Made by a program: the position numbers and the translations under genes. A DNA stretch of 64,000 bases from Elusimicrobiaceae bacterium. GTDB lineage: Bacteria > Elusimicrobiota > Elusimicrobia > Elusimicrobiales > Elusimicrobiaceae. The notes under the pieces were generated by a model. It was given only the letters and a program-made list of their open reading frames with translations, ran no database searches and was not told the DNA's origin. Each line of letters opens with the position of its first letter. Within the stretch, counting starts at the first letter, position 1. Location of the stretch: assembly GCA_017528825.1 (NCBI GenBank), contig JAFXOI010000041.1, positions 1-64,000 of the forward strand. The letters are read 5' to 3'. Of the stretch, positions 1-64,000 are shown piece after piece.

Positions 1-606
1 ACAGGACTTTGTGTAGCACTTTGAAGAAGATTTATTCCAATATTGACAAACCGGAGCCGCCGTATTACAGCATTTTTCTTGATTTGGATTGTCTGAACAA
101 CTGTTGCCGCCGGTTCCCTCTCCGCACACTAAATACACCCCTGCTTGTCCGTTAATCGTTAAATTTTTCCAGCTGATTTTATTATCGGTTGCAGTACACG
201 TCGGAAACGCTTTGCTCCCCAATTTTAACCCTGCAATCGTCCCTTCTTCCGTTTCCAGCGCTTGCACTTGTGCGGGCAGTGTATTTACCATAAGGTTCTT
301 TTCAAACACTAAACTGCCGCGGCTAGCTGAACCTTGCCCGCTCTTTAATGCATTGGCCTGGGCATCGTGCCCTGCTAAAGTCAATGTAACATCCTCGTCT
401 ACCGACATAGAATTAACTTGCAAATCTTTGATAACCTCTAATTTACACTCCCGGATTAATCCCATATCGCACGGCCCCGTTACCGTCACATCTTGATACA
501 CCATGTACGGAGTCGGAAAATAAGTAACCATAGTAATCTTATTGTCTGCCGCATAAGCCGCAGCGCTCAATAAAAATAAGCCCGCCATCATAGTTATTTT
601 TTTCAT
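1..606 (-). CDS. secreted protein with YFPTPY motif, 3' end outside window
   Basis: An open frame starts at an ATG (606-604) and stays open for 202 codons to the left edge, so the C-terminus is missing. The first about 19 residues (MKKITMMAGLFLLSAAAYA) form a typical Sec signal peptide. After it comes DNKITMVTYFPTPY, then a region rich in Thr, Val and Asn, and a Cys-rich part beginning at about residue 178 (NSCSDN, KCC, PVCQYW). I have seen similar aromatic-Pro-Tyr motifs after the signal peptide in secreted proteins of Elusimicrobiota and related phyla, but I cannot name a function. A ribosome binding site GGAGG lies about 8 nt before the ATG, and a good promoter lies upstream (650-678). The Cys-rich end resembles the tails of the long pilins in this window, but there is no prepilin leader. 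Alternative: an adhesin-like surface protein. Confidence 0.75.
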   Translation of the reverse strand, partial: MKKITMMAGLFLLSAAAYAADNKITMVTYFPTPYMVYQDVTVTGPCDMGLIRECKLEVIKDLQVNSMSVDEDVTLTLAGHDAQANALKSGQGSASRGSLVFEKNLMVNTLPAQVQALETEEGTIAGLKLGSKAFPTCTATDNKISWKNLTINGQAGVYLVCGEGTGGNSCSDNPNQEKCCNTAAPVCQYWNKSSSKCYTKSC

Positions 607-649
607 AGAGAATCCTCCAAAAAGAATAAAGAAAAAACGCTATAAGAAA

Positions 650-678
650 ATGTTATTTTAAAATGAGGAAACTGTCAA
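650..678 (-). promoter_or_regulatory. promoter of the secreted protein at 1-606
   Basis: On the minus strand a perfect -35 TTGACA (678-673) is followed after 17 bp by TAACAT (655-650). Transcription would start near 643, giving a short leader with GGAGG before the ATG at 606. Confidence 0.6.
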
Positions 679-732
679 GTGTTATTATACCCTTGCAAAC
701 TCACATAAGCAAACAGACAAAAACATTAAAAA

Positions 733-763
733 AGGCCAACCGAGAATTCCGGTCAGCCTTTTC
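733..763 (-). terminator. intrinsic terminator after kbl
   Basis: On the minus strand AAGGCTGACCG and CGGTTGGCCTT pair over 11 bp with two G-U pairs and a 6-nt loop, followed by a T run. It lies just past the kbl stop codon and ends the tdh-kbl transcript. Confidence 0.8.
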
Positions 764-776
764 CGTAAGATTAGAT

Positions 777-1967
777 TTATTGAATAATCCCCATTTCTTT
801 GCCCACCTTGGCAAACTTCTCGGCGGCAAATTCCAAATCGGCCCGCGTATGACCGGCTGTTACAATCGTACGCAAACGCTCTTTGCCGCGCGGTACGGTT
901 GGAAATACAATGGCCAGTGCAAACACACCTTCTTCAAATAAGCGGCGACTGAGCTCTTGGGCTTTGGCACTATCGCCCACCATCACCGGCGTAACGGGAG
1001 TTTCACTGTGGCCGGTATCAAAGCCGGCTTTCTGCAAGGCAGATTTAAAAAAGTGTGTATTATCCCACAAAGCTTTCAAGCGTTCCGGCTCATTTTCAAT
1101 TACATCCAGCCCTGCTAAACACGTGGCAATGACAGAAGGCGGTTGTGAACTGGAAAACAGAACCGGCCGCGCGGTAGATACCATATAGTCGCGCAGTTTC
1201 TGCGGACCGCACACATAGCCGCCCACCGCCGCAAATGCCTTAGATAAAGTGCCGATTTGAATATCTACTTTGCCCTGCATATGAAAATGTTCTACTGTAC
1301 CGTGACCATGTTCCCCAAGTACGCCCGAAGCGTGTGCATCATCAATCATCGTTAGTACACCGTGTTTATCGCACAGTTCCACAATATCGGGCAACTTACA
1401 AATATCTCCGTCCATGCTAAATACGCCGTCAGTCACTAGTAATTTACGGCGGGCACGTTTCACTTCTTCACTTTCCAAAATCTCTTTCAGATGTGCCATG
1501 TCGCTATGACGATACACCTTCTTTTGTGCTTTGGCTAAACGCCCCCCGTCAATGATAGAAGCGTGATTTAATTCATCGGAAATCAGCACGTCTTGCGGGC
1601 TGGTCATCAAACATTGGCAAGTGGCTGTATTGGCCGTAAAACCCGATTGGGTCAAAATGGCAGCTTCGGCCCCTTTGAACTTGGCCAGGCGTTTTTCTAA
1701 TTCCTCATGCATACTCATCGTGCCGATAATGGTGCGTACGGCCGCGGTGCCAATACCATATTTTTCAATAGCTTCTATCGCGGCTTTTTTTACTTTGGGA
1801 TGCGTGGTCATATTCAAATAATTGTTAGACGTTAAATTGACCACTTTTTTCCCGTCAATCACGGCCACCGGTGCTTGTTCACTTTCCAAAATATGCAGTT
1901 TAATCAAACGGTTTTCCGTTGTGAGTTGTGTAAGTTCTTCATCTAGAAAAGCAAATTTTTTGTTCAT
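777..1967 (-). CDS. kbl: glycine C-acetyltransferase (2-amino-3-ketobutyrate CoA ligase)
   Basis: This PLP enzyme splits 2-amino-3-ketobutyrate with CoA into glycine and acetyl-CoA, the second step of threonine breakdown in the cytoplasm. The 396-residue product has the normal length for the alpha-oxoamine synthase family. Visible motifs are the substrate-binding N-terminal TSNNYLN (about 46-52), the PLP-binding DDAH (209-212) and the Schiff-base lysine in TLSKAF (K243). Family members (BioF, HemA, SPT) share this fold, but the direct neighbour tdh, only 9 bp upstream on the same strand, settles the substrate. The start codon is preceded by AAGGAGAA. Nothing is truncated. Confidence 0.93.
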   Translation of the reverse strand: MNKKFAFLDEELTQLTTENRLIKLHILESEQAPVAVIDGKKVVNLTSNNYLNMTTHPKVKKAAIEAIEKYGIGTAAVRTIIGTMSMHEELEKRLAKFKGAEAAILTQSGFTANTATCQCLMTSPQDVLISDELNHASIIDGGRLAKAQKKVYRHSDMAHLKEILESEEVKRARRKLLVTDGVFSMDGDICKLPDIVELCDKHGVLTMIDDAHASGVLGEHGHGTVEHFHMQGKVDIQIGTLSKAFAAVGGYVCGPQKLRDYMVSTARPVLFSSSQPPSVIATCLAGLDVIENEPERLKALWDNTHFFKSALQKAGFDTGHSETPVTPVMVGDSAKAQELSRRLFEEGVFALAIVFPTVPRGKERLRTIVTAGHTRADLEFAAEKFAKVGKEMGIIQ

Positions 1968-1976
1968 AATTTCTCC

Positions 1977-3014
1977 TTAAGGAACCATTATAACTTTACC
2001 GCATTTGCGCTCCGGATCCATCATGGCCGCAAAGGCTTTTTCAAAATCTTTCATTTCAAATTCGTGCGTAATCACCGGACGCGGATTAATTTTCCCACTT
2101 CGTAGTAGCGCATCCATGGTGTACCAACTTTCATACACTTGCCGTCCGGTTAGGCCCTGTACTTGCACGCCTTTAAACACAATCAAATTCGCGTAATCAA
2201 TCGTAATCGGCCCGCCCGGAAGCCCAAACGCCACAAAGTGTCCCGCCGGCTTAATGGCGTGCAGGGCCAAATCAATCCCCGCAGGATGACCCGACATTTC
2301 AATCACCACATCGACTCCTTTTTCATCTCCGGAAGCCTTGATAATTTTTTCCAAAGCACCCGCTTCACTGGGGTCAATAATGACATCCGCTCCCATTTGC
2401 TCGGCCAGTTTTTTGCGGAAGGCAGAGGTTTCGGTGGCAATCACTTTGGCCGCTCCGGCCGCCTTGGCTACATTGGCCGCAAACAACCCTTGCGCACCCA
2501 TACCGTTAATGAGCACTGTCTGCCCCACAATGTCATTTTTAAGCGTGGCGTATACGGCATTGCCCAAAGGCTCCATAATAGAACCGATATCTTTTAAGGA
2601 ATCGTCTTTGTGTTTCCACCCGCATCGCGCCGGAATGGCCACATACTCTGCAAAACCGCCTTGCCGGTCCAGCCCAATTGTTTGATTGTGCGCACATACA
2701 TCCCGGTGATTGTGGCGGCATTCGTAACATTGGCCGCACCACACATGCGATTCAATGGAAATAAAATCCCCTTTTTGAAATCCGTGTGCATCCGGCCCCA
2801 TATCTACCACAGTGCCACACAATTCATGTCCGAAAATAAAAGGAATAGGAATGCGTTGCGGGGCCCATCCCGTATAATTATAAACAGGCAAATCACTACC
2901 GCAAATAGAAGTTTTATAGATTTTAACTAACAACTCGTCCCGACCAATTTTAGGAAGATCTACATCAATGTATGCTGCCCCTTTGGCAGGCTTAGTTTTG
3001 CAAAGCGCTTTCAT
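1977..3014 (-). CDS. tdh: L-threonine 3-dehydrogenase, zinc-dependent
   Basis: It oxidises L-threonine to 2-amino-3-ketobutyrate with NAD+, feeding the product to Kbl encoded next in the operon. It is a 345-residue medium-chain dehydrogenase. The catalytic zinc ligands C38, H63 and E64 and the structural zinc ligands C93, C96, C99 and C107 are all present at the numbering known for the E. coli enzyme. The NAD-binding glycine motif lies near residue 175 (GMGAQG). The pair tdh-kbl turns threonine into glycine plus acetyl-CoA, which fits an amino-acid-fermenting gut organism. Related sugar-alcohol dehydrogenases share the fold, but the kbl neighbour makes the threonine assignment strong. Confidence 0.93.
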   Translation of the reverse strand: MKALCKTKPAKGAAYIDVDLPKIGRDELLVKIYKTSICGSDLPVYNYTGWAPQRIPIPFIFGHELCGTVVDMGPDAHGFQKGDFISIESHVWCGQCYECRHNHRDVCAHNQTIGLDRQGGFAEYVAIPARCGWKHKDDSLKDIGSIMEPLGNAVYATLKNDIVGQTVLINGMGAQGLFAANVAKAAGAAKVIATETSAFRKKLAEQMGADVIIDPSEAGALEKIIKASGDEKGVDVVIEMSGHPAGIDLALHAIKPAGHFVAFGLPGGPITIDYANLIVFKGVQVQGLTGRQVYESWYTMDALLRSGKINPRPVITHEFEMKDFEKAFAAMMDPERKCGKVIMVP

Positions 3015-3044
3015 GCTATTGCCTCCGAATATCCTTCTTTTTTT

Positions 3045-3072
3045 ATTCTACATTAATTTATCGCTTTTGCAA
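3045..3072 (-). promoter_or_regulatory. promoter of tdh-kbl
   Basis: On the minus strand TTGCAA (3072-3067) and TAGAAT (3050-3045) are separated by 16 bp. A GGAGG-type ribosome binding site follows before the tdh ATG. Confidence 0.55.
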
Positions 3073-3197
3073 CAATTCTTTATCTACTTAAAGATTTTCA
3101 TTACTTAACGCTCAAACTCTTTCAACAAAAATGCTAAAATATATAGGAATATACAACATTGTGTGAATGAGAATTTAACAAAAGAGGTTTTAGTTAC

Positions 3198-4088
3198 ATG
3201 GAAAAGTATTTATCTTCTACAACGTTTCAACCGGCGCGGCCTTCCGTGCCGCAGCCTCAGTCGGCTGAACTCCCTACCGGATACGGCACGACCGAAAGCT
3301 ATTTGCTTCCTAAAGATCCGGCTTGGATGTTTTTATTTTGGGAAATTACCAACGAAACATTTGACTATGTCCGCCAACAATATGGCCAAGACACCTTGAA
3401 TCAATCCCGCACCGTCATCCGCTTGTATGATATTACCGGTGTGGATTACTTTGACGGTAATAATGCCAACACCTACTACGATATGCCGGTAGTATTTGAT
3501 GCCAAAAGCTGGTACATTCACGCCCCGCAAGCCGGCCGCAGCTATATTGCAGATTTAGGTTTTGTAACCCCGCAAGGGCAATTTATCCTACTTACCCGCA
3601 GCAATGTAATTACGTTACCGCCGGGCAAAGTATCCGATATCATTGATGACCAATGGATGAGCGTAGAAGGAGATTTCATTAAATTATTAGAACTCTCCGG
3701 CGCGGCTCATATCGGACTGGGAGCCAGCGAACGCATCCACGTACTGGATCAACGCTGGCGCTTAACTGAACTGGCCGGAGCCGCTCAAGCTCCCAGCTCT
3801 ACGCGATCCTCGTGGACTTCCTTTGCTTTGCATACCGCACCGGCCGTGGCAGAAGACGAAGATATTTGGCTCAAAGCGGACTGTGAAATTATTGTATACG
3901 GTTCTGCTTCCCCCAATGCCTTTGTCACAATTAACGGAAAAGAAATTCAATTAAAAGACGGCAAATTTTCCTTGCGCCAAGCCTTGCCTTCCGGCGCGGT
4001 ACTGGATTTGCCTATCAAAGCCACCAATAAAAAAGGTGACAAAATCCGCCAAGTACACATTAAAGCCTTGCGCGAACAGGGGAAATAA
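3198..4088 (+). CDS. DUF4912 domain protein
   Basis: This 296-residue protein has no signal peptide and no membrane segment. Residues about 30-150 carry the DUF4912 pattern (LPKDPAWMFLFWEI, then VIRLYDITGVDYFDG and AGRSYIADLGFV). The C-terminal third (about 215-296) looks like an Ig-like beta domain (IIVYGSASPNAFVTINGKEI). The gene ends 2 bp before the GH57 branching enzyme start, so the two are translated together. In many phyla DUF4912 proteins accompany GH57 alpha-glucan enzymes. A role in glycogen or starch-like glucan metabolism, perhaps binding glucan, is an inference from this pairing. The start is supported by AGAGG about 11 nt upstream and by an extended -10 element (TGCTAAAAT) near 3131-3139. 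Confidence 0.85.
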   Translation: MEKYLSSTTFQPARPSVPQPQSAELPTGYGTTESYLLPKDPAWMFLFWEITNETFDYVRQQYGQDTLNQSRTVIRLYDITGVDYFDGNNANTYYDMPVVFDAKSWYIHAPQAGRSYIADLGFVTPQGQFILLTRSNVITLPPGKVSDIIDDQWMSVEGDFIKLLELSGAAHIGLGASERIHVLDQRWRLTELAGAAQAPSSTRSSWTSFALHTAPAVAEDEDIWLKADCEIIVYGSASPNAFVTINGKEIQLKDGKFSLRQALPSGAVLDLPIKATNKKGDKIRQVHIKALREQGK

Positions 4089-4090
4089 CT

Positions 4091-5716
4091 ATGGGACAAG
4101 AAAAAGGATATTTAGCACTTGTTTTACATGCTCATTTGCCGTTTATCAAACATCCGGAATATCCGGATTTCTTAGAGGAAGATTGGTTCTATGAAGCCAT
4201 GGTGGAAACCTACCTGCCGCTACTAAATGTATTTGAAAATCTGACTGCGGAAGGGGTCGATTTCCGGCTCACGATGTCTGTTACGCCGCCTTTGTGCAAC
4301 ATGATGAGCGACCCGCTACTCATTGACCGTTTTTCGCACTATTTAAATCAGCGTGTGGAACTATCCGGCAAAGAATTGGAACGCACCCGCGGTACCGAAT
4401 TTGCCGGCGTGGCCCAAATGTATTATGACAAATTCCGCCGTCTCAAAGATTTGTTTGAAAATGTCTATCACCGCCATGTGTTGGAAGGGTTCAAAAAATT
4501 TCAAAACATGGGCAAATTGGAAATTATTACCTGCGGAGCTACCCACGGATATTTGCCGCTGATGGTACACAAAGAAAGCGTCAATGCTCAAGTGAAAATC
4601 GCCGCTAATGATTATCGCTTGCGCTTTGGAAGAAGTCCGCGCGGGATTTGGCTTGGGGAATGTGCCTATAATCCGGGTGATGATAAATTTCTGCGCGATG
4701 AAGGGATTCGCTTCTTCTTCATGGAATCGCACGGTATTTTGCACGGAACTCCGCGCCCGAAATACGGTATTTACGCACCCGTGTACTGCCCTAAAACCGG
4801 CGTAGCCGCTTTTGCGCGCGATATGGAATCTGCCCAACAAGTATGGAGTGCCGATTCCGGTTATCCCGGCGATGCCCGCTACCGCGAATTTTACCGCGAT
4901 TTAGGCTATGATTTGGACTATGATTATATTAAACCCTATCTGCACTCGGACGGGGTCCGCCGCAATATCGGTATGAAGTATTGTAAGATTACCGGCAAAG
5001 TACCCCTCAATCAAAAAGCCCCCTACAACCCGGCCGAAGCACGCAGCGTAGCGGCTGAGCACGCGGGCAACTTCATGTTTAACCGCCAAAAACAAATTGA
5101 GTATTTGGCTACACTCATGGACCGCAAGCCGCTCGTGGTGTCTATGTATGATGCGGAATTGTACGGTCACTGGTGGTATGAAGGGATTGATTTCTTAGAG
5201 TTCTTATTTAAGAAAATCTACTACGATCAAAAAGACATTAAACTGATTACTCCTATGGAGTATTTGGAAATGTATCCGGTCAATCAAACCGTGCAACCTT
5301 CTATGTCCTCTTGGGGAGATAAAGGATATCACGATGTATGGCTCAATGCCGGCAATGACTGGATTTATCGTCATTTAATCAAATCGGCCGAGCGGATGAT
5401 TGACTTGGCTAACCGCTTCCCCAACGCAGACGGCCTGCTCAAACGCACGTTAAACCAAATGGCGCGCGAACTGGTGCTGATGCAATCTTCCGACTGGGCA
5501 TTTTTGATGACGACCGGAACAGCCAAAGAATATTCCACCAAACGCACCAAAGACCATGTGCAACGTTTCAACGAACTCTACGAGCAAGTCAAGCATAACC
5601 GCATTAATGAAGCGTATGTATATGACCTGGAATGCAAGGACTCTATCTTCCAAGATATAGACTATCACGTGTATGCAACAGAAATAAAAGATAAAGTCTT
5701 AGCAGAGTATAAATAA
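4091..5716 (+). CDS. GH57 family 1,4-alpha-glucan branching enzyme
   Basis: It probably makes alpha-1,6 branches in glycogen-like polymer by cutting and transferring alpha-1,4 chains. The 541-residue protein starts with the GH57 signature LVLHAHLPF (10-18). The expected nucleophile is E190 in WLGECAYNPG, and the acid/base is D354 in SMYDAELYGHWW. Both positions match the known GH57 branching enzymes of Thermus and Thermococcus within a few residues. The C-terminal helical region (about 410-541) matches the DUF1957-type domain of these enzymes. The gene follows the DUF4912 gene with a 2-bp gap, and a strong terminator follows. An alpha-amylase or 4-alpha-glucanotransferase activity is the main alternative. 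Confidence 0.88.
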   Translation: MGQEKGYLALVLHAHLPFIKHPEYPDFLEEDWFYEAMVETYLPLLNVFENLTAEGVDFRLTMSVTPPLCNMMSDPLLIDRFSHYLNQRVELSGKELERTRGTEFAGVAQMYYDKFRRLKDLFENVYHRHVLEGFKKFQNMGKLEIITCGATHGYLPLMVHKESVNAQVKIAANDYRLRFGRSPRGIWLGECAYNPGDDKFLRDEGIRFFFMESHGILHGTPRPKYGIYAPVYCPKTGVAAFARDMESAQQVWSADSGYPGDARYREFYRDLGYDLDYDYIKPYLHSDGVRRNIGMKYCKITGKVPLNQKAPYNPAEARSVAAEHAGNFMFNRQKQIEYLATLMDRKPLVVSMYDAELYGHWWYEGIDFLEFLFKKIYYDQKDIKLITPMEYLEMYPVNQTVQPSMSSWGDKGYHDVWLNAGNDWIYRHLIKSAERMIDLANRFPNADGLLKRTLNQMARELVLMQSSDWAFLMTTGTAKEYSTKRTKDHVQRFNELYEQVKHNRINEAYVYDLECKDSIFQDIDYHVYATEIKDKVLAEYK

Positions 5717-5729
5717 GGAAAAAGATATC

Positions 5730-5761
5730 AAAAACCCCGCTCCAATGAGCGGGGTTTTTTA
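5730..5761. terminator. bidirectional intrinsic terminator
   Basis: The hairpin CCCCGCTC-CAAT-GAGCGGGG is flanked by A and T runs, so it can end both the branching-enzyme operon (+) and the kinase gene (-). The same stem with a slightly different loop recurs near 51560 and 52808. Confidence 0.9.
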
Positions 5762-7264
5762 ATAATGTGTTTTTTCTAAATCTTCTTCCGGAAGCGGCTC
5801 AATGACTTTTAACCGGTTCCAAAACTCTTCGATACTTTGAATACGTTCTTTTGGATCTTCTTTCAAGGCATCCGCCAGTAAACTGTCCACTTCTTGCGGA
5901 ATGGCAGGCGCCAATTTAGAGGCAGGATAAATCCGCTTGGTGGCAATATCAAATCCTTTCACGCTCCAAGGTACTTGCCCCACCAGTGCTTCATACAAAC
6001 ACAGTGCCAAGGAATAAACATCAGATTGTTTACGCATAAAACCTTTCTGCTGTTCGGGGGCCATATAGGCCGGAGTGCCGGCCACCGTGCGTGCGCCGGT
6101 TTCGCCTTCCATGGATTTTTTGGCTACTCCAAAATCCATCACTTTGGCCGTTCCGTCTTCTTTAATCATAATATTGCCCGGCTTTAAGTCACAATGGATG
6201 ATATCTTGCGAATGTGCGTAATGTAAACCGCGGCATACATACTCAAAAATCTTTTTCGCTTCCGAGAACGGCACCCGTCCGTCAATATCTAGCCGCGTTT
6301 CCAAGGTTTGTCCGTCCACATATTCAAACACGAGATATAAACTGCTTTCCGACTCAATTACCGTATAAATTTCTACAATGCACGGGTGACGCAGTAAGGC
6401 CACCATACGGGCTTCAGCCAAAAATTGCTCGCGGACGTAGGCGCTACGCACCAGCTCCGGCCGCACCCGCTTAATGGCCACTTTACGTTTTAGCACCTTA
6501 TCGTAGGCCTCATATACCTTCCCCATACCGCCTTCCCCAATTTGGCGCAAGAAATCGTATTGTTCTTTGACCTCTACTTCCTTGCGGCTAAATGCGGTCT
6601 TGGGCCCGCGACGGAACACATCTTCATAACGCAAATAGATGAAAACAGCAATCGCAGCCAGCACTGCCATAAAATAAAGCAACAACCAAGAAGGAGATAA
6701 GCTATTTCCCTGCGGGTTGGCAGTCGGCGTATTATTTTTGGCATTTACTTGTGCATCCAAATCTTGTTTAACTTTTTGAGCCATTTGGGATTTCGGATTT
6801 AGACGTAATGCTTTATCCACATCCAATCGGCAACGTTCATAATTTTTAAGAGCCAAGTAAGCACGCGCACGCAAAATATAGGACCGCGAATCCTGCGGAG
6901 CTACGGCAATGGCATTACCGGCGGCATAGACTACATCCTCGTATTTTTCCAATCCGTCATAAGCAATGGCTAGCAATAAATAAAAACGTTTATCCAGTAA
7001 GTTCTTGGCAGTCAAATCATTAATCCGGTTAATGGTTCCCTGAAAATCTTTTTCTTTTAGACGCTGATTCAGCGCAGCAATTTCCGCATCTCTGGCCGCC
7101 GCGTCAAATAAAACAGGCTTTGATACTGTGCCGGTGCTAATGCGATCTGAGAAATTCCCGCCCACCATCAACGGAGCAGCAGTCTGCCCTCCCGAAGCGG
7201 CCCAGGCACAAGTCACGCCTAAAAAAAGACAAAGAATAAATAAAAATTTGCGTAGCATATTCAT
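5759..7264 (-). CDS. membrane serine/threonine protein kinase with periplasmic TPR domain
   Basis: The 501-residue protein has a signal sequence (1-22), a TPR-like helical region (about 60-175), one membrane segment (191-211) and a C-terminal Hanks-type kinase domain (about 236-490). Kinase motifs are complete: glycine loop GEGGMGKV (243-250), ATP lysine K265, catalytic D359 in HCDLKPGN, and DFG (377-379). The residue before the catalytic Asp is Cys instead of Arg, so this is a non-RD kinase. It probably senses something in the periplasm through the TPR part and phosphorylates cytoplasmic proteins. The orientation is an inference: the usual bacterial order is reversed, with the kinase at the C-terminus. 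It is a single gene between a terminator and a divergent murI. Confidence 0.88.
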   Translation of the reverse strand: MNMLRKFLFILCLFLGVTCAWAASGGQTAAPLMVGGNFSDRISTGTVSKPVLFDAAARDAEIAALNQRLKEKDFQGTINRINDLTAKNLLDKRFYLLLAIAYDGLEKYEDVVYAAGNAIAVAPQDSRSYILRARAYLALKNYERCRLDVDKALRLNPKSQMAQKVKQDLDAQVNAKNNTPTANPQGNSLSPSWLLLYFMAVLAAIAVFIYLRYEDVFRRGPKTAFSRKEVEVKEQYDFLRQIGEGGMGKVYEAYDKVLKRKVAIKRVRPELVRSAYVREQFLAEARMVALLRHPCIVEIYTVIESESSLYLVFEYVDGQTLETRLDIDGRVPFSEAKKIFEYVCRGLHYAHSQDIIHCDLKPGNIMIKEDGTAKVMDFGVAKKSMEGETGARTVAGTPAYMAPEQQKGFMRKQSDVYSLALCLYEALVGQVPWSVKGFDIATKRIYPASKLAPAIPQEVDSLLADALKEDPKERIQSIEEFWNRLKVIEPLPEEDLEKTHY

Positions 7265-7341
7265 ATTCTAGCACAAACAAGAGAAGTTGTAACAGCATTT
7301 TCTGCCTACCCAGCAAGAAACTAAATTACTATAATGTAAGT

Positions 7342-8139
7342 ATGAACACGCATCCCATTGGCATTTTTGATTCCGGTTTAGGCGGTCTCACTATTTTGAA
7401 GGCCATTTGCCAAGTGCTCCCCAAAGAGAGACTCATTTACTTTGGAGACACCGTCAATATGCCTTACGGCTCTAAATCCAAAAAGGCCGTTACCCGCTAC
7501 TCTTTAGACATTGCCCGTTTTCTAGAAAAGCAACAAGTTAAACTGATTATTATTGCCTGTAATACAGCCTCTGCTTTAGCCTTACCGGAACTGCAAAAAC
7601 AAATTTCGGTGCCCATTATCGGTGTGATTGAACCGGGGGCCCAAGCCGCCGCCCACAAAACCCGCAACGGGAAAATAGCCGTCATCGCCACGGAAGCCAC
7701 CGTGCAAAGCAAGGCCTATCCCAAAGCCTTAAAGCGGATTTCCCCAAAATTGCACACTTCTCAGCAGGCCTGTCCTTTGTTTGCCTCGTTAATTGAAGAA
7801 GGATGGATTCACAAAATAGCCGGAGAATATATTATCGCCGATTATCTAAAATCAGTTGCCAAGAGCGGTTGCGATACCGTTATTTTGGGATGCACCCACT
7901 ATCCGGTGATTAAGCAAAAGATTGCACGCTTTTTAGGTAAAAAAATTCAGTTAGTAGATTCGGCGCAAGTATTAGCCCAAGAAGTGCAAAAACATCTCAC
8001 TAAAACCAATCAACTCAACACCACCGGACGGGGTAGCTTAAAAATTTACGCCAGTGACGACCCGGCCCGTTTCAAACGTCTAGCCAAATATATTTTAGGA
8101 CGCGAACTCTCTCGTGTATGGCTGAAAAAACTCAATTAA
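7342..8139 (+). CDS. murI: glutamate racemase
   Basis: It converts L-glutamate to D-glutamate for peptidoglycan. The 265-residue product has the family's usual length. Visible motifs are FDSGLGGLTIL near the N-terminus, the first catalytic Cys in ACNTASA and the second in LGCTHYP. The coding region overlaps the next gene by 22 bp, so translational coupling is likely. A TATAAT -10 box (ACTATAATG, near 7330) lies directly upstream, giving a very short leader. Aspartate racemase is less likely, given the GCTHYP context and length. Confidence 0.94.
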   Translation: MNTHPIGIFDSGLGGLTILKAICQVLPKERLIYFGDTVNMPYGSKSKKAVTRYSLDIARFLEKQQVKLIIIACNTASALALPELQKQISVPIIGVIEPGAQAAAHKTRNGKIAVIATEATVQSKAYPKALKRISPKLHTSQQACPLFASLIEEGWIHKIAGEYIIADYLKSVAKSGCDTVILGCTHYPVIKQKIARFLGKKIQLVDSAQVLAQEVQKHLTKTNQLNTTGRGSLKIYASDDPARFKRLAKYILGRELSRVWLKKLN

Positions 8140-8852
8140 CGCTTTATACCGATCCCCGTTTAACCGCACTCGGCATTGTGCACGGCACCACGGACCGCGC
8201 GTGGGGAAATATGCGTCTGCCCGACTCTGTGCAAAATTTATGGCAGCATACCGGTCTATCTTCCCAACGCATCCTACGTTTCAAACAAACCCATTCAGAC
8301 CGTTTACTTGTCATCCGTGAGGCGAAAGAGGCGCAAGCGGTTATAGCCGCAACGCCCACTGAAGCAGACGGATGGATTCTTTCCGCCGCCGAATGGGGAG
8401 CGGCTATCATCACCGCTGATTGCGTGCCCCTTTTCTTGTGGGATGAAACGGCTGACGTCATAGGATTATCTCACTGCGGCTGGCGTGGGGTGGCCGCGCA
8501 ACTCCCAGCCAAAACCGTTCGCCACTTGCGCCAACAAGGTGCCAAAGGCCGTTTGTCGGCATGGATAGGGCCGCACATACAAGCCTGTTGTTTTGAAGTA
8601 CAAGAAGATGTAGCCCGCCAATTTCCGCAGGCTGTATTACACAAAAACGATAGGTTATTCGTGGACCTAAACCAAGCCATTAAACAACAGCTTATTGGCG
8701 AAGGTTTAGAGGCGGCAGATATTGCTTTTTCTTCGCATTGCACCTGCTGCGAACCGCAACACTTCTTTTCTTTCCGGCGTGATCATGTCCCCGATGCTAT
8801 GTTGTCTTTTGTCTATAAACCCTCTTGCAAACAGCGCACGGATTTTATTTAA
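8118..8852 (+). CDS. laccase-domain (YfiH/DUF152) protein
   Basis: A 244-residue member of the multicopper polyphenol oxidoreductase family (YfiH, YlmD). Some members act on purine nucleosides and some affect peptidoglycan precursor choice. The metal-binding residues are visible as QTHSD, ADCVPL and SHCGWRG, with a second Cys-His cluster near the C-terminus (HCTCCEPQHFFSFRRD). The gene overlaps the end of murI by 22 bp, which supports a cell-wall link; a D-Ala versus D-Ser/Gly proofreading role has been proposed for E. coli YfiH. The start at 8118 is the only good in-frame ATG near the N-terminal part of the fold. Confidence 0.88.
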   Translation: MAEKTQLTLYTDPRLTALGIVHGTTDRAWGNMRLPDSVQNLWQHTGLSSQRILRFKQTHSDRLLVIREAKEAQAVIAATPTEADGWILSAAEWGAAIITADCVPLFLWDETADVIGLSHCGWRGVAAQLPAKTVRHLRQQGAKGRLSAWIGPHIQACCFEVQEDVARQFPQAVLHKNDRLFVDLNQAIKQQLIGEGLEAADIAFSSHCTCCEPQHFFSFRRDHVPDAMLSFVYKPSCKQRTDFI

Positions 8853-8859
8853 TAGAAAC

Positions 8860-9792
8860 ATGGAACATAAAGCAAAAATTCTCTTAGCCGATGACAGCCC
8901 TTCTATACGAGCCTTGGTATCGGAAATTTTGGAAGAAGCTGGCTTTACGGTTATCACGGCTGAAGATGGCCAACAGGCCATTGAAAAAACCTACAAAGAA
9001 AACCCGGATTTATTAATTTTAGATTATGAAATGCCCTATAAAACAGGCTTTGAAGTAGTGAAAGAAGTACGCAGTCACACGGGCTATTTACATACCCCTA
9101 TTATTATCTTTACCGCTGTAACAGCAAAACAAACCAAATTGGAAGGTTTGGAACTGGATATTGACGATTATTTAACCAAACCTACAGATGCCGACGAAGT
9201 AGTGGCCCGCGTTAAATTGTTGCTCAAGCGCAATAAACAAAAAATGGACTGCAATCCGCTGACCCGTTTGCCGGGGAACCCCTCCATTCAAGCGCGGATT
9301 GAAAGTGAGATTTCTTCGGGTCGAAAATTTGCTGTTTTATATTGTGACTTAAACAATTTTAAGGCTTACAATGACAAATATGGTTTTGCCGCCGGAGACA
9401 GAGTGCTCCTTTCCACAGCACGCATCTTAACTACGGCCGCCACGGCTGATCCGCATTCGTTTGTGGGGCATATCGGAGGAGATGATTTTATCATCGTGTG
9501 TGCATTGGACTATGCCGAAAAAATTGCCCAGCAAATTGTAGCCGATATGACGCATTTGGCCCCCAGTTTTTACAATGAAACAGACCGCCAACAAGGATAT
9601 ATGCTATCAGTCAATCGCAAAGGCGACACGGAAAAGTTCTCTTTCCTTTCTATCGGAATTGGCATTGTACACAACTCACTCAAACCGCTCACCTCTTTTG
9701 CCCAAGTGAGCAATATCGGCACAGAACTCAAGTGTTTAGCCAAACAACACGAGGGCAGTTATTACGCCATAGACCGGCGGGGTAATTCATAA
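8860..9792 (+). CDS. response regulator with GGDEF-like domain (GGDDF)
   Basis: I place the start at 8860, 7 bp after the previous stop; the frame stays open further upstream but lies inside the YfiH gene. The 310-residue product has a receiver domain (about 4-122) with acidic pocket D11/D12, phosphorylation site D55 and K107. A GGDEF-type domain follows (about 130-305). The metal-binding DLNNFK (163-168) is intact. The signature reads GGDDF (206-210), with Asp where the catalytic Glu normally stands, so cyclase activity is uncertain. It could make c-di-GMP (or a related dinucleotide) on phosphorylation, or only bind nucleotide. No sensor kinase is adjacent. c-di-GMP often controls type IV pili, and a pilin gene follows convergently, but that link is only suggestive. 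Confidence 0.85.
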   Translation: MEHKAKILLADDSPSIRALVSEILEEAGFTVITAEDGQQAIEKTYKENPDLLILDYEMPYKTGFEVVKEVRSHTGYLHTPIIIFTAVTAKQTKLEGLELDIDDYLTKPTDADEVVARVKLLLKRNKQKMDCNPLTRLPGNPSIQARIESEISSGRKFAVLYCDLNNFKAYNDKYGFAAGDRVLLSTARILTTAATADPHSFVGHIGGDDFIIVCALDYAEKIAQQIVADMTHLAPSFYNETDRQQGYMLSVNRKGDTEKFSFLSIGIGIVHNSLKPLTSFAQVSNIGTELKCLAKQHEGSYYAIDRRGNS

Positions 9793-9820
9793 AAAGCGGT
9801 TTTAATAGCGTCTGCCAATA

Positions 9821-10885
9821 TCAATGGACATATTGTCCGTTTATCATATCCACTTGTTGCTTCACCATTGCGCAACGCTCTGGGGAACAAGCAGGTTTAT
9901 CGCCACAATTGCCACAACAACAAGAACTATCATTATATGTAGCATGTTTACAGCCATAACTACCATTTACATTCGGAGTTTCATAACAAACAGAATCATT
10001 AGAAAAAGTGCCTCCATCACAACCACCATAAAAACTACGGCTGATACAAAGCGAATCATCAAACACAGCATTTCGACAGCCTGACTGTGCATACACCGAA
10101 GATGAAACACATACAGAACTGTTTGAAAAATCAGACCCATTACAACCATCGCTTGCGGCTACACAAGTAGCATTCGTAAAAGTGGAATTTTGACAACCTC
10201 CGCTTGAGTATTGATAAATTCCCTCACATACTCCCCCCTCACCGACTTCTAAATTTTTCTCCCCTTTTACTTTATACCCACAAAACTGCGTAGTTTCATT
10301 ATAGGACATACCTAACCCTACGCATCTATCTGCATTTGTTTTATAACATTTAGCAGTTTTCTGCCCAAAGAAACCATCAACTTCATCACACGTGGCTTTA
10401 TCAACAGACTGGTCAAGCAAATAACGCGTATAGCCGCCTTCTGCATTTAATTCTTGCCCTTGTAGCAAACCACCGCAAAGTCTGTTGGCGCGCTCATCTC
10501 CGGTGGCCGCTTCACAATGTAACTGTCCGGCAAACGTCGGACTCTCATCTAAATAACTAGCAAGCCGTACATTATCGAGCTTACTATTGGTAACGCGGAT
10601 GACATTGGGGTCGGCCGTATTATTAGGGGTTACTAAAGCAAAGGTTAAATCCGTATTATTCATAGTAACATCTAAATTAGCCATTTCATCCGTATAAGAC
10701 CCGTTAGTCATTTTAATGGCTTCTTCGGCATCTTTAATGGCTTTGGCACCCGGCAACATGGTGCTCCAATGGCTTTTATCCACCGCCCCTTGATACATAG
10801 GGATAGCAATAGCTGAAAGCACTCCGATAATCAGTACGACTACTAGTAATTCCACCAGCGTGAATGCTTGTTTATTTTTTTGCAT
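9821..10885 (-). CDS. type IV pilin-like protein with Cys-rich repeat tail (copy 1)
   Basis: The 354-residue protein begins with a short positive leader and the class III prepilin motif QAFTLVELLVVVLIIG; cleavage would be between Ala and Phe (position -1 is Ala, not the usual Gly). The N-terminal helix and a conserved block to about residue 155 are nearly identical to the pilins at 34328 and 51598. The tail (about 205-335) contains five imperfect units of about 20 residues of the form G-C-x(4)-F-x-N/D-x-S-x-C (for example GCQNSTFTNATC, GCRNAVFDDSLC). The end is SSCCCGNCGDKPAC, also conserved in the other two. It is probably an exported minor or major pilin stabilised by disulfides. The leader RNA at 10904-11146 controls it. 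Confidence 0.87.
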   Translation of the reverse strand: MQKNKQAFTLVELLVVVLIIGVLSAIAIPMYQGAVDKSHWSTMLPGAKAIKDAEEAIKMTNGSYTDEMANLDVTMNNTDLTFALVTPNNTADPNVIRVTNSKLDNVRLASYLDESPTFAGQLHCEAATGDERANRLCGGLLQGQELNAEGGYTRYLLDQSVDKATCDEVDGFFGQKTAKCYKTNADRCVGLGMSYNETTQFCGYKVKGEKNLEVGEGGVCEGIYQYSSGGCQNSTFTNATCVAASDGCNGSDFSNSSVCVSSSVYAQSGCRNAVFDDSLCISRSFYGGCDGGTFSNDSVCYETPNVNGSYGCKHATYNDSSCCCGNCGDKPACSPERCAMVKQQVDMINGQYVH

Positions 10886-10903
10886 ACGATTCTCCTTTTG
10901 TTT

Positions 10904-11146
10904 CTGTTTTTAGAAAATGAACGCAAAAAAACGGCTGCTATATTTGAGTCAATCTCAGGTAACCCAAACACAACAGCCGTGGTTTGCTATCATCCGAAGA
11001 TGATAGCAAACACTCGGCACTACATATCCAAGGGATCAGCTCGGATATGTAGTGCCTAAAACGACTGTTCTTGGACTGAGATTGACTTTGGCTTAGCCAA
11101 AGTACACCGTACTCTGCATACGGTTCCAAAAACAGATTCAAATTGT
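10904..11146 (-). ncRNA. structured pilin leader RNA, copy A
   Basis: Reading 5' to 3' on the minus strand: anchor CTGTTTTTGGA (H1-5'); hairpin CCGTA/TACGG; hairpin CTTTGGC/GCCAAAG; segment TCAATCTCAG (4a); TCCAAGAACAG (H1-3'), continuing into ACAGTCGT; a 14-bp hairpin starting GGCACTACATATCC; a 13-bp hairpin starting GTTTGCTATCATC; then ACGGCTG. This last segment opens a 19-bp terminator hairpin ending CAGCCGT and seven T (10931-10925). The terminator loop holds CTGAGATTGA (4b), the exact complement of 4a. ACAGTCGT can pair with ACGGCTGT, which would break the terminator. A second H1-3'-like strand, TCTAAAAACAG, lies at 10914-10904, between the terminator and the ribosome binding site. The terminator ends 40 nt before the pilin ATG. 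The structure is read directly from the sequence; a regulatory role is inferred. Confidence 0.85.
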
Positions 11147-11158
11147 AACTACGGTTTC

Positions 11159-11167
11159 AGTATAGCA
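11159..11167 (-). promoter_or_regulatory. extended -10 promoter of leader A
   Basis: On the minus strand TGCTATACT, an extended -10 element, sits between the end of the GH3-like gene (stop at 11171) and leader A. Transcription would start about 11152, a few bases before the conserved ACAATTTGA. No clear -35 is seen, as expected for extended -10 promoters. Confidence 0.55.
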
Positions 11168-11170
11168 AAT

Positions 11171-12115
11171 TTATTTTTTGAAAGAAAGCGCTTGCTGGCA
11201 GGCGTCTTCCCAAGAGAAAACCGGGGCAGTTCCGGTGACGACTTTGCTGGTAAATAATTCCACATTAGAGACCGCGTGAATAACTGCATCTACAATCGTG
11301 CCTTTGTGAAATTCCTTTTCTACCACATCCAGTACGCTTTCCGGATTGCACGGAGCCATGATTAGTTCTACCCCGCCTTGAATCATTTTCAACGCGGCCG
11401 CGGCTTCATTTTTAATATGGCTTTGAAAAAGCGGCGCACTAATCACGCATCCTTTGTAATTGAGGCGTTTTTTAAGTAGCTCTTTAATGATTTTATCTGA
11501 CATCATGGCGCGGTTGGCAGGGTCTATATTACTAAACACCATGTCGGAAGGCATCACGGCATCTGCTCTGCGGAACATATGTTTATAGGGCACAAATTCC
11601 GCTTCTTCCATTTGTACCAATGTTTTTAAGATTCCGTTGACCCCCGGAAAGTATTTAATACAGTTAAGTACCCCTCCGTTTGCCGCACCGGCCGTATAAT
11701 CGCCGCACAAACGCGCCACGGTCATCGGGTTCTCGCCAAAAGCAGGGCTTTGATATCCGATATCCACCACCGGACACAACAACCAATCTATTCCTAAACT
11801 CCGCGCCAAACGCGCCGTTACTAAACCTTTGCGATAAGTGGCTTCCGCATCGGCCGCTTTGCCTAATTCCTCGTTAGAGGGTAAAGCGGGCGAATCCGAC
11901 ACCACTTCAGACAAATCTTCTTCAAGATCAGCGCAAATCAACAAATGGTCATAAGGAGAGGCTTCTCGTACGGTATCAATAAATTGTTTCGTTTCGCGTG
12001 CATTACCGCCATACACACAAAAGCCACCCACTCCGCGTTTGGCCGCTTCCGTGGCGGCCTTAATATCACTTTGACCAAACCAAAATCCGGGGAAAACCAC
12101 ACGGGCTGGATTCAT
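11171..12115 (-). CDS. GH3 / NagZ-like protein lacking catalytic residues
   Basis: The 314-residue protein has the TIM-barrel outline of beta-N-acetylhexosaminidase NagZ: VFPGFWFG at the start, CPVVDIGYQSPAFGENP (about 114-130) and a K-x-F-P-G motif (154-158, KYFPG). The active site looks lost. NagZ has KHFPGHGD with a catalytic His; here it reads KYFPGVNG (154-161). The nucleophile motif TDDL of NagZ corresponds to CVISAPLF (223-230), without an Asp. It is therefore probably not a classical hydrolase, and may bind a sugar or peptidoglycan fragment. It has no signal peptide. It is the last gene of ndk, alpha/beta hydrolase-like, GH3-like; no separate terminator precedes leader A, so its transcript could read into that leader. 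Confidence 0.75.
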   Translation of the reverse strand: MNPARVVFPGFWFGQSDIKAATEAAKRGVGGFCVYGGNARETKQFIDTVREASPYDHLLICADLEEDLSEVVSDSPALPSNEELGKAADAEATYRKGLVTARLARSLGIDWLLCPVVDIGYQSPAFGENPMTVARLCGDYTAGAANGGVLNCIKYFPGVNGILKTLVQMEEAEFVPYKHMFRRADAVMPSDMVFSNIDPANRAMMSDKIIKELLKKRLNYKGCVISAPLFQSHIKNEAAAALKMIQGGVELIMAPCNPESVLDVVEKEFHKGTIVDAVIHAVSNVELFTSKVVTGTAPVFSWEDACQQALSFKK

Positions 12116-12128
12116 ATCATTTCCTCAC

Positions 12129-12965
12129 TCATTGCAAGATAGACGGAAATAAGGCTTCTTCCGTGTCTGAGGCTGGTATTGGCTCATAGGAGGCTTCTTT
12201 TTCCTCCGTTTCCTCTATAACATCCGGACTGAGCGGCGGTTTTTGCGCAGTGCGTATCCATTGCAATAATTCTGCAGACACCCACGCATCTAAGAGTTCA
12301 TGCCCTTTTTTATCATACGCCGTAGCGAAGGTAACATTTCCTTCCCCACTGCTTAAGAAAGCCACATTGCGCATGACGCTGGCTTCTAAAAATGTTTTTT
12401 TATCATCAGCGGCGGCCGCAATAAATACCGGCCCTTTATACACACGTAGCGAAGGAATCGGCAATACATCTCGGAAATTGGTGACCGGTGTTAGTAATGC
12501 CAGCCCCCCTAACGACGGCCACAAACTGGCCGCTTTGGCCGCTACATTGGCACCCATTCCCACACCAATGAGCATGATATCTTCTTCCGGAACGCCCTTA
12601 TCTTGCAAAAATTCAATGGCAGCATTTACATCTCGTATCATTTTGTTGTATTCATTATCTACGCCTTCTTTTGCAAAAGAACGATATGCCCCCTTGTTCA
12701 CACTGCTACCGTGACCGCGCAAATCCAGCGCCAAATATCCTATTCCGCGTGCGGTTAATTTTCCCGCAAATGTTTGAAAATCCTGATGATTTTTGCCGAT
12801 ATCATGCAACAAAACGACCGTTTTAGACTCTGCTTTTGACGGCACATACCAACCCGCCACTTTCCAGCTGTCTTGAGTGGTTAAACTGACTTCTTGCGGT
12901 TGTGTTTGGGCCATCAACAAACCCACGCTCAAACACAAACCTATACAAAACCAATATTTTTTCAT
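12129..12965 (-). CDS. secreted alpha/beta-hydrolase fold protein without nucleophile Ser
   Basis: The 278-residue protein has a signal peptide (about 1-20, MKKYWFCIGLCLSVGLLMAQ), so it acts outside the cytoplasm. The fold is clear: VVLLHDIGKN (oxyanion region, 50-59), YLALDLRGHGSS (77-88) and the elbow IGVGMGAN (133-140). The elbow should be G-x-S-x-G, but the central residue (136) is Gly (codon GGA). The candidate acid (AADDKK) and His (KKGHELLD) are present. The loss of Ser argues against esterase or peptidase chemistry, unless another residue substitutes. The start overlaps the ndk stop as ATGA. The C-terminal 35 residues are acidic and low in complexity. Confidence 0.78.
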   Translation of the reverse strand: MKKYWFCIGLCLSVGLLMAQTQPQEVSLTTQDSWKVAGWYVPSKAESKTVVLLHDIGKNHQDFQTFAGKLTARGIGYLALDLRGHGSSVNKGAYRSFAKEGVDNEYNKMIRDVNAAIEFLQDKGVPEEDIMLIGVGMGANVAAKAASLWPSLGGLALLTPVTNFRDVLPIPSLRVYKGPVFIAAAADDKKTFLEASVMRNVAFLSSGEGNVTFATAYDKKGHELLDAWVSAELLQWIRTAQKPPLSPDVIEETEEKEASYEPIPASDTEEALFPSILQ

Positions 12966-13414
12966 GGTAAAATTTCTTCCGGCTTAAACCATAAAGCAAT
13001 CTCGCGCGCAGCATCCTCTGCAGAGCCGGAAGCATGCACTGCGTTTTGCATGACATCATTTTTAATACAACCGAACTGACCGCGCAAGGTCCACGGATCT
13101 GCTTTTTCCGGGTTGGTAGCTCCTAAAGCTGCTCTCACTTTAGTAATAGCGTTTTCTCCGCGTAACACAAAAGCATATAAGCGATGATCCGGCAAATGGT
13201 TATAGTCGCCCATCATAAAACGAACGACTCCATCCAAAAAAGGAGAACCTGCCAAATTGGCATAATGTGTTCGTAATAATTCTTCGGTGGCACATACGGC
13301 TTTGGCGGCCACAATATCTAGACCTAAGGCTTCTAAACGGCTCAGAATAATGCCAGTTAATCGTTTTTCAATGGCATCGGGTTTTATTAAAATCAATGTT
13401 TGTTCCATATGCAT
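12962..13414 (-). CDS. ndk: nucleoside diphosphate kinase
   Basis: It transfers the gamma-phosphate of ATP to nucleoside diphosphates through a phospho-His. The 150-residue product shows LILIKPDA near the start and the active-site motif NAVHASGS with H127. Met3 (13408) is an alternative start and fits the family N-terminus (MEQTLILIKPDA) better. A TATAAT box lies just upstream on the minus strand (ggTATAATatg, near 13415-13420), so the leader is extremely short. The gene is followed by the hydrolase-fold gene with a 4-bp overlap. Confidence 0.94.
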   Translation of the reverse strand: MHMEQTLILIKPDAIEKRLTGIILSRLEALGLDIVAAKAVCATEELLRTHYANLAGSPFLDGVVRFMMGDYNHLPDHRLYAFVLRGENAITKVRAALGATNPEKADPWTLRGQFGCIKNDVMQNAVHASGSAEDAAREIALWFKPEEILP

Positions 13415-13456
13415 ATTATACCTAAAAAACTACACAAGAACCCACCCTTCCTATGA

Positions 13457-13462
13457 TATAAT
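13457..13462 (+). promoter_or_regulatory. extended -10 of the Gfo/Idh-lpxB-rel operon
   Basis: TGATATAAT is an extended -10 element. It lies 22 bp before the ATG at 13485, with GTGAGG as ribosome binding site in between. Confidence 0.55.
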
Positions 13463-13484
13463 AATATAAAGTGAGGTAATCTCT

Positions 13485-14546
13485 ATGAGCGATAAGTCTT
13501 CTCTTCGTTTTGGTGTCATTGGTGCCGGCAAAATCGGCACGTTTCATACTCGCACATTGGCTAAGATGCCCGGCGTAACTTTAGTCGGCGTGTGCGATCC
13601 GGATTTAATGCGCGCCCAAAAATTGGCGTGGGAATATAATGCTACCCCTTATTCCAAAATGGAAGAATTGGTAGGCCAAGTGGATGCCATTATCGTGGCG
13701 GCCCCCACACACTTACATCATCAAATCGGCATGTATTGTTTGCAACACGGAGTACATACCTTAGTAGAGAAACCGATTGCCGTTACCTTAGAAGAAGCAC
13801 GCGATTTAATTCAAACAGCCAAATTGCATGACCGCATTTTGCAGGTCGGTCACGTGGAACGTTTTAACCCGGCGGTAGTAGAAGCCGTTAAGTATATAGA
13901 AAATCCGCAATTTATTACCATGAACCGCTTAGGGCCCTACGATGCCCGCATGTCTAATATCGGCGTCATTTTAGACTTAATGATTCATGATATCGACTTA
14001 CTTTTAACTCTGGTGAAAAGTGAAGTGGTCAGCGTAGATGCCACGGGGCTAAGCGTATTTTCTAAGCATGAAGATATTGCCAACGTGCGCATCCGTTTTG
14101 CCAACGGCGCTTTGGCCGATTTAACAGCCAGCCGTGCCAGCTTTGAACGTGCACGTTTTATGCATTTATTCCAACAAGATGCTTATATTTCCGTGGACTT
14201 TATGAATGCACGAGTTAAGCTGTACAAGAAAGAAAAACCGGTTATTACCTCTATGCAAGATTTGACCGTAGAGTATCCGCCGGTAAAAAAACAGCTGCCC
14301 ATCACCGCGGAAATCCTGCATTTTATCGACTGCATCAAAACACACAGAACGCCCGCTCCCAGCGGAGAAAAAGGCAGCAAAGCCTTGGAGTTGGCTTTGA
14401 AAATCACCGACAGCATCCACCGCTTTGATATCCCTAAAACCGGGCACGTGCGTACTCCCAAACCGGTGCAGATGGTGCACGACGTAGCCAAGGCCGCGCA
14501 AATTATGTTTGATGAGACTTTCAGCCAGTTTAAACAGGATAAATAA
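13485..14546 (+). CDS. Gfo/Idh/MocA family oxidoreductase, possibly UDP-sugar 3-dehydrogenase
   Basis: The 353-residue protein has an N-terminal Rossmann fold (FGVIGAGKIGTFH, about 9-21) and the family motif EKP (VEKPIAV, about 95-101). A catalytic-site segment reads LDLMIHDIDLLL (about 163-175). The gene lies 1 bp before lpxB on the same strand. In several phyla a Gfo/Idh gene next to lpxB is GnnA, which oxidises the 3-OH of UDP-GlcNAc so that GnnB can make the 3-amino sugar for lipid A. No gnnB aminotransferase is in this window. The GnnA-like role is inferred from position and should be held loosely; inositol or other sugar dehydrogenases are the alternative. Confidence 0.8.
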   Translation: MSDKSSLRFGVIGAGKIGTFHTRTLAKMPGVTLVGVCDPDLMRAQKLAWEYNATPYSKMEELVGQVDAIIVAAPTHLHHQIGMYCLQHGVHTLVEKPIAVTLEEARDLIQTAKLHDRILQVGHVERFNPAVVEAVKYIENPQFITMNRLGPYDARMSNIGVILDLMIHDIDLLLTLVKSEVVSVDATGLSVFSKHEDIANVRIRFANGALADLTASRASFERARFMHLFQQDAYISVDFMNARVKLYKKEKPVITSMQDLTVEYPPVKKQLPITAEILHFIDCIKTHRTPAPSGEKGSKALELALKITDSIHRFDIPKTGHVRTPKPVQMVHDVAKAAQIMFDETFSQFKQDK

Positions 14547-14547
14547 T

Positions 14548-15705
14548 ATGCCTACCATTACCCCCTTGACTAAACGTATTTTACTGGTAGCCGGTGACAT
14601 TTCCGGCGACTTACACGCCGCTTCTTTGATGAAAGAACTCAAAAAGGCAGATCCGTCTGTACATATTACTGCCATCGGCGGGCCGCGTATGCAAGAACAG
14701 GCCGATGCGTTTTTGTTTGACTTGGCTTCTCAAGGGGCCAGTGGTTTTGTAGAACCGCTGAAAAAAATGCCGTTATGGATTAGTTTGCTTAAGCTCATCC
14801 GTCAATACATGGAAACGCAAAATCCGTCGGCTGTAATTGTGGTAGACTTTTACGGGTTTAATCACCAAGTGTTGGAAATGGCTTCCCGCAGACACATTCC
14901 GGCCTATTATTACGTTACGCCGCAAGTGTGGGCCAGCCGCCAATACCGGGCTAAAAAATTGGCCGCTTTAACCAAAAAAATGTTTGTTATCTATCCTTTT
15001 GAGCCGGCCTTCCATCAGAAATTCGGTGGCAATGCCGTGTTCTTAGGAAATCCGCTACTGGATATCATGCCCGACCCGCAGCAACCGGCTGCTTCCGTGC
15101 AAGAAAACCCCAAAACCAAGGCTTGGAAACTGGGCATTTTGCCGGGAAGCCGCCGCGGAGAAATCACCCGCTTGTTGCCGGTGTTCTATCAAACCTTTAA
15201 GCAAGTACTCAAGGAGTTCCCTTATACGCAGGCCTATTTATTTGCCCTGCCGGATGCCAATGAGGCGGACTTATTGGCTTTGCTAGGTGAAGCACCGCAT
15301 CCCAATTTCAAAATCGTCAAAGATAAGAATTATCAAATCCGCAGCCAAATGGATTTTATCTTGGCTTGTTCCGGCACGGCTACTTTAGAAAATGCTTTAT
15401 TGGGGGTACCCATGGTAGTAGCTTATAAACTATTCTGGCCCACCTATCAAATTGCTAAAGCTATTATTAAAGTGCCGTATATCTCTCTGGTCAATTTACT
15501 GGCTCAAAAACCGCTCGTGAAGGAATTAATACAACACGAAGCAAATCCAAAAGCATTAGCCGCAGAAACCATGGCCATGTTTCAAAACCCGACCAAACTG
15601 GCGGCACAACGCGACGCCCTGTTACGCCTACGTTCTTCTTTAGGCAAAAAAGGAGTGGCTGAACGCGCCGCTAAGGAAATTCTGGCTGACATCGCCAAAC
15701 AATAA
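14548..15705 (+). CDS. lpxB: lipid-A-disaccharide synthase
   Basis: It joins UDP-2,3-diacylglucosamine and lipid X into the lipid A disaccharide at the inner membrane. I choose the ATG at 14548, one base after the previous stop. The 385-residue product has the family start ILLVAGDISGDLHAASL with the GD(I)SGD motif, then AIGGPRM, YVTPQVWASR and LPGSRRGEI, all typical of LpxB. The frame is open upstream, but that part lies inside the dehydrogenase gene. With lptD further along, it shows that the cell makes lipopolysaccharide. Confidence 0.94.
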   Translation: MPTITPLTKRILLVAGDISGDLHAASLMKELKKADPSVHITAIGGPRMQEQADAFLFDLASQGASGFVEPLKKMPLWISLLKLIRQYMETQNPSAVIVVDFYGFNHQVLEMASRRHIPAYYYVTPQVWASRQYRAKKLAALTKKMFVIYPFEPAFHQKFGGNAVFLGNPLLDIMPDPQQPAASVQENPKTKAWKLGILPGSRRGEITRLLPVFYQTFKQVLKEFPYTQAYLFALPDANEADLLALLGEAPHPNFKIVKDKNYQIRSQMDFILACSGTATLENALLGVPMVVAYKLFWPTYQIAKAIIKVPYISLVNLLAQKPLVKELIQHEANPKALAAETMAMFQNPTKLAAQRDALLRLRSSLGKKGVAERAAKEILADIAKQ

Positions 15706-15707
15706 CT

Positions 15708-17153
15708 ATGCCTCTTTCCCTGGATGAACTGATACGCCAATTTAAAGAATATAACCCCAACGCCGATACTACGATGTTGGAGAAGGCGTACCTGTTTGCC
15801 CAAGAAAAGCACAAGGACCAAAAGCGGGAAACCGGCGAACCCTATTTTAATCACTGTACCGCTGTGGCACAAATCTTGCTGGACTTCAAAATGGATGAAG
15901 AAACTATTTGTGCCGGTTTGTTGCACGATACGGTAGAAGATACGGGCGTTACCTCCGAGGAACTTAAACGTGAATTTAATAAAGACGTAGCGCATATCGT
16001 ACAAGGGGTTACGAAAATCAGTGATTTGAAATTTTCTTCTACGGATGAAGAAACGGTGGAAAACTGGCGCAAAATGCTTATCGCCGTGGCCGAAGATGTG
16101 CGCGTTATTTTAGTCAAACTGGCCGACCGCACGCACAACATGCGCACCATGGATGTGATGCCGCCCGAAAAGCAAAAATTTAAATCTTATGAAACTATCA
16201 CGCTTTATGCGCCCTTGGCCCAGCGGTTGGGAATGTTCACCATTAAAACAGAGCTGGAAGATTTGGCTTTTAAGTATTTGCATCCGGAAGAATTTAAAGA
16301 TTTAGTGGCCCAAGTGGAAAAACGTACCGCAGACCGCGCCGCCGCACTCAATGAATTTAAGCGTTTATTGGAGCCGGCTCTGCAAGAAGAAGGGTTGAAA
16401 TACCGCCTACTTTCTCGCGCTAAAAACTATTATTCTATCTACCGTAAAATGCAGAAACAACATCTGACCTTTGCCGAAATTCAGGATTCTCTGGGCGTGC
16501 GTATCATTACACAGAATGTGTCAGATTGTTATAAAGCACTGGGTATTGTACACTCTCGTTTTAAGCCGCTGGCCGGTACTTTTACCGATTATATTGCCAC
16601 CCCTAAAGCCAATATGTACCAAAGCATTCACACCACGGTACTGGTGCCTACCGGAGATATTGTGGAAATCCAAATCCGCACCGAGGAAATGCACCGCACT
16701 TGTGAGTACGGCATCGCGGCCCATTGGCGCTATAAATTAGGCGGTAAAAAAGACAAAAACTTTGACGAAAAAATTAACTGGATCCGCCAATGGATTGAAT
16801 GGCAGCGCGACTTAACCGCCCCGCGTGAATTTTTAGAGGGTTTTCAGACCGATATTAACTTGCAACAGGTCTTTGTGTTCACTCCGCAAGCTGACGTAAA
16901 ACCCTTGCCGGATGGTTCCACCCCGATTGATTTTGCTTATGCAATTCACACAGATATCGGTGACCATTATATGGGGGCCAAAGTTAATAATCGCATGGTC
17001 AGCATGAACTATGTGTTCAAAACCGGCGATGTATGCGAAATTATTACTAAGAAAAACGCCCAGCCCAAACGAGATTGGTTGGAGCACGCCAAAACGGCAA
17101 ATGCCCGCAGCCGTATCAAACGTTTTTTGCGTACACGCGGAGAGGAAATATGA
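15708..17153 (+). CDS. RelA/SpoT family (p)ppGpp synthetase/hydrolase, short form
   Basis: The 481-residue protein has an HD hydrolase domain (HCTAVAQ, LLHDTVED, LADRTHNMRTM), a RelA/SpoT synthetase domain (about 235-345, with RAKNYYSIYRKM, LGVRIIT and ADWRY-like AAHWRY) and a TGS domain at about 395-455. The protein ends about 25 residues after the TGS domain. The zinc-finger and ACT domains of full Rel proteins (about 720 residues) are absent. No frameshift is visible: the next gene starts at the stop codon in an ATGA overlap. Control by ribosome binding must therefore differ from standard Rel. The synthetase motif for substrate is intact by eye. Confidence 0.9.
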   Translation: MPLSLDELIRQFKEYNPNADTTMLEKAYLFAQEKHKDQKRETGEPYFNHCTAVAQILLDFKMDEETICAGLLHDTVEDTGVTSEELKREFNKDVAHIVQGVTKISDLKFSSTDEETVENWRKMLIAVAEDVRVILVKLADRTHNMRTMDVMPPEKQKFKSYETITLYAPLAQRLGMFTIKTELEDLAFKYLHPEEFKDLVAQVEKRTADRAAALNEFKRLLEPALQEEGLKYRLLSRAKNYYSIYRKMQKQHLTFAEIQDSLGVRIITQNVSDCYKALGIVHSRFKPLAGTFTDYIATPKANMYQSIHTTVLVPTGDIVEIQIRTEEMHRTCEYGIAAHWRYKLGGKKDKNFDEKINWIRQWIEWQRDLTAPREFLEGFQTDINLQQVFVFTPQADVKPLPDGSTPIDFAYAIHTDIGDHYMGAKVNNRMVSMNYVFKTGDVCEIITKKNAQPKRDWLEHAKTANARSRIKRFLRTRGEEI

Positions 17154-17446
17154 GACCGCTTTGCCCCAGCTGCCGCCAAGCAATTGATGAAACGGATTGT
17201 TACTGCCGCTATTGCGGACATACCTTACAACCCTGCATGGGATTTTGGTATAGTCATGGGGGCATTTTGCTACTGACTTTACTGGCAGGCCCTTTATCGT
17301 TAGTTTTCGTTTGGATGTCACGCAAAATTTCCTCCACCGCCAAATGGATATGGACCGTCGGCATTTTAGCGGCGTCCTTTTATTTCTGCTATAGTTTGTA
17401 CAAAACTATTCTCCTGTTGCAAAACGCTTTTTCCGCTACTTTCTAA
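17150..17446 (+). CDS. small zinc-ribbon membrane protein
   Basis: This is a 98-residue protein starting in an ATGA overlap with the rel gene. Residues 1-28 hold four Cys in CPSCRQ and CRYCGH, a zinc ribbon. Two hydrophobic segments follow (about 40-60 and 69-92), so it is a membrane protein with a cytoplasmic zinc ribbon. Function unknown. The tight coupling to rel suggests co-expression. Confidence 0.75.
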   Translation: MRPLCPSCRQAIDETDCYCRYCGHTLQPCMGFWYSHGGILLLTLLAGPLSLVFVWMSRKISSTAKWIWTVGILAASFYFCYSLYKTILLLQNAFSATF

Positions 17447-17525
17447 AACTTTTCTCCCGCAACCGCTTCATTATTTGGTAAAATATGGGGTACACTTTTT
17501 TTGATTAAGTGAGGATGAACATAAG

Positions 17526-18914
17526 ATGACAGATGAAGAAGTAAAACATAACGTGACCAAACATGGCCAACCTAAGGGCTTGTATATGCTCTTTATGGTG
17601 GAAATGTGGGAACGTTTTAACTACTACGGTATGCGTGCGTTGCTGGCGCTCTTTATGGTCAGTACCGTCATTGGTTTTACCAAAGAAAGATCCAGCCAAA
17701 TTTACGGTATGTTTACGGCTTTAGTCTATTTGACCCCGGTTTTAGGCGGATATATAGCAGACCGCTATATTGGAAAACGCCATTCCATTACCATTGGGGC
17801 CATTTTAATGGCCGTAGGACAATTCACTTTGGCCTCGTACGAACTCATCAACCCGGTGCTCGCACTCGGAACGGGTTTGACGTTAATCATTATCGGTAAT
17901 GGTTTTTTCAAACCGAATATTTCCTCTATCGTAGGCGAACTCTATGAACCTAATGATGTGCGCCGCGATGGTGGCTTCACCATTTTTTATATGGGTATTA
18001 ACATCGGGGCTTTCTTTGCTCCGTTTGTGTGCGGATACTTGGGCGAGCCGACCAAAGGAATGGACGCTGTCTTAGCCGCCGCCAAATGGAAATACGGTTT
18101 TATGGCAGCCGGTACCGGTATGGTAATTGGTTTGGTGTGGTACTTGGTCTCTCAAAACAAATACTTAGGACACATCGGTTTGCTCCCTGTTAGCAAGAAA
18201 GCTGCAGAGGATGATCCGGAAGAAAAAGCCAAAGCAGAAGCGGCCAATCGTCCTTTGACCCAAGAAGAATGGGACAAAATCAAAGCAATTTGTACCTTCA
18301 CCTTCTTTGCGGTGTTCTTCTTTGCGTTCTTTGAACAAGCAGGCACCTCTTTGAACTTCTTTGCAGACGGAGCTACCAATTTAACTCCGGTCTTGCCGTT
18401 CATTGGACAAGTCACTTTGAAAGCCTCTTACTTTCAGGCAGTCAACCCGATTTGTGTGGTGTTGTTTGCCCCGTTATTTGCCAAAATGTGGATTAAACTG
18501 GGCGATAAAGACCCCTCTATTCCGACCAAGTTCGGTTGGGGTTTGTTCTTGCAAGGTTTGGCTTTTGCCGTGATCGCGGTAGGAGCGGCTGTGTATCAAT
18601 CCAGCGGCCCGGTCAGTGCTTTATGGCTGATCTTTATGTATATGCTGTGCACCATGGGTGAGCTGTGCTTGTCCCCAGTTGGGTTGTCTATGGTGACCAA
18701 ATTGTCCCCGTTGAAATTTATGTCTTTATTCATGGGTATTTGGTTAGCCTCTTCGTTCTTTGGCAACCTGCTAGCCGGATGGCTGGCCAGCCACTATGAA
18801 TCTTGGAGCTTGACCACCTTATTCTCCGTACCGGCCATTGGTTCTATGGTATTTGGTGTGATTATGTGGATCATGACCAAGAAGATCAAATACTGGATGC
18901 ACGGTGTGAAATAA
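17526..18914 (+). CDS. POT/PTR family proton-coupled peptide transporter
   Basis: The 462-residue membrane protein belongs to the proton-dependent oligopeptide transporters of the MFS. The proton-coupling motif ExxERFxYY is present as EMWERFNYYG (about 18-27). The PTR signature FYMGINIGAFFAPFVCGY lies near 155-172. About 12-14 hydrophobic segments are visible. It would import di- and tripeptides. An extended -10 (TGGTAAAAT, near 17476-17484) precedes it, and a strong terminator follows, so it is a single-gene unit. Peptide uptake fits the peptide-binding lipoprotein and threonine catabolism in the same window. Confidence 0.92.
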   Translation: MTDEEVKHNVTKHGQPKGLYMLFMVEMWERFNYYGMRALLALFMVSTVIGFTKERSSQIYGMFTALVYLTPVLGGYIADRYIGKRHSITIGAILMAVGQFTLASYELINPVLALGTGLTLIIIGNGFFKPNISSIVGELYEPNDVRRDGGFTIFYMGINIGAFFAPFVCGYLGEPTKGMDAVLAAAKWKYGFMAAGTGMVIGLVWYLVSQNKYLGHIGLLPVSKKAAEDDPEEKAKAEAANRPLTQEEWDKIKAICTFTFFAVFFFAFFEQAGTSLNFFADGATNLTPVLPFIGQVTLKASYFQAVNPICVVLFAPLFAKMWIKLGDKDPSIPTKFGWGLFLQGLAFAVIAVGAAVYQSSGPVSALWLIFMYMLCTMGELCLSPVGLSMVTKLSPLKFMSLFMGIWLASSFFGNLLAGWLASHYESWSLTTLFSVPAIGSMVFGVIMWIMTKKIKYWMHGVK

Positions 18915-18928
18915 TATTCTCAACGTAA

Positions 18929-18964
18929 AAATAGCCCTCAATTCAAATTGAGGGCTATTTTTTT
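18929..18964 (+). terminator. intrinsic terminator after the peptide transporter
   Basis: AAAAATAGCCCTCAATT and its complement AATTGAGGGCTATTTTT enclose a short loop and run into T residues. Nearly symmetric, it could also work on the other strand. Confidence 0.9.
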
Positions 18965-19134
18965 AGATACAAATAAGTCCTCTTTCTATTATATATCCCA
19001 ATAAATATCCTTTTCTATTCAAGCATATCTTATCTACAAATATAATTTCCTCTTTCAAAACTCGTCTTTTTATGATACCATCTATTATAGGCCGTTGTAG
19101 GAAACGGAAACTATTTTATTTTACGAGGATTTAT

Positions 19135-19887
19135 ATGAAAAGAACACCTATTATTGCCGGAAACTGGAAAATGCACAACACTTTAGCGGAATCTGCCGCA
19201 TTAATCGAAGCCTTAAAAAAAGCAGGTAACAAAAACAATGCCGAAATCATTGTTGCCCCCTCTTTTACGTCGCTAGCCAAAGTGGCCGAACTGGCCAAAG
19301 GCTCCCAATTACAAGTATCCGCCCAAGACGTACATTGGGAAGATAAAGGCGCTTTTACCAGCGCGGTTTCCCCCGTGCAAGCCAAAGATGCCGGCGCCAC
19401 CCACACCATTTTAGGCCATAGCGAACGCCGTAGCGTGTTCGGAGACACCGACGAAATTTTGAATAAAAAAGTAGCCGCCGCTTTGCGCCATGGGCTCACC
19501 ATTATTTTCTGCGTGGGCGAAACTTTAGAAGAACGCGAAGCCGGCAAAACCTTGGACGTTATCAACGGACAAATTGTAAACGGCTTAAAAGGTTTTACCG
19601 CCGAACAATTAAAAGGTTTAATCATTGCTTATGAACCCGTATGGGCCATCGGCACCGGCAAAACCGCTACGCCGGAGCAGGCACAAGAAGTACATGCCGC
19701 TATTCGCGCCACGTTAGCCAAAGCCTACGGCGAAGATTTTGCGCAAGCCACCCGCATCTTGTACGGCGGCAGTGTCAAAGATACCAACGTAGACGAAATT
19801 ATGGCTAAACCGGATGTGGACGGAGCTTTAGTAGGCGGTCAATCTTTAATCGCGGAAAAATTTGCCCGTATCATTAACTTTAACTAG
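19135..19887 (+). CDS. tpiA: triose-phosphate isomerase
   Basis: It interconverts glyceraldehyde 3-phosphate and dihydroxyacetone phosphate in glycolysis. I choose the ATG at 19135, preceded by ACGAGGA; upstream codons in the same frame are non-conserved. The 250-residue product has the catalytic Lys in AGNWKMHN (K11 region), the catalytic His in LGHSERR and the catalytic Glu in YEPVWAIGTG, followed by YGGSV for phosphate binding. It is followed by deoC with 9 bp between them; DeoC produces glyceraldehyde 3-phosphate, so the pairing makes metabolic sense. Confidence 0.96.
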   Translation: MKRTPIIAGNWKMHNTLAESAALIEALKKAGNKNNAEIIVAPSFTSLAKVAELAKGSQLQVSAQDVHWEDKGAFTSAVSPVQAKDAGATHTILGHSERRSVFGDTDEILNKKVAAALRHGLTIIFCVGETLEEREAGKTLDVINGQIVNGLKGFTAEQLKGLIIAYEPVWAIGTGKTATPEQAQEVHAAIRATLAKAYGEDFAQATRILYGGSVKDTNVDEIMAKPDVDGALVGGQSLIAEKFARIINFN

Positions 19888-19896
19888 GAGTTATTT

Positions 19897-20541
19897 ATGA
19901 ACTTGGCCAAATACATTGATCACACCCTTTTGAAACCGCAAGCCTCCCAAGCAGATATGGAAAAACTCTGCCAAGAGGCGCGTCAATATGGCTTTTTTAG
20001 CGTATGTGTCAATCCGTACTGGGTGCCGTTTTGCAAAGCACAACTAGCCGGAAGCGACGTAAAAGTATGCACGGTCATTGGTTTTCCTTTGGGAGCTACC
20101 CCGACGGAAGTCAAAGTATTTGAAGCCAAAAAGGCCTTGGCTGACGGGGCTGATGAATTGGATATGGTGGTCAATTTAGGGGCAATTAAAAGCGCCAATT
20201 GGGACTATGTGCTTTCCGATATAAAAGCCATCCGCCAAGCCGGAGAAAATTTTACGTTAAAAGTGATTATTGAAACGTCCGTATTAACAGACGAAGAAAA
20301 AGTAAAAGTTTGCCAACTCTCTGACCAAGCCGGCGCCGATTTTGTCAAAACTTCTACCGGTTTTACCGGCGGTGGAGCCACGGCTGCCGATGTGGCTTTA
20401 ATGAAAAAATCCGTTAGACCCCAAGTGCAAGTAAAAGCCTCCGGCGGAGTACGTACTCGGGAAGATTTTGATGCTATGGTAGCGGCCGGAGCCACCCGTA
20501 TCGGAGCCAGCGCCGGCGTAAAGATTATCGAGGGAAAATGA
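19897..20541 (+). CDS. deoC: deoxyribose-phosphate aldolase
   Basis: It splits 2-deoxyribose 5-phosphate into acetaldehyde and glyceraldehyde 3-phosphate. The 214-residue product shows the family start YIDHTLLKP, the motif [11 protein letters not shown], the Schiff-base lysine in DFVKTSTGF and the second lysine in [10 protein letters not shown]. The stop overlaps the next start as ATGA, so it is coupled to the DnaA-like gene. A second reading as a DeoC/LacD family relative is unlikely, given the motif match. Confidence 0.95.
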
Positions 20542-23144
20542 TTACAGAGTGGGATATCGTTTCTAATTTAGATCCTTCCAGTTCCTCTATTCAATACACT
20601 TTGTTAATAGATGGAACAGAGCAGGACGCGCGGCTTATTGCCAAAAAATTAGAAGGCTATGTCCAAGCGCCACAACCGGCTTTAGCTCCGTTTGTATACC
20701 GATTTGATTTGCCGGCAGATTTAGATGAGGACACTTTAGAAAAGCTCCGCGTCGCTGTGCGGGAAGGGATAGAACAAGCCAAAAAAGTAAATGAGTTTGT
20801 GCCGGGAGGATCTTTAGGTAATCCGCTATTTAACGCGGAGGCAACGCAGGAGGATAAAAATTTCCCGACGTTTATCACCTTGGATCCCTCTGAAAGTTTC
20901 TTCGAGGCAAAACAAACAAATACAATGGATATCCCCTTACCGCAAGAGGCAGAGTCCGTAACAGAACCGGAAGCCGAAGCTGAAACCGAGGCCGAAGCCG
21001 AAGCTCTGCCAGCGCAGGAAGAAGATCTTCCTTCTCCGGAAAAGATGGACGTACAAGTACAATCTGTGCAAGCGGAAGAATTATCAGACCAGTTTGTCGC
21101 AGAAAATGCACAAGTTCCGTCGGATTTACCAAAGCCTGAACCCGAACCTGTAAAAGAAGCGGAGGCTTCTGCTCCGGATGCCCAACAGCCGCTAGACGAT
21201 ATTTTGTTGGCAGAAACAAAATACGATATGTTCGTAGACCTTGAGCAACTGGATAAACAGGCCGCCGCCAAAAAAGCCTCTTCCCAAGAAAAGGCTCCTG
21301 CAGATACGCAGGAAGACGCTTTTAATATCTTTGACCAAAAAATCAAAGATCAAACCGCTTTTATTGACTTAGCCGATATTACGGGAATTACCGAGCGCAT
21401 TACACAAAAAGATTTGGAGTTTGTCAAGCACGCTACCGTGCCGCCGAGCCCCGCTCCTTCAGTACCCACACCGGATGCGCCCACCGAAGATACCGAAGAA
21501 GTATTGGACCCTTTTGAACAGTTATTAGCGGCCGCTTCTGCGCCCAAACAGCCGGAACCTACCGCAGAACAACCGGAAACACCTCAAACTATTGAGCCGC
21601 AAGAACCGCAGTCGGATCCCAAACCTGCTGCTGTTGTGCCGGCACCTGCTATGGAGGAAAAAATGAATACAGAAAATCCAGGGGAAAAGAAAACTTTTAT
21701 ACACTTAAAACACAAAGCTCCGGAAGCTCCCAAACCGCCGACGCCTCCAAAGCCCGAAGCTCCCGCCGCACCGGCAGCTCCTGCGCCTAAAGCACCGGCA
21801 GCTCCTGCGCCCAAGGCACCGATAGCTCCGGCACCAACATCTCATATGCGTCCGGCCAAACGTCGTTCGGCTCCGGCCGCTACATTTTTGGAAAAGACCC
21901 ATACGATTGACCATTCCATTCAGATTCCTTTGACAGAACTCAATCAAAGCAATTGGTCTTTGGAAGTGCCTTTAGTTCCCACATATACCTTGGAAAACAT
22001 GACGATTTCCATTAACCGTTTTGCCCATGCAACGGCTATTTCCGTCATTGATAATCCGGGTAAAATGTACAACCCACTGGTTTTACATGGTGCTAGCGGC
22101 ACAGGCAAGACCCATTTCCTGCATGCAATCGGGTATGCGTTGTCTAAAAAACTAGGTCAGGAAAACGTATTTATCACTAACGGGGTGCGTTTATCCCGCG
22201 GTATACAACGTTACATTAGTGAAGGCAATTTGCAAGAATTTGAGGATTTCACCTCTAAAATGAAAGCCTTGCTCATTGATGATATCCACTTGATTTCCGT
22301 CAATGAACAAAATCGGGCGCACTTGTCTAAATTGCTGCACGACTTCCGTGCCCAAAACAAACAAATCGTCATCACTTCCAAATATCCGCCGGAAAATTTG
22401 GCAAAACTGGAAGAATTATTGGATTTCAAGTTGGATTCCGGTTGGATTTCCGAGTTGAAACAAGCCTCCGGTCCGGCCCGCTCACGCATCATTCAGAAAA
22501 TGCTGGTCAATAACGGAATTAACATTTCCAACGATGATGCCAACCGCTTTTTCGGACACCCCAATATATCTTTGGGAGCTGTTTCCCGTAGTATCCGGCG
22601 CGTACGAGTACTGGAAAAATTAATTTTCCCTGACCAAGAGCCCTCTGCGCAATCGGCGCTTTCAATCTTTGACCAATTATTAGCCACCAAGGGAGAAGAT
22701 CAAACCAGCTTGATTTCTCAAAAATCCGTCAATGATATCCATTCCATTTCCGTTACGGGAAAAGGAGAGTGGGGACGCATTGGATTTTTCTACCCACAGA
22801 ATAGTTCTAACATGATGAATTGGCTGGTGTTTGCCTTGCAACAACGCGCCAAAGAATTGGGCATTCCCGGTGGGCCGGAATTAGCCGTACGCTCTTCCTA
22901 CACTACCGACAATATCATTTCTTCCGCATTCAAAATTGCCAACTTGTGTGATAATAAAAAATTGAAAGGGGCGGTCATTTTAGGCCCTCACACAGATTTG
23001 TGCGAACCCTCTGTGCGGGATAATTTTTATGATATTCTTACGCATATGTTGGAGATTATGCTCATTCGCTGTGGCGTATTAAATACAGAAGATGCGGCAG
23101 CTCCCAGTACGTATGTTAAAATTCTAGCGGAGTTACTCAGATGA
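20538..23144 (+). CDS. DnaA-like AAA+ ATPase with long acidic/proline-rich N-terminal region
   Basis: The 868-residue protein has four parts. A small N-terminal domain (about 1-95) comes first. A low-complexity stretch (about 100-440) rich in Glu, Pro and Ala includes repeated EAEAE and [10 protein letters not shown] units. A DnaA-type AAA+ domain (about 485-700) has the family entry YTLENMTI, Walker [10 protein letters not shown] (about 518-526) and Walker B LLIDDIH (about 577-583). A C-terminal domain of about 150 residues is one I do not recognise. The DnaA DNA-binding domain IV motif is not visible, so it is not a standard initiator. It overlaps deoC and the following lipoprotein gene, each by 4 bp. 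Possible jobs include a localisation or regulatory ATPase like Hda, or one linked to the envelope lipoproteins. The function is open. Confidence 0.75.
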
Positions 23145-23590
23145 AAAAACTAAGTTATTTACTTATTGCTCTGTTGTTCCTCGGGGCCTGTGCCAGCCAT
23201 TTGAAAACAGCCGTCAAAGATGGCGCTATTGCTCCTAAATTTAATGATACCCTTGTAGACAGCCAATACCTGTGGGTGCGCGGTTTCGGGGCGGCTAACC
23301 CCAAACACACGTCGGACTCTCAGCGCCGTATTTTGTCGCGCGAGGCAGCTATTGCACACGCCTATCAACGTGCCACGGAAGTTATCTACGGAGCGTCTTT
23401 AGAAAGCAATGTGCAAATTGTAGACGCCGTGTCTGACGGATCTAGCATTCATTCTTCGGCTCAAGGAGTTTTACATAATATGGAGCTAGTTTCTACCGAG
23501 TATTTGGATGACGGAGGATGTAGCGTCATTATGCGCATCAGCCGCGACCAATTACAACAAGCAGGCACCTCTTTACCGGAGCATAAATGA
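23141..23590 (+). CDS. LPP20-like lipoprotein
   Basis: The 149-residue product has a lipoprotein signal (LLIALLFLGAC, lipobox Cys at 17). Its body resembles the LPP20 family (LWVRGFGAANP, then REAAIAHAYQRATEVIYG). It starts in an ATGA overlap with the DnaA-like gene and ends in a 4-bp overlap with the next lipoprotein gene. It is presumably anchored in the outer or inner membrane. The function is unknown. Confidence 0.8.
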   Translation: MKKLSYLLIALLFLGACASHLKTAVKDGAIAPKFNDTLVDSQYLWVRGFGAANPKHTSDSQRRILSREAAIAHAYQRATEVIYGASLESNVQIVDAVSDGSSIHSSAQGVLHNMELVSTEYLDDGGCSVIMRISRDQLQQAGTSLPEHK

Positions 23591-24696
23591 TGAAAAGATT
23601 ATTACCTCTTTTACTCATTGCACTTTTCTGTTGTAATGCTTGCCGCGTGCTACACATCGGCCCCAAAGGAGAAGGCGAATATGTAGTAGCCGAGTCTTTG
23701 GTCCCTTACGATGAAAATAACATCGCGTCCATGAAAAAAGAAGGCGAATTGGCCGCCCAACGCGCTGCCGTGGAAAAAGTGGCCGGCGTATTCCTTTCTT
23801 CTACTACCACTGTAGAACAGGCGCAGTTGATTGAAGATAAAATATCCTCTAAATCTGCCGGATTTATTCGCCGCGGTTACGTGCAAAAAGCCTATCGCAA
23901 AGGAGACCAATGGTATACCCGTGTGCGCGTGATGGTACTCATTAAAGATATTAATGATGTCATCAAACAAGCAGATCCGGATACTTTTGCCAAGAAAACA
24001 GCTATTTTGGTTACTTCGCGCGAAGTAATTAACGAAGAAGTATCTTTGAAACAAGACTGCAAACAAGCTATTTACCGCGCCTTAAAATCTCAGCCTTACT
24101 CTTTGGTAAACGGGGATAATTTAAGCCAAAACAATTTGGAAGATTCCACCGCATTAATCGATAAAGCCCGTCAAGACGGCGCACGCTTTATTGTGATTGC
24201 CGATGTGGATGCCGCCCCCTTACAAGCATTGCCCGGTATTAGCTCTCCGTTTAAGACCTACCGCGCACGAGCGAACTTAAAAGTGGCTTCTACCAAAAAT
24301 TATCAAATTGTGGCTGAAGCGGCGGACCAAGTCAGCGGGTTGGATCCGCTAGAAAACATTGCCGCGCAGAAGGCCATTTCCGGTGCGTGTGAAAATGCGG
24401 CCAAACAACTGATTGACAACATTAACTCCGCTATTAATTCTGCCACTACTTTTAATTTGGTGGTACAAAATGTACACAACGTTGAACGGCTGAAACAATT
24501 GCAGGATATCTTCAAAGACATGCGCGAAATTGAAGATTATAACTTGACCAAATACACCAATTCATCAGCTTATTTTGAATTGTTGGCCAATATTGACTCT
24601 CCGGAAGAGTTAACTGCTAAGATTATTCGCCAGTACAATGTAAATTTTACCGTCATCGATATTACACCACAAAAGATAATACTGTATTTTATTTGA
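23587..24696 (+). CDS. lipoprotein with FlgT/LPP20-like N-terminal domain
   Basis: The 369-residue product has a signal sequence ending at a Cys (LLLIALFCCNAC, Cys about 19). The following region, with AQRAAVEKVAGVFLSS, resembles the domain shared by LPP20 lipoproteins and the flagellar protein FlgT. The rest is alpha/beta without a recognised motif; ARFIVIADVDA and similar strands suggest a periplasmic sensor-like fold. No flagellar genes are in the window. It is coupled to the preceding small lipoprotein, which has the same family feature, so the two may form a complex. The function is unknown. Confidence 0.75.
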   Translation: MMKRLLPLLLIALFCCNACRVLHIGPKGEGEYVVAESLVPYDENNIASMKKEGELAAQRAAVEKVAGVFLSSTTTVEQAQLIEDKISSKSAGFIRRGYVQKAYRKGDQWYTRVRVMVLIKDINDVIKQADPDTFAKKTAILVTSREVINEEVSLKQDCKQAIYRALKSQPYSLVNGDNLSQNNLEDSTALIDKARQDGARFIVIADVDAAPLQALPGISSPFKTYRARANLKVASTKNYQIVAEAADQVSGLDPLENIAAQKAISGACENAAKQLIDNINSAINSATTFNLVVQNVHNVERLKQLQDIFKDMREIEDYNLTKYTNSSAYFELLANIDSPEELTAKIIRQYNVNFTVIDITPQKIILYFI

Positions 24697-24697
24697 T

Positions 24698-26233
24698 ATG
24701 CTGGCCAATGTACAAACCTGCACGCTAAAAGGTATAGATGGTTTTGAAGTAATGACAGAGGTGGACATCTCTTCGGGGTTGCCCACCTTGTCCGTGGTAG
24801 GTTTGCCCGATGCCGAAGTAAAAGAAAGTAAAGATCGTGTCATGGCTGCTATCCGCAATAGCGGCTTTGATTTTCCTCTCAAGCGTATCACTGTCAATTT
24901 AAGCCCGGCAGAACTGCGCAAAAGCGGCACCCAGTTTGATTTGCCTATTGCAGTAGGTATTTTGGCCGCTTCTGAAGCCTTGTCTCCGGCCGCCATTGCA
25001 AAACTCAAACAACTATTATTTCTGGGAGAACTAGCTTTGGATGGATCCTTGCGCCCCTGCGCAGGCATTTTGCCCATGCTAATTTCCACCAAAGATAAAT
25101 ATACCGCTGTTATCCCGCCCGATAACATTTTGGAAGGGAAAACCTCCGGTGCTATGTTTGTCACACCGCGTACCTTGCGGGATTTAGCCAATTGGTTAGA
25201 AGGAAAAATTCCCGACAGCGCGGTTCAAATGGCTTATATCCCGCCGGAAACAGATGAGACAAACAATCTATTGGATTTTTCGGATGTAAAGGGACAAGCC
25301 GTTGCCAAACGAGCTTTGGAAATTGCGGCTGCGGGCGGACACAATGTGCTGATGATTGGCTTGCCGGGTACTGGTAAAAGTATGCTGGCCAAACGTTTCC
25401 CGGGCATTTTGCCGCCCTTAACCGATGCGGAAACCTTAGAAATTACCAAGATTTATTCTGTATGTAATTTAATTCAGCAAACTAAACGCCTTTCCGCACG
25501 CCCTTTCCGAGACCCGCATCACACTATTTCCGATGTGGCACTAATTGGCGGCGGTAGTACTCCAAAACCGGGCGAAGTATCCTTGGCTCATAACGGTGTA
25601 TTGTTTTTAGATGAATTTGCGGAATTTTCCCGCTCTACCCTGGAGGTATTACGCCAACCGTTAGAAAATGGTTGCGTAACGATTTCCCGTGCCAAAGAAA
25701 CAGTCACTTATCCGGCGCGTTTTACCTTAATTGCGGCCATGAACCCTTGTCCGTGCGGCAATTTGGGCAGTTTGCACACCCCGTGTACTTGTTCCCCTTT
25801 ACAAATTAACCGCTACCGCTCCAAAATTTCAGGCCCTTTACTCGACCGCATTGACTTAACCGTACAACTCAATCCCGTCCAGTACACGGACTGGAACAAG
25901 ACCGCCGAAGGAGAAACCTCTGCTCAAATCCGCGCGCGTGTCATCGCTGCCCGCCAACGCCAAGAAAAGCGTTTTGCCGGCACGCCCACCACTGCCAACG
26001 CGTTTATGACTCAAAGACAAATGAAAGAGTTTTGTGTTTTACCTTCCGGCGCAGATCAAATTTTAGAAGCGGCCATGCGCAAATTCGGCCTCAGTGCACG
26101 TAGTTTAGATAAAGTACTCAAGACAGCGCGCACCATTGCTGATTTAGAAGGGAAAGACAATATAGAAAACGCCCATTTAATTGAAGTACTGCAATACCGA
26201 CCGCTAGACCGCAAGGGGGTCCCGGATTTATGA
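24698..26233 (+). CDS. comM: ComM/YifB family Mg-chelatase-like AAA+ ATPase
   Basis: The 511-residue protein has the N-terminal Lon-like domain (about 20-165, GLPDAEVKESKDRV and LSPAELRKSG), a Mg-chelatase AAA+ core with Walker A GLPGTGKS (about 222-229) and Walker B LFLDEFAEF, and the C-terminal chelatase domain. A zinc-like Cys cluster CPCGNLGS, then CTCSP, is normal for the family. ComM is a hexameric helicase that extends branch migration during natural transformation. The stop overlaps the next gene, dprA, which strengthens the DNA-uptake role. The gene begins one base after the previous stop. Confidence 0.92.
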   Translation: MLANVQTCTLKGIDGFEVMTEVDISSGLPTLSVVGLPDAEVKESKDRVMAAIRNSGFDFPLKRITVNLSPAELRKSGTQFDLPIAVGILAASEALSPAAIAKLKQLLFLGELALDGSLRPCAGILPMLISTKDKYTAVIPPDNILEGKTSGAMFVTPRTLRDLANWLEGKIPDSAVQMAYIPPETDETNNLLDFSDVKGQAVAKRALEIAAAGGHNVLMIGLPGTGKSMLAKRFPGILPPLTDAETLEITKIYSVCNLIQQTKRLSARPFRDPHHTISDVALIGGGSTPKPGEVSLAHNGVLFLDEFAEFSRSTLEVLRQPLENGCVTISRAKETVTYPARFTLIAAMNPCPCGNLGSLHTPCTCSPLQINRYRSKISGPLLDRIDLTVQLNPVQYTDWNKTAEGETSAQIRARVIAARQRQEKRFAGTPTTANAFMTQRQMKEFCVLPSGADQILEAAMRKFGLSARSLDKVLKTARTIADLEGKDNIENAHLIEVLQYRPLDRKGVPDL

Positions 26234-27348
26234 GCATCTCTGCACAAGAACGGTTGGCACGCATCCGCATAAATGCTTTTTTATATTTTCGGGCCGATTG
26301 GCTGCAACGACTGATTGATATTTTTGGTTCTGCCGAAGAAATTCTCAAGCAAAATGCAGATACGCTGGCACGGGAAGCCCAAATGAATCCTTCTACCGCC
26401 GCGCACTTCTTACAAGAGGCTTTTGCCCTTGATCCGGAAGAAGAACTGGCTAAAACAGAAAAATACGGCGGACGAATTTTAGTGCCGGAAGACGAGGAAT
26501 ATCCGCAATCTTTTCGAGATATAAAAGAAGCTCCGATTGCCTTGTATGTACTGGGCAAACTACCGCAAAACAAGGCCTGCATCGCCATGGTAGGTACCCG
26601 CAAAATTACCGCTTACGGACGCCGCGTTGCCAACACCCTATCTACAGATTTGACTCAAGCCGGTGCCGTAATAGTAAGTGGGCTGGCGCGCGGAGTAGAC
26701 AGTGAATGTCACGCTGCCGCGGTCCGTTTACATAAACCCACCGTAGCGGTAATCGGTACCGGTATCGGACGTTGTTATCCCCCCGAAAACAGAGAGCTTG
26801 CCAAAGCTATTTTACAGCACGGGGGTGCTATTATTTCCGAACTTCCTTTTCATAAACCGCCGCATGCTTTTCACTTTCCGCGCCGGAACCGATTAATTGC
26901 CGCTTTATCGGAGGTAGTAATCGTCGTGGAAGGGGAAGTGAAATCCGGGGCGCTCATTACGGCTAAATTAGCCTTGGAAATGGGAAAAGACGTATTAGCC
27001 GTCCCCGGCCCGATTGACAGCCCGCAAAGCGGCGGCCCCAATCAGCTTATTCAAGATGGAGCAGGCGTTGTCACTTGCGTAAAAGATATAATAGACTATA
27101 TACCGCAGCCGGAGCTGTTTGATTTACAGACTCCCGCTAACGCCGTTGCTGAGAGCACCCTTCCGGAGGGACTAACAGAACTGCAACAAAAAGTGTTGAC
27201 ACAAATCGGCTCGGGCGAAATGACGGCCGATCAATTAGTAGAAACCTTACATTTATCCGTACCGGAAGCGGCCGCGGTGCTATTTGAACTGGAAGTTAAA
27301 GGCATATTAGCCTGTAATAACGGGTTATATGCTAAAAGCAAATTTTAA
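26230..27348 (+). CDS. dprA: DNA-processing protein DprA
   Basis: DprA loads RecA onto incoming single-stranded DNA during transformation. The 372-residue product has a helix-hairpin-helix-like N-terminal region, the Rossmann-like core with VGTRKITAYGRRVA, SGLARGVDSECHAAA and FPRRNRLIAALS, and a winged-helix C-terminus (about 310-372). It begins inside the comM stop as ATGA and is followed by topA, with 17 bp between. The comM-dprA-topA-xer order is shared by many bacteria. Confidence 0.94.
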   Translation: MSISAQERLARIRINAFLYFRADWLQRLIDIFGSAEEILKQNADTLAREAQMNPSTAAHFLQEAFALDPEEELAKTEKYGGRILVPEDEEYPQSFRDIKEAPIALYVLGKLPQNKACIAMVGTRKITAYGRRVANTLSTDLTQAGAVIVSGLARGVDSECHAAAVRLHKPTVAVIGTGIGRCYPPENRELAKAILQHGGAIISELPFHKPPHAFHFPRRNRLIAALSEVVIVVEGEVKSGALITAKLALEMGKDVLAVPGPIDSPQSGGPNQLIQDGAGVVTCVKDIIDYIPQPELFDLQTPANAVAESTLPEGLTELQQKVLTQIGSGEMTADQLVETLHLSVPEAAAVLFELEVKGILACNNGLYAKSKF

Positions 27349-27365
27349 TTTTTTGGAGATACCAT

Positions 27366-29621
27366 ATGCCCACAAACAACGTGAAAGGAAAAAAATTAGT
27401 TATCGTAGAGTCTCCTACCAAACAAAAAACCATTAGCAAAATTTTGGGTAGCGATTTTATTGTACGTAGCTCTTTCGGCCATGTGCGGGATTTGCCCTCC
27501 CATGATATGGGAGTAGATATTGCCCACAATTTCAAACCCACCTATTTACCGGTGGAACGCGCCAAACGATTAATCAAAGAATTGGAAACCGTAGCTAAAA
27601 ATGCGCCTGAAATTTACTTAGCTACCGACCCTGACCGCGAAGGAGAAGCCATTGCGTGGCACTTGGTAGAACTGTTAAAATTACCCAAAGAACGCTATCA
27701 GCGTATTTATTTCCATGAAATTACTCCTGCCGCTATCAAAGAATCGTTTGCGCATGCCCGCAAAATTGATGAAAATTTGGTAAATGCACAACAGGCACGA
27801 CGCATTTTAGACCGGATTGTCGGATACAAATTATCCCCCCTCTTGTGGAAAAAAATTACTTCTGGTCTGTCGGCCGGACGGGTACAATCTGTAGCGGTAC
27901 GATTACTCACGGAGCGCGCCAAAGAAATTGCCCAGTTTAAGCAACAGCCCTATTGGACACTAAAAGCACAATTTGAAAAACCCAATACACAACCGCTATT
28001 TTGGGCTCGCCTGTTAAAATGGCAAGGAAAAAATGTAGAACAGACCAAAACCTATCACCTGTTTGCAGAAGACTACAAGGTCAAAAATACTGTTTTTGAT
28101 ACGCCGGAAACCTTGGCGCTCGTAAACGCCTTGTTACGGCAGGGCCCCTGCACGGTAACTAAAATTGAAAAGAAAGCGGTTAAACAAAAAGCCAAACCCC
28201 CTTTTATTACCAGCTTACTGCAACAAGATGCCTATAACAAGCTCGGTTTTGCCTCTCAAAAGACCATGATGCTAGCGCAGAATTTGTATGAAGGTATTAC
28301 GATTTCCGGCCAAACAGTAGGGTTGATTACTTATATGAGAACCGACTCTTTTAACGTATCTAAATTATTACAGGAACAAACCAAAAAATTTATTGCATCC
28401 AAGTACGGAGAAGAATTTGTACCGGCTAAACCCAATGTGTTTAAGAGCAAAGTCAAAGGAGCACAAGAAGCACACGAATCTATTCACCCGACCGATGTTA
28501 ACCGTACTCCGCAAAGCATGAAGCCTTATTTAACACCGGATCAATATAAACTATATGAACTAATCTGGTTGCGTTTTGTGGCCAGCCAAATGGCCGATGC
28601 GGTATTTAATACGGTTACGGTGGATATTCAAGCGGGTCCTTCAGATGATTGTTTGTTACGCGCCGGCGGCAGAACGGTTAAATTCCCGGGATATTTGTCT
28701 ATTTACAAAGACGAAGAAGAGTCTGAAAATGAAGAAACAGCTCTCTTGCCGGAACTGGCGGAAGGGGACGCTTTGACCTTAAAAGAAATTGCCACTAAAG
28801 ACCATCAAACCACTCCGCCGCCGTATTACAATGAGGCCAGTTTGATTAAAACATTAGAAAAGCATGGTATCGGGCGTCCTTCCACCTATGCTCCTACTAT
28901 CAAAACGATTTTAGACCGCAAATACATTGCCCGGCAGCCCAAAAGCAATAAGTTGGTAGCTACCGAGCTGGGTATTACAGTCACAGACAGTTTGAAAGAC
29001 TTCTTCAAAGAAATTATGGACCTGTCTTATACGGCCGGTGTAGAAGAGAAATTGGACGAAGTGGCGGAAGGCGGACAGCAATGGGTGGACTTGCTCAATC
29101 AGTTTTATACCTCCTTTCAACGCGAATTAGACGAAGCCGATAAAGGTATGCAACGCCCGCAAGCCAAAGAGACGGAAGAAAAATGCCCTATTTGCGGAAA
29201 ACCCATGTTGCTAAAGACCAGTCGTTTCGGGCAGTATTTAGTCTGTTCAGATAAGACGTGCAAAGGAAAAGTTAATTTAAGCAAAGAAGGCGAAAAAATT
29301 GCACCGGAAAAGACAGACGAAGTATGTGATAAATGCGGAGCCCCCATGGTCCTACGCACCGGACGGAGAGGAAAATTCTTAGCTTGTTCGGCCTATCCTA
29401 AATGCAAAAACACTTATTCGGTTGATGCCGACGGAAAGAAAGTGGTTTCCTCCGGTCCGATAGTGACCGATCATATTTGCGACAAATGTGGAAAGAAAAT
29501 GGTGTTGCGTAATTCCAAACGGGGTTACTTTTTAGGTTGTTCCGGCTATCCAAAATGTCGTAACATTGTGACTATTTCTGAGGAAGAAATAGCGAAAATA
29601 AAAGCCCAACAAAATTCCTAA
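27366..29621 (+). CDS. topA: DNA topoisomerase I
   Basis: It relaxes negative supercoils through a covalent phosphotyrosine. The 751-residue product has the Toprim domain (KLVIVESPTKQ, ATDPDREGEAIAWHL), the catalytic Tyr near residue 323 in ITYMRTDSF, and three C-terminal Cys4 zinc ribbons (CPICGK, CDKCGA and CDKCGK units, about 605-735). The spacing and length are normal. The ribosome binding site TTGGAGA precedes the ATG. A xer recombinase gene follows, with 10 bp between. Confidence 0.96.
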   Translation: MPTNNVKGKKLVIVESPTKQKTISKILGSDFIVRSSFGHVRDLPSHDMGVDIAHNFKPTYLPVERAKRLIKELETVAKNAPEIYLATDPDREGEAIAWHLVELLKLPKERYQRIYFHEITPAAIKESFAHARKIDENLVNAQQARRILDRIVGYKLSPLLWKKITSGLSAGRVQSVAVRLLTERAKEIAQFKQQPYWTLKAQFEKPNTQPLFWARLLKWQGKNVEQTKTYHLFAEDYKVKNTVFDTPETLALVNALLRQGPCTVTKIEKKAVKQKAKPPFITSLLQQDAYNKLGFASQKTMMLAQNLYEGITISGQTVGLITYMRTDSFNVSKLLQEQTKKFIASKYGEEFVPAKPNVFKSKVKGAQEAHESIHPTDVNRTPQSMKPYLTPDQYKLYELIWLRFVASQMADAVFNTVTVDIQAGPSDDCLLRAGGRTVKFPGYLSIYKDEEESENEETALLPELAEGDALTLKEIATKDHQTTPPPYYNEASLIKTLEKHGIGRPSTYAPTIKTILDRKYIARQPKSNKLVATELGITVTDSLKDFFKEIMDLSYTAGVEEKLDEVAEGGQQWVDLLNQFYTSFQRELDEADKGMQRPQAKETEEKCPICGKPMLLKTSRFGQYLVCSDKTCKGKVNLSKEGEKIAPEKTDEVCDKCGAPMVLRTGRRGKFLACSAYPKCKNTYSVDADGKKVVSSGPIVTDHICDKCGKKMVLRNSKRGYFLGCSGYPKCRNIVTISEEEIAKIKAQQNS

Positions 29622-29631
29622 GGGAGCGTTT

Positions 29632-30519
29632 ATGAAGGAATGGGTGGAAGCATTTTTGCTTCATCTGCACAATCAAAATTTTTCCGCATACACGTTGCAA
29701 AATTACCAACGGGATTTGCAACAGTTTATGCAATTTTGTGCCGCCCGAAAACTCACCCGTCCGCAAGATTTTACGTTGCAAACCGTGCGTACCTTTTTGG
29801 CCTCTTTAGCCACGCATCAATATGCCCGCAATACCACTTTACGCAAGATAGCTGCTTTGCGCAGTTTTGCTAACTATCTACTGGAGCAGGGCGTTTTGGA
29901 AACTAATCCTTTCAAATTGTTACCGGCCCCCAAACGGGAACGGTTACTACCTAAATTTTTGAACATACAAGAAACAAACCGTTTAATTGATACCGCCGGC
30001 GAAAAAGGCCTCTTTGCTTGCAGAAATCGCGCCCTGATAGAACTTATTTATTCCAGCGGACTACGCCGCAGCGAAGTAACCGGACTTAAAATCGCGGATA
30101 TTGATTTTTTCAACGGAGTCGTGAAAGTACTCGGCAAGGGTAACAAAGAACGCTTTGTACCCGTGACAGATGCCGCTTTGGAAGCCTTGCGTACGTATTT
30201 GGCTTCCCGTCCTCATCCGCAGCCGACTGATGCTCTTTTCTTAAACAAAAACGGCACTGCGCTTACCGGAGATGGTTTAGCGTATATCTTTAAGAATTTG
30301 GCTATTTCTTCCGGAATTGCTCGGCGGGTAAGCCCGCATAGCCTACGGCATTCTTTTGCCACTCATTTGCTTAATAATGGTTGTGATTTACGCAGTCTAC
30401 AAGAAATGCTGGGACACAAAAGTTTACTGGCAACTCAAGTCTATACTCACGTGTCCTTAGATAAGTTAAAAAGCGTGTACGAGCACGCTCATCCCAAGAA
30501 CAAGGAGCCTCAATTATGA
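29632..30519 (+). CDS. XerC/XerD-type tyrosine recombinase
   Basis: The 295-residue product has a SAM-like core-binding N-terminal domain (1-90) and a catalytic domain with all expected residues: Arg in SGLRRSE, Lys in VLGKGNKERF, His-x-x-Arg in HSLRHSF, His in LGHKS and the nucleophile Tyr in TQVYTHVS. XerC and XerD resolve chromosome dimers at dif. The location after topA, and the length, fit xerC, but XerD cannot be excluded without a comparison. It overlaps the ROK gene by 4 bp (ATGA). Confidence 0.93.
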   Translation: MKEWVEAFLLHLHNQNFSAYTLQNYQRDLQQFMQFCAARKLTRPQDFTLQTVRTFLASLATHQYARNTTLRKIAALRSFANYLLEQGVLETNPFKLLPAPKRERLLPKFLNIQETNRLIDTAGEKGLFACRNRALIELIYSSGLRRSEVTGLKIADIDFFNGVVKVLGKGNKERFVPVTDAALEALRTYLASRPHPQPTDALFLNKNGTALTGDGLAYIFKNLAISSGIARRVSPHSLRHSFATHLLNNGCDLRSLQEMLGHKSLLATQVYTHVSLDKLKSVYEHAHPKNKEPQL

Positions 30520-31478
30520 TTGGTATTGGCGTAGATATTGGCGGTACATTTGTAAAACTGTATGTAATGAATGACAAAGGAGAAATCCTGCAAAAAGACA
30601 AAGTAGAGACCAACTACGAGCACGGGGCAGAAAATTTCCTAAAGCAAATTGCGGATTTTATCAACAAAACCAAGACGCGCTATTCCGACCAAACTGTAGC
30701 TGTTGGAGTAGGAGCTCCGGGAGATGTAGACAATCAGAATGGGGTTCTGCGCTACAACCCGAACTTAAAATTTAAGGACGTTGATGAATGGCCGCTGGCA
30801 GATTTATTATTGCAACACACCGGTATCAGACCGCACGTAGCCAATGATGCTACTTTAGCGGCTTGGGGCGTATACGAAAAGGTTCTTAACCGTCAGGCTA
30901 ATAATGTACTCGTCATTACGCTGGGAACGGGAGTAGGTGGGGGGCTCATCCTAAATAAAGAGCTTTATCAGGGCTCCAACGGTACAGCCGGAGAAGTAGG
31001 GCACACCAAAATTGCCAGCACAAAAACAGGCCCGCAATGCGGTTGTGGTGCGCGAGGCTGTTTGGAAGCGTTTGTGGGGACCATTGGCATCAAACGGCGC
31101 GTAATGGAAGGCGTTTTGGCTCATCCGCAATCCTTGCTGGCTAAAATGGTGGAACAAGAAAAGAATTTCAAAATCGAACTGGTATCGCGCGCGGCCGATA
31201 AAGGCTGCCCGTTGGCCCTTAAAATTTGGGAAGATACCGGCTTTTTCTTGGGTATCGGAGTGGCCAATATCTGCTTGGTGTTGGATGTAGATACGGTAGT
31301 TTTGACCGGTGGCGTATCCGGAGCGGCTCCTTATTTCTTGCCGGCTATGGAAAATGTACTGCATCATCAGCAAATCCAAACTCCGTTTAGGAAATTAAAA
31401 TTGCAGGTATCGCAAGATCCCAACATAGGCGGCGTGGGAGCTGCTATGTATGCTATTTATAGGGAAATGCACAAATAA
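30516..31478 (+). CDS. ROK family sugar kinase, probable glucokinase
   Basis: The 320-residue protein phosphorylates a hexose, most likely glucose. It has the ATP-binding phosphate motif GVDIGGTFVKLYV (about 4-16), the ROK signature GTGVGGGLILN (about 147-157) and the zinc-binding CGCGARGCLEA (about 180-190). It has no helix-turn-helix, so it is an enzyme rather than a ROK repressor. It starts in an ATGA overlap with the recombinase and ends directly at the lptD start (TAA then ATG). The sugar is not determined by the sequence; N-acetylmannosamine or fructose kinases are alternatives. Confidence 0.9.
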   Translation: MIGIGVDIGGTFVKLYVMNDKGEILQKDKVETNYEHGAENFLKQIADFINKTKTRYSDQTVAVGVGAPGDVDNQNGVLRYNPNLKFKDVDEWPLADLLLQHTGIRPHVANDATLAAWGVYEKVLNRQANNVLVITLGTGVGGGLILNKELYQGSNGTAGEVGHTKIASTKTGPQCGCGARGCLEAFVGTIGIKRRVMEGVLAHPQSLLAKMVEQEKNFKIELVSRAADKGCPLALKIWEDTGFFLGIGVANICLVLDVDTVVLTGGVSGAAPYFLPAMENVLHHQQIQTPFRKLKLQVSQDPNIGGVGAAMYAIYREMHK

Positions 31479-33653
31479 ATGAAACGTTTTGTCTTCTTTC
31501 TCGGTCTAGTGGCATTGGTCGGCACTCCTTTGTGGAGCGCTCCGCGTACCTTGCCTGCCCCCGAGAAAGAAGATGGGATTATTTATTTTTCTGCCGATGA
31601 GGCCTCGGCCGAACCTTCCGCTAAAAAAATTAACTTAAAAGGTAATGTACATATCGTCCAACAAACACCGGACGGACAATTACGTACGGCAACGGGAGAA
31701 GACATTACCTTTGACCAACTCAACACCACCATTTCCTCCAAAGGCCCCATGAAAGTGGAGGGCATGGGTGGCACGGTGGAAGGAAATAACGTTTCCGTCA
31801 ATTATCAAACTAAAGATTTTTACGCCGAGAATATACAAACCGAATACCCCCCTTTACGGATTCTATCGGCTCAATCCATTTCTTCAGACAACGGTACACA
31901 ACGATTAAAAAAAGCGGTATTAACTTGCTGTGATTTAACGCCGCCGCACTATACCATCACTTTAGGAAATCTAAAGGTGTCCCCGGAAAAACGTCTTTTT
32001 GGTACCAATGCGGTCTTTAGACTGGGCAATGTTCCGGTCATGTGGCTTCCGGTGTATTGGCGCTCTTTAGAAAGTAAAAAACCGTGGACTACTTATGTAG
32101 ATTTTACGCAAAGCAATGATACCGGTTTTGGATTGCTGACTTCTAACGTATTAACCGAAGTCCCTATTTTCCGGCCCAAAATTAATTTAGATTATTACAC
32201 CAAATCCGGCGTCGGAATGGGACTAGAACTCATGGCCAAAGAAACCGAAACTTTGAAAGGAACCGGTGAAGTCTATTATATTAATGACCATGCAGAGCCG
32301 GACAAAGACCGCACTGTAGATGGGCATCCTTTCCAATTACAAAACACCAAACGTTGGGGCATACGCGGCGGATACTGGTGGGAAATGTATGATAGTTCGG
32401 ACCATTTCAATAACCCAGATGGGGCCTTGTATCAATTCCAGACACAATTCCGCATGGTATCAGACCCTTATTTTAACGACTCCTTTTTCCGCGGAAACCC
32501 CTATATTTTTATGCCGGACCAGCAAACCAACTTTTCGCTTTCCCGCCAAAGCCGGAAATCTACCCTGCGCGTAAGCTATACCCAACAAGATATTTTTGAT
32601 TGGAAAAAAGGCGATTTTATTGCACAAGAACGTAATCTACCACAGCTTGAATATACGATCTTGCCCTTCAAAGATCCTTTACTCGGCTTAACCCACCACA
32701 TGGAATTGCAATTTAATAACACTTCTCTTATGGAAGAGAGTTGGCATCGGCAAGGAAATGCGCGCTGGACTACCGAGAAATCCATCCGTATTTCTCGTAA
32801 TTTAACCTTTTTGCCTAGTATATTTTATGACCAACACGTCACCTTAGAGGATCCGCAATATCAGGATAAAAATGCATGGGTAGGCCGCGTGGGAACCAAA
32901 TTGAATATGCAAACCAATACTCTGCTGGGCTCTACCGATTTTGGCTACGAATATACCCGCCGGCTTTCTACCGGTACCATTCATTTAGACCATACCTCGG
33001 CCGATCGAGGGGAAGAAGTCAACCGCCTCTACATACAAAATTATTTCCGCCCGACTTTCCAAACCTATATACGCTTGGGAGCCGGATTTAGTCTGATTAA
33101 TCATGACGGCCAAGAAAAATCGTGGCAGCATCTCAAACAGCGCATTGAACCTTTCTTGGCAGAAGCCGGTTACACCACATCCAACGGTGCCATACACTTA
33201 TTTGTGCGAGATTTATACGACATTGCCCAACACAATCAAGCCCTCATTGCACAAAGCAATTTCTCTTTCTGGGGCCAATACTTAGCACTGGGTATGTCCA
33301 ATTTTCAGGACCACATAGACGCTTCCTCCAGATATCAAACTTTTTCGGACCGTTATTTCTTTACCTCTCTGTTAGGATTGCATTTTCCAAATACCTCGTG
33401 GCAAGTCAGTTTAGGAACGGATTTCCAATTGGAAAAAGGTAGTTTGCAGGCTTATAACAAGCTACTGCGTTTAACCAAACATTTCCATGACGCTACTGCC
33501 GAAATTACCGTCAGAGACCGAAATGACAATTTGTCTTTTGCATTCCGCATTAATATTTTATGCGGGCAAGACAAAAACGCCCAAAAGAAAACCCAAAGCC
33601 AAGACCAATACTACTATCCGTGGCGTAGCGAGAACGATCTGCGCGATATGTAG
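31479..33653 (+). CDS. lptD: LPS-assembly protein LptD
   Basis: LptD is the outer-membrane beta-barrel that inserts lipopolysaccharide into the outer leaflet. The 724-residue product has a signal peptide (1-20), an OstA/LptA-like jelly-roll domain (about 28-150: IIYFSADEASAEPSAKKINL, GNVHIVQ) and a barrel domain to the C-terminus (about 200-710) with repeated aromatic beta strands. The translation start abuts the ROK stop. With lpxB it proves an LPS-bearing outer membrane. Conserved Cys positions (LTCCDLTPP) may form the disulfide the family uses. Confidence 0.92.
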   Translation: MKRFVFFLGLVALVGTPLWSAPRTLPAPEKEDGIIYFSADEASAEPSAKKINLKGNVHIVQQTPDGQLRTATGEDITFDQLNTTISSKGPMKVEGMGGTVEGNNVSVNYQTKDFYAENIQTEYPPLRILSAQSISSDNGTQRLKKAVLTCCDLTPPHYTITLGNLKVSPEKRLFGTNAVFRLGNVPVMWLPVYWRSLESKKPWTTYVDFTQSNDTGFGLLTSNVLTEVPIFRPKINLDYYTKSGVGMGLELMAKETETLKGTGEVYYINDHAEPDKDRTVDGHPFQLQNTKRWGIRGGYWWEMYDSSDHFNNPDGALYQFQTQFRMVSDPYFNDSFFRGNPYIFMPDQQTNFSLSRQSRKSTLRVSYTQQDIFDWKKGDFIAQERNLPQLEYTILPFKDPLLGLTHHMELQFNNTSLMEESWHRQGNARWTTEKSIRISRNLTFLPSIFYDQHVTLEDPQYQDKNAWVGRVGTKLNMQTNTLLGSTDFGYEYTRRLSTGTIHLDHTSADRGEEVNRLYIQNYFRPTFQTYIRLGAGFSLINHDGQEKSWQHLKQRIEPFLAEAGYTTSNGAIHLFVRDLYDIAQHNQALIAQSNFSFWGQYLALGMSNFQDHIDASSRYQTFSDRYFFTSLLGLHFPNTSWQVSLGTDFQLEKGSLQAYNKLLRLTKHFHDATAEITVRDRNDNLSFAFRINILCGQDKNAQKKTQSQDQYYYPWRSENDLRDM

Positions 33654-33687
33654 TACAATAATTTAAAGTTAATATAAGAGGAAAACC

Positions 33688-34272
33688 ATGACCCCGAACC
33701 TGATGTTTAAAAAGCAAGGCTGGATAGAAGTAATTTGCGGATGTATGTTTTCCGGTAAGACCGAAGAACTCATCCGCCGTGTGCGTACCGCGCTGATTGC
33801 TAAGCAAAAAGTACAGTTGTTTAATTCCAAGTTAGACACTCGCTATGGCATTGGCAGTATTATCAGTCACAACCAAAATAAAGTGGATGCGCTATGTGTC
33901 AAAAATTCCGCGGAAATTTTACCGCTGATTGATAAAGACACACAAGTCATAGCTATAGATGAAGTGAACTTTTTCGACAAAGGCATTATAGAAGTATGTG
34001 AAAAACTGGCCAATCAAGGCAAACGCGTCATTGTGGCCGGTTTGGATACCGATTACCGTGCCGAGCCCTTTGAAGTAACTGCCGCCCTGCTGGCTAAGGC
34101 AGAATTTGTCACCAAAAACCATGCGGTTTGCACCAAATGCGGCAACCCTGCCACTTTTACGCAACGCACCACGAAAGACACCAAGCGTATTGTAGTAGGC
34201 ACCACAGACGCTTATCAAGCGCGTTGCCGCCGCTGTTATAAAAAACCCAAAGAAAAGAAAGTGACGAAATAG
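33688..34272 (+). CDS. tdk: thymidine kinase, type II
   Basis: It phosphorylates thymidine for salvage. The 194-residue product has the P-loop GCMFSGKTEEL (about 18-28), the Walker-B-like IDEVNFF, the lid with AGLDTDYRAEPF, and four zinc Cys in CTKCG and CRRCYKK. AAGAGG precedes the ATG. DeoC and Tdk together suggest salvage of deoxynucleosides. Confidence 0.95.
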   Translation: MTPNLMFKKQGWIEVICGCMFSGKTEELIRRVRTALIAKQKVQLFNSKLDTRYGIGSIISHNQNKVDALCVKNSAEILPLIDKDTQVIAIDEVNFFDKGIIEVCEKLANQGKRVIVAGLDTDYRAEPFEVTAALLAKAEFVTKNHAVCTKCGNPATFTQRTTKDTKRIVVGTTDAYQARCRRCYKKPKEKKVTK

Positions 34273-34284
34273 TTTAAACGATCT

Positions 34285-34320
34285 ACTCCCCGCTTATTTA
34301 AGCGGGGAATTTGATTTTTT
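34285..34320 (+). terminator. hairpin between tdk and the convergent pilin
   Basis: CCCCGCTT and AAGCGGGG pair over 8 bp with an ATTT loop, followed by a broken T run (AATTTGATTTTTT). It probably ends the long plus-strand operon and faces the pilin end. Confidence 0.7.
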
Positions 34321-34327
34321 ATAAAAA

Positions 34328-35353
34328 CTAATCCAGAAAATTATTTTTGTCCATATAATACGGGTCGCAGCTCTTACCACGCGATTCGCAAGATGGAGCA
34401 CTCCCGCAATACGCCCCACAACAACAAGAGGTTTCATCGTAAGAGGTGGCTTTTCCACTCTGTCCGTCTTGCCAATGTGTGCCACATGCACCTGATACAT
34501 TGGCATAACAAATTGAACCATTTGTAAATTGACTTTGAAAACAGGCTCCGTCACCCCACTGACCGCGTGTATTAGACACACAAATACTACCATTCGTAAA
34601 CGTAGTATTACTACAAGTATGAAGTCCCCCTACAAGACCAACGCATGTTCCTCCCGTAAAACTCACACCGTTACCTTGGCACCCCCACTCCATATCCGCC
34701 AAACAAACTGTCTCGTCTCCAAATATTCCAGATCCATTTTTAACACCGCACAAATCGGTCCCAACTATAGCTGCTGATCCTAGGTTATCGCATTTTGTGG
34801 CAGTGTCCTTGTAACATTTTGTTTTGCTTGTACTCCAACTTCTATTTGCATTATCACACGTGGCTTTGTCTATGTCTTGGTCTAATAAATAACCGGTGTA
34901 GCCGTCTTGACTCGTTAATTCTTGCCCCATTAATAATTTTCCACAAAGTCTGTTGGCACGCTCATCTCCGATGGCCGCTTCACAATGCAACTGTCCGGCG
35001 AATTTCGGATTATCATCTAAGTAACTAGCCAGTCTTACATTGGCTAGTTTGCTATTTGTAACTCTGATTACATTCGGCTCAGAGGTGTTATTAGGTGTGA
35101 TTAAGCTAAATGTTAAATCAGCATTTTCCATAGTTACATCCAAATTAGCCATGGTGTTGGTATATTCACCGTTGCTCATTTTAATGGCTTCTTCGGCATC
35201 TTTAATGGCTTTGGCCCCGGGTAACATCGTGCTCCAATGGCTCTTATCCACTGCCCCTTGATACATAGGGATAGCAATGGCGGAAAGTACTCCTATAATG
35301 AGTACGACGACTAGTAATTCTACTAGTGTGAAGGCATGTTTGTTCTTTTGCAT
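34328..35353 (-). CDS. type IV pilin-like protein with Cys-rich tail (copy 2)
   Basis: The 341-residue protein starts with HAFTLVELLVVVLIIG; prepilin cleavage would be Ala-Phe. Residues up to about 155 match the pilin at 9821 almost without change, including AVDKSHWSTMLPGAKAIKDAEEAIKM and LRLASYLDDNPKFAG-type segments. The tail from about residue 175 differs strongly in sequence and length but keeps the pattern of Cys and F-T/x-N-G-S-x-C units (TFTNGSICVSN, QFTNGSICYAN) and the end TSCCCGAYCG. So the two genes are duplicates whose exposed parts diverged. Leader B lies upstream. Confidence 0.87.
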   Translation of the reverse strand: MQKNKHAFTLVELLVVVLIIGVLSAIAIPMYQGAVDKSHWSTMLPGAKAIKDAEEAIKMSNGEYTNTMANLDVTMENADLTFSLITPNNTSEPNVIRVTNSKLANVRLASYLDDNPKFAGQLHCEAAIGDERANRLCGKLLMGQELTSQDGYTGYLLDQDIDKATCDNANRSWSTSKTKCYKDTATKCDNLGSAAIVGTDLCGVKNGSGIFGDETVCLADMEWGCQGNGVSFTGGTCVGLVGGLHTCSNTTFTNGSICVSNTRGQWGDGACFQSQFTNGSICYANVSGACGTHWQDGQSGKATSYDETSCCCGAYCGSAPSCESRGKSCDPYYMDKNNFLD

Positions 35354-35371
35354 ACGAGTCTCCTTTTTAAC

Positions 35372-35610
35372 CTGTTCTTGGAAAATGTACGCAAAAAAAC
35401 GGCTGTTACACTTGAGTCAGTCTGAGAGCCTCAATCATAACAGCCGTAGTTTGCCATCGTCTTGAGACGATGGCAAACATTCGGCACAAAACATACGGGT
35501 AATTAGTCCGTATATTTTGCGCCTAAAACGACTGTCTTTGGACTCAGACTGAACTGCCTACGGCAGTGCACCGCATTCTGCATACGGTTCCAAAAACAGA
35601 ATCAAATTGT
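35372..35610 (-). ncRNA. structured pilin leader RNA, copy B
   Basis: It has the same helix order as copy A but different stem sequences. Minus strand: CTGTTTTTGGA anchor; hairpin CCGTAT/ATGCGG; hairpin ACTGCC/GGCAGT; 4a TCAGTCTGAG; TCCAAAGACAG continuing into ACAGTCGT; a long hairpin from GGCGCAAAATATACGG; a 13-bp hairpin GTTTGCCATCGTC with a TCAA loop; and a terminator ACGGCTG to CAGCCGT with 7 T (35399-35393). The terminator loop contains CTCAGACTGA, the exact complement of 4a. A second copy of the anchor's partner, TTCCAAGAACAG, occurs after the terminator (35383-35372). The T run ends 39 nt before the pilin ATG. Together with its promoter it fills most of the 366-bp gap between the pilin and tolB. 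Confidence 0.85.
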
Positions 35611-35638
35611 CTGTCAACTATAATAGTCGACTGTTTCT

Positions 35639-35647
35639 ATTGTAACA
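35639..35647 (-). promoter_or_regulatory. extended -10 promoter of leader B
   Basis: TGTTACAAT on the minus strand precedes leader B by about 30 bp. The sequence TTTTGTTACAAT also occurs at the leader C promoter. Confidence 0.5.
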
Positions 35648-35670
35648 AAAATCTTTACCTAGCGCAAAAA

Positions 35671-35703
35671 ACGGCCTCTAAACAAAAAGTTTAGAGGCCT
35701 TGC
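35671..35703 (-). terminator. terminator after tolB
   Basis: On the minus strand AAGGCCTCTAAAC and GTTTAGAGGCC pair with a short T-rich loop, followed by a T run. It separates tolB from leader B. Confidence 0.9.
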
Positions 35704-35719
35704 GAAAGAAAAACTTTTC

Positions 35720-37018
35720 TTAAAACGACCAGTGTGGGGTAAAGCTGTCGCCCGGCAAGTCTGCCACCAAATGCGGGGCACTGCCGTCCGAATCCATTAC
35801 AAATAATTTGCGCCGCCCGCCGTCACGCGTGCTGGTAAAAGCAATAAAACGTCCGTCCGGAGACCACGTGGGGTCTTCGTTAGAGCCGGAATCGGTGGTT
35901 AACCGGCGAAGCTGCGTGCCCGTCAAATCTACCAAGAAAATATCAAACGGATGATATGGCGATTCGCGGCCCGCAAACACAATCCACTCTCCGGTAGGCG
36001 ACCATTGTGGGCTGTCAGACCAGTTGAAGTTTTTGGTAAGCGGACGGGTTTGGCCGGTGGCCAGTTCCATCACATAAATTTGAGGCGTGCCGGCGCGGTT
36101 AGATACAAAGGTAATAAATTTACCGTCCGGCGAGTAAGACGGAGAGCCATCCACAGATTGTTTGTTGGTAATCTGTTTCTTTTCTCCGCTTTCTAAATTA
36201 TAAATGTAAATGCTGGGGTTGGGACCTTTGGAGCTGGTAAATACCAAGGCTTTTCCGTCGGGAGACACCCCCCCGATTAAAGATAAACCATTGCGGATAA
36301 TGACCGGCGCGATTTTGCCCGCTTTCAAATCAATGGCGAAAATATCCGGATTGCGGTAGCGATAAGTGGTGTAATAAATGCGGCCGTCTTTGCTCCAGCG
36401 GGGCAAGAGCGCGATGCTTTTGTCATTGGTTAACTTCTTCAAATTTTCCCCGTCATAATCTACCACATAAATTTCTTTGTTACGGGTAGAATTGTTAGAG
36501 AAAGCAATTTTGGTATCGGCAATGCCGCGATGGCCGGTCAACGTTTGAATGATTTGGTCCGAAGCAATATGTGCTACGCGGCGCAAACTGCTATCCGTTC
36601 CCTTAAACGCTTTAGCAAATACCGGAGATTGCGTAGCCACATCGTAGACGTATAATTTAATGGTGTAATGCGGCGCCGCATACGAAATATCCCCGCCGAT
36701 TAAATAGTTGGCGTGTTGTTTATTCCAGCCCTTAAGCGTGTCTTTTAGTTTATTGGCGGTAAATTCAGGTCCGTCCGTAGCGATATCAAAATACCGTGCA
36801 TATAAAATATCGGCCCGCAGCGTATCATATACGGTTTGGGCGGCCGGTACCGTTTCTTCACCATGTACGATAAAAGAAGGCATGGCAATTACCGGCAGCT
36901 TTTTCCCGCCGGAAGATGTAATGCCGATATACACATCGGTTTTAGGCGCCGCAAATAAACCGCTAGCGACGCACCCCAAGATAAGGATCGTGAGTAAGCG
37001 TTTAAGTAATTTTTTCAT
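35720..37018 (-). CDS. tolB: Tol-Pal system translocation protein TolB
   Basis: A 432-residue periplasmic protein with a signal peptide (1-23), an N-terminal alpha/beta domain (about 30-165) and a six-bladed beta-propeller with repeated WSPDGRFIAF- and YSPDGKFITF-type units (about 180-432). It binds Pal and keeps the outer membrane attached during division. It lies 6 bp after cpoB in the order pal, cpoB, tolB, whereas Proteobacteria have tolB-pal-cpoB. TolQ, TolR and TolA are not in the window. Confidence 0.93.
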   Translation of the reverse strand: MKKLLKRLLTILILGCVASGLFAAPKTDVYIGITSSGGKKLPVIAMPSFIVHGEETVPAAQTVYDTLRADILYARYFDIATDGPEFTANKLKDTLKGWNKQHANYLIGGDISYAAPHYTIKLYVYDVATQSPVFAKAFKGTDSSLRRVAHIASDQIIQTLTGHRGIADTKIAFSNNSTRNKEIYVVDYDGENLKKLTNDKSIALLPRWSKDGRIYYTTYRYRNPDIFAIDLKAGKIAPVIIRNGLSLIGGVSPDGKALVFTSSKGPNPSIYIYNLESGEKKQITNKQSVDGSPSYSPDGKFITFVSNRAGTPQIYVMELATGQTRPLTKNFNWSDSPQWSPTGEWIVFAGRESPYHPFDIFLVDLTGTQLRRLTTDSGSNEDPTWSPDGRFIAFTSTRDGGRRKLFVMDSDGSAPHLVADLPGDSFTPHWSF

Positions 37019-37024
37019 GATAGG

Positions 37025-37714
37025 TTATTTTAATTTGGCTAATTCTTCTTTAGCCAGACGGGCTTCGGGCGAGCGCGCGAAGTCTTGCACGACGGAATTG
37101 AGATAGCGTTTCGCCTCTTCCGTCTTGCCTAAAGGAATAATACTGCGCGCATATTTCAAACGTGCGGTAGCAGTTAATTTACTTTTAGGAAATTTTTGAA
37201 GCACCGTGGCATAGGCAATGGCCGCCGGTTTGGTTTGCCCCTGACCGGCATAGGCATCCCCTAAATAAATGTAGGCTTGTTCTATATTTTCGCCTTCCGG
37301 ATAGGTGTCAATGTACAACTTAAATCCGTCTGCCGCTACGTCGTATGCTTGTTTATTTAACTGAGCCAATGCCTCGTTATACATTTCCGAAGGCAACAGG
37401 GCCGGCTTTTCAGCAGGCTCTTCCGGGGTCGCTTGAGCATTTTTTACAGCGGCATTAATGTCATCTAATTTAGTAGATAAACTAAAAAGTTGACCGTCTA
37501 ATTGAGATAAATTCTCATTTGATACAGACAAGTTTTGATTGAGTTCCGCCATCTGGCTGGCCAGTTCAGCTTGATTGGTTTGCATGACGGCAATCGTTTC
37601 ACTGAGTTCTTTGAGCTGCAATTTGAGCGTTCCCATATCCCGCTCGCTGGCGATGCAGCCGGACAACAAAAGGCCCAAACCGCCTAAACAACAGAGTTTT
37701 ATATTTATGTTCAT
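37025..37714 (-). CDS. cpoB: Tol-Pal accessory lipoprotein CpoB/YbgF-like
   Basis: The start at 37714 (MNINIKLCCLGG) gives a lipoprotein signal with lipobox LLSGC; the frame is open upstream, but that would place charged residues before the signal. Residues about 20-100 form a coiled coil (ELSETIAVMQTNQ, LSQLDGQLFSL), and residues about 110-225 carry TPR units (YNEALAQLNKQAYDVAADGF, AYIYLGDAYAGQG). CpoB coordinates cell-wall synthesis and outer-membrane constriction. Family members are usually soluble, so the lipoprotein form is a variant. Confidence 0.88.
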   Translation of the reverse strand: MNINIKLCCLGGLGLLLSGCIASERDMGTLKLQLKELSETIAVMQTNQAELASQMAELNQNLSVSNENLSQLDGQLFSLSTKLDDINAAVKNAQATPEEPAEKPALLPSEMYNEALAQLNKQAYDVAADGFKLYIDTYPEGENIEQAYIYLGDAYAGQGQTKPAAIAYATVLQKFPKSKLTATARLKYARSIIPLGKTEEAKRYLNSVVQDFARSPEARLAKEELAKLK

Positions 37715-37739
37715 ACGGTTCGGGCCCCCTTTCAAATAA

Positions 37740-38252
37740 TTAGTTCGCCGTTAAGATAGTTTCTGCGCGGCGGTTTTTAGCCCAGCAAGCTTGTGTAGCT
37801 TCGTAGCAAACCGGTTTTTCTTTACCATAAGAAACAGTGGTAATGTTAGCAGCCGGAATACCCAAGCGGACGTAGTAATCTTTCACTTCGTTGGCTCTTT
37901 TTTCGCCCAACGCAATGTTGTAGGCGATGGTGCCTCTGTCGTCGCAGTTACCTTCCACAACTACGTTGTAGTTGGTGCCGGCGGCCGCTTTGATGGCTTT
38001 AGCATTGGCTTCTACCACTTTGCGGGCATCGGCGGTCAAGGTAGCTTTGTCCAAGGCGAAATAAATCGTACCCAAGGCAATTTGCGCTTGTTCCACTTCA
38101 ACTACTGTGGTTTCTTCAATCACCATTTCGGTGGCGGCGCCGTTAGACAAAGTTGCCATATCGGCGTTGGCATCGTCCTTGACGTTCTTTTTGCAGGCGG
38201 TTAAACCGGCGGCCAAGGCGAGCACTAAGGTTACTTTCAACAAGTTTTTCAT
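37740..38252 (-). CDS. pal: peptidoglycan-associated lipoprotein Pal
   Basis: The 170-residue product has a lipoprotein signal (LALAAGLTAC) and an OmpA-like domain (about 60-170) with the motif GNCDDRGTIAYNIALGEKRA for binding diaminopimelate in peptidoglycan. It anchors the outer membrane to the wall. It is the first gene of pal-cpoB-tolB, 26 bp ahead of cpoB, with its own promoter (38297-38326). Confidence 0.95.
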   Translation of the reverse strand: MKNLLKVTLVLALAAGLTACKKNVKDDANADMATLSNGAATEMVIEETTVVEVEQAQIALGTIYFALDKATLTADARKVVEANAKAIKAAAGTNYNVVVEGNCDDRGTIAYNIALGEKRANEVKDYYVRLGIPAANITTVSYGKEKPVCYEATQACWAKNRRAETILTAN

Positions 38253-38296
38253 CTCTTATTTCTCCGTAGTACTACTGTAATTTTTTCTACCTATAA

Positions 38297-38326
38297 ATGA
38301 TAGCAGACTTTTTGGCTACGGGTCAA
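38297..38326 (-). promoter_or_regulatory. promoter of pal-cpoB-tolB
   Basis: On the minus strand TTGACC (38326-38321) and TATCAT (38302-38297), with TG one base upstream of the -10, are separated by 18 bp. Confidence 0.6.
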
Positions 38327-38364
38327 CTTGTTTTGAAAGGTTAGATTTTTGGCGTGTATTTTGT

Positions 38365-38370
38365 TACAAT
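38365..38370 (+). promoter_or_regulatory. extended -10 promoter of leader C
   Basis: TGTTACAAT ends at 38370, only 6 bp before the conserved start ACAATTTGA of leader C. No convincing -35 is present. Confidence 0.5.
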
Positions 38371-38376
38371 GTACGT

Positions 38377-38595
38377 ACAATTTGACCTGTTTTTGGAACC
38401 GTTGCCAAAACGGACAGCTATTGAACAAATAGCTAGGATTCAGTCCAAAAACAGCCGATAGTAGGCACACAAAGGCGACGGCCTGCGTGTGCCGAGTGTT
38501 TGCCGCTCACTTGGGCGGCAAACTACGGCTGTTATGTTGGGTAGCTGAATCCTGCTCAGACATAGCAGCCGTTTTTGTTGTGTTTTATAAAACAG
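38377..38595 (+). ncRNA. structured pilin leader RNA, copy C
   Basis: Plus strand order: CTGTTTTTGGA anchor; hairpin CCGTT/AACGG; hairpin AGCTATT/AATAGCT; 4a AGGATTCAG; TCCAAAAACAG (perfect partner of the anchor) continuing into ACAGCCGA; hairpin GGCACAC/GTGTGCC with inner AGGC/GCCT; 9-bp hairpin GTTTGCCGC/GCGGCAAAC; then terminator ACGGCTG to CAGCCGT and TTTTT (38572-38576). The terminator loop AGCTGAATCCT contains the complement of 4a. A shorter partner of the anchor, AAAACAG, follows at 38589-38595. The pilin ATG is at 38620. With its promoter and the pal promoter it accounts for the 367-bp gap. Confidence 0.85.
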
Positions 38596-38619
38596 GGAAT
38601 TGAAATCAAGGAGAAAATT

Positions 38620-39147
38620 ATGAAATACAACAAAAAAGCCTTCACACTCATAGAACTGCTTATTGTCGTACTGATTATCGGCATCCTAACTGCTGTGGCA
38701 ATACCGCAATATCAAAAAACAGTTACACGCTCCGAGGCAATAAGTATGTTACAACTATTCAAACCATTTACAGAGGCATATAACTTAGACTATATGGAAC
38801 GCGGAACAAACCCACCTAATTTTGAAATATTCGGCGTTTCTTTACCGGCAGATTGGACGGGAGCTGATACAACACAAGCCACCAACGGGAAATGGGAACT
38901 ATCTTATTACGGTGGACACGATTGGAGATGGATCACGATAATCAAGACAACAGAACCATATAGCAACTGCGGTTTTAGGTATCTTAAACAAAGAGGAACG
39001 GGTGGACATACTTATCATCCACTCGATGAAATAGTTTGCGTGGAAAATTATACGGTAGGTAATAACGGCTCTTTTTGCACAAAATTATTTGGTGGAAAAT
39101 ATCTAGGAGGCGATGGAGGATATCGAGTTTATTCTTTGCCTCTATAG
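38620..39147 (+). CDS. type IV pilin-like protein, short form
   Basis: I choose the ATG at 38620 after AAGGAGAAA; the frame is open upstream, but that part lies in the leader RNA. The 175-residue product starts MKYNKKAFTLIELLIVVLII, a prepilin motif with Ala before the cleavage Phe, followed by AVAIPQYQK, typical of pseudopilins and pilins. The C-terminal domain is unlike the Cys-rich pilins and has only a few Cys (SNCGFRY, VCVENY, SFCTKLFGGKYLG). Such short pilins often have a disulfide near the C-terminus. Which pilus or secretion system it serves is not shown here. Confidence 0.85.
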   Translation: MKYNKKAFTLIELLIVVLIIGILTAVAIPQYQKTVTRSEAISMLQLFKPFTEAYNLDYMERGTNPPNFEIFGVSLPADWTGADTTQATNGKWELSYYGGHDWRWITIIKTTEPYSNCGFRYLKQRGTGGHTYHPLDEIVCVENYTVGNNGSFCTKLFGGKYLGGDGGYRVYSLPL

Positions 39148-39170
39148 TAGCACAACATTAATCTCACAAA

Positions 39171-39200
39171 AGAGCGCGGTTTGTACCGCGCTCTTTTTTA
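39171..39200 (+). terminator. intrinsic terminator after the pilin
   Basis: AGAGCGCGG and CCGCGCTCT pair over 9 bp with a short loop and run into six T. It could also serve gatB from the other side. Confidence 0.9.
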
Positions 39201-39211
39201 TGCTCAATTTT

Positions 39212-40657
39212 TTATTTGCTTAACAATTCTACTAATATCTCGTTCATGCGCTTGGGGTTGGCCTTGCCTTTACTCTTGCGCATTACGGCCCCCACCAAGG
39301 CACCCACCGCGGCGCGGTTGCCTTTCTTAAAGTCTGCCACCGCTTTGGGCGTTTCGTTAATGGCTTCCTGTGCCCACGCGACAAGTTGCCCTTCATCAGA
39401 CACCTGAGAAAGCCCTAATTTCTCTACTAACACACCGGCTTTCTCTCCGGTTTGATACATTTTTTCAAATACGGTTTTGGCCTGCGTGCGGGAAATTTTG
39501 CCACTTTCCACCAAGGCAATTAACTCCGCCAAATTAGCCGCCGTAATGGGGCTATCTTCGATTTCTTTATTTTCTGCGTGCAAAGCACCCAGTAAATCAG
39601 TGGTAATCCAGTTGGCGGCCGCCTTAGCGGGGGCTCCGGCGGCTAGCACCGCCTCAAAATATTCTGCCGTGTGGCGGGTAATCGTCAGCACGCCAGCATC
39701 ATAAGCAGACAAGCCAAGCTCCATAAATTTGGTTTCTTTAGCGGCGGGTAATTCCGGCATTTCCGCTTTGATTTTTTCTAAACGGTCTTTGCGCAAAATC
39801 AAAGGCGGCAAATCCGGCTCCGGGAAATACCGATAATCCAAAGCATCTTCTTTAGAGCGCATGGGTTTAGTGATATTTTGTTCTTTGTCCCACAACAAAG
39901 TCTGCTGAATGACTTTCTCGCCTTTACTTAGCACTTCCGTCTGGCGGGCAATTTCAAAATTAATCGCATCGCGTACGGCTTTGAAAGAGTTTAGATTTTT
40001 AATCTCGGTGCGAGTACCGAATTTTTCTTGTCCGACCGGACGTAAAGACACATTCACATCTACGCGCAGTTCGCCTTTTTCCATATCACAGTTGGAAGCA
40101 TCCACCCATTTCATCAAGCGTTTAATTTCCGTCAAATAGGCATAGGCCTCATCGGCTGAGCGCATATCCGGCATAGATACAATCTCCAACAGCGGGCAAC
40201 CCGCACGGTTATAATCTACGACCGAATATTGAGCTGTATGCGAAGATTTAGCGGCGTCTTCTTCCAAATGGGCATGATGAATGCCAATTTTTTTCTTCTG
40301 CAAATTGGTTTTGGGTCCAAAAGTAATTTCAATTTCTCCGCGGCCGTTAACCGGATGAGCGTTTTGGGTAATTTGATAGCCTTTGGGCAAATCCGGATAG
40401 AAATAATGTTTGCGTTCAAAAGAAGATACTTCGTTAGTCTTACAACCTAATGCCAAGCCGGCGCGCACACCCAAACGCACAGCACCTTCGTTCATCACGG
40501 GCAAAGTGCCCGGCTGACCGCTACAGCGGGGACAAATTTCCGTATTGGGACCAGAACTCTCATCCATTCCGTTCGGACACGTGCAAAACATTTTGGTTTT
40601 GCTGGCCAATTGTACATGTATTTCAAGACCGATAACTGGTTCAAATTGAGTAGTCAT
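39212..40657 (-). CDS. gatB: aspartyl/glutamyl-tRNA amidotransferase subunit B
   Basis: GatB is the kinase and tRNA-binding subunit that amidates Glu-tRNA(Gln) and Asp-tRNA(Asn). The 481-residue product starts EPVIGLEIHVQL and has the conserved NGMDESSGPNTEICPRCSGQPG (two pieces, about 31-52, with zinc Cys), HLEEDAAKS (about 133-141) and a C-terminal YqeY-like domain with GNRAAVGALVGAVM. GatA and GatC are not in the window. It implies that Gln-tRNA may be made indirectly, of interest next to the tRNA-Gln gene at 49705. Confidence 0.96.
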   Translation of the reverse strand: MTTQFEPVIGLEIHVQLASKTKMFCTCPNGMDESSGPNTEICPRCSGQPGTLPVMNEGAVRLGVRAGLALGCKTNEVSSFERKHYFYPDLPKGYQITQNAHPVNGRGEIEITFGPKTNLQKKKIGIHHAHLEEDAAKSSHTAQYSVVDYNRAGCPLLEIVSMPDMRSADEAYAYLTEIKRLMKWVDASNCDMEKGELRVDVNVSLRPVGQEKFGTRTEIKNLNSFKAVRDAINFEIARQTEVLSKGEKVIQQTLLWDKEQNITKPMRSKEDALDYRYFPEPDLPPLILRKDRLEKIKAEMPELPAAKETKFMELGLSAYDAGVLTITRHTAEYFEAVLAAGAPAKAAANWITTDLLGALHAENKEIEDSPITAANLAELIALVESGKISRTQAKTVFEKMYQTGEKAGVLVEKLGLSQVSDEGQLVAWAQEAINETPKAVADFKKGNRAAVGALVGAVMRKSKGKANPKRMNEILVELLSK

Positions 40658-40691
40658 TTATTTATTCTCCTAAAATAATATAATATCAAAT

Positions 40692-42224
40692 ATGATTTCC
40701 CTTTTAAAAACTACTTCTTACAAAACAGGCGCGGCACTGGCAGTCGGCTCAACAGCATTATGGAAATTGACCTCTTTTGCCAGTAGCATTTTAATTGCGA
40801 TTTATTTCGGAGCCGGCACCCATACCGACGTGTATTTTTACTTGATTATGCTCATGGGCTTTGGCATTACATTTCTGCAACGCATTAATACGGTAGTGCT
40901 CATCCCCGAAGCGATGTTTCTGGCAGAGAAAAACCCCGCACAAAGCAGATCTTTTTTAACAGCCGGATTTTATGTTTATTTACTTCTTGCGTTAGCGCTT
41001 GGGGTTTTGGGCTTACTGTTTCCGGTGCAAATTACCGGTTTATTTTCCCGGTTTGATTTTGCGCTCTTGCAACAAGAACAAATTTTACTGGCTACTGCAT
41101 TTTTCTTATTTGCCACACAAATACTGGTGTATTATTTAACCCCCGTCGTGGAAATGCACAAATTTTTTGCGGTAGCTTTATTGGGGCCGCTCAACGCCCT
41201 TTGCCCGCTACTGGCTTTACTCCTATGGGGCAAACAGCTGGGCATTATTTGTATGATTTACGGCTTTTTGGCCGCCAATGTCATACAACTTATCGTGCTG
41301 ATTTGGATACTGGTCACCCGTTTACACTGGGATTTTGTTCCCAAACCCTTTCATTTGCCGGCGCGCGCTCAAAAGAACATTCTGGGCACCCAAATTTTAG
41401 GCATTATGGGTATTGTCAACAGTTTATTACCGATGTACATTCTTTCCGGTATGGGAGCGGGCATTGTCAGTGCCTTAAATTATTGCCGGCAACTCACCGA
41501 TTCTCCCTCTGAGATTATCACTAACCGCGTCATCAACGTTTCCAAAATTGAACTCACGGAAAATGCCGCTAAAGGCCAAATTAATGTCTATAACAAAAAT
41601 TATCTGTCCACTAATCATTTACTTTTGTTCGTGCTTACACCGCTAGCTGTCTTTACAGCTTATTTCGCTGTCGATATTGTGTCGCTTTTCTTTGAGCACG
41701 GTCATTTTAATGCGTGGAACGCGGCCGATACGGTAGCGTTTTTACGCCCGATGATTTTTGTAATTATTTTAATGGTGCCGGCGGGTTTGCAAAGTAATAC
41801 CATTGCCGCGTGGCTGAAAGTAAAAGAATGCCTGCCCTATTCTCTCACCTCCAGCTTGGCATTTACGTTTATGGTATTTTCATATATGCCGGTGTGGGGA
41901 CCGTTTAGCTATCCGTATTTTATTATAGGCGAACTGGTATTTAGCTTTATACTAAGCTATTTTATGTTCAAAAAATACTTCCCGTTTATCAATTATTTCC
42001 GTTCTTTTTGGGAGTTGTTGCGGTTGCTGGCTATTAACGTGATTGCGCTGGTGCCGGCGGCAATTGTACGCATGTTTTTTGGAGGGAGTAATCCGTTCTT
42101 AAATCTACTTTTCTGCGGATCTGTATTTGTGATTGTACTGCTGGTTATTTCTTATAAAAGCCGTGATTTGCAACTCTTTTTGAATACGACCGAAGCATCC
42201 AAAATCATCAAACGATTATTTTAA
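40692..42224 (+). CDS. MurJ/MviN-like lipid flippase
   Basis: The 510-residue membrane protein has about 13-14 hydrophobic segments and the MOP-superfamily pattern: ALAVGSTALWKLTSFASSI at the start, YFGAGTHTDVYFY, and a middle ILSGMGAGIVSALNYCRQL. Conserved charged residues of MurJ (Arg in TFLQRINTVVLIPEA) are visible. MurJ proper transports lipid II, and related flippases carry other undecaprenyl-linked sugars. The convergent neighbours are two glycosyltransferases, so a capsule or O-antigen flippase is the alternative. It starts 34 bp from the divergent gatB. Confidence 0.82.
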   Translation: MISLLKTTSYKTGAALAVGSTALWKLTSFASSILIAIYFGAGTHTDVYFYLIMLMGFGITFLQRINTVVLIPEAMFLAEKNPAQSRSFLTAGFYVYLLLALALGVLGLLFPVQITGLFSRFDFALLQQEQILLATAFFLFATQILVYYLTPVVEMHKFFAVALLGPLNALCPLLALLLWGKQLGIICMIYGFLAANVIQLIVLIWILVTRLHWDFVPKPFHLPARAQKNILGTQILGIMGIVNSLLPMYILSGMGAGIVSALNYCRQLTDSPSEIITNRVINVSKIELTENAAKGQINVYNKNYLSTNHLLLFVLTPLAVFTAYFAVDIVSLFFEHGHFNAWNAADTVAFLRPMIFVIILMVPAGLQSNTIAAWLKVKECLPYSLTSSLAFTFMVFSYMPVWGPFSYPYFIIGELVFSFILSYFMFKKYFPFINYFRSFWELLRLLAINVIALVPAAIVRMFFGGSNPFLNLLFCGSVFVIVLLVISYKSRDLQLFLNTTEASKIIKRLF

Positions 42225-43424
42225 TTCTTCTTGTACGGCGTCCAATACCATTTGCGGAGTAATGGCATCTAAGTTCTGGCAGGTTTTGTAGCCACACAAA
42301 CAAGTCGTGTACCATTTTGGGCCACCTACCCACATACAATACTCACACTTTTGGCAAGAAACTGCGCGATTTTTCTGCTGACCAAAAAATTGAGCCGAAG
42401 TGTGCGCGGTAAAATAAACGGCCTTGGTACGTAACCAACGGGTTAATTGCACAAAACCGCTTTCCCCGTCTACATGCAACCACGCATTGTCAATAATAGC
42501 AGCAATATCTGTTAGCTGTGTTTTATGGGTTAGACACACATCTACAAAATCAAAACTGGGGCTTACCGGTCCGCCCAATTGTACTACCCAAACATCGGGA
42601 TAGGCGGCCTTAAATAAACGCACAAATTCCCGCCATTTTTCTTCGGGCCAACATTTAAGCGGATGTCTGCCGCGCAGGTCGGCATTTACATTAATTCCGC
42701 TATGAATGGTGATATATTTTTTTCCGGTTAATCCGAATTTTTCCAACACTTTCGGATCGCGTAAACTCATAGGTAATAGACCAGTCTGATATACGTCAAA
42801 GTCCACAGCGCCTAAATAACGTTGCCCTTCTATTTGCTGTTGCTGATGATGATACAGAAAACGTCCCAGCACATCATCGCACATGTAATTGTCTTCTACC
42901 AAAAAGGCTAAACGTTTTTGACGACGCAGGCTTTCTTCTATTACAGGCAAAATTTCCGGAGCTACTTGTTGCACACGCTGTTTATTCACATGCACCGTAC
43001 GAAAAGATAAACACACCTCAAAAGCCAAATCGTATCGGTACCAGAGCGGATTTTGCCCGCCACCGAGCATAATGTTTTTGTCATCGGCTTGCCACAACAT
43101 TTCTGCCGCGCCCGGCGTTTGAGTATAGTAGTAAAATACGGCGTTAGGAAGTTTTTTGCGCCACGCTTGCACGCATACACGTTGCGCGGCCACATCCCCG
43201 ATGCCGCCGCGCAAGTGCCAATATACGTGTAAACGATTATCTTTAACAGGACTTTTTGTGAAGTAAGAAAGTAATTGACGCCGCCACTGCCACCAGATTT
43301 TATTGCGCAGATTACGGTAAGCAAACGCCCACCGCACGACGCGGCAATCGCGCCCGTGCAACTCTAAAAAAGTTTCCAGTTCCGCCAGTTCTACGCGGGT
43401 CTTATCACTTTCCCAATCAATCAT
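42216..43424 (-). CDS. glycosyltransferase family 9-like protein with C-terminal Cys cluster
   Basis: The 402-residue protein resembles heptosyltransferases: HLRGGIGDVAAQR (about 70-82), YITIHSGINVNADLRGRHP (about 235-253, donor site), WPEEKWREFV and DGESGFVQLT (about 315-324). It ends with a cluster of seven Cys (SCQKCEYCMWVGG, TCLCGYKTC) that may bind zinc or iron-sulfur and is not part of standard GT9 enzymes. The gene overlaps the convergent flippase by 9 bp at the 3' ends. It probably adds a sugar to lipopolysaccharide core or a surface glycan. It is coupled to the GT4-like gene upstream by a 4-bp overlap. Confidence 0.8.
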   Translation of the reverse strand: MIDWESDKTRVELAELETFLELHGRDCRVVRWAFAYRNLRNKIWWQWRRQLLSYFTKSPVKDNRLHVYWHLRGGIGDVAAQRVCVQAWRKKLPNAVFYYYTQTPGAAEMLWQADDKNIMLGGGQNPLWYRYDLAFEVCLSFRTVHVNKQRVQQVAPEILPVIEESLRRQKRLAFLVEDNYMCDDVLGRFLYHHQQQQIEGQRYLGAVDFDVYQTGLLPMSLRDPKVLEKFGLTGKKYITIHSGINVNADLRGRHPLKCWPEEKWREFVRLFKAAYPDVWVVQLGGPVSPSFDFVDVCLTHKTQLTDIAAIIDNAWLHVDGESGFVQLTRWLRTKAVYFTAHTSAQFFGQQKNRAVSCQKCEYCMWVGGPKWYTTCLCGYKTCQNLDAITPQMVLDAVQEELK

Positions 43425-44410
43425 GCTTCTTCAAAAAAAGAGGCAAATACTTCAAACGGAAAACGGTCTTTCATTTTAGCGGCTTCCACTGCCAACCCAA
43501 CGCGTTTTCCCCAATCTACCATCAGCTCATCTAATGCCCCTTCCCAACTATCTACCTGTGCTAATTTACCGTTCACATTGTCCGCGATAAACGCATCGGC
43601 TCCGGAAGCCTCACAGGCCAATACCGGAAGTTTACTGGCCATGGCATCTAATACACTTTCCACGCCGGCCGTTTCTAAGGCAGGATGCACATAAATATCC
43701 GCATAGGCTAACAAAGGACGCAATTGCGAGGCGGGCAAGAACTCTGTGCTATCCTGCAGATTGTGTTTTACAATAAACCGTTGCAAAGCGGCTTTGCCGG
43801 TGCCATCAGCGCAGATGGTCAAATGCCAGCTGGAGTGCAAGGGAGCCAGTCGTGCCCATACTTGCAACAATCCTTCTATGCCGCCCTTTTTACCCAAGGT
43901 CCCGGCCGCTACAATGTTATTAGATTTTTTGAAAGCCTGCGGCCAATTGCCTAAGCCATGCGTTACCCATACAGCCGGATTTTTCACACGCACCGCATTG
44001 GTACCATATTGTTTTTTGTCCAAAGCCTTGTTCCCTTCCCCCAGTACGATTACTTTTTTGGCTTTGTTTAGAATAGTTTTTTTGTTTTTGACCGGTTTTT
44101 CTTCTTTCAAATTTTCCGGCTCTACGTATAAGTACGGCAATTTAGCAGCGGCCGCCGCTTCACATATCAGTAAGCTACCTAACGAAATCACTCTCTTAAC
44201 ACCGGCTTTTTGTAAAGCCGCCGCCCATGATTTGGCAGAGGCAGTAGCGCCCAGTGTTAACGTGGCAAAAGGCATTTGCTCCGGCAATTTTCCGCGTACG
44301 CCGCCCACAATTATTTCTTGTCCGCCGTTCTGCAATACCTGCGCCAATTGTTCAGCCAAGCGCAAGGCATTAAAATTTTTGTGATTACCCACAAATACAA
44401 GTTGCTTCAT
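43421..44410 (-). CDS. glycosyltransferase family 4-like protein
   Basis: The 329-residue protein has a GT-B fold. The C-terminal domain shows AAGTLGKKGGIEGLLQ (nucleotide binding), HLTICADGTGKAAL, then YADIYVHPALETAGVESVLDAMASKLPVLA, where the E-x7-E motif appears as ETAGVESVLDA. The N-terminal half is less conserved but has GGVRGKLP. It is transcribed ahead of the GT9-like gene and likely acts in the same surface-glycan pathway. Acceptor and donor are not evident. Confidence 0.82.
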   Translation of the reverse strand: MKQLVFVGNHKNFNALRLAEQLAQVLQNGGQEIIVGGVRGKLPEQMPFATLTLGATASAKSWAAALQKAGVKRVISLGSLLICEAAAAAKLPYLYVEPENLKEEKPVKNKKTILNKAKKVIVLGEGNKALDKKQYGTNAVRVKNPAVWVTHGLGNWPQAFKKSNNIVAAGTLGKKGGIEGLLQVWARLAPLHSSWHLTICADGTGKAALQRFIVKHNLQDSTEFLPASQLRPLLAYADIYVHPALETAGVESVLDAMASKLPVLACEASGADAFIADNVNGKLAQVDSWEGALDELMVDWGKRVGLAVEAAKMKDRFPFEVFASFFEEA

Positions 44411-44466
44411 TTTTCTAACCCTCTCTTCTTTTATTATCTATAAATTGTACATAAAAAATAAGCTAT

Positions 44467-44496
44467 GAAAAAACCGCCCGATTCGAGCGGTTACAA
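44467..44496 (-). terminator. terminator after the initiator tRNA
   Basis: On the minus strand ACCGC-TCGAATCGG-GCGGT is followed by six T. It lies 8 nt after the tRNA 3' end. Confidence 0.85.
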
Positions 44497-44502
44497 AATC
44501 TA

Positions 44503-44576
44503 TTGCGGGGACTGGATTTGAACCAGTGATCTCAAGGTTATGGGCCTTGCGAGATACCAGGCTTCTCTACCCCGCA
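44503..44576 (-). tRNA. initiator tRNA-fMet (CAT)
   Basis: The minus strand folds into a complete cloverleaf: acceptor TGCGGGG/CCCCGCA, D stem GAGA/TCTC with loop AGCCTGGTA, anticodon stem CAAGG/CCTTG with loop CCCATAA (anticodon CAT), T stem ACTGG/CCAGT and discriminator A. The A11-U24 pair in the D stem and the D-loop AGCCTGGTA are hallmarks of initiator tRNA. Two hallmarks deviate. Position 1-72 is T-A instead of the C-A mismatch. The stem next to the loop reads AGG/CCT instead of GGG/CCC. The 3' CCA is not encoded. Confidence 0.9.
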
Positions 44577-44626
44577 CCATATTATAGCAAAAGAGCCACT
44601 AGACTGGCAAATGAGGACACGTATTG

Positions 44627-45109
44627 CTACAAGTAATATGCTTTCATACGAGTAATAAATTTATAGTTATGTTCTCCGGTTCCACCTAAATCTCTACATC
44701 CCTGCGCTCCAATTGCCCCATCTCCTGTACAAGTCATTTTTCCCACATACTCCGGATACTGACATTTTATCCAATAACGCAATGCCACACGAGTATCATC
44801 TGCCGGGAAAGACAAAACTGTTACATAATAGCCAGCACTGTTTGAGTTAACGCTAATTTCCATCTTTGTAGGATCATAAGGGATTTGTATATCTAATGCG
44901 TCCAAAGTAGGAGTAGCTCCTCCCGTCTCCATGTAATATCTTTTAAAAGATTCTGCGATTTGCCTCGTATGCATTAATAATTCAATATTTCTAGATTTAC
45001 GCACTGCCCGTTGATATTGCGGCAAAGCAATTGCTGATAAGATACCGATAATTAAAACAACTACTAATAATTCAATAAGCGTGAAAGCCCTTTTATTTTC
45101 TAGAAACAT
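44627..45109 (-). CDS. type IV pilin-like protein, short form
   Basis: A 160-residue product starting MFLENKRAFTLIELLVVVLII, with prepilin cleavage at Ala-Phe, then ALPQYQRAVRKSRNIELL typical of pilins. The C-terminal part has three Cys (IKCQYPEY, KMTCTGDG, QGCRDLGG). There is no leader RNA of the A-D type. Instead a promoter with the same upstream box as the pilin at 51598 drives it (45139-45209). It is divergent from another pilin at 45279. Confidence 0.85.
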   Translation of the reverse strand: MFLENKRAFTLIELLVVVLIIGILSAIALPQYQRAVRKSRNIELLMHTRQIAESFKRYYMETGGATPTLDALDIQIPYDPTKMEISVNSNSAGYYVTVLSFPADDTRVALRYWIKCQYPEYVGKMTCTGDGAIGAQGCRDLGGTGEHNYKFITRMKAYYL

Positions 45110-45138
45110 AGACGACCTTCCTTTAGTGATTTTTTTAA

Positions 45139-45209
45139 ATGATACTAAAAAAAAAACCCGGCGTCAAGCCTTTTTTATTTCCCGACGAAAAAACGGCCCA
45201 ACAATAAAC
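45139..45209 (-). promoter_or_regulatory. pilin promoter with shared upstream box
   Basis: On the minus strand TTGACG (45167-45162), a 17-bp T-rich spacer and TATCAT (45144-45139). Upstream of the -35, about 40 bp (to 45209) including CGTCGGGAAATAAAAAAGGC repeat almost unchanged at 52740-52782, before another pilin gene. This suggests a shared activator site or UP element. Confidence 0.65.
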
Positions 45210-45231
45210 AACTCAATGATAGAAAATTTGT

Positions 45232-45237
45232 TATACT
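45232..45237 (+). promoter_or_regulatory. extended -10 promoter of the pilin at 45279
   Basis: TGTTATACT, preceded by GAAAATTT; the 16-bp string GAAAATTTGTTATACT is identical to the promoter of leader D (48689-48704). Confidence 0.6.
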
Positions 45238-45278
45238 TAGTAACATATGGAGATTCATTCATTTTTGAGGATATATTT

Positions 45279-45770
45279 ATGATACGCAATTCATCTCGCG
45301 GATTTACACTCATTGAGCTGTTAGTAGTAGTACTTATCATTGGCATTTTAAGTGCCATTGCCTTGCCGCAATATGAAAAAGTAATATGGAAAATCCGCGT
45401 GGCACAAATCATACCAGTAGTCAGATCTTTGGCAGAAGCAGAACAAAGATATTTTTTAGCCAACGGCACTTATACGACGAACATGAACGAATTGGATATA
45501 TCTTTTAGTCAACCCACATCATACGATACTGGGAAGATGTATTGGACCCTCCACGCGCAAGAAGCCAACTCCTATAAACATGTCTATGCCGAAATAGACC
45601 GATGGGGTGATACACATTTCTATATCCGTTATGATTTGGCAAATGAGAAGATGGAATGTTACCCAGAATCAGTCAACACCAAAGGCGAAAAGATATGTAA
45701 ACTGCTGTCGCAACAGACACCTTATCGTTGTCCAAATCGACCTCAAAATTTTACCTGTTACGAGATGTAA
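45279..45770 (+). CDS. type IV pilin-like protein, short form
   Basis: I take the ATG at 45279 (MIRNSSRGFTLIELLVVVLII) because it gives a normal prepilin leader with Gly-Phe cleavage and has TGAGGA upstream; the frame extends upstream without conservation. The 163-residue product continues ALPQYEKVIWKIRVAQIIP and ends with four Cys (MECYPES, KICKLL, YRCPNR, FTCYEM). Its promoter at 45232 leaves only a short leader. It forms a divergent pair with the pilin at 44627. Confidence 0.86.
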   Translation: MIRNSSRGFTLIELLVVVLIIGILSAIALPQYEKVIWKIRVAQIIPVVRSLAEAEQRYFLANGTYTTNMNELDISFSQPTSYDTGKMYWTLHAQEANSYKHVYAEIDRWGDTHFYIRYDLANEKMECYPESVNTKGEKICKLLSQQTPYRCPNRPQNFTCYEM

Positions 45771-45811
45771 GCTAGACTTGCTGTTTTGACGTAGGTTAAG
45801 CAAAAAGCAAC

Positions 45812-45850
45812 GAAACCCGATACTTTGCGTATCGGGTTTCGTGCGTTTTA
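45812..45850 (+). terminator. terminator after the pilin
   Basis: GAAACCCGATAC and GTATCGGGTTTC pair over 12 bp with a TTTGC-type loop. The T run is interrupted (GTGCGTTTT). It may also serve the convergent peptide-binding lipoprotein gene. Confidence 0.75.
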
Positions 45851-45874
45851 AGTTCTCAAACCGAAAAAATCTTT

Positions 45875-47605
45875 TTACTTATACATCGGGTAGAAGTAGA
45901 TGCCCATATACACCGGGTTATCTGTAAATCCCTTTACCCGGTCGCGCATTGCCCACAAACCGGTGGGGTGCACCGTATAAATCTGCATAGCATCTTCATA
46001 GGCCAAATCTTGCAATTGCAAATATAGTTTCGCACGTTTGGTCGGATTCGTCTCCGACACAGCCCGGCTGATAAGCTGGTCCGCTTTGGGATTTTTATAA
46101 CCTTGCGCCAAAGCGTAGCGCCCGTCGGAATGCAAAAATGCGAAATAGAAATTATGTGCATCAGCATAATCGGCCACCCAACCGCGCACCCAAATGGGCA
46201 TTTGCCGCGCAGCGGTTTTTTCTAAGAAAGACGCCCACATCACACCGCGCACTTCCACTTTAAATTTAGGATTTAAACTCTCCACATTTTTCTTGAGCAT
46301 TTCCGCGGCCATTTGGCGCGCCACACTGCCGGTATTGTAGGTAATGGTCAGCACAAAACCTTTATTCCACAACTCTCCGCCATAGGCCTTTTTGAAATGT
46401 TCTTCGGCTTTTTTCAAATCAAAATTATAATGCTTGCCCTGCGCGGTATCCGGCACCAGTCCCGCCGGAGCCGGCCCATAGGCACGCTCTCCGCGGCCTT
46501 CCATAGCTTGGCTTAAAAATGCCTCATAATCAAATGCATAAGCGAACCCTTTTCGCACATCACTGTCTTCAAAAAAATCAGCGGGAATTCCCTGCCCGTC
46601 CAGCTGGCCGGATCCCACATCCGGATTGCCTTTGACTTGGATATTTTTGGTGAAGAAAACTACCGGATCGGTACGTAGACGCGGCAAATGATCATACACG
46701 GTCACACCCGCTTTTCCTTCCAGTTGTTTGGCAAATTGCGCGGGAATTTCCACCACATCGGCTTCTCCCCCTTCCAGTAACAGACGCAAGGTGCTCGGCT
46801 CTGTGACTGTCATCATATGAATTTGTTGTAATTTGGGCGCACCGGCAAAATAATTTTCATTAGCTTGCAATAATAGTTTGCGGCCGGAAATATCCCAACG
46901 CACCAACTTAAACGGACCGCTGCCATTCATATGATCAAACAAATAAGAATCTTGTTTTTCAAAATTATTAAATTGTTTCCAGGTTTCTTCCGTTCCGTCC
47001 CAACCGCCGTGTTCGGCTACCCATTTTTTAGGAGTAATATAACCCCACCGAGCCACAATGCCCAAAAACGGAGCAAACGGTTTTTTCAAACGGACCACTA
47101 CGTTTTGTCCTTCTACAGTAATCGCCGCAGCTGCTTGTTTGAAATCTGCCACGATATTTCCTTTCTCATCGCGAGTGGAAGTAATCCCCAGCACAGGTTC
47201 TAACAGTAAAGAAGACGGACCGCCCGCCACATCCGAAAGCATAAACCGTAACAACGAATAGCGCACGTCTTCCGGTGTCAGCTCCGTACCGTCGTGAAAT
47301 AAAATCCCCGGGCGAATGGGAAAGGTATAAGTTAACCCATCTTTGGAAATCAAACCGTTTTCCACAGTTGGCACTTGCTCGGAAACAGACGGCAAAAAAT
47401 CATTCATAGAGCCGCCGTTGAATTTAAGCAACGTATCGTACACATTGAGCATCATACCTTGCGTGACTCCGTCGTACGAAAACACGGGATCTAAAGATTG
47501 CATTTCTCCGTTATGCGCCACAACCAAAGTGCCGGTATCCGGGCCTTTTTGGCACGCGGTCGTTAACCCTACAAAACAAATCAGAACTATAATTACTTTT
47601 TTCAT
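45875..47605 (-). CDS. ABC transporter substrate-binding lipoprotein, oligopeptide family
   Basis: The 576-residue product has a lipoprotein signal (VLICFVGLTTAC) and the SBP family 5 pattern: GTLVVAHNGEMQSLDPVFSYDG, TYTFPIRPGILFHDGTELTPEDV, then a C-terminal FNLKKAEEHFKKAYGG-type region. It resembles DppA/OppA and binds peptides or related ligands for an ABC importer whose permease genes are not in the window. It starts in an ATGA overlap with the C39-like peptidase gene upstream, which suggests joint use of peptides. Confidence 0.9.
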   Translation of the reverse strand: MKKVIIVLICFVGLTTACQKGPDTGTLVVAHNGEMQSLDPVFSYDGVTQGMMLNVYDTLLKFNGGSMNDFLPSVSEQVPTVENGLISKDGLTYTFPIRPGILFHDGTELTPEDVRYSLLRFMLSDVAGGPSSLLLEPVLGITSTRDEKGNIVADFKQAAAAITVEGQNVVVRLKKPFAPFLGIVARWGYITPKKWVAEHGGWDGTEETWKQFNNFEKQDSYLFDHMNGSGPFKLVRWDISGRKLLLQANENYFAGAPKLQQIHMMTVTEPSTLRLLLEGGEADVVEIPAQFAKQLEGKAGVTVYDHLPRLRTDPVVFFTKNIQVKGNPDVGSGQLDGQGIPADFFEDSDVRKGFAYAFDYEAFLSQAMEGRGERAYGPAPAGLVPDTAQGKHYNFDLKKAEEHFKKAYGGELWNKGFVLTITYNTGSVARQMAAEMLKKNVESLNPKFKVEVRGVMWASFLEKTAARQMPIWVRGWVADYADAHNFYFAFLHSDGRYALAQGYKNPKADQLISRAVSETNPTKRAKLYLQLQDLAYEDAMQIYTVHPTGLWAMRDRVKGFTDNPVYMGIYFYPMYK

Positions 47606-48558
47606 CTCTTCCTCACTAAATAGGCAATTCCGCGTTTATTTTGCAACCAAGCGCGGGCAAATTCTTGTGCGTCGTAAGCACGCAGTACATCGGCTTGTTG
47701 CGCCGCGGCTGGGTCAGCCACATAGATTTGGCCTTTTTCCCATCCGCAAATAAGCACCAAATGCCCCTGCGTTTTGTGGACGGCAGCATTGGTCAATTCT
47801 CCGCCCTTGTAGGCAATACTGGCCAGTACCAGGCTGTCTTTGGATATAAAATCTTCCAGTTGGGCCAGACGGTGAAAGCGCGTCACACAACTGTCCAACC
47901 CGCACCGACATGCATAAGCGGTATTTAATGTCCAGTTCCCATAGATACGCGCCCGGTCATCATATACGGCATGTGCTGTTTCTAAAGGATCGGCTTGCAC
48001 CCCTAACGCCCGCATCGCCATGCACAAAGAAGTGGGGCTACATACCCGTTCTCGTTCCAGCGGCTCGATGGGTAGCTCCATTTGGGAAATCGGCTCCACT
48101 TGAATATGCCGCTTGCCGGCCGGTAACATATCTGCGCAATCCGGCAGTTCTGCTTCGGGGTCTGTCAAACAAACAGAAACAGCAGGCACATCCGCATCGC
48201 CATGCACCGTTAATAAAAAGCGATAAGCATTTGCCGCCGCAAACAAATGCAACACGTCCACGTGTACTTCCCCTGCGGCACAGGTTTGCAATTCAAAACT
48301 ATGGTTTAATTTTTCAGAATAGAATGCTAACTTAAAAAATGGGCTCCAAGTTTCTCCTTGGCGTACCTGCACTTCTGTCAGCAACCAACTATTAGGACGC
48401 GGATTGTAATTGACAGACATCACAAAAGAAGAAAAAGGAACTACCGGCTCCAAGACCGGAGACAGAATCGTATGATTTTCCCCGTCGGCGCTAAATGTAT
48501 AACCGCGGCTTGGACGGTGAAAATAAGTCAAATAAGGTAACTTCGTTTGGGTAATCAT
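47602..48558 (-). CDS. C39-like cysteine peptidase
   Basis: With the ATG at 48558 the product has 318 residues. The C-terminal half (about 175-318) looks like a papain-fold C39_2-type domain: catalytic Cys in ERVCSPTSLCM, a central GNWTLN, the His in GHLVLICGW and an Asp/Asn in YVADPAA. The N-terminal half is a beta-rich region found with such domains. No signal peptide is visible. The start codon is only 8 nt after the 3' end of tRNA-Pro on the same strand, so no ribosome binding site exists unless it overlaps the tRNA. A longer frame would run through the tRNA and is rejected. The gene overlaps the peptide-binding lipoprotein gene by 4 bp. Confidence 0.78.
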   Translation of the reverse strand: MITQTKLPYLTYFHRPSRGYTFSADGENHTILSPVLEPVVPFSSFVMSVNYNPRPNSWLLTEVQVRQGETWSPFFKLAFYSEKLNHSFELQTCAAGEVHVDVLHLFAAANAYRFLLTVHGDADVPAVSVCLTDPEAELPDCADMLPAGKRHIQVEPISQMELPIEPLERERVCSPTSLCMAMRALGVQADPLETAHAVYDDRARIYGNWTLNTAYACRCGLDSCVTRFHRLAQLEDFISKDSLVLASIAYKGGELTNAAVHKTQGHLVLICGWEKGQIYVADPAAAQQADVLRAYDAQEFARAWLQNKRGIAYLVRKR

Positions 48559-48566
48559 GATTAAAA

Positions 48567-48638
48567 TCGGGGCACCGAGACTCGAACTCGGAACCTTCCG
48601 CTCCCAAAGCGGACGCCCTACCATTGGGCCATGCCCCG
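48567..48638 (-). tRNA. tRNA-Pro (TGG)
   Basis: Minus-strand cloverleaf with acceptor CGGGGCA/TGCCCCG, D stem GCCC/GGGC, anticodon stem TCCGC/GCGGA with loop TTTGGGA (anticodon TGG), and T stem CCGAG/CTCGG. The discriminator is A and CCA is not encoded. A peptidase gene begins 8 nt downstream on the same strand. Confidence 0.95.
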
Positions 48639-48688
48639 TTGGATATATTGTAGCAATTTTAGGAGAAAGGCGCCTGTAGCTTTTACCG

Positions 48689-48704
48689 GAAAATTTGTTA
48701 TACT
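48689..48704 (+). promoter_or_regulatory. extended -10 promoter of leader D
   Basis: TGTTATACT ends at 48704; the preceding bases match those of the pilin promoter at 45232. Transcription would start near 48711, about 35 bp before the leader's conserved start. Confidence 0.6.
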
Positions 48705-48745
48705 AAAGAAAAGATTAACTGAAAAAAGATATTAAATTAATTTTC

Positions 48746-48962
48746 ACAGTTTAATCTGTTTTTGGAACTGTATGTAGAATACAGGCTTTGGCAATTTTGC
48801 CAAATCACCGAAACGCCAAAAACAGTCGTTTAGGCACAAAATAAAGTGGGTAGCTCCCACTACGTTTTGTGCTGAAAACGTTTATCGTTTTAACGATAAG
48901 CTACGGCTGTTGTTTTGAGTTGCGTTTCGGTGGCTCAAAATAAGCAGCCGTTTTTTTTGCGT
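48746..48962 (+). ncRNA. structured pilin leader RNA, copy D
   Basis: Plus strand order: CTGTTTTTGG anchor; hairpin CTGTAT/ATACAG; hairpin TTTGGCA/TGCCAAA; 4a CACCGAAACG; CCAAAAACAG continuing into ACAGTCGT; hairpin GGCACAAAA/TTTTGTGC with inner GGG/CCC; hairpin GTTTATCGTT/AACGATAAGC; then terminator ACGGCTG to CAGCCGT and eight T (48951-48958). The terminator loop TGCGTTTCGGTG contains CGTTTCGGTG, the exact complement of 4a. No second anchor partner lies after the terminator here, unlike copies A-C. The pilin ATG is 33 nt after the T run. It accounts for most of the 353-bp gap after tRNA-Pro. Confidence 0.85.
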
Positions 48963-48991
48963 TATTTTGGGCCCGATGAAAAGGAGTATTT

Positions 48992-49507
48992 ATGAAAAGA
49001 GGTTTTACCTTAATAGAATTATTAGTTGTAGTATTAATTATCGGTGTGTTAACAGCTATCGCGTTGCCACAGTATGAAAAAGCTGTTGAGAAGGCCAAAC
49101 TCACCGAAGCACTAGAGACTTTGAGTGCATTACAACGAGCTACTGATATATTTTGCTTAGAAAATGGATTACCTACCACAGAAAGCAGATTATTAGGAGG
49201 TACTGACAATCCGGGACAAAATTTATCTATTAATTTAACAGGATTAAGCTGTTCCGACGAAAATTTTGGAGGACATAAATTTTGCAACTCAAAATACTTT
49301 GGATATGAAGTCATCTGTTACAACAACGGTTGTGTTATTTCTGCAGCTCGTACACAAAACAATACTTGGCTATATTTTCTATATCTAGATAATCGGGATG
49401 AAAATAATAACAACTATTCCAAAACTTGTCTGATTGAGACAGACAAAGGCGAAGGAATATGTAATGGTTTAGGAAAACAAGGATGGAATATTGACGACGA
49501 TAGATAA
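48992..49507 (+). CDS. type IV pilin-like protein, short form
   Basis: The 171-residue product starts MKRGFTLIELLVVVLIIG, a short leader with Gly-Phe cleavage, and continues ALPQYEKAVEKAKLTEAL. The C-terminal domain has Cys at several positions (IFCLEN, LSCSDEN, KFCNSK, VICYNNGC, KTCLIE, GICNGL), giving possible disulfides. Ribosome binding site AAAAGGAG. It is preceded by leader D and followed by a terminator, so it is a one-gene unit. Confidence 0.86.
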   Translation: MKRGFTLIELLVVVLIIGVLTAIALPQYEKAVEKAKLTEALETLSALQRATDIFCLENGLPTTESRLLGGTDNPGQNLSINLTGLSCSDENFGGHKFCNSKYFGYEVICYNNGCVISAARTQNNTWLYFLYLDNRDENNNNYSKTCLIETDKGEGICNGLGKQGWNIDDDR

Positions 49508-49509
49508 CT

Positions 49510-49539
49510 GAAAACCCGCACACAAAGTGCGGGTTTTAA
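49510..49539 (+). terminator. terminator after the pilin
   Basis: AAAACCCGCAC and GTGCGGGTTTT pair over 11 bp around a short loop (ACAAA), followed by AAA on the plus strand. It may serve the tRNA on the other strand as well. Confidence 0.85.
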
Positions 49540-49542
49540 ATC

Positions 49543-49616
49543 TGCGCCCATCAGGACTTGAACCTGAAACCCACCGATTATGAGTCGGTTGCTCTAACCA
49601 ATTGAGCTATAGGCGC
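49543..49616 (-). tRNA. tRNA with CAT anticodon, probably Ile2 (lysidine) or elongator Met
   Basis: Minus-strand cloverleaf: acceptor GCGCCTA/TGGGCGC, D arm AGCTCAATTGGTTAGAGC, anticodon stem ACCGA/TCGGT with loop CTCATAA (anticodon CAT), T arm CAGGTTCAAGTCCTG, discriminator A. It lacks initiator hallmarks. The CGACTCATAATCG core and TTCAAGTCC resemble the E. coli Ile2 tRNA, whose C34 is changed to lysidine, more than tRNA-Met. The choice cannot be settled from one gene. Confidence 0.88.
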
Positions 49617-49663
49617 TAACTTTATTTATTATAACAAATTCCTCGTTTACTTTGCCGGCTCGG

Positions 49664-49693
49664 TTGCGTCGTTTCTCCTCAAATTGCTATAAT
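49664..49693 (+). promoter_or_regulatory. promoter of tRNA-Gln
   Basis: TTGCGT (49664-49669) and TGCTATAAT ending at 49693, with 18 bp between the hexamers. The tRNA starts 12 bp later. Confidence 0.65.
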
Positions 49694-49704
49694 ATAAATG
49701 TTAA

Positions 49705-49775
49705 TCCGGGATGGTGTAATGGTAACACGGATGCCTCTGGAGCATTAATTCAAGGTTCGAGTCCTTGTCCCGGAA
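49705..49775 (+). tRNA. tRNA-Gln (CTG)
   Basis: Cloverleaf with acceptor TCCGGGA/TCCCGGA, D arm TGTAATGGTAACA, anticodon stem GATGC/GCATT with loop CTCTGGA (anticodon CTG), T arm CAAGGTTCGAGTCCTTG and discriminator A. CCA is not encoded. An inverted copy of its 3' end follows at once (see 49776-50010). Confidence 0.93.
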
Positions 49776-50010
49776 AAATTTTGATAAAAATTTTTACGGG
49801 ACAGCACGCAAACTGCTTTGCGTGCGCAAGGACGAGAAAGGCGGAGCGATGTTTTTGTTTGATGGCGTACAGCTCCTCTGCCCGAAAGGCAAAAACCGCG
49901 AGCCCGGCCTGCAGGAAAATTCCGTCAGGAATTTTACTGGAAGGAGAGTCCTCTCCCCAAAATGCTTTAGAAATTTGAAGCCGCCCGCGATATGCGGCGG
50001 CCATTTTTTT
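49776..50010 (+). other. hairpin-rich stretch between tRNA-Gln and lysS
   Basis: No credible gene. The part to about 49836 repeats the 3' end of tRNA-Gln in inverse orientation (CGGGACA then CAAGGAC), split by the hairpin GCACGCAAA/TTTGCGTGC. AAAATTTT-type complementary runs lie between. Further hairpins are GTTTTTG/CAAAAAC, AAAATTCC-GTCA-GGAATTTT (49916-49935) and GGAGAG/CTCTCC. A terminator-like GCCGC..GCGGC hairpin with seven T (49980-50010) ends 12 nt before the lysS start. It may be a structured leader of lysS, a small RNA processed after the tRNA, or a decayed element. Confidence 0.5.
49980..50010 (+). terminator. terminator-like hairpin directly before lysS
   Basis: GCCGC-C-CGC and GCG-GCGGC pair around GATAT, followed by CA and seven T. 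It would end the tRNA-Gln transcript. Its place between the promoter and the lysS ribosome binding site would fit attenuation, but no antiterminator was identified. Confidence 0.7.
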
Positions 50011-50021
50011 ATGAGGAATTT

Positions 50022-51536
50022 ATGGAAAATAATAAACCCGCTGAAAAGCACAATAATGCACTGGACGAAATTATCGCCCAACGCTATGCCGAAGTGAACG
50101 AGCTACATGCCGCCGGCATTAATCCGTATCCCAATCATGTAGAAAAAACGCATACTTGCGCGCAAGCCAAAGAGGCGGCCGAAAACACCGAAGTGGCCAC
50201 CGCCGGCCGTTTGGTGCAACTGCGCAAAATGGGGAAAGCCGCTTTCGCCCACATTCGCGATTTTTCCGGCAAGATACAGCTTTATATTGCTAAAGATTTA
50301 CTTGGAGAAGAGCCCTATGCTTTTTTCAAAAAACATTTAGCCGTGGGCGATTTTGTAGCCGTGCAAGGGCATATGTTCATCACCCAAACCGGCGAAAAAA
50401 CCATTAAAGTGCATAAGTTGGATTTAATTTCCAAAGCCATTCGCCCCATGCCCGAAAAATTCCATGGTCTGCAAGATACCGAAGTGCGTTTCCGCAAACG
50501 CCATTTGGATTTAATTGCTAATGAAGAAGTGAAAGATATCTTTGTCAAACGTGCCAAAATTATTTCGTCCGTGCGCCGCACGTTAGATGACAAAGGATAT
50601 TTGGAAGTGGAAACACCGATTTTAACGCCCGATTCCGGCGGCGCGGTAGCACGCCCGTTCCAAACCTATCACAATGCGCTGAAAATGCCGCTTCGCTTGC
50701 GTATTGCCTTGGAACTATATCACAAACGTTTAATCGTCGGCGGATTTGACCGCATTTATGAAATCGGTCATATGTTTCGCAACGAAGGCATTGACACCAC
50801 GCACAACCCCGAGTTTACGATGATGGAACTTTATCAAGCGTACGGGGATGTGAACACCATGGCTGATTTGTTTGAAGAAATTTTGGGCAATGCGGCCAAA
50901 GCGATCGGCGTGGAAAAAGTAATGTTCCACGGACAGGAAATTAATTTAGTACCTCCTTTCAAACGCTTGCACATTCCGCAAGCGTGGCAGGAAAAATTCG
51001 GCCACGATATTCATGAAGTGTTAGACGGCCGCCAATTCAAACGCGAACCCTTGGCAGCACTGGCCAAAGAGCAAGGCATTTCCTTCTCGGCCGACGACCC
51101 GGACAGCAAACTGTTTGACGAACTGTTTGAAACCAAATTATTAACCGGTTACAACTGCCCGGTGATTGCGCTGGATTACCCGACGGCAGTCAGTCCGTTT
51201 AGCAAAACAAAACCCGGCGATCCGGAACTGGTGGAACGCTTTGAAGCGTTTGTATGCGGTAGCGAACTGGGCAATGCTTACACCGAGCTCAATGACCCAG
51301 CCGACCAATTGCAACGCTTGAAAGACCAAGCGGTTGCCAAGGCCAAAGCCAAAGGCGAAGATGCTGAAAATGCCGATATTTTAGACGGTGATTATATTGA
51401 AGCGTTAGAGTCCGGCATGCCCCCCACAGGCGGTATGGGCATTGGCATTGACCGTATGGTCATGCTACTGACCGCGCAGGATTCCATTCGCGAAATTATT
51501 TTCTTCCCTACCTTAAAGGCCTTGGAAGAAAAATAA
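50022..51536 (+). CDS. lysS: lysyl-tRNA synthetase, class II
   Basis: It charges tRNA-Lys. The ATG at 50022 follows GAGGAATTT; the 504-residue product matches the family length. It has an OB-fold anticodon-binding domain (about 50-160) and a class II core: motif 1 (VRRTLDDKGYLEVETPIL), motif 2 (FRNEGIDTTHNPEFTMME) and motif 3 (GMGIGIDRMVMLL). The frame remains open 30 bp upstream, but that part is the terminator hairpin. A bidirectional terminator follows. Confidence 0.96.
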   Translation: MENNKPAEKHNNALDEIIAQRYAEVNELHAAGINPYPNHVEKTHTCAQAKEAAENTEVATAGRLVQLRKMGKAAFAHIRDFSGKIQLYIAKDLLGEEPYAFFKKHLAVGDFVAVQGHMFITQTGEKTIKVHKLDLISKAIRPMPEKFHGLQDTEVRFRKRHLDLIANEEVKDIFVKRAKIISSVRRTLDDKGYLEVETPILTPDSGGAVARPFQTYHNALKMPLRLRIALELYHKRLIVGGFDRIYEIGHMFRNEGIDTTHNPEFTMMELYQAYGDVNTMADLFEEILGNAAKAIGVEKVMFHGQEINLVPPFKRLHIPQAWQEKFGHDIHEVLDGRQFKREPLAALAKEQGISFSADDPDSKLFDELFETKLLTGYNCPVIALDYPTAVSPFSKTKPGDPELVERFEAFVCGSELGNAYTELNDPADQLQRLKDQAVAKAKAKGEDAENADILDGDYIEALESGMPPTGGMGIGIDRMVMLLTAQDSIREIIFFPTLKALEEK

Positions 51537-51554
51537 ATCATTTGGCACCTATGC

Positions 51555-51586
51555 AAAAACCCCGCTCAAACGAGCGGGGTTTTTGT
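51555..51586. terminator. bidirectional terminator between lysS and the pilin
   Basis: CCCCGCTC-AAAC-GAGCGGGG with flanking A and T runs; identical to the one at 52803-52834. Confidence 0.9.
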
Positions 51587-51597
51587 TAGGGAAATAC

Positions 51598-52626
51598 TTA
51601 CTTAAAATACTGCGCGTATTGTGCTTTGGCCTCTGCGCAACGCTCTGGCGAACAAGTGGGTTTTCCACTGCAATAATCACCGCAGCAGCAGGAGGTGTCT
51701 TGATAATTACCTGCTGAACCACAAGAACCAGATGCATTGGCAAAACATACCGAGTCATTTTTAAATGTTGCATATGCACAAGGAGCTAGAGAAGCAGAAG
51801 GATTGGCTATACAAAGGCCCCCATCAAACGTACTGGAGTATCCGCAAAACTTATGTCCACTACAAACAGCCGCTCCTTGAATAGTATCTTCTCTGCACGA
51901 ATCAGAATGAGAGGAGATATTATCATCAGATAGACAAACGCCTCCTCGTTCTATTTTTGTATTCCAACATCCAGAACACGACTCTTCAGCTTGGATATTT
52001 CCTTTTCCATCACTTCCGCATTGGTCTGAATAGTTTTCATTTTCAAGTACAGGTAAGCCTAATGCCTCACAACGGCTTGCTGTATCTTGATAACATTTCG
52101 TCTTGCTACTACTCCAAGACCGACCGGCATTTTCACAGGTTCCTCCATCTATTGCCTGATCTAATAAATATCCCGTATAACCGTCAGCTGACGTTAGCTC
52201 TTGGCCCATGAGTAATTTCCCGCAAAGTCTTTCGGCGCGCTCATCTCCGGCAAGTGCTTCACAATGTAACTGTCCGGCAAATTTTGGGTTATCATCTAAG
52301 TAACTAGCCAGTCTTACATTGGCAAGTTTACTATTTGTCACTCTGATTACATTGGGGTCAGAGGTGTTATTAGGAGTAATTAAGTTAAATGTTAAATCGT
52401 TGTTCTCCATAGTCACGTCCAAATTAGCCATCGTGTCGGTATATCCGTCATTGGACATCTTAAATGCTTCCTCTGCGTCTTTTATCGCTTTGGCTCCCGG
52501 GAGCATCGTGCTCCAATGACTCTTGTCCACTGCTCCTTGGTACATCGGTATAGCAATAGCAGAAAGAATCCCAATAATCAGAACTACGATTAATAGTTCT
52601 ATTAAAGTAAAGGCTTTCCTTGACAT
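51598..52626 (-). CDS. type IV pilin-like protein with Cys-rich tail (copy 3)
   Basis: I choose the ATG at 52626 (MSRKAFTLIELLIVVLIIG), with AAAAAGGAGAATAA before it; the frame extends upstream but is not conserved. The 342-residue product shares residues up to about 150 with the pilins at 9821 and 34328. It then has its own Cys-rich tail (CSGCWNTKIERGGVC, HKFCGYSSTFDGGLC, PCAYATFKNDSVC) and the common end TSCCCGDYCSGKPTCSPERC. Unlike the other two, it lacks a structured leader and uses the TTGACT promoter with the shared box. Confidence 0.87.
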   Translation of the reverse strand: MSRKAFTLIELLIVVLIIGILSAIAIPMYQGAVDKSHWSTMLPGAKAIKDAEEAFKMSNDGYTDTMANLDVTMENNDLTFNLITPNNTSDPNVIRVTNSKLANVRLASYLDDNPKFAGQLHCEALAGDERAERLCGKLLMGQELTSADGYTGYLLDQAIDGGTCENAGRSWSSSKTKCYQDTASRCEALGLPVLENENYSDQCGSDGKGNIQAEESCSGCWNTKIERGGVCLSDDNISSHSDSCREDTIQGAAVCSGHKFCGYSSTFDGGLCIANPSASLAPCAYATFKNDSVCFANASGSCGSAGNYQDTSCCCGDYCSGKPTCSPERCAEAKAQYAQYFK

Positions 52627-52712
52627 TTTTATTCTCCTTTTTAATAATCTTAAAACGCCCGTAATGCAACGTTTCACAAGCAAGTGTCTTGAAAACAGCG
52701 GCGTTCTAAGAA

Positions 52713-52782
52713 ATCGTAGCAAAAAAAAAAAACAAGTCAAGCCTTTTTTATTTCCCGACGAGAAAACGGCCAAACAAGAAAC
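52713..52782 (-). promoter_or_regulatory. pilin promoter with shared upstream box
   Basis: On the minus strand TTGACT (52740-52735), a 16-bp spacer containing 12 T, and TACGAT (52718-52713). The about 45 bp upstream (to 52782) match the box at 45163-45209 with few changes. This leaves a leader of about 85 nt without an obvious terminator. Confidence 0.65.
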
Positions 52783-52802
52783 GACACAGCAGTGGCAAAA
52801 GG

Positions 52803-52834
52803 AAAAACCCCGCTCAAACGAGCGGGGTTTTTTA
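52803..52834 (-). terminator. terminator after the chromate transporter pair
   Basis: CCCCGCTC-AAAC-GAGCGGGG with A run on one side and T run on the other, the third copy of this stem in the window. It ends the minus-strand transport genes just before the pilin promoter. Confidence 0.9.
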
Positions 52835-52846
52835 TAATCTGACAAA

Positions 52847-53371
52847 TTAATACAGTAGCCAACCGGCACCGCCGGCCAGTAGAATAAGTAGAATGGGATG
52901 CATTTTATATTTTCCGACTGCCACAAAAGCACCCGCAAATAACACCACACTTTTCCAATCCACAAAATTTTCAGCATTGCATAATACCAGTGCCGCGGCG
53001 GCAATCAGACCTACTACCGCAGGGCGGAGCGCCGTAAACACGGCCTTTACACTTTTATCCTGTTGATGTTTCAAAAACCAACCCGCTACTAATAACATGA
53101 GTAAAAATGAAGGCAAACATACTGCCACAGTAGCCACCGTAGCTCCCCAAACACTTTGGGCGGCGGCATACCCCGTATAAGTGGCCATATTAATACCCAC
53201 CGGCCCCGGTGTCATTTGGCTAAGAGCTACGATATCGGTAAACTGGGCATTGGTCAGCCAAGCCTGCTTGGTAACCACTTCATTTTGTATAAACGAAATC
53301 ATGGCATATCCGCCGCCGAAATTGAACAGGCCGATTTTGAAAAATGTCCAAAATAATTTGAAATAAATCAT
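52847..53371 (-). CDS. chromate transporter family protein, second half
   Basis: A 174-residue CHR-domain membrane protein with about 5-6 hydrophobic segments. The family start FFKIGLFNFGGGYAMISFIQNEVV and the motif QMTPGPVGINMATYTGY are clear. It overlaps the upstream half-transporter by 4 bp. Short CHR proteins work as pairs encoded side by side, so this is a normal two-gene form and not a broken gene. The substrate may be chromate or another oxyanion; the family's physiological substrate is often unknown. Confidence 0.88.
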   Translation of the reverse strand: MIYFKLFWTFFKIGLFNFGGGYAMISFIQNEVVTKQAWLTNAQFTDIVALSQMTPGPVGINMATYTGYAAAQSVWGATVATVAVCLPSFLLMLLVAGWFLKHQQDKSVKAVFTALRPAVVGLIAAAALVLCNAENFVDWKSVVLFAGAFVAVGKYKMHPILLILLAGGAGWLLY

Positions 53372-53898
53372 TTACTTCTCCTAAGTAGCCAGCCGCCCGC
53401 ACCGGCTATCAATACCACATACACCGGCGAAATCCCCCCTAGCCACACCGCTAACGCACACCCGACGGGAAACCAACTGTTTTTCCAGGTAATACCGGCG
53501 CTTTTAGCCAATCGAAACACCGGCACTGCAATCAAAGCCACCACGGCGGGCCGTATCCCTAGAAAAATGCGATTAATCGTTGTGTTTTGGCGAAAACCTT
53601 GCAAGCAAATTGCGATTGCTAAAATAATACCAAACGATGGAAGCACCGCCCCCAGCCCTGCCCACAAAGCACCCCAAACACCGGCCAGTTTATACCCTGT
53701 AAAAATAGCCATATTGACGGCTAAAATGCCCGGGGCCGATTGCGCCAGTGCGGTTAAATCCAAAAAATCTTGTTTGCTTAGCCAATTGTGGCGGCGGGTC
53801 AATTCCTCTTCCATCAAGGGTAGCATTGCATAGCCGCCCCCCAAGGTAAAAAGACCGATTTTGCAGAAAATAAAAAACAATCGCACACACAGTTTCAT
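53368..53898 (-). CDS. chromate transporter family protein, first half
   Basis: A 176-residue CHR-domain protein with the same motifs as its partner: FFIFCKIGLFTLGGGYAMLP, LAQSAPGILAVNMAIFTGY. The two proteins share the fold and probably insert in opposite orientation to form one transporter. It is the first gene of the pair. The start at 53898 has no strong ribosome binding site. Confidence 0.88.
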   Translation of the reverse strand: MKLCVRLFFIFCKIGLFTLGGGYAMLPLMEEELTRRHNWLSKQDFLDLTALAQSAPGILAVNMAIFTGYKLAGVWGALWAGLGAVLPSFGIILAIAICLQGFRQNTTINRIFLGIRPAVVALIAVPVFRLAKSAGITWKNSWFPVGCALAVWLGGISPVYVVLIAGAGGWLLRRSK

Positions 53899-54028
53899 GT
53901 GTATATTGTAGCAATTTAGAAAAAAGGAAAAAGAAAAGAAGGTAGGTTAGAATGCATGGAGAAACTGTGTTTTTTCTATTATTTATGCTATATTAAAGAT
54001 AGGAGAATTTTCCCGCAAGGAGGAAGAA

Positions 54029-54493
54029 ATGAAACACAAAACAATATTACTCGCAGGCATTTTCCTGTTAAGCTTTGCCGCCTGGGTATGGGCCGAAGTA
54101 CCGCAAAATATTTCTTTTGCCGGGGAGACGTTTGTTTTCGCTAAAGATAAGGAAGAAGGTGGCGTTGTTACTTACTCGGCTTCAGCACGTGAAGGCGGTA
54201 TAGTATTTTGGATATTTGCTCCTTCAGACTCAGCCCAAAAAGATACAATTAACCCTGTTTCTGCAGCTCATAGAAAATTACAAGAGTGTGAAGAAAACAA
54301 TGATCTTTACCACAACTGTAAATTAGATTATTGTGATAATGAGAATATAGTACTATCACAAGACGCAAGCGGACTTTGGGTCGATTTGTTCCGATATACT
54401 AAAACAAAACTTTTATGGATAAAAATTTATTCGAAAGAATTGCGTGCCCCCGTCTCTCAATACCGCCGGGCCCTCTGCCAATTAGATATTTAA
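54029..54493 (+). CDS. small secreted protein, function unknown
   Basis: A 154-residue product with a signal peptide (MKHKTILLAGIFLLSFAAWVWA). The mature part starts EVPQNISFAGETFVFAKDKEEGG and looks beta-rich, with four Cys in the second half (QECEEN, HNCKLDYC, ALCQLD) that may pair. I do not recognise the family. AAGGAGGAAGA before the ATG is a strong ribosome binding site, and the terminator at 54522 makes it a single-gene unit. It differs from the pilins by lacking a prepilin motif. Confidence 0.8.
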   Translation: MKHKTILLAGIFLLSFAAWVWAEVPQNISFAGETFVFAKDKEEGGVVTYSASAREGGIVFWIFAPSDSAQKDTINPVSAAHRKLQECEENNDLYHNCKLDYCDNENIVLSQDASGLWVDLFRYTKTKLLWIKIYSKELRAPVSQYRRALCQLDI

Positions 54494-54521
54494 TTTACTG
54501 CACGCAGAAACCTATAGATTA

Positions 54522-54561
54522 GAAGAGCGGGAAAGTATTAAAACTTTCCCGCTCTTTTATA
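54522..54561. terminator. bidirectional terminator between the small secreted protein and the amidase
   Basis: AGAGCGGGAAAGT and ACTTTCCCGCTCT pair over 13 bp with a short loop, followed by TTTT. It lies between convergent genes. Confidence 0.9.
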
Positions 54562-54578
54562 AATAGTTCAAACTATGC

Positions 54579-56267
54579 TTATTTCACTTTGCCTTCGGCT
54601 TTGAGGTAAGACATAATCCCTTTGCCAATGCCTTCACCCATTTTCTTTTGGGCCGATTTATTATTTAACCGTGCCTTATCTTTGGGACTGCTGATAAAGC
54701 CCATTTCCACCAAAATAGCCGGTGATTGCACACCGCGTAGCACATAAAAGTTGGCCTGCTTAATCGAATTATTTTGCCGCACCGCAATCCCGATGCCCGG
54801 CTCTTTGTACACATAATTGCGTACGTGACCGGCCAGTTTAGAACTTTCGTTCATATATTCGTTCTTAGCCAGCGACTGTAATAGTTTATCCACAAAACTA
54901 TAATGCGCTTCTTCATACTGCAAAGATTCGTTTTCAAAAGCAGCGATGTCTGCCGCTTCCTTGTCGGTAGCTTTATCGGAACGGAAATACACTTCAAAGC
55001 CGTTAGCGTCACTTTTCTTCGTGGCATTGGTGTGTATGGATACAAACAAATCCGCCTTTAGATCATTGGCTTTCTTACTGCGTCCGGCCAACGTGACAAA
55101 GGTATCATCACTGCGGGTCAGCGTTACATCAACCCCTTGTTTTTTCAGATAATTATACAAGTGCTTGGAAACCGCTAAATTCAAATCCTTTTCACGCGCA
55201 CTACCGCGGCGAACAGCCCCCGGGTCTTGGCCGCCGTGACCGGGATCCACTACAATGTGAATCTTGCCTTTAGCAGTTATAATCGGTGCGGGCGCGGCAC
55301 TGATAGTCGGCGGAGGTACTGCAGATAGCACCGGCACAGAGGCAGCGGCCTCTTCGTCAGCGGAAAGGATGGGGGTGTCTTCCGGCTGAGCACTTAAATC
55401 TAATTCTTCGGCATCCGTATCTTCTTCCCCCTCAGCCGTTACCGAAGGGGCCGGCAATTCTTCCGCAACTACGGAAGATTGCAGGGCAGGAGCTTTTTGC
55501 TCTGCGGGCTTTTGGGTTTTTGCGGGAGGGTCCGCGATTTCTTTGGCAGAAATGCGCAACATTTGCCCCGCCGAGGTGGGAATCATTTTCCACACTTTTC
55601 CTTGCGTGCCTAACACTACTTCCACCACTACATTTTTGCCCGATTGCGACAAAGAGAAAGAACGAATAAACGTATCTTTCGGACGCTGACTGATATCCCG
55701 CTTCAACACGGCATTAGGGAACATCGCTTTTAAGGTGTGCTTGTTGGTCTGTTCGAGCGTAGGAGCCGTTTTGGCTTTGGTCCAAATCTGCAGTCCGTCA
55801 AAATCAGTTTGCCGGTCTAATTGTTCAAATGCCACCGTAAAATGTTTTTCCACTACCAGCGTATTATTTTGAAACGCGATTTGCCGATCCAACGCTTTTT
55901 GTATTTGCGGTAGCAAGAAAAATTCCACCGGCACGTATATTTTACCGCCGGAAACAATGGTTTCGGCCGGTAGTGCCACGGTGGAAGTATTAATAATGGC
56001 TTCCCGCAAAGAAGCACTCACAATGGCATACATGCCGGGAAAAGCAATTTTAAGTTGTTTAGAAGCAGAGAAGAACTCCACCGTGCCGCCCAATTTTTTG
56101 GCGGTTGCCTGCGCATCCAGCAAGGTATGTCCGGACGCCTTTATGGAAGAAACAGTCCCTTTGTCTTTGCCCAAAATTTGTACAGCCGTCTTGCCTTGTG
56201 CATGCAAAGCAGGAACGACCCCGAACAAAAACAAACAAATAGACAAAACTAGTTTTAGTCTTCTCAT
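54579..56267 (-). CDS. N-acetylmuramoyl-L-alanine amidase with N-terminal stalk domains
   Basis: The 562-residue protein has a signal peptide (1-23), an N-terminal region resembling copper-amine-oxidase-N/AMIN domains (about 30-240), an acidic linker (about 250-330), and an Amidase_3 catalytic domain (about 335-560). The zinc ligands appear as His in DPGHGG, Glu in REKDLNLAV and His in SIHTNA, with the catalytic Glu in VEMGFISS. It cuts septal or wall peptidoglycan to separate daughter cells. It is the last gene of the elongation operon, 36 bp after rng. Confidence 0.92.
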   Translation of the reverse strand: MRRLKLVLSICLFLFGVVPALHAQGKTAVQILGKDKGTVSSIKASGHTLLDAQATAKKLGGTVEFFSASKQLKIAFPGMYAIVSASLREAIINTSTVALPAETIVSGGKIYVPVEFFLLPQIQKALDRQIAFQNNTLVVEKHFTVAFEQLDRQTDFDGLQIWTKAKTAPTLEQTNKHTLKAMFPNAVLKRDISQRPKDTFIRSFSLSQSGKNVVVEVVLGTQGKVWKMIPTSAGQMLRISAKEIADPPAKTQKPAEQKAPALQSSVVAEELPAPSVTAEGEEDTDAEELDLSAQPEDTPILSADEEAAASVPVLSAVPPPTISAAPAPIITAKGKIHIVVDPGHGGQDPGAVRRGSAREKDLNLAVSKHLYNYLKKQGVDVTLTRSDDTFVTLAGRSKKANDLKADLFVSIHTNATKKSDANGFEVYFRSDKATDKEAADIAAFENESLQYEEAHYSFVDKLLQSLAKNEYMNESSKLAGHVRNYVYKEPGIGIAVRQNNSIKQANFYVLRGVQSPAILVEMGFISSPKDKARLNNKSAQKKMGEGIGKGIMSYLKAEGKVK

Positions 56268-56303
56268 AAAAAGGCCGTACGGAATTTTCCGCGTAACGCA
56301 CGA

Positions 56304-57758
56304 TTACTCTAATACGATTTTATAATCTTCCCACGCCAGTTGCGGATCAGACTGAATTTTAAGCGAACGATGGATATTTTCTTCAATATCCGCTTGCTTT
56401 TCTTTGATAGATTCGGCCAGTACCGGATGCAATACTACTCGCAAATTACCACCCGGGCGACCATTGGTTAAATCATAAATTTCGCGCTGTATTTTAATAC
56501 GCATACTTTCCGCAGAAAGCACCCGCCCCGAACCATGACATTGAGGGCATTCTTCGCTAATAAAACTACCTGTGCTTTCGCGCTTACGCTCGCGCGTCAT
56601 TTCCACCAGTCCCAGACGGGTAATAGGCAAGATACGTATTTTCGCACGATCCCCGCGCACGGCATTAGACAACGCTTCTACCACGCGGTGGCGGCTGGAG
56701 GCTTTGCGCATATCAATAAAATCAATTACAATAATCCCGCCGATATTGCGCAAACGTAATTGGTGGGCAATCTCTTGAGCCGCCTCAATATTGGTTTGCG
56801 TAACGGTTTCTTCTTGGGATTTATTACCTGTAAATTTTCCGGTGTTAACGTCAATAGCGCATAAACTCTCTGCTTCTTGAATAATAATACTGCCGCCATT
56901 GGGTAAGGGCAGTTTAATTTTACGTAAATTATCAATTTCGGGTTCCACACCGTATGCTTCAAAAATCGGCGTTTTGCCCTTATAGAGTTTGACGCGGTCC
57001 TCTAATTCCGGGGAATTTTTCTTTACAAAATCCAACACCCGTTCATAATCTTTCTTGTTATCTAACAAATATACTTTTGCATTTTCGCTCAGTACATCGC
57101 GCGCCACCTGCAACACCGCATCCATATCCTCATGTAACAAAGCCGGAGAAGGCAGTGTTTCAAATTTTTTCATAATGGACTGCCATTGGCGATACAGATA
57201 CTTTACTTCACGTTCCAATTCATCTTTGGTAGCTTCTTCTGCTTCGGTACGAACAATACAACCCATTCCATTCAAATGTTTTTCAGCCAACTCTTGCATG
57301 ATATCATTGAGTTTATGGCGGGCTTCACTGTCTTCGATATTTTTAGAAACTCCCACAAAACTCTGGTGCGGCGTAAGCACTAAATACCGACCGGGCAACG
57401 TAACATCCATGGTTACTTTCATGCCTTTGGTGCCGATAGCATCTTTTACCACTTGCACCATGATTTGCTGGCCTTTTTTAAGCGCCTTATCGATGTTTTT
57501 ACGATCGGCTCCTAAAATATCGGAAATGTATAAATAGGCATTTTTTTCATAACCGATATTGGCAAACGCACTGGAAATACCCGGCAACACGTTTTCTACT
57601 GTGGCCTTATAAATATTGCCCACAATGTTGAGGGACCCGCGACGTTCCCAAATCAGTTCATTAATACGGTCATTTTCTAAAATTGCAATGCGCGTTTCTT
57701 CGAAAGAAGTATTGACCAATACCTCTACCTTCGGCGCTTCTTCTACATTTTTATTCAT
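56304..57758 (-). CDS. rng: ribonuclease G/E family endoribonuclease
   Basis: The 484-residue protein has an S1 domain (about 38-120), the RNase G/E catalytic core with two Asp in IDVNTGKF and VIDFIDMRK, and the zinc-link CPQCHGSG (about 418-425). It lacks the long C-terminal tail of RNase E, so RNase G is the better name. It processes rRNA and decays mRNA. It follows the DUF2344 gene with 19 bp between; the rodA-DUF2344-rng order is common in several phyla. Confidence 0.93.
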   Translation of the reverse strand: MNKNVEEAPKVEVLVNTSFEETRIAILENDRINELIWERRGSLNIVGNIYKATVENVLPGISSAFANIGYEKNAYLYISDILGADRKNIDKALKKGQQIMVQVVKDAIGTKGMKVTMDVTLPGRYLVLTPHQSFVGVSKNIEDSEARHKLNDIMQELAEKHLNGMGCIVRTEAEEATKDELEREVKYLYRQWQSIMKKFETLPSPALLHEDMDAVLQVARDVLSENAKVYLLDNKKDYERVLDFVKKNSPELEDRVKLYKGKTPIFEAYGVEPEIDNLRKIKLPLPNGGSIIIQEAESLCAIDVNTGKFTGNKSQEETVTQTNIEAAQEIAHQLRLRNIGGIIVIDFIDMRKASSRHRVVEALSNAVRGDRAKIRILPITRLGLVEMTRERKRESTGSFISEECPQCHGSGRVLSAESMRIKIQREIYDLTNGRPGGNLRVVLHPVLAESIKEKQADIEENIHRSLKIQSDPQLAWEDYKIVLE

Positions 57759-57777
57759 ACTTCAAATCCTCTTTTCA

Positions 57778-58467
57778 CTAAATGGCGTGTAACTCTCCAC
57801 TGCTATCTCGCCAATATAGTGCTTCTCTAATAAATTCAATGCCCGGTAGGGCAAACACTGTTTCTGTTGGCACCGATACTTGTAACCAAGCCGCTACTAC
57901 TTCCTCCGGCTTAGCCATTTTATCGGCGCTCTTTTGCAACCATAATTCCAATTGATCAGGCTGTGGCTGTGCCACGGATAACACAAACGGTTTCAAATCT
58001 TGCTGCATCGTCATACCGTTTGGCGCCTGCATTGTTACATATAAATGTTTTCCGCGGAAAAATGTTTCCGCGCCGACCGCCGGAGCATAACTGGCAAAAT
58101 CTCCTTGCGCACGGTACTTCACAACTTCTGCCAAATGGCTTACGGAAGGCAACGCGTACGGCACACGCTGTACACGCAAAATGCGCAATCCGTCCGAAGC
58201 AGAAGGGACTAACTGGGCCTGTACCTGCTCTGCGGAAACCGGAGCAGAAAAATACAGGTCCGCTATTTCGCCCACACTGCGTTGTCCGTGTCCTAAGGCA
58301 GGGCCATACGCCAAACGGGGCCAACTTGGATTTACTTTTGCGGGCTCAAACGGCAACCCACTGCGCAATACTCGATTGCGCAAAGCGACAACAACCTGCT
58401 TGTGGTCCAAATCTTGGTCCACAGCAAACGTTACTCGTATTTTATAAATTTTTGGGGCATTTATCAT
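57778..58467 (-). CDS. DUF2344 protein (TIGR03936-like)
   Basis: The 229-residue product matches the DUF2344 family: KIRVTFAVDQDLDHKQ near the start, then SWPRLAYGPALGHGQRSVGEIADLYF. In many bacteria this domain is fused to the C-terminus of a radical SAM protein; here it stands alone and no radical SAM gene is adjacent. Such proteins lie next to rng in most genomes, so a role in RNA modification is suspected but not proven. It is 6 bp after rodA. Confidence 0.85.
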   Translation of the reverse strand: MINAPKIYKIRVTFAVDQDLDHKQVVVALRNRVLRSGLPFEPAKVNPSWPRLAYGPALGHGQRSVGEIADLYFSAPVSAEQVQAQLVPSASDGLRILRVQRVPYALPSVSHLAEVVKYRAQGDFASYAPAVGAETFFRGKHLYVTMQAPNGMTMQQDLKPFVLSVAQPQPDQLELWLQKSADKMAKPEEVVAAWLQVSVPTETVFALPGIEFIREALYWRDSSGELHAI

Positions 58468-58473
58468 ACTTTT

Positions 58474-59814
58474 TTATCCGCCGGAAGTAATGCGCCGTGC
58501 ATAAACAGACTGCACCACTCCCAGTGCCAGCATGCTTGACACTAAGTTGGACCCCCCATACGAAATAAATGGCAACGGGATTCCTGCTACCGGAAAAAGT
58601 CCGATAAGCATACCAAAATTAATTAACATATACGTTAAAAACATGCCAAAAATACCGCTACACACCAAATACCCATATCGGTCGCTTGCTATATAGGCAA
58701 TTAATGAAATACGCCACAAAATCAGTACATATAATCCCAATACAAGTAGCGTACCCCATAATCCTAATTCTTCCCCCACTACCGCCAAAATAAAATCAGT
58801 ATGTTTTTCCGGCACAAACCCTAAACGTGACTGCGTTCCGGAAAATAAACCTTTCCCCCAAATACCGCCAGATCCCATTGCAATTTGAGCCTGCAACACA
58901 TTATACGAAGCTCCTTTAGGATCAGATTGCGGGGCCAAAAAAGCCTCCACCCGTTTGCGCTGATAAGGTTTAATTTGTTTGTCTACAAATACGCCGGCCG
59001 CAAATCCGGCCAAGATGACCAGTGTAGCCAATACAAAATAGAAAGAAGGAATAAAGAGGCGCAACTGTTTACATAGCTGCCAAGCAACATATCCCCCCAC
59101 CATCACCAACAAGCAAAATCCACATATATACAAGGGACTAACACTTAGCCGGCAAAAAGCATCTATCAACCAATAATCTCGCAAAGCAGGATGTAAATAA
59201 AAATAAGTCCACGCAATCGTAAACATACCTGCCACTAGCGCAAACATCGCTACCAAAGCTAAATAGAAAACATTAATTCCCGCACAATATAACAATGCCA
59301 GCAAAGCCGGAAATGTAATAACAATAGATGAAAAATCCGGCTGTAGCATAATCAGTCCAAATACAGGCAGTACTAAGCACCCCAACAAGAACAGCGTGCG
59401 CATATCGCGAATGCGCCGGCCTTGTCTATCCAAAAAAGCTGCCGACACCAAAATTATTAAGACACGACATAATTCAGCCGGCTGAAAAGAAAATAAGGGC
59501 AACACAAACCAAGAACGGCTTCCACGCTGGTAACTCCCAAACAACAAAACACCCACCAGTAAGGCTAAAATTATTCCGTACAGACCTTTCCATTGTTCAT
59601 CAAAAATTTGATAGTTAAAACTCCAACCCACAAAAAAAGCCATCAATCCCACCGGCACCGCTATCAAATGCGTGCGCACTACCGGATTGGATAAACTAAG
59701 CGTATTGACCGCAGACATAATACATAGAGCCCCTAATAGCGCCAGTAACAACATGGCCCCAAATAAAACAATGTCTAGTGTGCTTTTACGAGTAGTAGAT
59801 TTATAATGGACCAT
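58474..59814 (-). CDS. rodA: rod-shape peptidoglycan polymerase RodA
   Basis: A SEDS-family glycosyltransferase that polymerises lipid II during elongation. The 446-residue protein has ten or more membrane segments. It contains FQPAELCRVLIIL, MLQPDFSSIVI (with the catalytic Asp region), EKHTDFILAVVGEELG and GIPLPFISYGGSNL near the C-terminus. The product is longer than typical RodA (about 370 residues) because of an extra membrane and loop region near 165-265. It follows mrdA by 1 bp, as in other rod operons. Confidence 0.93.
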   Translation of the reverse strand: MVHYKSTTRKSTLDIVLFGAMLLLALLGALCIMSAVNTLSLSNPVVRTHLIAVPVGLMAFFVGWSFNYQIFDEQWKGLYGIILALLVGVLLFGSYQRGSRSWFVLPLFSFQPAELCRVLIILVSAAFLDRQGRRIRDMRTLFLLGCLVLPVFGLIMLQPDFSSIVITFPALLALLYCAGINVFYLALVAMFALVAGMFTIAWTYFYLHPALRDYWLIDAFCRLSVSPLYICGFCLLVMVGGYVAWQLCKQLRLFIPSFYFVLATLVILAGFAAGVFVDKQIKPYQRKRVEAFLAPQSDPKGASYNVLQAQIAMGSGGIWGKGLFSGTQSRLGFVPEKHTDFILAVVGEELGLWGTLLVLGLYVLILWRISLIAYIASDRYGYLVCSGIFGMFLTYMLINFGMLIGLFPVAGIPLPFISYGGSNLVSSMLALGVVQSVYARRITSGG

Positions 59815-59815
59815 A

Positions 59816-61609
59816 TTAATCTCCTAAAAACTCCTCTACCAACTGTGTGGTCTCTTCCGTACGGAAATAGGCTTCTATCATTTGACGGGCAATAGGGCCT
59901 GCCACCGAGGAACCGCTTTTGCCAAACTCCACAAAAACAGCTACCGCTAATTCCGGCTCTTTTCCGGGTCTGCCGGCAAAAGCCAAAAACCAACCGTGGT
60001 CCGCGCCGTGCGGATTTTGAGCCGTACCTGTTTTGCCATACACGTCTAATCCCGGAATGTGCACCCGACGGGCTGTACCGTTTTCAACCGTGTTTTTAAG
60101 GGCTTTATACACTAAATCCCACGTAGAGGGTTGAATATCCACCTGCCCAATTTGTTCGCTCGTTCCTTGTGCCAGTATTTTTCCGTTATTCGAATCTACT
60201 ACCCGGTCTAAATAATAGGGTTTCCACACCTTGCCGCGGCTGGCAAGCGCGGCCGCATATTGTGCCATCTTAATGGGCGTTACCAACAGTTCCCCTTGAC
60301 CGATAGATAGATTTAAGGTATCCCCTATAAACCAATACGAACGGTTACGCGCGCGACGAGTCGGACCATACAAATTACCGGATTTTTCCCCGGGCAAATC
60401 AATTCCCGTAGGCTGCCCAAACTGAAACATTCGTTGCACTTTTTCAATCGCGGCCGGACCTATTTGCGCAGCCAAAGTATAAAAATAAACATCGCAGGAA
60501 CCGGCCATTCCACCAAAAAAGTCCACCGGGCCGTGCGTACTCCAACACTTAAACACGCGTGAACCGGCATCATAATGGCCCGGGCAATAAATAATCTTGT
60601 GCGGGTCAAAATCCCCTTTTTCAATCGCGGCAATGGCGGTAATTACCTTAAAAGTGGAAGCGGGCGGATAGATACCTTGTACGGCCAAATTATACTCGCT
60701 GATTTTTCTGGATTTTGTCTCTCCTTCATCAGAATAAGGAACAAATAGGGCCGGATCGAAAGCCGGAGCTGTCGCTAAAGCCAAGATAGCACCGCTTCGC
60801 GGATCGATTGCCACCGCGGCACCTCGCCCCGTCGGAGAGTTTTTTAATCCGATTTCAGCCGCGCGTTGCACATCGTAATTTAATGTTAAATAGACATCCG
60901 CCCCACTACGCCATTTCCGGTCTTCAATCACTCTTTTAACACGTCCTCTATAATCAACTTCTAAGTACACTCCCCCGTCTAGACCTTTCATTTCTTTCTC
61001 AAATTTTTTCTCTAATCCGTTCTTACCTATTTTAGCATTGAGGCGATAATCTAAAGATAAATCACGGTTCTTCCATTCCTGCCCCTCCATACTACCCAAG
61101 TACCCTACCAAGTGGCTGGCCACCGAACCGTACGGATAAGCCCGTTTGTTTCCCTCAATCAAATAAATACCGGGATAGTACAATTGTAATTCTTTTAGGG
61201 CGATGGCACTTTTGGGCGATAAATTTTCTGCCAAAGCAACGGCTTTTCCGCTGCGAATGGCTTGTTGTAATTTATCGGACACCGCTTCTTGTTCAACTCC
61301 TAAACGCGGGGCCAAATCTTTCGCTAGTTGCTCTAGGTAGTCCGTTTCTTTGGGGCCGGACCCCAAGTAGTATAAATTAAAACTGGGGGCATTGGCTGCA
61401 ATCGCCTTACCGTCGGCGGTAAAAATCTGTCCGCGAGGAGCCGTCTGGTACAGAATTTGCGTACGGTTTCGTTCCGCCAGTTGCAAATAACGATTATGCC
61501 TGAGTAACTGAATATCTATCAAACGTAACGCAATCACTCCCCCCGCCAGCAAGGCCAGCGTGAGCAGGATACGTAAACGATTGTTGAATATAAGTTTTGT
61601 TACCGGCAT
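59816..61609 (-). CDS. mrdA: penicillin-binding protein 2
   Basis: The transpeptidase partner of RodA. I choose the ATG at 61609 (MPVTKLIFNNRLRILL), which overlaps the mreD stop by one base (TAATG); the frame continues upstream, but inside mreD. The 597-residue product has a membrane anchor (about 11-30), a PBP dimerisation domain and the transpeptidase domain: SxxK in PASTFKV, SxN-type GSCDVYFYT, and KTG in YGKTGTAQ. This order and length are typical of PBP2. Confidence 0.95.
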   Translation of the reverse strand: MPVTKLIFNNRLRILLTLALLAGGVIALRLIDIQLLRHNRYLQLAERNRTQILYQTAPRGQIFTADGKAIAANAPSFNLYYLGSGPKETDYLEQLAKDLAPRLGVEQEAVSDKLQQAIRSGKAVALAENLSPKSAIALKELQLYYPGIYLIEGNKRAYPYGSVASHLVGYLGSMEGQEWKNRDLSLDYRLNAKIGKNGLEKKFEKEMKGLDGGVYLEVDYRGRVKRVIEDRKWRSGADVYLTLNYDVQRAAEIGLKNSPTGRGAAVAIDPRSGAILALATAPAFDPALFVPYSDEGETKSRKISEYNLAVQGIYPPASTFKVITAIAAIEKGDFDPHKIIYCPGHYDAGSRVFKCWSTHGPVDFFGGMAGSCDVYFYTLAAQIGPAAIEKVQRMFQFGQPTGIDLPGEKSGNLYGPTRRARNRSYWFIGDTLNLSIGQGELLVTPIKMAQYAAALASRGKVWKPYYLDRVVDSNNGKILAQGTSEQIGQVDIQPSTWDLVYKALKNTVENGTARRVHIPGLDVYGKTGTAQNPHGADHGWFLAFAGRPGKEPELAVAVFVEFGKSGSSVAGPIARQMIEAYFRTEETTQLVEEFLGD

Positions 61610-62100
61610 TAGTAATTTTTCGTTCTTATCGGAAAGGTGCGGCGCACCGCCCAAAAAATAGCCGGAGCTATCAAGGCTGTTAAGATAATTGCACTCACAA
61701 ACGGCCACCAACCATTCCAAGTAGAAAGACCTACAAAAAATTTGAGTAGTACTCCGTTAAACACAGCAGCCAACAAACCCAACACGAAAGCAGATACCAC
61801 TTGCGGCACCACTGCTTCCAAATCTACTCTCTTCTCCAAACTATACACTGCCACTGCACACCACATAAACACAAAAGCGTTATGACCAAATAATTTCACT
61901 CCGAAAAAATCTAAAAACAGGCCGCAAATAAATGCCGTCGGATATCCATATTCCGGTTTCAAACACGCGCACACTGCCATCACAAAAACCAGCATGACAT
62001 TGACGCTAATGCCCCATGCTCCCAACAAGGCCAAACAGCCCCAATGCAAGATGGTGGCCGCCCAAAAAAGTAGCATTAATTTAAGAATTGTTTTGAGCAT
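61609..62100 (-). CDS. mreD: rod-shape determining protein MreD
   Basis: The 163-residue membrane protein has about five hydrophobic segments, with the family pattern GYPTAFICGLFLDFFGVKLFGHNAF. It couples MreC to the cytoplasmic MreB and the synthesis enzymes. Its start overlaps the mreC stop by one base, and its stop overlaps the mrdA start by one base. Confidence 0.9.
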   Translation of the reverse strand: MLKTILKLMLLFWAATILHWGCLALLGAWGISVNVMLVFVMAVCACLKPEYGYPTAFICGLFLDFFGVKLFGHNAFVFMWCAVAVYSLEKRVDLEAVVPQVVSAFVLGLLAAVFNGVLLKFFVGLSTWNGWWPFVSAIILTALIAPAIFWAVRRTFPIRTKNY

Positions 62101-62957
62101 TAATTCTCCCCCAAAGAAGGCACCAAGATAAATAATTCACGAATTACTCGTCCTTCTGCCGCAGGCTCTACACGTGCGCTTACGGAAGAGGATGTATTTT
62201 CCTTTCTTTCTACCACATGCACTTTACCTACCAAAATTCCTGCGGGAAAAATACTGCTAGAGGCGGAAGTATATACCAGTTCCCCTTCTTGTACTTTAGA
62301 GAGCAAGGGTAAGTAACTCAGTTTTAACTCCGCAGGCCCCGCTCCGCTTAGTAACGCCTCTTCTTGAGAAGGCGAGATATAAACCGCCGCTGAAAAATCT
62401 TCATCCCGCACCAATAACACTTTTGCTGTGTGTTCATTTGATTCCAACACCACTCCGGCCAACACCGGCTGGCCTTCCTGATACACAATAGCTGCCGCGC
62501 GCGGCAAAATCCCCTCCTCACGCCCTTTATCAATTACCACACTATTCCACTGGCTGGGCTCCCGATATGCGGTTTTAGCCCAAATTCCTTTCCAAGAGTG
62601 GGGCGCACGTAATTGCAAGGCACCGCTCAAGCGCTGATTTTCTTGCATAGCCTCGCGCGCCTGCGCATTTTCAAGTTGCATGCGGCTCAACTGCTCTTTA
62701 AGCTCAATATTTTCTTGATGGGTATTTAGTAATTCGTGTACACTACCCCACACTGAAGCAGCATATTCCACGCTTTCATGTGAGGCACGTATTTGCGGAA
62801 TAAATATGTAAGACAAAATCATTTTTACCGATGCAATAGGGCCTTCTAAAGGCAACAACATAAGTAATAAAGACAACAAAATCCCTACCGCAGGTAATAC
62901 TCTGCGGGAACGCACCGTAACTACACTTTTTTTCGCGGAACGTTTTGCCTGTTTCAT
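62100..62957 (-). CDS. mreC: rod-shape determining protein MreC
   Basis: The 285-residue product has a membrane segment (about 20-40), a coiled coil (about 75-110, LLNTHQENIELKEQLSRMQLEN with breaks) and two beta-barrel domains with AVVIDKGREEGI-type and GAGPAELKLSYLP motifs. It organises the elongation complex in the periplasm. It is downstream of mreB with a hairpin between them (62966-63018). Confidence 0.93.
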   Translation of the reverse strand: MKQAKRSAKKSVVTVRSRRVLPAVGILLSLLLMLLPLEGPIASVKMILSYIFIPQIRASHESVEYAASVWGSVHELLNTHQENIELKEQLSRMQLENAQAREAMQENQRLSGALQLRAPHSWKGIWAKTAYREPSQWNSVVIDKGREEGILPRAAAIVYQEGQPVLAGVVLESNEHTAKVLLVRDEDFSAAVYISPSQEEALLSGAGPAELKLSYLPLLSKVQEGELVYTSASSSIFPAGILVGKVHVVERKENTSSSVSARVEPAAEGRVIRELFILVPSLGEN

Positions 62958-62965
62958 AGGTTTAT

Positions 62966-63018
62966 TTTCATAAAAAAGCGGACAAAGTTCCTAAACATTA
63001 GAACCCTGTCCGCTTTTG
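62966..63018 (-). terminator. hairpin between mreB and mreC
   Basis: On the minus strand AAAAGCGGACA and TGTCCGCTTTTTT pair, with an inner GGTTC/GGAAC stem and loop TAATGTTTA, ending in a T run. It looks like a real terminator, so mreC and the genes beyond would get only part of the mreB transcripts, or read-through is regulated. Confidence 0.8.
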
Positions 63019-63030
63019 TTGATATCAAAC

Positions 63031-64000
63031 TTAATAAGATTTGTTTCTGTTGTTAAAGAAACGCGAACCTTTCTCGTTTAACTGTTCCAAGAAGCGGCCG
63101 GTACCTAACGCTACACAACTCAAAGGATCTGCCGCACGATGTACAGGAATATCAGTTTCTTTGCGGATCAAATCCGTAATACCGCGCAGCAAACTACCAC
63201 CACCTGCCACTACTAAGCCTCTGTCCACTAGGTCAGCTGCTAATTCCGGCGGGGTTTCTTCCAAAGTAGTCTTAATAATGTCTATAATGGAACGAACCGG
63301 CTCCATCAAGGCTTGACGGATTTCCTCTGAAGTGACGGTTAAAGTACGCGGCAAACCTTGCGTCTGGTCGCGTCCTTTCACTGCCATAGATTTTTCTTCT
63401 TTGAGCGGATAAACAGAGCCTAAGTTTATTTTCACTTCTTCGGCTGTCGTTTCTCCGATAATCAAATTGTATTTTTTACGGAAGTATTGCACGATGCATT
63501 CCGTCAGTTCGTCGCCGGCCACATCAATAGATTTAGCCACCACCATGCCGCCTAAAGAAATAACGGCTACTTCCGTAGTACCGCCGCCGATATCCACAAT
63601 CATGCTGGCATGCGGTTCCGCAATGGGCAAATCCGCTCCCATCGCAGAGGCCATAGGCTCTTCAATTAAGTAGACTTCCCGCGCACCGGCTTGGCGGGCT
63701 GCGTCATCCACAGCCCGTCTTTCTACGCCGGTAATATCAGAGGGAATGCCAATTACAATCCGGGGCCGCAATAAACTGCTGCGGCTATGTACTTTGCGGA
63801 TAAAGTAGCGAATCATTTCTTGCGTCACTTCAAAATCAGCAATGACGCCGTTTTTCAAGGGACGCACAGCAATAATGTTCGCGGGCGTACGGCCCAACAT
63901 CTGCTTGGCTTTCGCTCCTACCGCTTTTACTTCACCGGTTTCTCTTTCTACAGCCACTACAGACGGTTCCCGCAACACGATGCCTTTGTCCTTAACATAA
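63031..64000 (-). CDS. mreB: rod-shape determining protein MreB, N-terminus outside window
   Basis: An actin-like filament protein that guides cell-wall synthesis. The visible 322 residues start ...[18 protein letters not shown]; about 20 N-terminal residues lie beyond the window edge. Actin-family motifs are present: [16 protein letters not shown] (phosphate 2), [17 protein letters not shown] and [12 protein letters not shown] (adenosine). The GTG that could be read as a start (63978) is an internal Val codon. It is the first gene of mreB-C-D-mrdA-rodA-DUF2344-rng-amidase. Confidence 0.95.

What the first reader, a model, noticed from the sequence alone, without database searches (positions are those of the whole stretch)
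10904..11146. A repeated structured RNA leader precedes four pilin genes (copy A is the type example)
Four stretches of about 210-240 nt (A 10904-11146, B 35372-35610, C 38377-38595, D 48746-48962) have the same order of helices: anchor CTGTTTTTGG, two small hairpins, a 9-10 nt segment (4a), the anchor's partner, two larger hairpins, then a terminator 33-43 nt before a pilin start. Apart from short conserved strings (CTGTTTTTGG, ACAGYCG, GGCRC, ACGGCTG, CAGCCGTTTTT), the stems have unrelated sequences in each copy, yet every stem still pairs. I checked the anchor, both small hairpins, the GGCAC hairpin, the GTTTGC hairpin and the terminator in all copies. That is strong covariation inside one genome, and it points to selection for the fold. 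I do not recognise it as a known RNA class. The function is inferred.
Basis: partly seen in the sequence, partly recalled or inferred. Interest (0 to 1): 0.93.

Follow-up and report, generated by a model that had tools for sequence, protein, structure and literature searches.

The report
Switching RNA leader before surface genes
Gut bacteria of the phylum Elusimicrobiota carry up to about 48 copies per genome of an undescribed, shape-conserved RNA at the start of messages for pili and other surface proteins; it looks built to choose between stopping and continuing transcription, and it probably pairs up with a second copy of itself.

Summary
The finding is real and larger than reported. The four window copies belong to a structured RNA family with no Rfam match, found in 62 of 66 genomes of the genus, all 18 of a sister genus, and 13 genomes of one distant family in the phylum. 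The host genome has about 48 copies; 39 of 46 complete ones precede a prepilin gene. A phylogeny-aware covariation test gives 36 significant pairs, all explained: 26 in the drawn helices, 9 pairing segment 4a with the terminator loop, 1 in a junction.

It excludes both the anchor helix and the terminator. In many pilin copies a further strand after the terminator can pair with the freed 5' anchor or hide the Shine-Dalgarno. Best reading: a bistable attenuator of transcription and, in a subset, translation. The GGCAC-hairpin loop is a varied palindrome (4 nt or more in 183 of 198 copies), predicting kissing-loop dimers.

"Pilin leader" is too narrow: relatives use it before glycosyltransferases, outer-membrane proteins and DNA methylases. 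Trigger and function are untested.

The parts
10904..11135 (-). Leader copy A, from 5' anchor to the strand after the terminator; upstream of the prepilin gene 9821-10885
   Evidence: (R1 hit 10927-11135, 184.6 bits)
11126..11135 (-). A strand 1: anchor CTGTTTTTGG (P0 5' strand), at or next to the predicted transcription start
   Evidence: TAnAAT box 10-12 nt upstream in about half of copies
11107..11123 (-). A hairpin P1 (pentaloop GCAGA)
11085..11103 (-). A hairpin P2
11076..11087 (-). A segment 4a (5' part of strand 2), complementary to the terminator loop
   Evidence: (12-nt Watson-Crick run)
11061..11074 (-). A strand 2 core CCAAGAACAGTCGT: pairs with strand 1 (P0) or with strand 3 (antiterminator)
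11016..11056 (-). A hairpin H3 (GGCAC hairpin); apical loop 11033-11039 CTGATCC holds the palindrome GATC
10982..11011 (-). A hairpin H4 (GTTTGC hairpin)
10963..10980 (-). A strand 3: ACGGCTGTTGTGTTTGGG, terminator 5' arm and antiterminator partner
10947..10958 (-). A 4a' (terminator loop), partner of 4a
10925..10948 (-). A strand 4 and U-run of the intrinsic terminator
10904..10917 (-). A strand 5: TTTTCTAAAAACAG, second partner for strand 1; also pairs with the Shine-Dalgarno GGAGAA
9821..10885 (-). Prepilin gene behind copy A (N_methyl)
35372..35599 (-). Leader copy B: anchor 35590-35599, P1 35571-35587, P2 35553-35567, 4a 35543-35552, strand 2 core 35528-35541, H3 35483-35523 (loop ACTAATTAC 35499-35507), H4 35449-35478, strand 3 35429-35447, 4a' 35417-35426, strand 4 35393-35416, strand 5 35372-35385
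34328..35353 (-). Prepilin gene behind copy B
38387..38576 (+). Leader copy C: P1 38399-38413, P2 38416-38434, 4a 38435-38444, strand 2 core 38445-38461, short H3 38464-38493 (loop GACG, not palindromic), H4 38498-38523, strand 3 38525-38541, 4a' 38545-38553, strand 4 38555-38576
38620..39147 (+). Prepilin gene behind copy C
48756..48958 (+). Leader copy D: P1 48768-48784, P2 48787-48804, 4a 48806-48815, strand 2 core 48816-48829, H3 48834-48872 (loop TAGCT 48851-48855), H4 48880-48901, strand 3 48903-48919, 4a' 48923-48932, strand 4 48934-48958
48992..49507 (+). Prepilin gene behind copy D

Best explanation
It is a new family of cis-acting mRNA leaders that work as a transcription attenuator. 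Transcription starts at or next to the anchor, strand 1 (inferred from a TAnAAT box 10-12 nt upstream). Strand 2 (4a + CCAAARACAG + YCGT) can pair with strand 1 (helix P0). P0 leaves strand 3 free to fold with strand 4 into the intrinsic terminator, so transcription stops before the gene. Alternatively strand 2 pairs with strand 3 (ACGGCTGTT...TTGGG + 4a'): a long antiterminator that closes a junction carrying hairpins H3 and H4, breaks P0 and lets RNA polymerase read through. Shown by sequence comparison: helices 1:2, 2:3 and 3:4 all covary, yet 2:3 excludes the other two. Less well shown: in many pilin copies strand 1, once released, can pair with strand 5 (TTTTCCAAARACAG) after the terminator and so uncover the Shine-Dalgarno, which strand 5 otherwise pairs with. 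Also inferred: leaders dimerise through the palindromic H3 loop, so the choice may depend on other nascent or already terminated leaders. The trigger (dimerisation, protein, metabolite or chance) is not known.
For: 4a with the terminator loop: Watson-Crick run 9.7 nt for own partner against 4.3 for other copies' partners; own partner best or tied in 26 of 26 host-genome copies and 88 of 91 overall. This pairing was not in the covariance model, yet gives 9 of the 36 significant pairs. Antiterminator core: over 13 copies, most of them diverged (e.g. AAUAAUCG:CGAUUAUU instead of ACAGYCG:CGGCUGU), own pairing beats permuted pairing, 0 of 20000; P0 likewise, 6 of 20000 (segments chosen by hand). 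ON minus OFF energy: median +5.8 kcal/mol on leaders of roughly -100, rising to +11.9 when 4a is taken from another copy. Window copies OFF/ON: A -116.6/-109.9, B -104.0/-113.2, C -99.1/-96.9, D -90.6/-92.7. Strand 5: A[AG]ACAG between terminator and start in 35% of pilin copies against 3% shuffled and 10% reversed; Shine-Dalgarno helix of 8 or more in 33% against 6%, outer pairs covary, 4 of 5000 permutations. H3 loop: palindrome of 4 nt or more in 183 of 198 copies, 6 nt in 128, at least 14 different cores; distinct loops 21 of 45 with 6 nt against shuffled mean 2.0, maximum 7; the H4 loop as control has 0 of 203.
Against: No expression data. The energies ignore pseudoknots: 4a:4a' could also form in the terminated state and stabilise OFF, so its covariation does not by itself say which state it serves. 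The energy favours OFF in most copies. Strand 5 is clear only in a subset (copies A and B, not D) and was not seen in the diverged variants inspected. H3 modules with loop GACG (as in copy C) are not palindromic. Nothing identifies the trigger.
Confidence: 0.7

Rival explanations
1. A new riboswitch class: a small molecule (for example a cyclic dinucleotide) binds the P0/P1/P2 or H3/H4 junction and sets the antiterminator-terminator choice.
For: Leader, terminator and antiterminator layout; surface and pilus genes are typical second-messenger targets; C. difficile has c-di-GMP riboswitches (PMC6200980). Junction nucleotides are partly conserved.
Against: No Rfam riboswitch matches. Little invariant unpaired sequence outside the switching strands. 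The strongest loop signal is a palindrome whose sequence varies, which fits RNA-RNA contact rather than a fixed ligand pocket.
Confidence: 0.3
2. A protein (antiterminator, pilin-responsive or NusG-like factor) binds P0 or H3 and decides termination.
For: The anchor sequence CTGTTTTTGG is nearly invariant in the main class.
Against: Diverged variants change the anchor and partner together (GATTATTTG:CAAATAATC), which fits base pairing rather than a fixed protein site. No protein candidate was sought or found.
Confidence: 0.2
3. A static structured leader that only protects the mRNA or makes a stable short RNA by termination, without regulated switching; 4a:4a' is a constitutive pseudoknot holding the terminator to the 5' domain.
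For: 4a' lies in the terminator loop, where a pseudoknot is sterically possible. The OFF fold is usually the lower in energy.
Against: It does not explain why strand 2 (ACAGYCGT) and its diverged variants stay complementary to strand 3, nor the Shine-Dalgarno-pairing strand 5.
Confidence: 0.2
4. A mobile or repeated DNA element (MITE, attC-like recombination site) that happens to lie before pilin genes.
For: Many dispersed copies; inverted strings at both ends (CTGTTTTTGG ... CCAAAAACAG) in some copies; copy number from 0 to about 48 within one genus.
Against: Stems diverge with compensatory change; same orientation and a fixed distance (median 37.5 nt) to the start codon; a -10-like box at a fixed place; no match in viral contigs.
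Confidence: 0.03

Closest known systems
Transcription attenuators with antiterminator/terminator (trp-type leaders, riboswitch expression platforms)
   Same: Competing strands 1:2 + 3:4 against 2:3, ending in an intrinsic terminator before the gene.
   Different: No leader peptide or known ligand domain; the antiterminator arm 4a:4a' differs in each copy; in a subset a fifth strand couples the choice to Shine-Dalgarno access.
c-di-GMP riboswitches before pilus genes (e.g. Clostridioides difficile, PMC6200980)
   Same: A structured leader with regulated termination before pilus genes.
   Different: No Rfam match to these or any other riboswitch; different architecture; many more copies per genome.
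Palindromic kissing-loop dimers (HIV-1 DIS, oskar mRNA; reviewed in PMC7357161)
   Same: A hairpin with a roughly 9-nt loop holding a self-complementary hexamer.
   Different: Bacterial, cis-regulatory, and the palindrome itself varies between copies (TAATTA, TTATAA, TCATGA, TTCGAA, TTGCAA and others).
GOLLD, ROOL and OLE RNAs (homo-oligomeric bacterial RNAs, PMC12286853)
   Same: Complex bacterial RNA predicted to self-associate.
   Different: Here about 210 nt, dispersed in tens of copies, each directly before a gene; no Rfam match.

Membership tests
Any Rfam 15 family (riboswitches, T-box, GEMM, Termite-flg, ROOL, OLE and others) | Covariance-model score at or above gathering threshold | tested here: not met
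   Only tRNAs in the window. At relaxed thresholds only matches far below cut-off: a microRNA and an sRNA model on H3; with other copies nothing on the element.
Intrinsic-terminator attenuator | GC-rich hairpin followed by a U-run upstream of the start codon | tested here: met
   Helix 8, 90.4% of cells paired; present in copies A-D.
Intrinsic-terminator attenuator | Mutually exclusive antiterminator using the terminator 5' arm | tested here: met
   4a:4a' covaries; core 2:3 complementarity kept in diverged variants.
Intrinsic-terminator attenuator | Regulated read-through in cells or in vitro | not testable with these tools
   No expression data available.
Ribosome-mediated (trp-type) attenuator | Conserved leader peptide ORF | tested here: not met
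   No invariant start codon among conserved columns of the 40-copy alignment.
Riboswitch | Specific ligand binding | not testable with these tools
   No ligand indicated by sequence.
Kissing-loop dimer RNA | Self-complementary apical loop under selection | tested here: met
   183 of 198 copies with a palindrome of 4 nt or more, 128 with 6 nt; control loop 0 of 203 with 6 nt.
Kissing-loop dimer RNA | Dimer observed physically | not testable with these tools
   Needs gel, SEC, mass photometry or cryo-EM.
Pilin-specific leader | All copies precede pilin genes | tested here: not met
   Host genome 39 of 46 complete copies; relatives 71 pilin to 43 other; distant family 6 to 19.

The most novel reading that the evidence does not exclude
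A genome-wide RNA-based switch for variable surface and DNA-modification genes. Tens of paralogous bistable leaders, each with a private antiterminator sequence and a shared or private palindromic dimer loop, sense each other (nascent or terminated leaders) through kissing loops, so that which pilins, glycans and methylases are expressed is decided by RNA-RNA contact rather than by DNA inversion or slippage.
Probability: 0.15. Interest if true: 0.95.

Novelty: new variant of a known kind. Interest (0 to 1): 0.82.

Why it matters
It is a well-supported, apparently undescribed regulatory RNA family in a little-studied gut phylum, present in tens of copies in some genomes. Functional RNA oligomers are described as rarely observed in nature (PMC7357161); a palindromic loop that changes sequence but stays palindromic across about 200 natural copies is an unusually clean sign of selected RNA dimerisation in a gene-control element. 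The genes behind it (pili, glycosyltransferases, outer-membrane proteins, DNA methylases, a restriction subunit) resemble the repertoire that other bacteria put under phase variation (own knowledge), so it could reveal an RNA route to surface variation.

Tried and rejected
Rfam at gathering and relaxed thresholds: nothing. Viral contigs: no match. First view of 4a:4a' as only a pseudoknot: replaced after constrained folding showed it nested in an antiterminator. A first test of the antiterminator core with restricted shifts gave no signal (7.23 against 7.09) because the diverged variants are offset; a free-shift test on hand-picked segments did. Strand 1:5 pairing counted with G-U allowed is only moderately above its null (45 of 78 against 22%), so it is claimed for a subset only. 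Leader number is only loosely related to pilin number: some genomes with about 100 N_methyl candidates have one or two leaders. The Elusimicrobium minutum genome paper is not held, so an earlier mention of this repeat there could not be checked.

Full report
What is there. The window is part of a 1.53-Mb, 41-contig genome. The anchor-to-partner pattern finds 27 copies in the genome and none when read backwards. A covariance model R1 built from 40 copies (207 positions, 67 pairs) finds about 48 copies in the genome with E below 1e-11. Two of these are cut by contig ends; of the 46 complete ones 39 have an N_methyl prepilin gene within 500 nt downstream on the same strand, counted by eye. The genome has 114 N_methyl matches, so about a third of its prepilin genes carry the leader.

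Distribution. 62 of 66 genomes of the genus match (at most 36 candidates were scored per genome there). In the phylum 93 of 341 genomes match: the genus, 18 of 18 genomes of a sister genus g15, and 13 genomes of a distant family f21; none was listed in the other family of the same order. The f21 copies are also multiple, up to about 27 per genome. Named records are Elusimicrobiaceae or Elusimicrobium, largely from ruminant and other animal gut samples. No Rfam family matches and no viral contig matches.

Is the fold selected? On the MAFFT alignment, which knows no structure, 92.6% of cells pair; 56 of 77 pairs have changes on both sides; the covariation score is 0.471 against 0.199 in shuffles and at most 0.141 with slid partners. 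I wrote a test in the manner of R-scape (G-test with average-product correction; 40 null alignments that replay substitutions on a FastTree tree) for 110 sequences. It gave 36 pairs at E of 0.05 or less: 26 of the 67 model pairs, 9 pairs joining 4a to the terminator loop, and one pair (columns 123 and 151) that extends H4 in the H3/H4 junction. None was unexplained. The alignment was fitted to the model's nested helices, so those counts lean towards them, but the last ten pairs were not in the model.

The missed partner of 4a. In nearly every copy the 9-12 nt before the anchor's partner are complementary to the loop of the terminator hairpin. The Watson-Crick run averages 9.7 for own partners and 4.3 for other copies' partners; the own partner is best or tied in 26 of 26 host copies and 88 of 91 overall. 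Constrained folding shows that the same pairing is nested in a second fold: strand 2, [4a]-CCAAARACAG-YCGT, pairs with strand 3, ACGGCTGTT...TTGGG-[4a']. That fold excludes both P0 (strand 1 with strand 2) and the terminator (strand 3 with strand 4), as an antiterminator should.

Is the antiterminator core selected? In the main class both sides are conserved, so they do not covary. A diverged subclass (anchor GATTATTTG, partner CAAATAATC) and single variants change the strands together, for example AAUAAUCGUC with GGCGAUUAUU, AACGGCG with CGUCGUU, AACAGUCGUA with UACGACUGUU. Over 13 copies (12 variants and one canonical), permuting partners never reached the observed mean in 20000 trials; for P0 it did so 6 times. 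These segments were chosen by hand. An earlier test with restricted shifts was uninformative.

Energies. For 119 copies the constrained ON fold lies a median 5.8 kcal/mol above the OFF fold; with 4a taken from another copy the gap is 11.9. With sequence to the start codon, copies A-D have OFF/ON energies of -116.6/-109.9, -104.0/-113.2, -99.1/-96.9 and -90.6/-92.7. The two folds are close. Pseudoknot energy is ignored, so 4a:4a' may also stabilise the terminated form.

After the terminator. Many pilin copies have TTTTCCAAARACAG followed by GGAGAA. TTTTCC can pair with GGAGAA; helices of 8 or more with the Shine-Dalgarno region occur in 33% of pilin copies against 6% when shuffled, and the outer pairs covary (4 of 5000 permutations). 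The same strand is complementary to the 5' end CTGTTTTTGGAA, which would explain the conserved unpaired AA after the anchor. A[AG]ACAG occurs there in 35% of pilin copies against 3% shuffled and 10% reversed. I therefore propose that in this subset a released strand 1 uncovers the Shine-Dalgarno. This part is the weaker one: with G-U pairs allowed the signal is 45 of 78 against 22% expected, copy D lacks the strand, and so do the diverged copies inspected.

Start site. A TAnAAT box starts 10 to 12 nt before the anchor in about half of 203 copies. If it is a -10 box, transcription starts at or next to the anchor.

Palindromic loop. The apical loop of H3 is usually ACTAATTAC, CCTTATAAC, AAGTCATGAG, ACCTTCGAAAC, AATTGCAAG, CTGATCC and the like. 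Of 198 copies 128 have a 6-nt palindrome and 183 a palindrome of 4 nt or more, with at least 14 different cores. Among 45 distinct loops 21 have a 6-nt palindrome against 2.0 expected (maximum 7 in 1000 shuffles). The H4 loop, a control in the same RNAs, has none in 203. A palindromic hexamer in a loop of this size cannot pair with itself within one molecule, so a sequence that changes but stays self-complementary predicts loop-loop dimers, as in HIV-1 DIS (PMC7357161). Window copies: A has GATC, B TAATTA, D AGCT; C has a short H3 with loop GACG and no palindrome.

Genes. By next gene downstream: host 36 pilin and 8 other (two of the eight, L221 and L228, have a pilin just downstream of the frame that was picked); relatives 71 and 43; f21 6 and 19. 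The others include glycosyltransferases of families 2, 8 and 9, polysaccharide pyruvyl transferase, sulfatase, OMP beta-barrel and polymorphic membrane proteins, YrbL, EcoRI-type and N6/N4 DNA methylases and a restriction subunit. The common theme is the cell envelope and DNA modification.

How it most likely works. Shown by comparison: P0, terminator, 4a:4a', H3, H4, P1 and P2 are selected, and strand 2:3 complementarity is kept. Inferred: strand 2:3 is an antiterminator; the choice sets read-through; in a subset it also sets translation. Inferred with less support: dimerisation through H3 affects the choice. Unknown: the trigger. Membership: it meets the sequence criteria of an intrinsic-terminator attenuator; it has no conserved leader peptide; no ligand is known; it matches no curated RNA family.

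Limits. Most genomes are metagenome-assembled. Some copy numbers are lower bounds. The pilin signature used in the census is a regular expression. The papers library is open-access only, and the 2009 genome paper on Elusimicrobium minutum was not available.

Noticed in passing
G000 whole genome: 114 N_methyl prepilin-type matches in a 1.53-Mb genome; some relatives have more first-look candidates, up to 257.
   Followed up: partly
L228 520-682, L229 1544-1727, L243, L253, L260, L086 2527-2708: A diverged, shorter subclass of the leader with anchor GATTATTTG and partner CAAATAATC; the host genome has at least two (C39:42019, C1:191643).
   Followed up: partly
L130, L242, L254, L061: Leader copies before DNA methylases (EcoRI-type, N6/N4) and a type I restriction-like protein, suggesting a link with variable DNA modification.
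   Followed up: no
window 45023-45097, 45285-45365, 52549-52626: Three further prepilin-type genes in the window (N_methyl matches) without a detected leader copy.
   Followed up: no
G000 C15:1-129 and C16:1-129: Two truncated leader copies with equal coordinates and scores at contig ends, probably one repeat at an assembly break.
   Followed up: no
phylum-wide: Patchy distribution: Elusimicrobiaceae genera g1 and g15 and a distant family f21, but none listed in the other family of the same order; may reflect gene transfer among gut lineages.
   Followed up: no
H3 of L019, L024, L034 (window copy C): An alternative short H3 module ACAAAGGCGACGGYCYGCGT with loop GACG replaces the palindromic loop.
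   Followed up: no

Follow-up and report, generated by a model that had tools for sequence, protein, structure and literature searches.

Riboswitches for c-di-GMP sit upstream of pilin and surface genes, with several copies per genome, and processive antitermination of surface-gene operons by RfaH/ops, LoaP and EAR works with a leader element placed before surface polysaccharide and pilus-type genes. At the pil1 locus of Streptococcus gallolyticus, attenuation is driven by a leader peptide with GCAGA repeats (PMC3894217). Here we analyse leaders found in a 64,000-nt stretch of an Elusimicrobiaceae genome (hereafter the window; contig JAFXOI010000041.1, positions 1 to 64,000). Their regulon is similar to that of c-di-GMP riboswitches, without an Rfam match to any c-di-GMP class; with S. 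gallolyticus pil1 (PMC3894217) they share a premature terminator before pilus genes, but no conserved leader peptide; and they differ from RfaH/ops, LoaP and EAR in their built-in terminator and switch, with no Rfam match and a single NusG in the genome. Terminator/antiterminator attenuators and riboswitch platforms are matched in the strand shared between two exclusive partners, in an antiterminator that can fold first, and in an intrinsic-terminator-like hairpin before the start codon. Unlike these, the leaders have no recognised aptamer or leader peptide, they carry a copy-specific outer helix and an antiterminator of ~25 bp around two long hairpins, and they reach 68 copies per genome.

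The leaders very probably constitute a family of bistable transcription-attenuation RNAs, a statement made without expression data, termination and read-through being predicted only. The basic logic is ordinary; the scale, the copy-specific outer helix and a palindromic loop are unusual. With no Rfam match and no counterpart in the literature searched, this appears to be a new, undescribed RNA family of the attenuator kind. As a regulatory RNA present at up to 68 copies per genome in hard-to-grow gut bacteria, it opens a way, across the whole genome, into the question of how Elusimicrobiaceae select from over 100 pilin-like genes and alter their surface, and its palindromic P4 loops provide a concrete, cheap way to ask whether bacterial leader RNAs communicate by dimerising.

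Leader anatomy and distribution

The window holds four leaders, each ahead of a pilin-like gene. Copy A (10925-11135, minus strand) lies upstream of the gene at 9821-10885; copy B (35393-35599, minus strand) precedes a type IV pilin-like gene of 341 aa with an N_methyl match (34328-35353, minus strand); copy C (38387-38578, plus strand) is followed by a gene with its ATG at 38620; and copy D (48756-48955, plus strand) by the gene at 48992-49507. All sequences quoted in an earlier, sequence-only reading of this locus are present where that reading placed them. From 5′ to 3′, the general order comprises a -10-like box (in many copies), ACAAUUU, P1a, P2, P3, Qa, P1b, J, P4, P5 and PTa (in the general anatomy, ACGGCUGU), and then a segment that holds Qb, PTb, a T run, often a further partner of the anchor, and the ribosome binding site.

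In copy B, where all features lie on the minus strand, a promoter -10-like segment, TTGTTACAAT, occupies 35639-35648, and many other copies carry the -10-like TTGTTATACT ~40 nt ahead of the anchor; both assignments are consensus matches only. The segment ACAATTTGATT (35600-35610), identified by the conservation of CAATTT/AAATTT, adjoins the anchor on its 5′ side, and 222 of 253 copies have one or other of these hexamers at most 14 nt from the anchor. The anchor helix, scored by counting P1 pairs, has the 5′ arm P1a, CTGTTTTTGGA (35589-35599), and the 3′ arm P1b, TCCAAAGACAG (35532-35542), the ACAG of which is common to the antiterminator. Between the two arms, MFE folds and pair counts place hairpins P2 (35570-35588) and P3 (35553-35567), followed by the 5′ strand of the outer antiterminator, Qa, TCAGTCTGAG (35543-35552), which is the cis-specific, covarying partner of Qb over 8-12 bp. 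The joiner J, usually YCG and here TCG (35529-35531), completes the inner antiterminator strand ACAGTCG. Two further hairpins from MFE folds, P4 (35483-35523) and P5 (35449-35478), come next, and the P4 apical loop, ACTAATTAC (35499-35507), contains the palindrome TAATTA at 35500-35505. The terminator 5′ arm PTa, ACGGCTGT (35440-35447), is likewise common to the antiterminator; Qb, the 3′ strand of the outer antiterminator, CTCAGACTGA (35417-35426), lies within the terminator hairpin loop; and the terminator 3′ arm PTb, ACAGCCGT, with the T run spans 35393-35406 (3′ arm, 35399-35406). A post-terminator partner of the anchor, TTCCAAGAACAG (35372-35383), of a type whose enrichment is reported below, separates the T run from the gene.

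A short pattern, followed by a covariance model (R1, the 5′ domain of the leader, 96 positions), recovered ~45-46 convincing copies of this ~200-nt leader in the 1.53-Mb genome from which the window is taken, mostly ahead of pilus genes. Copies occur in 31 of 37 genomes of the genus, at 0 to 68 per genome and varying among species. Of 340 genomes across the phylum, 94 match the 5′ model, nearly all of them in one family (f1), with a second family (f21) giving weaker scores and the listed order neighbours (f2) giving no match to that model; among named records with matches, most are MAGs from gut and rumen that carry the labels Elusimicrobiaceae, Elusimicrobium or Elusimicrobiales. Viral contigs gave no leader match in one pattern scan, on which a viral or phage element was rejected, and a first contig search gave no relative when queried with the pilin protein. 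In Rfam, only tRNAs reached the gathering score within the window, and the best leader matches stayed far below the cut-off. Literature searches (Elusimicrobia with pilin, riboswitch or RNA motif; leader dimerisation), which left subscription literature mostly outside their scope, found no description of the leader RNA.

The fetched loci were parsed into 258 candidate copies, from which 253 distinct leaders, all of one family, remained after five weak ones were dropped; a second set holds 23 further copies, 22 of them from the second family of the phylum. Because the copies were located through anchor-region patterns and an anchor-region model, the conservation of P1a, which is nearly invariant, partly reflects how copies were selected; PTa was located by its similarity to ACGGCTGT. 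Related copies are not independent events.

Genes downstream of the leaders

The downstream gene could be read for 244 copies; for 167 of them it is pilin-like by motif, and the rest include a few pilins too. Genes were called with a simple ORF rule, which may err in single cases. Pfam matches among 58 downstream genes without the pilin motif comprised outer-membrane beta-barrels (7), glycosyltransferase families 8 and 2 (5 each), EcoRI-type methylases (4), heptosyltransferases (3), sulfatase-type genes (2), polysaccharide pyruvyl transferases (2) and others, and lipoprotein genes were also among those preceded by leaders elsewhere. This spread indicates a leader of surface-structure genes and some defence-type genes, pilins above all. 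The description of the element as a pilin switch thus fits its main targets but is too narrow, given the glycosyltransferases, barrels and methylases. The genome of the window has 114 N_methyl pilin-like matches, only about a third of them with a leader, and the pilin-like genes near 45023, 45285 and 52549 in the window are without a leader match. At 8722-9792 (plus strand), convergent with the copy A pilin gene, lies a response regulator gene with a GGDEF-like domain, one of three GGDEF matches in this genome, which also has one PilZ match.

Two exclusive partners for the shared strands

Copies A, B and D carry ACAGTCGT and copy C carries ACAGCCGA, pairing with ACGGCTGT over 8 positions in A, B and D and over 7 in C. 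All six pairs of ACAGYY:RGCUGU are formed in 240 of the 253 distinct leaders, with a fraction paired of 0.987 in register versus 0.28-0.72 when slid, so the competing pairing first noted in the window copies is real and far beyond chance. The inner helix is kept mostly through G-U interchange, with a change from C-G to U-A in four copies (Fisher p 0.001; copies related), and G-U wobble is present in P1, in PT and in the inner helix. PTa is nearly invariant whereas PTb is variable (entropy 0.0-0.2 versus 0.9-1.45 bits, positions 6-8), the pattern expected if PTa serves two partners. In one leader (L340), a matched change runs through the three strands P1a-P1b-PTa, from G-C-G to A-T-A, and one copy of the main family has a three-strand change from C-G-C to T-A-T; 15 of the 23 copies in the second set have lost the outermost anchor pair, yet the base concerned still pairs with PTa. 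Together, the matched three-strand changes, the lost anchor pair and the unequal variability of PTa and PTb support two exclusive partners for both PTa and P1b. A hairpin with a T run, 26-79 nt ahead of pilin start codons (sampled values), fits a predicted intrinsic terminator, and an alternative helix that excludes it and is backed by covariation fits an attenuator. Sequence and covariation thus establish two mutually exclusive pairings and an intrinsic-terminator-like hairpin, and the exclusivity of terminator and antiterminator, previously proposed by inspection, now has the support of covariation and folding.

The 8-nt antiterminator pairing of the sequence-only reading exists, but it is only the inner part of a longer helix: the full antiterminator is ~25 bp, with ACAGYCG:CGGCUGU as its inner part. 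The outer helix, Q, joins Qa, the segment before P1b, to Qb in the terminator loop over 8-12 bp; it is specific in cis and covaries strictly. At least 8 bp of Qa:Qb form in cis in 95% of copies, compared with 3% when Qa was matched to the loop of another copy with the same search freedom, and 207 distinct Qa sequences exist among 258 copies. When 58 rows from the two families were aligned without gaps, two-sided changes were found in all eight pairs of Q, and the antiterminator structure reached a covariation score of 0.794, versus 0.191 shuffled and at most 0.139 slid. The figure of 100% paired for Q is inflated because the register was chosen by best pairing; the fair test is the cross-copy control, which handles register choice. 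With anchor and terminator both formed, Qa:Qb would be a pseudoknot, but Qa:Qb and ACAGYCG:CGGCUGU nest; the two are most simply read as a single long antiterminator with Qa:Qb on the outside.

Folding predictions and the proposed switch

Unconstrained MFE folding of nascent RNA ending after Qb gave the inner antiterminator in 243 of 253 leaders and the anchor in 6, and with the terminator complete, terminator and anchor appeared together in 230 and the antiterminator in 17. Before PTb, a forced antiterminator was better than a forced anchor by a mean of 8.5 kcal/mol; after PTb, terminator plus anchor was better by a mean of 5.7 kcal/mol. The second set behaved alike, with a nascent antiterminator in 21 of 23 copies and then a terminator in 19 of 23. 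Swapping Qb between copies lowered the number of nascent antiterminators from 243 to 157. For the window copies, the predicted nascent fold is the long antiterminator helix. Vienna energies take no account of pseudoknots and so do not cover a terminator state in which Q is paired as well. The antiterminator is predicted to form first, with anchor and terminator more stable once complete, and because the nascent MFE state is the antiterminator and the complete one is anchor plus terminator, we read the leader as a bistable transcription attenuator.

During transcription, Qa-P1b-J would pair with the stretch from PTa to Qb into a long antiterminator enclosing P4 and P5, a helix that would consume both P1b, the 3′ arm of the anchor, and PTa, the 5′ arm of the terminator. 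With P1b held in the anchor (P1a:P1b around P2 and P3), PTa would be free and the terminator could form ahead of the gene; an antiterminator lasting past the T run would let the gene be transcribed. The anchor strand P1b would be the deciding element of this cis-acting switch. Actual termination, a regulated choice, and a bias acting through the anchor domain (P1-P3), P4 or polymerase speed are all inferred; the biasing input may be a ligand, a protein, polymerase speed or another leader RNA acting via P4.

Beyond the terminator, copy A has an anchor partner, TCTAAAAACAG, at 10904-10914, as copy B does; copy C has a 7-nt version and copy D has none. The pairing of P1a with the post-terminator stretch beats shuffles (z below -2.5) in 21 of 40 copies from the genome of the window and in 83 of 211 others. 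The second partner of the anchor reported from A, B and C is thus borne out in those copies, but with about half of the copies in this genome and 40% elsewhere it is common rather than essential. An alternative segment, complementary to the 3′ half of the terminator, is found in 10 of 40 copies from this genome and in 40 of 211 others; in copy D and others such a segment after the terminator, for example TTTTGGGCCCGA, replaces the anchor partner. We infer that both segment types would keep a read-through RNA in the antiterminator form.

Palindromic P4 loops

The dimerisation loop of HIV-1 is 9 nt long. Its dimerisation initiation site has a 6-nt palindrome within the apical loop (PMC7357161). 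Among 24 distinct P4 loops of 9-11 nt in the leaders, a perfect palindrome of 6 nt occurs in 21, where shuffling gave a mean of 1.9 and, in 300 rounds, never more than 6; none of the 24 lacks a palindrome of at least 4 nt. When all P4 loops are considered, 163 of 251 have a palindrome of at least 6 nt (shuffles, 12) and 234 of 251 one of at least 4 nt (shuffles, 89), and no 6-nt palindrome was found in the loops of P2, P3 or P5. Three layouts recur, 2+6+1 (97), 2+4+1 (41) and 3+6+1 (32), and at least 8 different hexamers occur (UAAUUA, UUAUAA, UCAUGA, UUCGAA, UUGCAA, CUAUAG, CUCGAG and UCUAGA). Leaders with the same Qa and anchor domains that are 86-97% similar can differ in their P4 palindrome, and palindromicity is also seen in the second family. 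Within the window, the palindromic P4 loops are CTGATCC in copy A, ACTAATTAC in copy B and TAGCT in copy D, and that of copy C (GGCGACGGCC) has no palindrome inside the loop.

A homodimeric kissing loop should be a self-complementary apical loop that stays palindromic as its sequence changes, and P4 fits this description. This suggests that the leaders dimerise via their P4 loops, a hypothesis without dimerisation data. The likeness to the HIV-1 site lies in the 6-nt palindrome of the apical loop, the common 2+6+1 layout resembling the HIV-1 loop; the differences are that the leaders are bacterial attenuators with many palindromes, several of them A/U only. Neither this loop nor the outer 8-12 bp helix nor the ~46 genome copies had featured in the sequence-only reading.

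What could bias the switch

A ligand-binding riboswitch, with P1-P2-P3 (or P4/P5) as aptamer and a ligand that fixes the anchor and so favours termination, or the reverse, is a possibility that we entertain only tentatively. A bistable platform is exactly what riboswitches use, P1a is nearly invariant, and the regulon, with its pilin, polysaccharide and surface genes, looks like those controlled by c-di-GMP, in a genome with three GGDEF matches and one PilZ match; yet there is no Rfam riboswitch match, P3 is variable, no large conserved unpaired core was seen beyond ACAAUUU and short joiners, and there are no binding data. Since c-di-GMP signalling genes exist, c-di-GMP stays a candidate, without being supported. 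ACAAUUU itself, highly conserved and probably single-stranded before the anchor, is a possible landing site for an RNA-binding antiterminator or terminator factor, and protein-controlled attenuators are a known kind, but no candidate has been identified, and a protein trigger remains doubtful. A search of the genome (95% complete) for a specialised NusG paralogue found none: the one PF02357 match is NusG, so a paralogue of the RfaH/LoaP/UpxY type is not evident, and a specialised NusG was rejected. Action of one leader on another, in which P4 loops kiss and a dimer with a nascent or released leader biases the switch, would account for a 6-nt palindrome that is present in 21 of 24 distinct P4 loops and absent from P2, P3 and P5, that differs among similar leaders with the same Qa, and that is a property shared with the second family. 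Against it, the kiss would be weak for several palindromes made of A and U alone, there are loops, such as that of copy C, without a palindrome, P4 is present in both states, and no dimer has been measured, which leaves the idea conceivable and no more. Equally speculative is its extension to the regulon, whereby about a dozen palindromic P4 types would let nascent and released leaders of the same type pair, coupling pilin and surface genes, with Q keeping the switch in cis.

An attenuator without any signal, whether fixed, leaky or stochastic, that keeps surface genes low and heterogeneous seems improbable. The regulon does resemble phase-variable gene sets, and a stochastic pilus attenuator is known in S. 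gallolyticus (PMC3894217), but that case relies on a repeat-length leader peptide, not found here, and the large conserved P1-P5 domain exceeds what a fixed attenuator needs. No conserved leader peptide was found in the 253 upstream regions, 32 of which have a Shine-Dalgarno sequence and start codon, mostly TTG, opening unrelated short ORFs; lacking a conserved short ORF, a leader-peptide attenuator was rejected. That the element acts as DNA and not as RNA, as a recombination site or the boundary of a mobile cassette, can be given almost no credence: inverted repeats, many dispersed copies and patchy copy number would suit it, but G-U wobble pairs in three helices (P1, PT and the inner one), a constant placement in which the T run comes before a start codon, and the lack of a viral-contig match in one scan speak against it, as does the single orientation to the gene shared by the copies read in the genome of the window. 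On this last ground, an invertible DNA element was rejected.

Additional features at the 5′ ends

Upstream of the anchor of these putative bistable attenuators, a Shine-Dalgarno-like AGGAG lies near the presumed RNA 5′ end in 101 of 253 upstream regions (41 in shuffles), often ~50 nt before the anchor and seldom with a start codon after it. In 144 of 253 copies there is also a further short hairpin, P0, ~45 to 9 nt 5′ of the anchor. An interpretation of P0 loops as palindromes was rejected, with at least 4 nt in 21 of 113 distinct loops versus 17.8 in shuffles. Some P0 loops read CTGATCC or CTAATCC, resembling P4 loops.
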